From contig DYDT01000030.1 in NCBI GenBank assembly GCA_020404485.1, forward strand, positions 1-15,040: a DNA stretch of 15,040 nucleotides. Reading direction: 5' to 3'. Of the stretch, positions 1 to 15,040 are shown piece after piece. The position numbers and the translations under genes were made by a program. Each line of letters starts with the position of its first letter. Positions within the stretch are counted from its first letter, which is position 1. The notes under the pieces are model-generated. The model searched no databases, had not been told where the DNA came from, and was given only the letters and a program-made list of their open reading frames with translations. This DNA is from Rickettsia endosymbiont of Diachasma alloeum (GTDB taxonomy: Bacteria > Pseudomonadota > Alphaproteobacteria > Rickettsiales > Rickettsiaceae).

Positions 1-55
1 CCATACTATGTGATACCTATGATAATATACCGTATGTTTCCCTTTCTCATATTCT

Positions 56-114
56 GTCATAGTCATCCTATAAAATAAGTCCTCTTTACTTATTTTATAC
101 AGAGCGACTATGAC
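56..114. repeat. long interrupted inverted repeat
   Basis: Outer arms GTCATAGTC (56-64) and GACTATGAC (106-114) are exact complements. Inner arms TATAAAATAAGT (69-80) and ACTTATTTTATA (88-99) are also exact complements, around a short CCTCTTT loop. The result is a long nested hairpin of unknown class. It could be a palindromic element or part of an insertion-sequence end. Confidence 0.6.
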
Positions 115-132
115 TATTCTAAACTAAAGTTT

Positions 133-150
133 CTCCACCTGAAGGTGGAG
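133..150. repeat. GC-rich hairpin resembling an IS200/IS605 end
   Basis: CTCCACC (133-139), loop TGAA, GGTGGAG (144-150) form a perfect 7-bp stem in very AT-rich surroundings. Short GC-rich subterminal hairpins are typical of IS200/IS605-group ends, and the position at the window edge fits a mobile-element boundary. No tnpA or tnpB coding sequence is visible, so identity as an IS end is a guess. Confidence 0.3.
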
Positions 151-301
151 GTTTGAACCATCAGATGGATAATAAATTATTGAAGCTTTTTAATAAAGTC
201 AAAGTATAGTTTTTAATAGTAATTTATTCTTATAAATAGGAGAAAAGTTGCTTTTATGCTTAAGTACTATTATAGTCTTGTATGATTTAATTAAAATTTT
301 T

Positions 302-1459
302 ATGCATATCACCCACCTAAAAAACTTAATTGGGTTCGAATCCCTAACTCCTCAGAGCAACGGAGCTATTGAATATATTGAAGATTTACTTAAAGAACAT
401 AGTTTTAAAACTAAGGTAAAAATTTTTGGTGAGATCGAAGAGCAAGTTACTAATCTTTATGCTGTTTACGGCAATAGTAAACCTAATATTTGCTTTGTTG
501 GACATGTTGATGTAGTTCCTGCTGGTGATTTTAACCTTTGGCATAATTCTAATCCCTTTAAAGCTCATGAGCAGGAGGGAAAAATATATGGTAGAGGGGC
601 GGTTGATATGAAAGGGTCAATTGCATGTTTTTTAGCAGATAGCTTAGACTTCATAAAAAATAATACCGATTTTGTAGGTTCGATTAGCTTTTTACTTACT
701 AGCGATGAAGAGGGTAAAGCAAAACATGGCACTAAGGAAATGCTGCAATATATTTATAACCAAGGGCATGAAATTGATTTTGCTATTGTCGGTGAACCTA
801 CTTGTGAAAAAGAGATAGGAGACACTATTAAGATTGGCAGAAGAGGAAGTGTTAACTTTAAATTAATTATAATAGGCTTAGGTGGACATGTAGCTTATCC
901 GCAAAAAGCAAATAATCCATTACCTTGCTTGATAAGAGTATTAAACGAACTAACAAATATAAAACTTGATGAAGGAACGGAGTTTTTTCAAAGTTCAAAT
1001 CTTGAAATAACAAATATTGACGTTGGTAATAACACTACAAATGTGATACCCGAAACAGCAACGGCACATTTCAATATACGTTTTAATAATTTACATAGTG
1101 TAGAACCCCTAGCAAAACAAGTAGAAGAAATTATTAAACAATATTGCCAAAAGTATAAAGTAGATTATAAGCTAGAATATAATAGCTCTGCCGATAGCTT
1201 TATTCAAAACCCTAATAATAAGATAAAAGAATTTGCTACGATAGTAGAAAAAACTCTTGATATAAAACCAAATTTTTCTACAAGCGGCGGTACATCGGAC
1301 GCAAGATTTGTTAAAAATTATTGCTCCTTAGTAGAATTCGGTTTATTATCAGACACTGCACATAAAATAAATGAATATACCAAAATTAGCGATTTACAAA
1401 AATTATACGATGTGTATTATAATTTTTTGATGGAAATATTCCTGCCTTTACGGGAATGA
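302..1459 (+). CDS. dapE: succinyl-diaminopimelate desuccinylase
   Basis: M20-family metallopeptidase that hydrolyses N-succinyl-LL-diaminopimelate in the DAP/lysine pathway, supplying DAP for peptidoglycan. Numbered from ATG 302 (385 residues), the metal-site motifs are present: GHVDVVPAG with His68 and Asp70, GRGAVDMKG with the bridging Asp102, TSDEEG with the catalytic/metal Glu pair 136-137, GEPT with Glu165, the dimerisation-domain GHVAYP, and the C-terminal His354 in TAHKINEYT. An in-frame TTG at 248, 4 nt after AGGAGA, would add 18 hydrophobic residues; ATG 302 was chosen because the DapE homology begins there, although it has no clear Shine-Dalgarno. The last residues (LPLRE) and the stop are encoded by a small palindromic repeat at 1438-1457. 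A weak terminator-like hairpin follows. Confidence 0.95.
   Translation: MHITHLKNLIGFESLTPQSNGAIEYIEDLLKEHSFKTKVKIFGEIEEQVTNLYAVYGNSKPNICFVGHVDVVPAGDFNLWHNSNPFKAHEQEGKIYGRGAVDMKGSIACFLADSLDFIKNNTDFVGSISFLLTSDEEGKAKHGTKEMLQYIYNQGHEIDFAIVGEPTCEKEIGDTIKIGRRGSVNFKLIIIGLGGHVAYPQKANNPLPCLIRVLNELTNIKLDEGTEFFQSSNLEITNIDVGNNTTNVIPETATAHFNIRFNNLHSVEPLAKQVEEIIKQYCQKYKVDYKLEYNSSADSFIQNPNNKIKEFATIVEKTLDIKPNFSTSGGTSDARFVKNYCSLVEFGLLSDTAHKINEYTKISDLQKLYDVYYNFLMEIFLPLRE
1438..1457. repeat. short palindromic element forming the dapE 3' end
   Basis: ATTCCTG-CCTTTA-CGGGAAT is an imperfect version of the ATTCCCGC-N4-GCGGGAAT palindrome also found at 3744-3763 and 6409-6428. It is followed by GAC, as in the usual ...GGGAATGAC edge. 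It encodes the final residues of DapE and overlaps its stop codon. Confidence 0.6.
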
Positions 1460-1468
1460 CATTAAAGC

Positions 1469-1496
1469 AAAATTGGACAACATAACCAATTTTTTT
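1469..1496 (+). terminator. possible dapE terminator
   Basis: AAAATTGG (1469-1476) pairs with CCAATTTT (1486-1493) around a 9-nt loop, and the T-run continues to 1496. The stem has only two G-C pairs, so it is weak. Position just after the dapE stop supports the call. Confidence 0.4.
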
Positions 1497-1500
1497 GAGG

Positions 1501-1628
1501 TACAACCAATTTAGAAGGCTTCAGACAAGATGAATTTAAAGGCGAGCCTGCGGAGCGTAGATAATCTACGTGAGCACAGGCGAGTCCTGAAGAATTCGCT
1601 TGTATCAAGCTTTCTAAATTAGGTTGTT
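1501..1628. repeat. long Rickettsia palindromic element upstream of tRNA-Leu
   Basis: The terminal arms are near-exact complements: ACAACCAATTTAGAAGGCTT near 1502 against AAGCTTTCTAAATTAGGTTG ending near 1627. The centre holds further dyads: GCCTG/CAGGC, and CGTAG-ATAAT-CTACG around 1556-1570. Size and nested-palindrome layout fit a rickettsial palindromic element. It is much richer in G+C than its flanks and ends 2 nt before the tRNA gene. A degenerate relative lies in reverse orientation near 9701-9800. Confidence 0.8.
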
Positions 1629-1630
1629 AT

Positions 1631-1716
1631 GCGGATGTGATGGAACTTGGTAGACATGCAAGATTTAGGTTCTTGTGCCGCAAGGCGTGGGGGTTCAAGT
1701 CCCTTCATCCGTACCA
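1631..1716 (+). tRNA. tRNA-Leu(UAG)
   Basis: An 86-nt class II tRNA with encoded CCA. Acceptor GCGGATG (1631-1637) pairs with CATCCGT (1706-1712, first pair G-U), followed by discriminator A and CCA (1714-1716). Anticodon stem CAAGA/TCTTG encloses the loop TTTAGGT, giving anticodon TAG at 1666-1668. The long variable arm GCC-GCAA-GGC is typical of leucine tRNAs, and the T-loop is TTCAAGT. It reads CUA/CUG-type leucine codons. The holC start codon lies only 25 nt downstream, so one transcript could carry both. Confidence 0.97.
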
Positions 1717-1741
1717 TTTAAATTTTCAATATGAAATTTTT

Positions 1742-2203
1742 ATGCAGCAATTTAGTATTTATCAAACTAGTGATGAATTACTGCTGAAAGCGATATTTCT
1801 TTTAATAGAGAAATGTTATTATTCTGATCTTAAGAGCGTTGTACTTACTGTTGATACAGAACAGCAAGAAATGCTAAATAAAAACCTTTGGACTTATTCA
1901 CGTAAACAATTCATTCCTCACGGTAGTAAAATCGACCCGCAGCCTGAAAAACAGCCTATTTATATTACTGATACACTACAAAACCCCAATAAGGCTAATG
2001 TGCTTATTATTATCTCACCACCTAATATAGAGAAAATCTTACAAGATAAAGAATATATTGGTATTTTCAAAAGAATAATTATAATAACCGATTTGTCAGA
2101 AGATTTAAAAATCCTAACTTCTAAGATCAACCAAATTACCGGACAAGACAACTCTATAGATTGCTTCACTCAAGATCAACGTGGAACGTGGAGTAAAATA
2201 TGA
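1742..2203 (+). CDS. holC: DNA polymerase III chi subunit
   Basis: A 153-residue protein. In the replisome, chi pairs with psi in the clamp-loader complex and contacts single-strand-binding protein. Family hallmarks are WTYSRKQFIPHG near residues 50-61 (equivalent to the family's W-F-PH pattern), the following PEKQPIYIT, the NPN-A-VLIIIS segment, and a C-terminal GTWSKI that matches the usual GxWxKK-type ending of alphaproteobacterial chi proteins. An open frame extends upstream, but it would overlap the tRNA; ATG 1742 is the first plausible start outside it. No good Shine-Dalgarno is visible. The frame stays open for 49 codons beyond the TGA (separate entry). Confidence 0.85.
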   Translation: MQQFSIYQTSDELLLKAIFLLIEKCYYSDLKSVVLTVDTEQQEMLNKNLWTYSRKQFIPHGSKIDPQPEKQPIYITDTLQNPNKANVLIIISPPNIEKILQDKEYIGIFKRIIIITDLSEDLKILTSKINQITGQDNSIDCFTQDQRGTWSKI

Positions 2204-2353
2204 CATAATTATAGTAAAACATGTTTTACTATAATTACTAACGAAGATACACAAGAAACAATATTTGTAGCTTCTAACAAAGAATTAAGCGATTCGATCA
2301 TTGAGGGATTAAACACTCCTATAGAAAAATGCAACCCTATTAAGTTAATATAA
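2204..2353 (+). pseudogene. open in-frame tail after holC, possible coding remnant
   Basis: After the holC TGA the same frame reads 49 sense codons to TAA at 2351-2353. The product has protein-like composition, with segments such as TNEDTQETIFVASNKEL and EGLNTPIEKCNPIKLI. There is no own start codon in a good context. The first part covers a perfect 32-bp palindrome. It may be the decayed 3' end of another gene joined to holC, or chance. I recognise no family. Confidence 0.25.
2206..2237. repeat. perfect 32-bp AT-rich palindrome
   Basis: TAATTATAGTAAAACA (2206-2221) is followed directly by its exact reverse complement (2222-2237), with no loop. It starts 2 nt after the holC stop and lies between convergent genes (holC and znuC). 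It could act as a transcription terminator for holC, although neither side has a long T-run. Confidence 0.75.
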
Positions 2354-2379
2354 AAAATATACTATCCAGCATATGATAG
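2352..2379 (-). terminator. possible znuC terminator
   Basis: Reading the minus strand past the znuC stop, CTATC and GATAG form a 5-bp stem (2375-2379 with 2362-2366), followed by a T-run (A-run 2352-2357 on the plus strand). Stem strength is low. Confidence 0.3.
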
Positions 2380-2380
2380 A

Positions 2381-3079
2381 CTAATGCTTGTGATCATGGT
2401 GGTGAGTATAGAAGCCTAGAGAAGAAAGGGCATTTGAGAAATCAGAGTTTGGAGTTATAGCGTTTGGGGTTCCGGTGCAACATATATGACCGTTTAAGCA
2501 TATTACTTGGTCAGAATTTTTAATTACTGTAAATAAATCATGTGAAATCATAAAAACAGTAATATCTAGCTTCTTACGGATTAAACTAATAAGCTGATAA
2601 AATTCTTGCTGGCTTGTGACATCTAAAGATTGTAGTGGCTCATCTAAAATAATTAAATCTGGGTTACTAAGCAAAGAGGATGCAAGAACTACCTTTTGAA
2701 ACTGCCCACCTGAAAGCGTAGAAATTTCTTGATCTTTTAAACGCTCCAAATCAATGAATGAGTGAATTTCTCTAATATCACTAGCGGGATTATTTGGTGC
2801 TAGTAAATCTAAAAATTTCTTTACTGTAATCGGCAAATCAGAACTTAGATTAAATTTTTGCGGTACATAACCGATTTTTAATTTAGGATCAATTATAATT
2901 TCGCCACTTGTTGGTTTTTCAAGCCCAAGCATTAACCTAACTATAGTAGTTTTACCTGCTCCGTTTGGTCCTATTAAAGTAGTGATGTTATTTTTTTTGA
3001 CTGTAAAACTAACGTTATTTATCGGTAATTTATTACCGAATTTTTTAGATACGTTATTAAATTCTATTATGGGCTGCAT
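2381..3079 (-). CDS. znuC: zinc import ABC transporter ATP-binding protein
   Basis: ATPase subunit of the ZnuABC high-affinity zinc importer, acting at the cytoplasmic face of the inner membrane. Numbered from ATG 3079 (232 residues): Walker A GPNGAGKT at 37-44, signature LSGGQ at 122-126, Walker B LIILDEP at 142-148 and H-loop His180. The C-terminus ends in HHHDHKH, a histidine tail that could bind metal. An in-frame ATG at 3100 would add MTGVNWS, but those codons run into a truncated palindromic repeat, so 3079 is preferred. The permease and binding-protein genes are not in the window, so the importer is encoded at split loci. Assignment to ZnuC rather than another metal ABC ATPase rests on sequence resemblance to rickettsial ZnuC and the His tail. 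Confidence 0.9.
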
Positions 3080-3140
3080 GGACCAGTTTACTCCTGTCAT
3101 CCCGTGATTTGTTCGATGTCATTGCATTAATTATTTTTCT

Positions 3141-3236
3141 CGTCATTGCGAGGAGCCGTAGGCGACGTGGCAATCTTAGGAAATAAAACTCCTGAGGTTG
3201 CTTCGTCAATTACTTCGTAAATTCCTCTCAATGACG
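3141..3236. repeat. palindromic element, CGTCATTGCGAGGA family (intergenic)
   Basis: Begins CGTCATTGCGAGGA (3141-3154) and ends with the complementary TCCTCTCAATGACG (3223-3236), one base off the perfect complement. Internal dyads have partly decayed. It lies between znuC and the PEBP gene. The same family sits inside the oxidoreductase gene (13865-13958), and a right half occurs at 3856-3884. In the frame used by the genic copy (RHCEE...), this copy meets a TAG. A truncated GTCATCCCGTG fragment of the 79-bp family lies just left, near 3096-3106. Confidence 0.75.
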
Positions 3237-3249
3237 ATTGGATACCCAT

Positions 3250-3714
3250 TTACGTCGAATAAATACCTATAAGCTCTGCCTGCCCTAAAAGGTGCTTCTG
3301 CAGAGCTAGTACTAAATCCTGCTTGCTAGCATCTTCTTCTAGTTCTAGGTAATCATTTAAAGCATATAACTTGAAAAAATACCGATGGGGTTTACCTGCT
3401 AGCGGGCATGGACCACCATATTTCTTTTCTTTCCAACCATTATTTAAAACTTTAATATCGTCATTTATTTCTCCTTCTTGGAGCTGCGTTATAGAAGCCG
3501 GAATATTGTAGATTATCCAATGATCCCATATGCCGTGCGGCGGTGCTAATTCTACCGGAGCATCTGGGTCATCCATAATTAAAACAAAAGATTTAGTATT
3601 TGAAGAGAAGCCGCTCCACTCTAAATGCGGAGAAATATTCTGACCTTTACAAGTAAATTTATCAGGAATACGCTTGTTATGCTTAAATGCCGTACTTGTT
3701 ATTTCAAAAGTCAT
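3250..3714 (-). CDS. YbhB/YbcL-type PEBP-family protein
   Basis: A 154-residue protein of the phosphatidylethanolamine-binding protein / Raf-kinase-inhibitor-like family, complete in length. Visible family motifs are DDPDAP near residue 48, GIWDHWIIYNIP near 61-72, GPCPLAGKPHRY near 100-111 and FKLYAL directly after, which together line the anion/phospholipid head-group pocket. The start ATG 3714 has a clear AGGAG upstream on the minus strand. No signal peptide is seen, so it is probably cytoplasmic. The physiological role of bacterial members is poorly defined, and the neighbours (zinc ATPase, lipoprotein antigen) do not suggest one. Palindromic repeats flank both sides. Confidence 0.9.
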   Translation of the reverse strand: MTFEITSTAFKHNKRIPDKFTCKGQNISPHLEWSGFSSNTKSFVLIMDDPDAPVELAPPHGIWDHWIIYNIPASITQLQEGEINDDIKVLNNGWKEKKYGGPCPLAGKPHRYFFKLYALNDYLELEEDASKQDLVLALQKHLLGQAELIGIYST

Positions 3715-3743
3715 AAGTTGCTCCTGTGAATGTGTAAAATGTC

Positions 3744-3763
3744 ATTCCCGCGTAGGCGGGAAT
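3744..3763. repeat. short palindrome ATTCCCGC-N4-GCGGGAAT
   Basis: Perfect 8-bp arms around GTAG, preceded by GTC. It is the same short family as 6409-6428 and the decayed 1438-1457 copy. Located in the PEBP upstream region, 30 bases from its start codon. Confidence 0.8.
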
Positions 3764-3773
3764 CTAGAAATAC

Positions 3774-3852
3774 TGTCATACCGCGACTCGATCGCGGTAT
3801 CTTAGGACTCAGCCTGTGGTACAAGATCCCGTGGTCAAGCCACGGGATGACA
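3774..3852. repeat. 79-bp Rickettsia palindromic element (intergenic copy)
   Basis: Left arm 3774-3803 and right arm 3823-3852 (30 nt each) enclose a 19-nt loop. Each arm is itself a stem-loop: ACCGCGA-CTCGA-TCGCGGT on the left and CCCGTGG-TCAAG-CCACGGG on the right. Length, arm boundaries and loop length are identical to the copy inside the oxidoreductase gene at 12547-12625. Stem differences between the two copies are compensated. In the reading frame of the genic copy this element is also free of stops. Confidence 0.9.
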
Positions 3853-3855
3853 TCT

Positions 3856-3884
3856 AGGAGGCTTTGCCTCTCCTCGCAATGACG
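3856..3884. repeat. right-half fragment of the CGTCATTGCGAGGA family
   Basis: AGGAGGCTTTGCCTCTCCT is followed by CGCAATGACG, the complement of the family's left edge CGTCATTGCG. Only the right half is present, directly after the 79-bp element and just past the 3' end of the 17 kDa antigen gene. Confidence 0.6.
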
Positions 3885-3893
3885 TTTCAATAA

Positions 3894-4373
3894 TTAATTA
3901 ACAACTTGCCATTGTCCATCAGGTTGACGGCAGGCAGTGCCATAAGCTTTTTGTTGTTTTCCACCTACTACAACTGTTTGGGTGTATTCACGACAATATT
4001 GACCGGTATTATTTTTATAAGCTTTGCTTGGTGTCACAGTACCATAATTACCATTATCAGGATTACGCCATTGTACACTGCTACCGCTTGGTGCAGCTTC
4101 TAAAGCTCTTTGAGAAGTAAGCTCTGCAAGTTTTCTATCTTGTTCATCCATACCTGCACCAATTTGGTTACCAAGGATTGCACCAAGTAATGCACCTGCT
4201 CCTACCGTAGCAAGTCGTCCCGTACCACTACCAAATTGTGAACCAACAAGTCCTCCTAAAGTTCCGCCAATTAGCGTACCACTACCTTGTTTATTCATGC
4301 CACCTGGACCTTGGCATGCTTGCAACATTGAAGCTGCAAGTAATATAACAATAATTTTAGATATTATTTTCAT
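3894..4373 (-). CDS. omp: 17 kDa surface antigen (outer-membrane lipoprotein)
   Basis: The genus-specific Rickettsia 17 kDa lipoprotein antigen. From ATG 4373 it has 159 residues, the usual length. A signal peptide ([20 protein letters not shown]) ends in a lipobox with the lipidated Cys20. A Gly-rich two-pass segment with GGTLGGLVG and [13 protein letters not shown] repeats follows, then [19 protein letters not shown], and the conserved Cys-containing C-terminal domain ([32 protein letters not shown]). An in-frame ATG at 4385 would add four residues; 4373 gives the canonical signal peptide and has GAGA upstream. The Gly-rich region looks divergent from the common spotted-fever-group version (from memory). 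A promoter candidate lies upstream; the 3' side is packed with palindromic elements that could end transcription. Confidence 0.95.
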
Positions 4374-4405
4374 ATGATTTCTCATTTTAAAGTACTATAT
4401 AACTA

Positions 4406-4432
4406 ATTATATTGTTTTTGGAATTTTGTAAA
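4406..4432 (-). promoter_or_regulatory. candidate promoter of the 17 kDa antigen gene
   Basis: On the minus strand TTTACA (4432-4427) is followed after 15 nt by TATAAT (4411-4406), about 32 nt before the start codon. The -10 is perfect, but the spacing is short. An alternative TAATTA -10 gives 17 nt spacing. The fieF transcript diverges from this same 131-bp gap. Confidence 0.45.
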
Positions 4433-4504
4433 GTATAAACCTAATTCTAATTGAATTTTATATTTTCTTTGTTAAACTATCAAGAGGAATTAGAAATATT
4501 ATTT

Positions 4505-5410
4505 ATGGATATCAACAGTCGGAATTTATTAATAAAATCGGCATCTTACTTATCAGTTATTACGGCATTAATTATTCTAAGCGTAAAAATATATGCTTGG
4601 TTTTTGACTGATTCACAGTCAATACTTGCTTCTTTGATTGACTCAATGCTTGATATAACTTCTTCTTTTATAAATTTAATAGCTCTAAGATTTGCATTGC
4701 AACCGCCAGATTATCATCACAGATTTGGACATGAAAAAATGCAAGATTTAACGCTTTTTTCGCAGTCGATATTTTTCTTTGCCTCAGCTTTTTTTGTCGG
4801 TTTTTCCTCTATCAAATCCTTATTTGAAAAAACACAACCGGAGAATATTAGCGACGGTACTACTATAATGTATATATGTATATTCTTAATGATTATCTTA
4901 GTGCTTTATCAAACCTATGTAATTAAAAAAACTAAGTCAGATATAATTAAAGCCGATAAGTTACATTATTTTACTGATTTACTTACTAATGTTATAGTAA
5001 TTATCTCTTTAAATTTAAGCGATCGTTTTTGGTTTGTTGATCCTTTATTTGGGGTAGTTATTGCATTATATATATTTCATACTTCTTATTCCTTATTCAA
5101 AAAAGCTTTTAAAAATTTAGTTGACCATGAACTACCAGAACAAGACAGACAAAAAATTATTGCAATAGTTAATAAGCATCGAGGCGTAAAAGGTATGCAT
5201 GAAATGAAAACTAGATATGCTGCTCAAAAATCTTTTATACAATGCCATTTAGAAATGGATGGCAATATGTCGCTTTATGATGCTCACGAAATTAGCGACG
5301 AAATTGCACTTAAAATATTACAAGAATTCCCTAACTCTGAAATAATAATCCACCAAGACCCTTATGGAGTAGAAGAACACGTCAATTATCGTGAATATAT
5401 TGTTAGATGA
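4505..5410 (+). CDS. fieF: cation diffusion facilitator, FieF-type metal efflux pump
   Basis: A 301-residue inner-membrane CDF antiporter exporting divalent metal (Zn/Fe type) against protons. The transport site matches FieF: Asp46 and Asp50 in the [12 protein letters not shown] helix, with His154 and Asp158 in [13 protein letters not shown]. The cytoplasmic interface motif YHHRFGHEK (70-78) is present, and the C-terminal metallochaperone-like domain with HEMKTRY and a late HQDP follows the sixth helix. An upstream in-frame TTG (4451) would add 18 residues; ATG 4505 gives the normal family start and has AGAGGA about 15 nt upstream. The stop overlaps the tadA start (ATGA), so the two are translationally coupled. 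With znuC nearby on the other strand the window holds both metal import and metal export parts. Confidence 0.93.
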
Positions 5411-5865
5411 ATTTTGATAATTTTTTCATGCAAGAAGCTTTAAAACAAGCGGAAATTGCTTTTAGTAAAAACGAAGTACCAGTTGGAGCAGTTATTATAG
5501 ATAGAGAAAATCAGAAAATTATAACTAAAAGTTATAATAATACTGAAGAAAAAAATAATGCTCTTTATCATGCTGAAATTATTGCAATTAATGAAGCATG
5601 TAAAATTATATCTTCCAAAAATTTAAGTGATTACGATATATACGTTACTTTAGAGCCTTGTGCCATGTGTGCAGCAGCTATCGCTCATAGCAAATTAAAA
5701 CGCTTATTTTATGGTGCTTCTGATTCAAAACACGGAGCAGTTGAGAATAATTTGAGATATTTTAACAGCAAAGCCTGCTTCCACCGACCGGAAATATATA
5801 GCGGAATTTTTGCTGAAGATTCTGTCTTATTAATGAAAGAATTTTTTAAAAATATAAGAGACTAA
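5407..5865 (+). CDS. tadA: tRNA-specific adenosine deaminase
   Basis: A 152-residue essential enzyme deaminating A34 to inosine in tRNA-Arg(ACG). The zinc-deaminase signature is complete: His55-Ala-Glu57 (HAE, zinc ligand and proton shuttle) and PCAMC with Cys85 and Cys88 as zinc ligands. VPVGAVI near residue 24, and the family segment [12 protein letters not shown] follow the usual layout. The start ATG overlaps the fieF stop by 4 nt, which fixes it. It converges with hemJ across a 69-bp gap that shows no convincing terminator. Confidence 0.96.
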
Positions 5866-5934
5866 ATTGTTTTAGATCTCTTGCATAACGTAGTTAATAA
5901 AAGGAAAATTAGACCGTTTTTTAAAACTAATATA

Positions 5935-6372
5935 TTAATCGAACGGCTTTACTATAACCATGATAACTGCAACGATCATACAAATAGCAGGGATTTCATT
6001 GACTATGCGGTAAAATTTTTCAGAATGAAAGTTTTTGCCATTTGCAAAATCTTTTCGCCATCTTGCAAGTAAGCCATGAAATATTACTAAAATTAATACT
6101 GCAAACATCTTAATATGAAACCAAGCATCAAGGGCAGCAAATCCATAAATATAAGCATTTATTAAACCAAATATAAAGGTGCTAATCATTGCAGGATTCA
6201 TGATGAATCTAAGGAGCTTTAATTCCATTATTTGGAAAGTTTTATCTGTTTCACTACCTACTTTGACCCTAGTATGATAAACGTATATCCGTGGTAAATA
6301 TAATAATCCAGCCATCCAGCATATCGCAGAAATTAAATGAATTGATTTAAACCATAGGTAGTAATTTGCCAT
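5935..6372 (-). CDS. hemJ: protoporphyrinogen IX oxidase, HemJ type
   Basis: A 145-residue polytopic membrane protein with about four hydrophobic segments. It converts protoporphyrinogen IX to protoporphyrin IX, the penultimate heme step, in bacteria lacking HemG/HemY. The N-terminal WFKSIHLISAICWMAGLLYL followed by PRIYVYH is the family hallmark, with the conserved His12 and the PR/YH residues, and FHIKMFAVLILVIFHGLLAR carries the later conserved Lys and His. It lies 25 bp downstream of hemH on the same strand, which gives strong context for heme synthesis. Confidence 0.92.
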   Translation of the reverse strand: MANYYLWFKSIHLISAICWMAGLLYLPRIYVYHTRVKVGSETDKTFQIMELKLLRFIMNPAMISTFIFGLINAYIYGFAALDAWFHIKMFAVLILVIFHGLLARWRKDFANGKNFHSEKFYRIVNEIPAICMIVAVIMVIVKPFD

Positions 6373-6397
6373 TTTCTATCCTTGTTTTTATAATTTT

Positions 6398-7462
6398 TTA
6401 TTTACTGGATTCCCGCCTATGCGGGAATGAGGTAAAGCACAAACATTTACTAAATTTATTAGGACATATTCTTTTACTATTACTACTAGCTACTAAAAAA
6501 TTATCCTCTTTTTTATTAATAAATTTTAATAAAACGCTTGTCAAACTCTTAATAAAAATTTTATTTGTGCTAAGTGTTGGGATTCTATTATATTGGATTT
6601 TATATTTGTCTGCAATTAATTTATATTCAATATCAAGCTCAACTAGCGTTTCAACATGCTCTGAAACGAAAGCTATAGGTACAATTATTATATTTTTATT
6701 TTGTTTCCCTGCTATTTTTATTTCATCTTCAGTATTTGGCTTTAACCATTCTACAGGTCCTACTCTACTTTGATAAGTTACTTTATAATCTAAATCTTTT
6801 ATATTTAACTCTTTAACCACCGCTTTTACTGTTTCTTCTACTTGAAAACTATACGGATCTCCTGCATCTATTATTTTTTTAGGCAAACCATGAGCTGAAA
6901 ATAATATTCGAAAGTCTTTATCAAATATTTTTTCTTTTATTAAAGCAGCATGAGTTTTTATAAAATTTTCTTCTATCGGATAACAACAAACAACTTTAAC
7001 CGGAATATTAAAATCAAATTTACTTAAAAAATTATTTACCGACGAGCCTGTAGTAGTTGTTGAGAATTGAGGGTATAATGGTAATAATATCACCTCTGTA
7101 GGATTATATTCTTTTATTTGCTCTATTGTTTCTTCTATTTGCGGCGGGGCATAACGCATATTTATAAAGATATTAAAATCTTCTTGGGTAGCGTGTTTTA
7201 AATTTTCTGCCAATGCTAGTTTTTGCTTCTCTGTTTCTTCAAGTAAAGGCGATTTACCACCTATTAGAGAATAGATTTTTTGAGATTTCTTCTCTCTCGT
7301 TGTAGAAATTAATTTAGCAATAACATAACGTAACGGGTTAGGCAGATCAATAATAGCTTTATCATAAAACAAATTAAATAGGAATGGCTTCACTGATTTA
7401 AGACTATCTGGACCGCCTAGATTAAAAAGCACTATTGCTATTCTCTTTTTATTTATATTCAT
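6398..7462 (-). CDS. hemH: ferrochelatase
   Basis: A 354-residue enzyme inserting Fe2+ into protoporphyrin IX. Motifs are the N-terminal [11 protein letters not shown], the proximal GGKSPL, the catalytic FSAHGLPKK with His191, [11 protein letters not shown] near 227, and [13 protein letters not shown] near 266 with the acidic/His face of the metal path. After the catalytic fold (about residue 316) comes a tail with Cys333, Cys340 and Cys342 ([12 protein letters not shown]). C-terminal cysteines carry a [2Fe-2S] cluster in some ferrochelatases; whether these do so is open. The final residues [11 protein letters not shown] come from a palindromic element at 6409-6428. The start overlaps the hemE 3' end by 14 bp, indicating coupling. 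Confidence 0.95.
6409..6428. repeat. short palindrome forming the hemH 3' end
   Basis: ATTCCCGC-CTAT-GCGGGAAT, perfect 8-bp arms, is the same short family as 3744-3763. It is read in frame as part of the last codons of hemH (FPHRRES) and could also fold at the end of the hemH message, just before hemJ. Confidence 0.8.
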
Positions 7463-8471
7463 ATTCCCTAATGCATTTTACTAAAAATTCTACATTTTCT
7501 GGTGGTGTTTCGGGTAAAATACCATGACCTAGATTAAAAATAAAATTCTTATTTCCCATTACTGATAAAATTTTGTGGATTTTTTCTTTTATTATTCTTT
7601 TATCAGTAAGCAATACTACCGGATCTAAATTACCCTGCACTATTACTTTATTACTCCATAATTTCATTTTCTCAAGCGGTACTAATGGGTCAATAGCTAA
7701 AATATCTGTTGGCACTTCTTTTACAAATTTTTCATATAAAAGCCCTGCACCTTTGGGAAAAGTAATAATAGGAATATTTGGAAAAGCCTCTTTTAAATTC
7801 TTTATTATTTTCTTCGTTGGTTCTATCACAAAGTCATTAAATTCTTCTTCTGGTAAAATACCAGCCCATGAATCAAATATTTTTATTATGTTTGTGCCTG
7901 ATTTTATTTGATTTATAAGATGATGAATTGTTTTTTCCGTAATAAACTCAAGTAATTCTTTTGCTAACTCTTCATTTTCGTAAATAAATTTTTTACTAAC
8001 TCTAAAATCTTGTTTACCTTTTCCCTCTAACATGTAAGTCATTACTGTCCAAGGGCTACCAGCAAAACCTATTAGAGAAGTGGATTTAGGTAACTCTTCT
8101 CTTACCTTTCTTACTATTTCATATACTTTTTCTAACTTATCACTAGAATTATTTTGCAAATATTTAAAATCTTCTTTTGATTTAAATTGCTTTAGTACCG
8201 GTCCAATATTTTCTTTAAAATCTACTTCCCAACCAAGAGCATGAGGCAATACTAATATATCAGAAAAAATTATAGCTGCATCAAAGCCAAAACGTTTTAT
8301 CGGTTGGAGTGTTACTTCTGTTGCCTTATCTACATCATAACAAAATTCTAAAAAATTCTTTACCTCTTTTCGTACTGCCATATATTCAGGCAAATACCTA
8401 CCAGCTTGTCGCATTAGCCAAATTGGTGGTTTATTATCTAATATTTTAATAGGATTGGAAATTAACGTCAT
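7449..8471 (-). CDS. hemE: uroporphyrinogen decarboxylase
   Basis: A 340-residue cytoplasmic TIM-barrel enzyme that removes four acetate carboxyls from uroporphyrinogen III to give coproporphyrinogen III. Both family signatures are seen: [16 protein letters not shown] near residues 15-30 (with the substrate Arg pair) and [18 protein letters not shown] near 136-153. The active-site Asp is in [14 protein letters not shown] near 68-81, and the C-terminal [16 protein letters not shown] completes the barrel. It heads the hemE-hemH-hemJ cluster and flanks the predicted replication origin, reading away from it. The start ATG has only a weak ribosome-binding site. Confidence 0.97.
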
Positions 8472-8611
8472 ACTGTTGCTAAAAAAATAATTATAATATA
8501 TTCTTTATTTATTGTATATGTAAGTAGAATTATGTAGATTAAATGTTTTCTACATAGTTATCAACAAAATATACATTAAAAATATTCTTATAAAATAAGT
8601 ATTTTTAATAA

Positions 8612-8620
8612 TTATTCACA
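8612..8620 (+). promoter_or_regulatory. DnaA box
   Basis: TTATTCACA fits the TTATNCACA consensus. It lies on the hemE side of the origin gap, after the AT hairpin at 8577-8606. Confidence 0.6.
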
Positions 8621-8643
8621 TAAATATGAGTGAAGTTTTTCTA

Positions 8644-8652
8644 AGTGGATAA
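8644..8652 (-). promoter_or_regulatory. near-consensus DnaA box, reverse orientation
   Basis: AGTGGATAA is the complement of TTATCCACT, one base off the consensus. It is followed directly by a hairpin (CTAAGTGTAATA / TATTACTTAG, 8653-8680). Confidence 0.5.
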
Positions 8653-8711
8653 CTAAGTGTAATAGCTCTTTATTACTTAGAAAAGGTGATATTTTCAAAG
8701 AAAAATATTAC

Positions 8712-8732
8712 TTATTCACAATTTTATCCACA
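8712..8732 (+). promoter_or_regulatory. paired DnaA boxes
   Basis: TTATTCACA (8712-8720) and TTATCCACA (8724-8732) stand in the same orientation, 12 bp apart start to start. The second is the strict high-affinity consensus. Close to one helical turn apart, they could bind DnaA cooperatively next to the AT-rich stretch that follows. Confidence 0.75.
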
Positions 8733-8837
8733 AACTATTTGTTTAAAGTAAACAATATGAGATTTACTTGATTTAATAAGGATTTTGGATATTTTTTTAA
8801 AAATTTTAATAAGAAAAATAGTAAGTTATCAAAACTT

Positions 8838-8846
8838 TTATCCACA
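8838..8846 (+). promoter_or_regulatory. consensus DnaA box near the downstream gene start
   Basis: TTATCCACA, a strict consensus box, ends 16 nt before the start codon of the PPDK regulatory protein gene. A related TTATCAAAA lies just upstream at 8826-8834. The position would let DnaA affect transcription or translation of that gene as well as origin opening; this is inferred from position only. Confidence 0.7.
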
Positions 8847-8862
8847 TTAGTATGTGTAAAAT

Positions 8863-9690
8863 ATGACAAAGATGATTATTCACCTAGTTTCAGACTCTTC
8901 TGTTCAAACTGCAAAGAGTGCAGCTCATTCTGCTCTTGCTCAATTTACTTCTTTAAAACCAAAATTATATCATTGGCCGATGATTAGAAATTTAGAATTA
9001 TTAAAAGAAGTATTGAGTAAGATAGAATCAAAGCATGGTATTGTATTATATACAATTGCAGATCAAGAACTAAGGAAGAATCTGACAAAATTTTGTTATG
9101 AATTAAAAATTCATTGTATTTCGGTAATAGGTAAAATAATTAAAGAAATGTCAGTTTTTTCAGGGATTGAGATAGAAAAAGAGCAAAATTATAATTATAA
9201 ATTCGATAAAACTTATTTTGATACCCTTAATGCCATCGATTATGCTATAAGACATGATGATGGGCAGCTACTTAATGAATTACAATTTGCAGATATTGTG
9301 TTAATAGGTCCATCTAGAACTTCTAAGACTCCTACTTCCGTGTTTTTAGCATATAATGGGCTAAAGACAGCAAATATTCCTTATGTTTATAATTGCCCTT
9401 TTCCTGATTTTATAGAAAAAGATATAGATCAATTGGTAGTAGGGCTTGTAATTAATCCAAATAGATTAATAGAAATAAGGGAAACTAGGCTGAATTTGCT
9501 ACAAATTAATGAAAATAGAAATTATACAGATTTTAATATAGTCCAAAAAGAATGTTTAGAAGTTAAAAAAATTTGTGAACTAAGAAATTGGCCAGTAATA
9601 GACGTATCAACAAAATCAATAGAAGAAACTGCAGCTTTAATAATGCGGATATACTATAATAGAAAAAATAAGTATAACATACTCGTTTAA
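8863..9690 (+). CDS. pyruvate, phosphate dikinase regulatory protein (PSRP/DUF299 family)
   Basis: A 275-residue bifunctional ADP-dependent kinase / Pi-dependent pyrophosphorylase predicted to inactivate and reactivate PPDK by phosphorylating its active-site threonine. Family features are the N-terminal [12 protein letters not shown], the P-loop-like [11 protein letters not shown] near residues 149-159, the following YNCPFPD and [17 protein letters not shown], and the C-terminal [19 protein letters not shown]. The target PPDK is not in this window. This gene is the first on the right-hand side of the predicted origin. ATG 8863 is used; an ATG three codons later (8872) is also possible. No clear Shine-Dalgarno. 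A DnaA box lies just upstream. Confidence 0.93.
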
Positions 9691-9700
9691 TTTAAAAAAT

Positions 9701-9800
9701 TGGCTACGTCATCCTACAAGTACTATGGTACTCACGTATTATTAGCTCCGTTCCTCGTCTTGTGGATTCCTTGCTCTTTTTCAAATTAAGCTTCGTCTGT
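9701..9800. repeat. decayed palindromic repeat, relative of the 1501-1628 element
   Basis: Read on the minus strand, this stretch contains CGGAGCTAATAATACGTGAGTAC and a GACGAAGCTTAATTTG block. These parallel, in order, CGGAGCGTAG-ATAA-TCTACGTGAGCAC and GGCTTCAGACAAGATGAATTT of the repeat near tRNA-Leu. Arms no longer pair well. It is more G+C-rich than its flanks and lies in the 187-bp gap between the regulatory protein gene and the trxA promoter. Confidence 0.5.
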
Positions 9801-9863
9801 CTACTTCTTATTTATTTTATGATTGATAATAAAAAATAAAAATTTTCATTCGATATCATTTTA

Positions 9864-9892
9864 TTTACAAGTATAGTTTGGTAATTTATAAT
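9864..9892 (+). promoter_or_regulatory. sigma70-type promoter of the trxA cluster
   Basis: TTTACA (9864-9869), a 17-nt spacer and a perfect TATAAT (9887-9892). Transcription would start near 9899, leaving a leader of about 20 nt that contains AGAGGA (9911-9916) before the trxA ATG at 9920. It probably drives trxA and the tightly packed genes behind it. Confidence 0.8.
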
Positions 9893-9919
9893 TTTACTTG
9901 TAAAAAATATAGAGGACAT

Positions 9920-10237
9920 ATGGCAAGCAACGTAACAGATAAATCTTTTGAAGAAGAAGTATTAAAATCAGATTTACCTGTGTTAGTAGATTTTTGGGCT
10001 GAGTGGTGCGGTCCATGTAGAATGTTAACCCCAATAATAGAGGATATAAGTAAAGAGCTAGAGAACAAAGTAAAAGTACTTAAAATGAATATTGATGAAA
10101 ATCCAGAAATTCCTTCAAAATATGGCATTCGCAGTATCCCAACAGTAATGTTATTTAAAAATGGTGAACAGAAAGATACTAAAGTAGGATTGCATCAGAA
10201 AAGTTCGCTTATAGAATGGATTAACAATAATATATAA
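9920..10237 (+). CDS. trxA: thioredoxin 1
   Basis: A 105-residue cytoplasmic dithiol oxidoreductase that reduces protein disulfides and serves ribonucleotide reductase and other reductases. The active site WCGPC is at about residues 30-34, within FWAEWCGPCRMLTP; the cis-proline loop RSIPTVMLFKNGE and the Gly-rich end are normal. An in-frame upstream extension of 14 residues from 9878 is rejected, because the promoter -10 lies inside it and AGAGGA sits 3 nt before ATG 9920. It is followed after 11 bp by wzt. Thioredoxin with a cell-surface exporter and a redox enzyme is an odd mix, so the cluster may reflect packing rather than shared function. Confidence 0.97.
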   Translation: MASNVTDKSFEEEVLKSDLPVLVDFWAEWCGPCRMLTPIIEDISKELENKVKVLKMNIDENPEIPSKYGIRSIPTVMLFKNGEQKDTKVGLHQKSSLIEWINNNI

Positions 10238-10248
10238 GTATTAATTTT

Positions 10249-10995
10249 ATGTCTTTTAATCATTCTAAAGTATTTATAGAAATAAAAAATTCTTACGTTG
10301 AAGGTATAGATACCCACAAAAGAGCACAAGGATTAAAGCATTTTTTTCTCAATAGAGGAACTTCTTTTTCTCCAAATATATCTATATTAAGAAATATTAA
10401 TTTTTCTTGCTATGAGGGAGAAAAAATAGCTTTTATAGGGAGTAATGGCTCAGGAAAAAGCTCACTTTTAAAAATGATAGCAGGAATTTATCCACCAATA
10501 AAAGGAACAATAAATGTTTCTGGTGATATTGCACCAATAATAGATATGGGTGTTGGTTTTGAGCAAGAGCAAACAGGTCGTGATAACATCAAAATGTTGA
10601 TGCTTTATAACAATATGTTAGATAAATATAATAAAGAAACAGAACGGGAAATTATAGATTTTTCGGAATTAGATAGCAAAATTGATTTACCTATAAAAAA
10701 TTATAGTTCAGGAATGCTAGCACGACTTGCCTTTTCTACATCAATATTTCAAGACCCTCAAATTCTTTTACTTGATGAAATTTTTGCTACAGGAGATAGT
10801 TATTTTGTAGAAAAATCTTTAAAATTAATGAAAAATAAGTTTAGAAATACACCTATTTCAATAATAGTAACTCATCAAGAAAATATAGTAAAAGAAAATT
10901 GTACTAGATGTATTTTATTACGAGATGGTAATATTGTTGGAGATGGTAAACCTTCAGAAATATTTAAAATTTATATGAGAAAAAAAAGAAAATGA
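10249..10995 (+). CDS. wzt: polysaccharide export ABC transporter, ATP-binding subunit
   Basis: A 248-residue ATPase of the Wzt/KpsT/TagH type that powers export of O-antigen or another polysaccharide through its partner permease. Walker A GSNGSGKS is at 64-71, a degenerate signature NYSSGM at 151-156 (typical of this family, in place of LSGGQ), Walker B ILLLDE at 172-177 and the H-loop His209 in VTHQEN. The region GDIAPIIDMGVGF before the helical domain is also characteristic. It lacks the C-terminal carbohydrate-binding domain of long Wzt proteins. The stop overlaps the wzm start by 4 nt (ATGA), fixing the pair. Confidence 0.9.
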   Translation: MSFNHSKVFIEIKNSYVEGIDTHKRAQGLKHFFLNRGTSFSPNISILRNINFSCYEGEKIAFIGSNGSGKSSLLKMIAGIYPPIKGTINVSGDIAPIIDMGVGFEQEQTGRDNIKMLMLYNNMLDKYNKETEREIIDFSELDSKIDLPIKNYSSGMLARLAFSTSIFQDPQILLLDEIFATGDSYFVEKSLKLMKNKFRNTPISIIVTHQENIVKENCTRCILLRDGNIVGDGKPSEIFKIYMRKKRK

Positions 10996-11768
10996 TAAGA
11001 TATTTTTTATCTAAGAAATATTGGGAAGCGGTAATATTATTAGTCAAAGCATCTATAATAAGACAAAATAAAGACTCTTTTTTAGGCTCTTTATGGAGTC
11101 TAATTCAACCATTTATTAATATATTAGTAATTTCATATTTTTTCGGTTTTTTACTACATCAGCCAAGAGAATTTTTGATAATGAATTTGGTTGGAGGGAT
11201 GCCTTTATGGACTTTTATATTGAGTAGTTTGACAATTTCTTCAAATTCTTTAGTAACACGTGACCAAGTAATAAAAAAAGTCAGAATTTCTAAGACTTTT
11301 TTCCCAGTTGCAGATACTTTAGCACAGCTATATAATTTGTTTTGTTCATTTTTGGCAATGTATTGTGCTTTTATTTTGTTATTTCCAGAAAAGTTTACAT
11401 GGCAAATAATATTTATGCCGATATTAATTTTACCACTAATAATTTGTACAATTAGTGGTTCTATTGCAATGGCTTTTCTAACACCTTATATCCGTGACAT
11501 ACCACAAATATTAAATGTTGTTTTAGGAGTCATTTATTGGAGCATACCTATAATTTATCCATATTCATTAATCCCTGAAGCTCAAAGAGACTTTTTTGAG
11601 CTTAACCCGTTCTTTATAATTATAAGACCTGCACAATCATTGGTAATTGATGGAACATTACCGGATTTATTATCAATAGGTAAATCTGTATTAGTAGCAT
11701 TTATAACTGTTTGTATAAGCTATTTAGTATATAAACGCTTTTCAAAAAGAGTTATTTATTACCTATGA
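10992..11768 (+). CDS. wzm: polysaccharide export ABC transporter, permease subunit
   Basis: A 258-residue ABC-2 type integral membrane permease with about six hydrophobic segments (roughly 40-60, 68-88, 110-130, 137-165, 171-192 and 228-247). An amphipathic N-terminus contains the family pattern KASIIRQNKDSFLGSLWSL. The pairing with wzt indicates export of a lipid-linked polysaccharide across the inner membrane, probably the rickettsial O-antigen-like polymer; the substrate is inferred. The 3' end overlaps the start of the next gene by 4 nt, so translation is likely coupled through to the oxidoreductase. Confidence 0.9.
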   Translation: MIRYFLSKKYWEAVILLVKASIIRQNKDSFLGSLWSLIQPFINILVISYFFGFLLHQPREFLIMNLVGGMPLWTFILSSLTISSNSLVTRDQVIKKVRISKTFFPVADTLAQLYNLFCSFLAMYCAFILLFPEKFTWQIIFMPILILPLIICTISGSIAMAFLTPYIRDIPQILNVVLGVIYWSIPIIYPYSLIPEAQRDFFELNPFFIIIRPAQSLVIDGTLPDLLSIGKSVLVAFITVCISYLVYKRFSKRVIYYL

Positions 11769-14700
11769 AGCTTGGTTTTAATCTAGATTTTAAAAAATTA
11801 GATTTAACCGGTCTTAAAAAATTAGATCAAATATTTTTAGATTATCTCTTCAAAGCTAATGAATCGCTTTATGATAATATATTATTATTTAGATCTAATC
11901 CTCATTCTGTTCTCTCTCAAGATTATTCCGAGTTTTTATTAAATGTATCTCCTTATTTAGATGATTTTCTAGCAGAATTATTTTGTATTTCAAACGAAGT
12001 TACAAGTTTAAGATTACAGCATAAAGATTTTGATATTATTTATGAGTGTAAAAGAAAATTTGTCCAGCGTTATGCCATCAAGAAATATTCACAAGAAAAA
12101 ATAAAAGATATAGGTTTTGAGGATATATATTTAAAATTAGCTGATTTAATAGGTAAAAATTTTACTTCTAAAGATTTCGCTAAACAAGTAATTATATGGC
12201 AACAAGCAGAAGAGAGTTTTGTAAAAGAATTAGATATAGCCGCACAATATGCTGCTTATAGGGTTTATTGGTGTAATAGTGTCATCCTGTGGACAAGCCA
12301 CAGAATCCAGAAAAAACAAATAAATCCTGTGGCGAGGTCACAGGATGACATCCTATTCGATCTCCCACAAAAGCTAGATAAAGAAAATCTAATAGATGAT
12401 AAAAAAATATCTAAATATCAAAAAAACGAAAGGTTAAATTTTGATTATACAGATTCCTTTTTAAATCTGGATGAAGCTTTAAACCACTCTCATTATTGTA
12501 TTTATTGCCATAAGCAAGATAAAGATAGTTGTTCTAAGGGTCAAAATGTCATCCCGCGGCTTGACCGCGGGATCTTGGATCACAAACTGTCTCTTAAGAT
12601 CCCGCGGTCAAGCCGCGGGATGACAACCGGTTGCCCTTTAAAACAAAAAATTTCTGAGATGAATTACGTTAAAGCTCAAGGCTTTAATTTAGGTGCACTT
12701 GCAATTATTGTTATAGATAATCCGATGGTTGCGGCTACTGGTCACAGAATTTGTAATGATTGCTCAAAGGCTTGTATTTATCAAAAGCAAGATCCGGTAA
12801 ATATACCACTAATAGAGTCGAATATTTTAGAAGAAACGCTTAAATTACCTTATGGTTTAGAGATATATCTACTTTTAACTCGTTGGAATCCGCTTAATAT
12901 TTATAACCCGCTACCAAAAGAATCTACTAACTATAATATTCTGGTTACAGGGCTTGGTCCGGCAGGTTTCAGTCTTAGTTATTATTTATTACGATCTGGT
13001 CATAATGTCACGGCTATTGATGGCTTGAAAATTACACCTCTACCTTTTGATATTCACAAGCCTATAAAATTCTGGCATGAATATAAAAATAAATTGTCTG
13101 AAAGAGTACCGAAAGGATTTGGTGGGGTAGCGGAGTATGGTATTACTGTTCGTTGGGATAAAAACAACCTTGATATATTAAGGCTAATACTAGAGCGAAA
13201 TAACAAGTTTAAATATTATGATGGGGTGGCTTTAGATTTTAATGTAACGAAAGAGCAAGCCTTTGATTTAGGTTTTGATCATATAGCTTTCTGCATTGGA
13301 GCTGGCAAGCCAAAAATTTTAGATATAGAGAATTTTGATGCTAAAGGTGTTAAAACAGCTTCGGACTTTTTAATGACTTTGCAAAGCGGTGGAGCGTTTT
13401 TAGGAAACTCTAATACTAATATACTTATTAGAATGCCGATTGCAGTAATTGGCGGCGGTCTTACCTCCCTAGATGCAGCAACAGAAAGCTTATATTATTA
13501 TAAAAAGCAGGTAGAGAGTTTTGTTCAAGATTACGAGATTGCTGTTGCCAAATACGGCAAAGATTATACGGAAAAAGATTGGACTGAAGAAGATAAGGAA
13601 ATAGCCGAGGAATTTATTGCTCATGCAAAATTATTTGAGAAAGCTAAAAATAATGAAGAGCTAAAAGAGGTTTTTAAGAAACTTGGCGGAGCTACTATTT
13701 ATTATCGTGGGAAGCTGCAAGATTCGCCGGCATATAAATTAAATCATGAGGAGCTAATATATGCATTAGCATTAGGAGTTAATTTTGAAGAAAATATGCA
13801 GACTTTGAGAATTAATAATGATAAATATGGGCATGTGGAGTCGGTGGAGTTCGGGAATAGAGACCGTCATTGCGAGGAAATGCGTAGCATTGACGCGGCA
13901 ATCTCGTTAAATCAAACTCCTAAGATTGCCACGCAGCCAAAGGCTGCTCGCAATGACGTCAAAGCCAAAACCGTGATCATGGCAATTGGTATAGAAAACA
14001 ATACCGAATTTGATGAAGATAAATATAGCTACTTTGGAGATTGTAACCCTAAATACTCAGGTAGCGTAGTTAAGGCTCTTACTAATAGTAAAGATGGCTA
14101 TGAGGCTATTAATAAGAAGTTAGCAAATAATAACCCGAATTTTAAAGGTGATTATAAAAACTTTGTAAAACAGCTAGATGATTTGTTAATTAGCAAGGTT
14201 TACAAAATAAACATCTTAGATGATAAAATTTTTGAGTTAGTAATTCACTCACCACTTGCTGCTAGGAATTTTAAGCCAGGGCAGTTTTTCCGCTTACAAA
14301 ATTATTCTGCTGATGTAACTAAATTAATAGAGCCTATTGCCCTAAGTGTTGCGGATATTAATGTAGAAAGCGGCTTGATTAGTTTTATAATATATGATGT
14401 CGGCAAATCAACTAACTTATGTAAATTGTTTTCTGAAGATGAAAAAGTAATTTTAATGGGACCAAGCGGGATGCCATTAGAGATACCGAAAAATAAAAAA
14501 ATAGTGATTGTTGATTCCGAACCGAACAATGTTTTAATTAAAACTCTAAAAGATAACAATAACGAAGTTATGTTTTTTACTTATTCTGAGATAAAAACAC
14601 AAAAGCTAACTTCAGTAGATAGAGTAATAATTAATGCATCACCTGAAATAGCAGAAGAGTTAAAAAGCTTAAAAATATTCGGTGAAAGTGCAGAGATAAT

Positions 14701-14893
14701 TGTTAGCGTTAATTCATCTATGCAATGCATGATGAAAGGGATTTGTGGGCAGTGTATACAAAAAGTTGAAGATGAAAGAAAATATATTTTTGCTTGTAGC
14801 TGCCAAAATCAAAAAGCAGAAATAGTTGATTTTGAAAGCTTAAAAACCCGCTTGCGTCAGAATTCTTTGCAAGAAAAGATGAAGAAGCTATAG
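11765..14893 (+). CDS. fused GltD/NfnB-like and PyrK/NfnA-like flavo-iron-sulfur oxidoreductase
   Basis: 1042 residues. Residues 1-about 240 are mainly helical and unrecognised. A cysteine-rich Fe-S region follows: Cys245, Cys248, Cys256 and Cys290, then Cys330, Cys333 and Cys337 in HRICNDCSKACIYQ. A GltD-type FAD domain has GLGPAG at 396-401, and the second dinucleotide motif GGGLTS is at 563-568. From about residue 800 comes an FNR/PyrK-like module with PGQFFRL near 837 and MGPSGMP near 897, ending in a [2Fe-2S]-like set Cys988, Cys994, Cys997 and Cys1011. This order resembles NfnB joined to NfnA (ferredoxin:NADP transhydrogenase) or SudA-SudB; substrate and partners are unknown. Three palindromic elements are read in frame (residues 172-196, 261-287, 701-732). 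The start overlaps the wzm stop. Confidence 0.85.
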   Translation: MKLGFNLDFKKLDLTGLKKLDQIFLDYLFKANESLYDNILLFRSNPHSVLSQDYSEFLLNVSPYLDDFLAELFCISNEVTSLRLQHKDFDIIYECKRKFVQRYAIKKYSQEKIKDIGFEDIYLKLADLIGKNFTSKDFAKQVIIWQQAEESFVKELDIAAQYAAYRVYWCNSVILWTSHRIQKKQINPVARSQDDILFDLPQKLDKENLIDDKKISKYQKNERLNFDYTDSFLNLDEALNHSHYCIYCHKQDKDSCSKGQNVIPRLDRGILDHKLSLKIPRSSRGMTTGCPLKQKISEMNYVKAQGFNLGALAIIVIDNPMVAATGHRICNDCSKACIYQKQDPVNIPLIESNILEETLKLPYGLEIYLLLTRWNPLNIYNPLPKESTNYNILVTGLGPAGFSLSYYLLRSGHNVTAIDGLKITPLPFDIHKPIKFWHEYKNKLSERVPKGFGGVAEYGITVRWDKNNLDILRLILERNNKFKYYDGVALDFNVTKEQAFDLGFDHIAFCIGAGKPKILDIENFDAKGVKTASDFLMTLQSGGAFLGNSNTNILIRMPIAVIGGGLTSLDAATESLYYYKKQVESFVQDYEIAVAKYGKDYTEKDWTEEDKEIAEEFIAHAKLFEKAKNNEELKEVFKKLGGATIYYRGKLQDSPAYKLNHEELIYALALGVNFEENMQTLRINNDKYGHVESVEFGNRDRHCEEMRSIDAAISLNQTPKIATQPKAARNDVKAKTVIMAIGIENNTEFDEDKYSYFGDCNPKYSGSVVKALTNSKDGYEAINKKLANNNPNFKGDYKNFVKQLDDLLISKVYKINILDDKIFELVIHSPLAARNFKPGQFFRLQNYSADVTKLIEPIALSVADINVESGLISFIIYDVGKSTNLCKLFSEDEKVILMGPSGMPLEIPKNKKIVIVDSEPNNVLIKTLKDNNNEVMFFTYSEIKTQKLTSVDRVIINASPEIAEELKSLKIFGESAEIIVSVNSSMQCMMKGICGQCIQKVEDERKYIFACSCQNQKAEIVDFESLKTRLRQNSLQEKMKKL
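12280..12350. repeat. in-frame palindromic element 1 in the oxidoreductase gene
   Basis: A 71-bp element with edges TGTCATCCTGTG and CACAGGATGACA, exact complements. It is a shortened relative of the 79-bp family, with local stems CCTGTGG/CCACAGA and CCTGTGG/TCACAGG. It encodes about residues 172-196 (VILWTSHRI ... PVARSQDD). Its left edge enters the gene in the same orientation and frame as the element at 12547. Confidence 0.88.
12547..12625. repeat. in-frame palindromic element 2 (79 bp, perfect arms)
   Basis: Arms 12547-12576 and 12596-12625 are perfect 30-nt reverse complements around a 19-nt loop, and each arm contains its own CCCGCGG/CCGCGGG stem. It encodes residues 261-287, starting VIPRLDRGI and ending IPRSSRGMT, and inserts between CSKG (Cys256) and GCPLKQ (Cys290) of the Fe-S region. 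The perfect arms suggest a recent or conversion-maintained copy. Confidence 0.95.
13865..13958. repeat. in-frame palindromic element 3 (CGTCATTGCGAGGA family)
   Basis: Edges CGTCATTGCGAG (13865-13876) and CTCGCAATGACG (13947-13958) are exact complements, and the inner ACGCGGCAATCT pairs nearly perfectly with AGATTGCCACGC. It encodes residues 701-732, beginning RHCEEMRSIDAAI, and sits directly before the predicted strand TVIMAIGIENN. It is the same family as the intergenic 3141-3236 element. Confidence 0.9.
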
Positions 14894-14907
14894 CTAACGC
14901 GACTAGA

Positions 14908-14925
14908 ATTATTCCTTAGAATAAT
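14908..14925. repeat. small AT hairpin after the oxidoreductase gene
   Basis: ATTATTC-CTTA-GAATAAT forms a perfect 7-bp stem 15 nt past the stop codon. There is no T-run, so it is a poor intrinsic terminator. It might belong to the end of the following insertion sequence. Confidence 0.35.
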
Positions 14926-14954
14926 GTAAGATAATGATTTTAACTACGGTAGAG

Positions 14955-15009
14955 ATGAAAGCATACAGTCAGGATTTAAGAGATAGGGTAATCAGTCTTC
15001 ACAAAACCT
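14955..15009 (+). mobile_element. 5' fragment of an IS630-type transposase gene
   Basis: ATG 14955 opens a frame reading MKAYSQDLRDRVISLHKT, the typical start of IS630-family transposases, where this begins the helix-turn-helix DNA-binding domain. GTAGAG lies just upstream; an in-frame ATG at 14934 is also possible. The frame is cut at about 15009, where linker sequence replaces genomic DNA and creates an artificial stop. The rest of the element is outside the window. Family assignment rests on only 18 residues. Confidence 0.6.
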
Positions 15010-15040
15010 CGTAATAACTTCGTATAGCATACATTATACG
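15010..15040. other. sequencing linker containing partial loxP (artefact)
   Basis: The last 31 bases read CGTA followed by 27 of 34 bases of loxP: the arm ATAACTTCGTATA (15014-15026), the spacer GCATACAT (15027-15034) and TATACG. Including the CGTA flank, this agrees with my recollection of the reverse strand of the Roche 454 Titanium paired-end linker. It is almost surely untrimmed linker, not rickettsial DNA. Confidence 0.93.

Follow-up and report, generated by a model that had tools for sequence, protein, structure and literature searches.

The last 31 bases of the window, that is, of the whole stretch of 15,040 nt analyzed in this study, are with a probability of about 99% library-construction DNA, namely an untrimmed loxP mate-pair linker, and not bacterial DNA. 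Positions 15010-15040 of the forward strand read CGTAATAACTTCGTATAGCATACATTATACG and consist of the tetranucleotide CGTA and, after it, 27 bases of the 34-base loxP site. They are identical to bases 1-31 of the 42-base Roche/454-type Cre-loxP circularisation adaptor (31/31, no mismatches). The window is the entire contig C30 (15,040 bases) of an assembly comprising 196 contigs and 990,679 bases; therefore, the sequence ends at the contig end, inside the linker. The earlier note had reported 27 consecutive loxP bases with a CGTA flank at this end and had interpreted them as a mate-pair linker. The former is confirmed by the exact match, and the latter is supported by the 31/31 identity, by the further copies in the genome, and by mate geometry at five of six ends on contigs longer than 9.5 kb. 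Taken as a whole, the stretch at 15010-15040 is an ordinary artefact and not a real biological feature.

The linker at the right end of the contig

The 31-mer was the sole match in the 15,040-nt window when up to three mismatches were allowed, and none of 200 dinucleotide shuffles contained such a match. The full 34-base loxP pattern was not found in the window, since its last 7 bases would lie beyond the contig end. The 5' boundary of the linker is accurate to within one base, as a linker-free copy of the adjoining sequence on contig C64 also has C opposite position 15010. The coordinates of the linker and of the features discussed below are collected in Table 1.

Table 1. Features of the window and mapped outer flanks of linker copies on other contigs
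Feature	Position	Strand	Implied fragment	Evidence
Whole 1042-aa gene, glutamate synthase beta/FAD-dependent oxidoreductase family, untouched by linker	window 11765-14893	+		NCBIfam NF005128
Left part of IS common to contig C64, one mismatch at 14898	window 14888-15009	+		sequence comparison
IS630-like transposase frame, genomic start, cut by linker after 18 whole codons	window 14955-15009	+		C64 copy
First 31 bases of 42-base loxP circularisation linker, artefact truncated by contig end	window 15010-15040	+		31/31 identity, genome copies, PMC5199103 adaptor
False TAA stop of transposase frame, within linker	window 15012-15014	+		C64 copy open here
C39 left, outer flank	8985-9103		8.9 kb	
C39 right, outer flank	9851-9962		9.4 kb	blastn and script
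C75 right, outer flank	1879-1905		9.1 kb	
C106 right, outer flank	9109-9149		8.1 kb	
C15 left, outer flank	7661-7683		7.6 kb	

Identity of the 42-base adaptor

Both strands of the 42-base adaptor are printed in PMC5199103, in which they were screened from mate-pair libraries whose preparation followed the 454 protocol and used Cre and the Roche circularisation adaptor. All 31 bases of the window match this printed adaptor, so that the comparison with a published linker, for which the earlier note had called, agrees with its proposal. In PMC3253782, the Roche 454 paired-end kit based on Cre-loxP is described, with the linker as the mark of the junction. Compared with the Roche/454-type adaptor, all 31 window bases are the same, as are all 42 bases in 37 other copies in the genome, and the only difference is that the window copy is shortened to 31 bases by the contig end. 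Compared with the loxP of phage P1, 27 of 34 bases are present and identical in the window. However, records of P1-like phages match at most bases 3-39 of the 42-base linker; therefore, the outermost bases are the adaptor's own. The site in the window is preceded by the CG of the adaptor, and these first two bases, both outside the stretch common to P1-like records, are all that separate the adaptor from P1-like sequences within the window.

The same linker could also stem from a different platform with a borrowed Cre-loxP adaptor, for example, a Roche/Illumina hybrid mate-pair method. This possibility, which is compatible with the linker reading, is unlikely but deserves some weight: the libraries of PMC5199103 were Roche/Illumina hybrids, and PMC5710592 gives the identical 42 bases for a 2-kb Cre/loxP mate-pair library in a passage that makes no mention of 454. 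Outer flanks of up to 175 bases suggest fairly long reads and argue weakly against it.

Copies across the draft genome

The 21-base core ATAACTTCGTATAGCATACAT was found in the source genome in 43 exact copies and one copy with a single mismatch, distributed over 39 contigs. Forty-three of these 44 copies are no more than 179 bases away from a contig end, and the remaining one is located 544 bases from an end of C9, a contig with two copies. The complete 42-base linker CGTAATAACTTCGTATAGCATACATTATACGAAGTTATACGA, in either orientation, is present at 37 of the 44 places, and the left copy of C103 matches over 41 bases with one mismatch. The other six copies are shorter: four are cut exactly at the contig end (C11 right, C30, C135, and C194), and two (C18 and C93) reach to within 2 bases of it. 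A search with the 13-base loxP arm added six places beyond the core list (C14, C76, C136, C155, C183, and C184), which are probably shorter linker remnants. The exact core was absent from the 84 other genomes of the family, leaving the source genome as the sole positive among 85.

Mate-pair geometry

In a mate-pair junction, the outer flank beyond the linker is predicted to be the other end of the same fragment, located on the same strand and one fragment length inward. This prediction was tested for 22 ends whose outer flanks were 14 bases or longer; 20 of them were compared with 19 of the 196 contigs, including that of the window, and the ends of C15 and C120 were each compared with their own contig alone. 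On contigs longer than 9.5 kb, five of six ends had their mate on the same strand of their own contig, 7.6-9.4 kb inward (Table 1). For the right end of C120, the outer flank of just 24 bases had no mate on its own contig at up to four errors. On contigs no longer than 9.2 kb, none of the 16 ends tested had a same-contig mate, as expected for shorter contigs; three of these mate-less contigs (C82, C183, and C150), with lengths of 8.6-9.2 kb, may have had room for one. When random 23- and 24-mers taken from other contigs were compared with C15 or C120 as a control, matches with up to three errors arose in 0 or 1 of 200 trials per setting.

The mate spacing at the five ends is that predicted by a mate-pair library of about 8 kb and is decisive for the linker reading, and we know of no natural site that shows such a spacing of 7.6-9.4 kb. 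The window's own copy, in which the contig ends inside the linker, would have arisen in the same manner as the five tested ends. Besides the ends that lacked a mate, one odd case counts against the linker reading: unlike the junctions elsewhere, the linker in the region 125-338 of C54 does not join DNA 8 kb apart and lies inside a copy of the repeat that is also present at the left end of the window, between bases matching window positions 51 and 56, which are near-neighbours in other copies. This may reflect two fragment ends within repeat copies, or a consensus error.

The core shared with the loxP of P1-like phages is what would favor a genuine P1-like loxP site in the genome, acting as a natural Cre target. 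Nevertheless, such a site is highly improbable, since P1-like records do not extend over the full 42 bases that 37 copies possess, the copies cluster near contig ends, five ends show mate-pair geometry, the exact core is missing from the 84 other genomes of the family, and the insertion sequence on C64 carries no such site. Additionally, no tyrosine recombinase (PF00589, XerC/XerD family) was found in the assembly, whereas 14 of 14 controls were positive; the assembly is 88.9% complete, and therefore these genes may merely be missing from it. The false Cre target that the earlier note had warned of at the contig end is thus explained as a linker artefact. That a loxP-bearing sequence spread naturally to many places in an insect-symbiont Rickettsia is scarcely credible. 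Deliberate engineering of the strain with loxP, in favor of which no evidence emerged, would be just as hard to reconcile with 44 copies, 37 of them exactly in the form of the library adaptor, and with five ends whose flanks belong 7.6-9.4 kb apart.

Proposed origin of the artefact

Under the mate-pair linker reading, a sheared fragment of about 8-9 kb would have received loxP adaptors by a Roche/454-type method and would then have been circularised by Cre. The junction piece that was sequenced would have contained the fragment end, the 42-base linker, and the fragment start, in this order. The linker was presumably left untrimmed before assembly, and reads ending in it would have lengthened the contig by 31 (or 30) bases beyond its genomic part, which ends within an IS630-like element. 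What was observed directly is the letters, the genome-wide copies, their proximity to the ends of contigs, and, for five other ends, the mate distances; the exact library kit, the lack of trimming, and the like origin of the window's own copy are what we infer from them. The chemistry name Titanium, used for the linker in the earlier note, is likewise an assumption. A literature search returned no paper with both the linker core and Titanium, and no paper combining 454, linker, loxP, Rickettsia, and contigs.

The interrupted IS630-like element

The 110 bases at 14900-15009 are identical to positions 8496-8605 of C64, and the identity between the two contigs starts at 14888, in the last codon of the upstream gene. 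Beyond this shared part, C64 continues for 194 bases without linker to its own contig end. Read from the ATG at 14955, the frame runs into a TAA at 15012-15014 as its first stop and then into a second TAA, whereas the C64 frame from the same ATG stays open for 83 codons up to the contig end. The stop in the window is therefore false, because it lies within the linker and the C64 copy is open there. This bears out the false stop codon of which the earlier note had warned.

The 83 readable residues of the C64 copy matched the HTH_23 and HTH_Tnp_IS630 models. In tests of the IS630 type on these residues, PF01710 scored 22.6 bits (cut-off, 21.3), and the NCBIfam model transpos_IS630 gave a weak score of 28.4 bits against a curated cut-off of 100. 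Among 28 genomes, including the source genome, the left 314 bases of the element had no close copy outside the source genome, and short matches of 32-40 bases were found in three of the 28.

The earlier note had also suggested a repeated IS as the place where the contig broke. The 5' 110 bases of the element are present twice in the genome (C30 and C64) and the next 194 bases once, and both copies are cut by contig ends. A break of the right end of C30 in a repeated IS is therefore plausible but only partly shown, in that it fits these data without being proven by them. The case for a repeat break is better at the left end of the window than at the right. Positions 1-180 belong to a repeat that matches the genome at 21 other places. 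All 15 matches on contigs of known length are no farther than about 130 bases from a contig end; the remaining six are on C12, C16, C56, C170, C188, and C192.

The upstream gene and other features of the genome

The gene upstream of the element is whole, since the family model NF005128 spans residues 1-1042 of its product and since the product ends in the same 20 residues as the three relatives examined. This 1042-aa gene carries in-frame inserts that resemble Rickettsia palindromic elements. Of two relatives compared, one carries a different insert at the first site, and in the second relative the inserts at both sites differ; some relatives are annotated as RPE4 or RPE5 domain proteins. A tRNA-Leu gene is located at 1631-1716 of the window.

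The draft genome comes from a Rickettsia near the bellii group. The passages of PMC6067683, a paper that might have dealt with this Rickettsia, gave no support for such a link. One protein was, over part of its length, 97% identical to those of the Rickettsia endosymbionts of Pantilius tunicatus and Nabis limbatus, and another was 92% identical to that of Rickettsia sp. MEAM1 and 91% to that of R. bellii.

Consequences for the draft genome and spread in public records

The sequence of the draft genome is false at some 44 or more sites, and the linker remnants could be mistaken for stop codons, gene ends, or Cre targets. Additionally, the true place of the DNA on the far side of a linker may be several kb distant, as was shown for five ends. 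A scan of public genome contigs with the 27-mer returned at least 97 stretches, with at least 125 copies of the 27-mer, at least 104 of the 34-base loxP, and at least 70 of the complete 42-base linker; among the matches listed were Gemmata sp. IIL30, Legionella tunisiensis, and Candidatus Paracaedibacter symbiosus. Some of the matches may be real or engineered loxP sites. The complete linker thus also occurs in unrelated public draft genomes, and the matter is one of data quality and the cleaning of records.

Linker bases 2-42 are also present in the record of Lactococcus phage Q33 (JX564242.1, 17544-17584; also NC_049809.1), at the end of the portal gene. They take the place of some 36-40 bases found here in phage BM13, and the portal protein in the Q33 record ends earlier than that of BM13.
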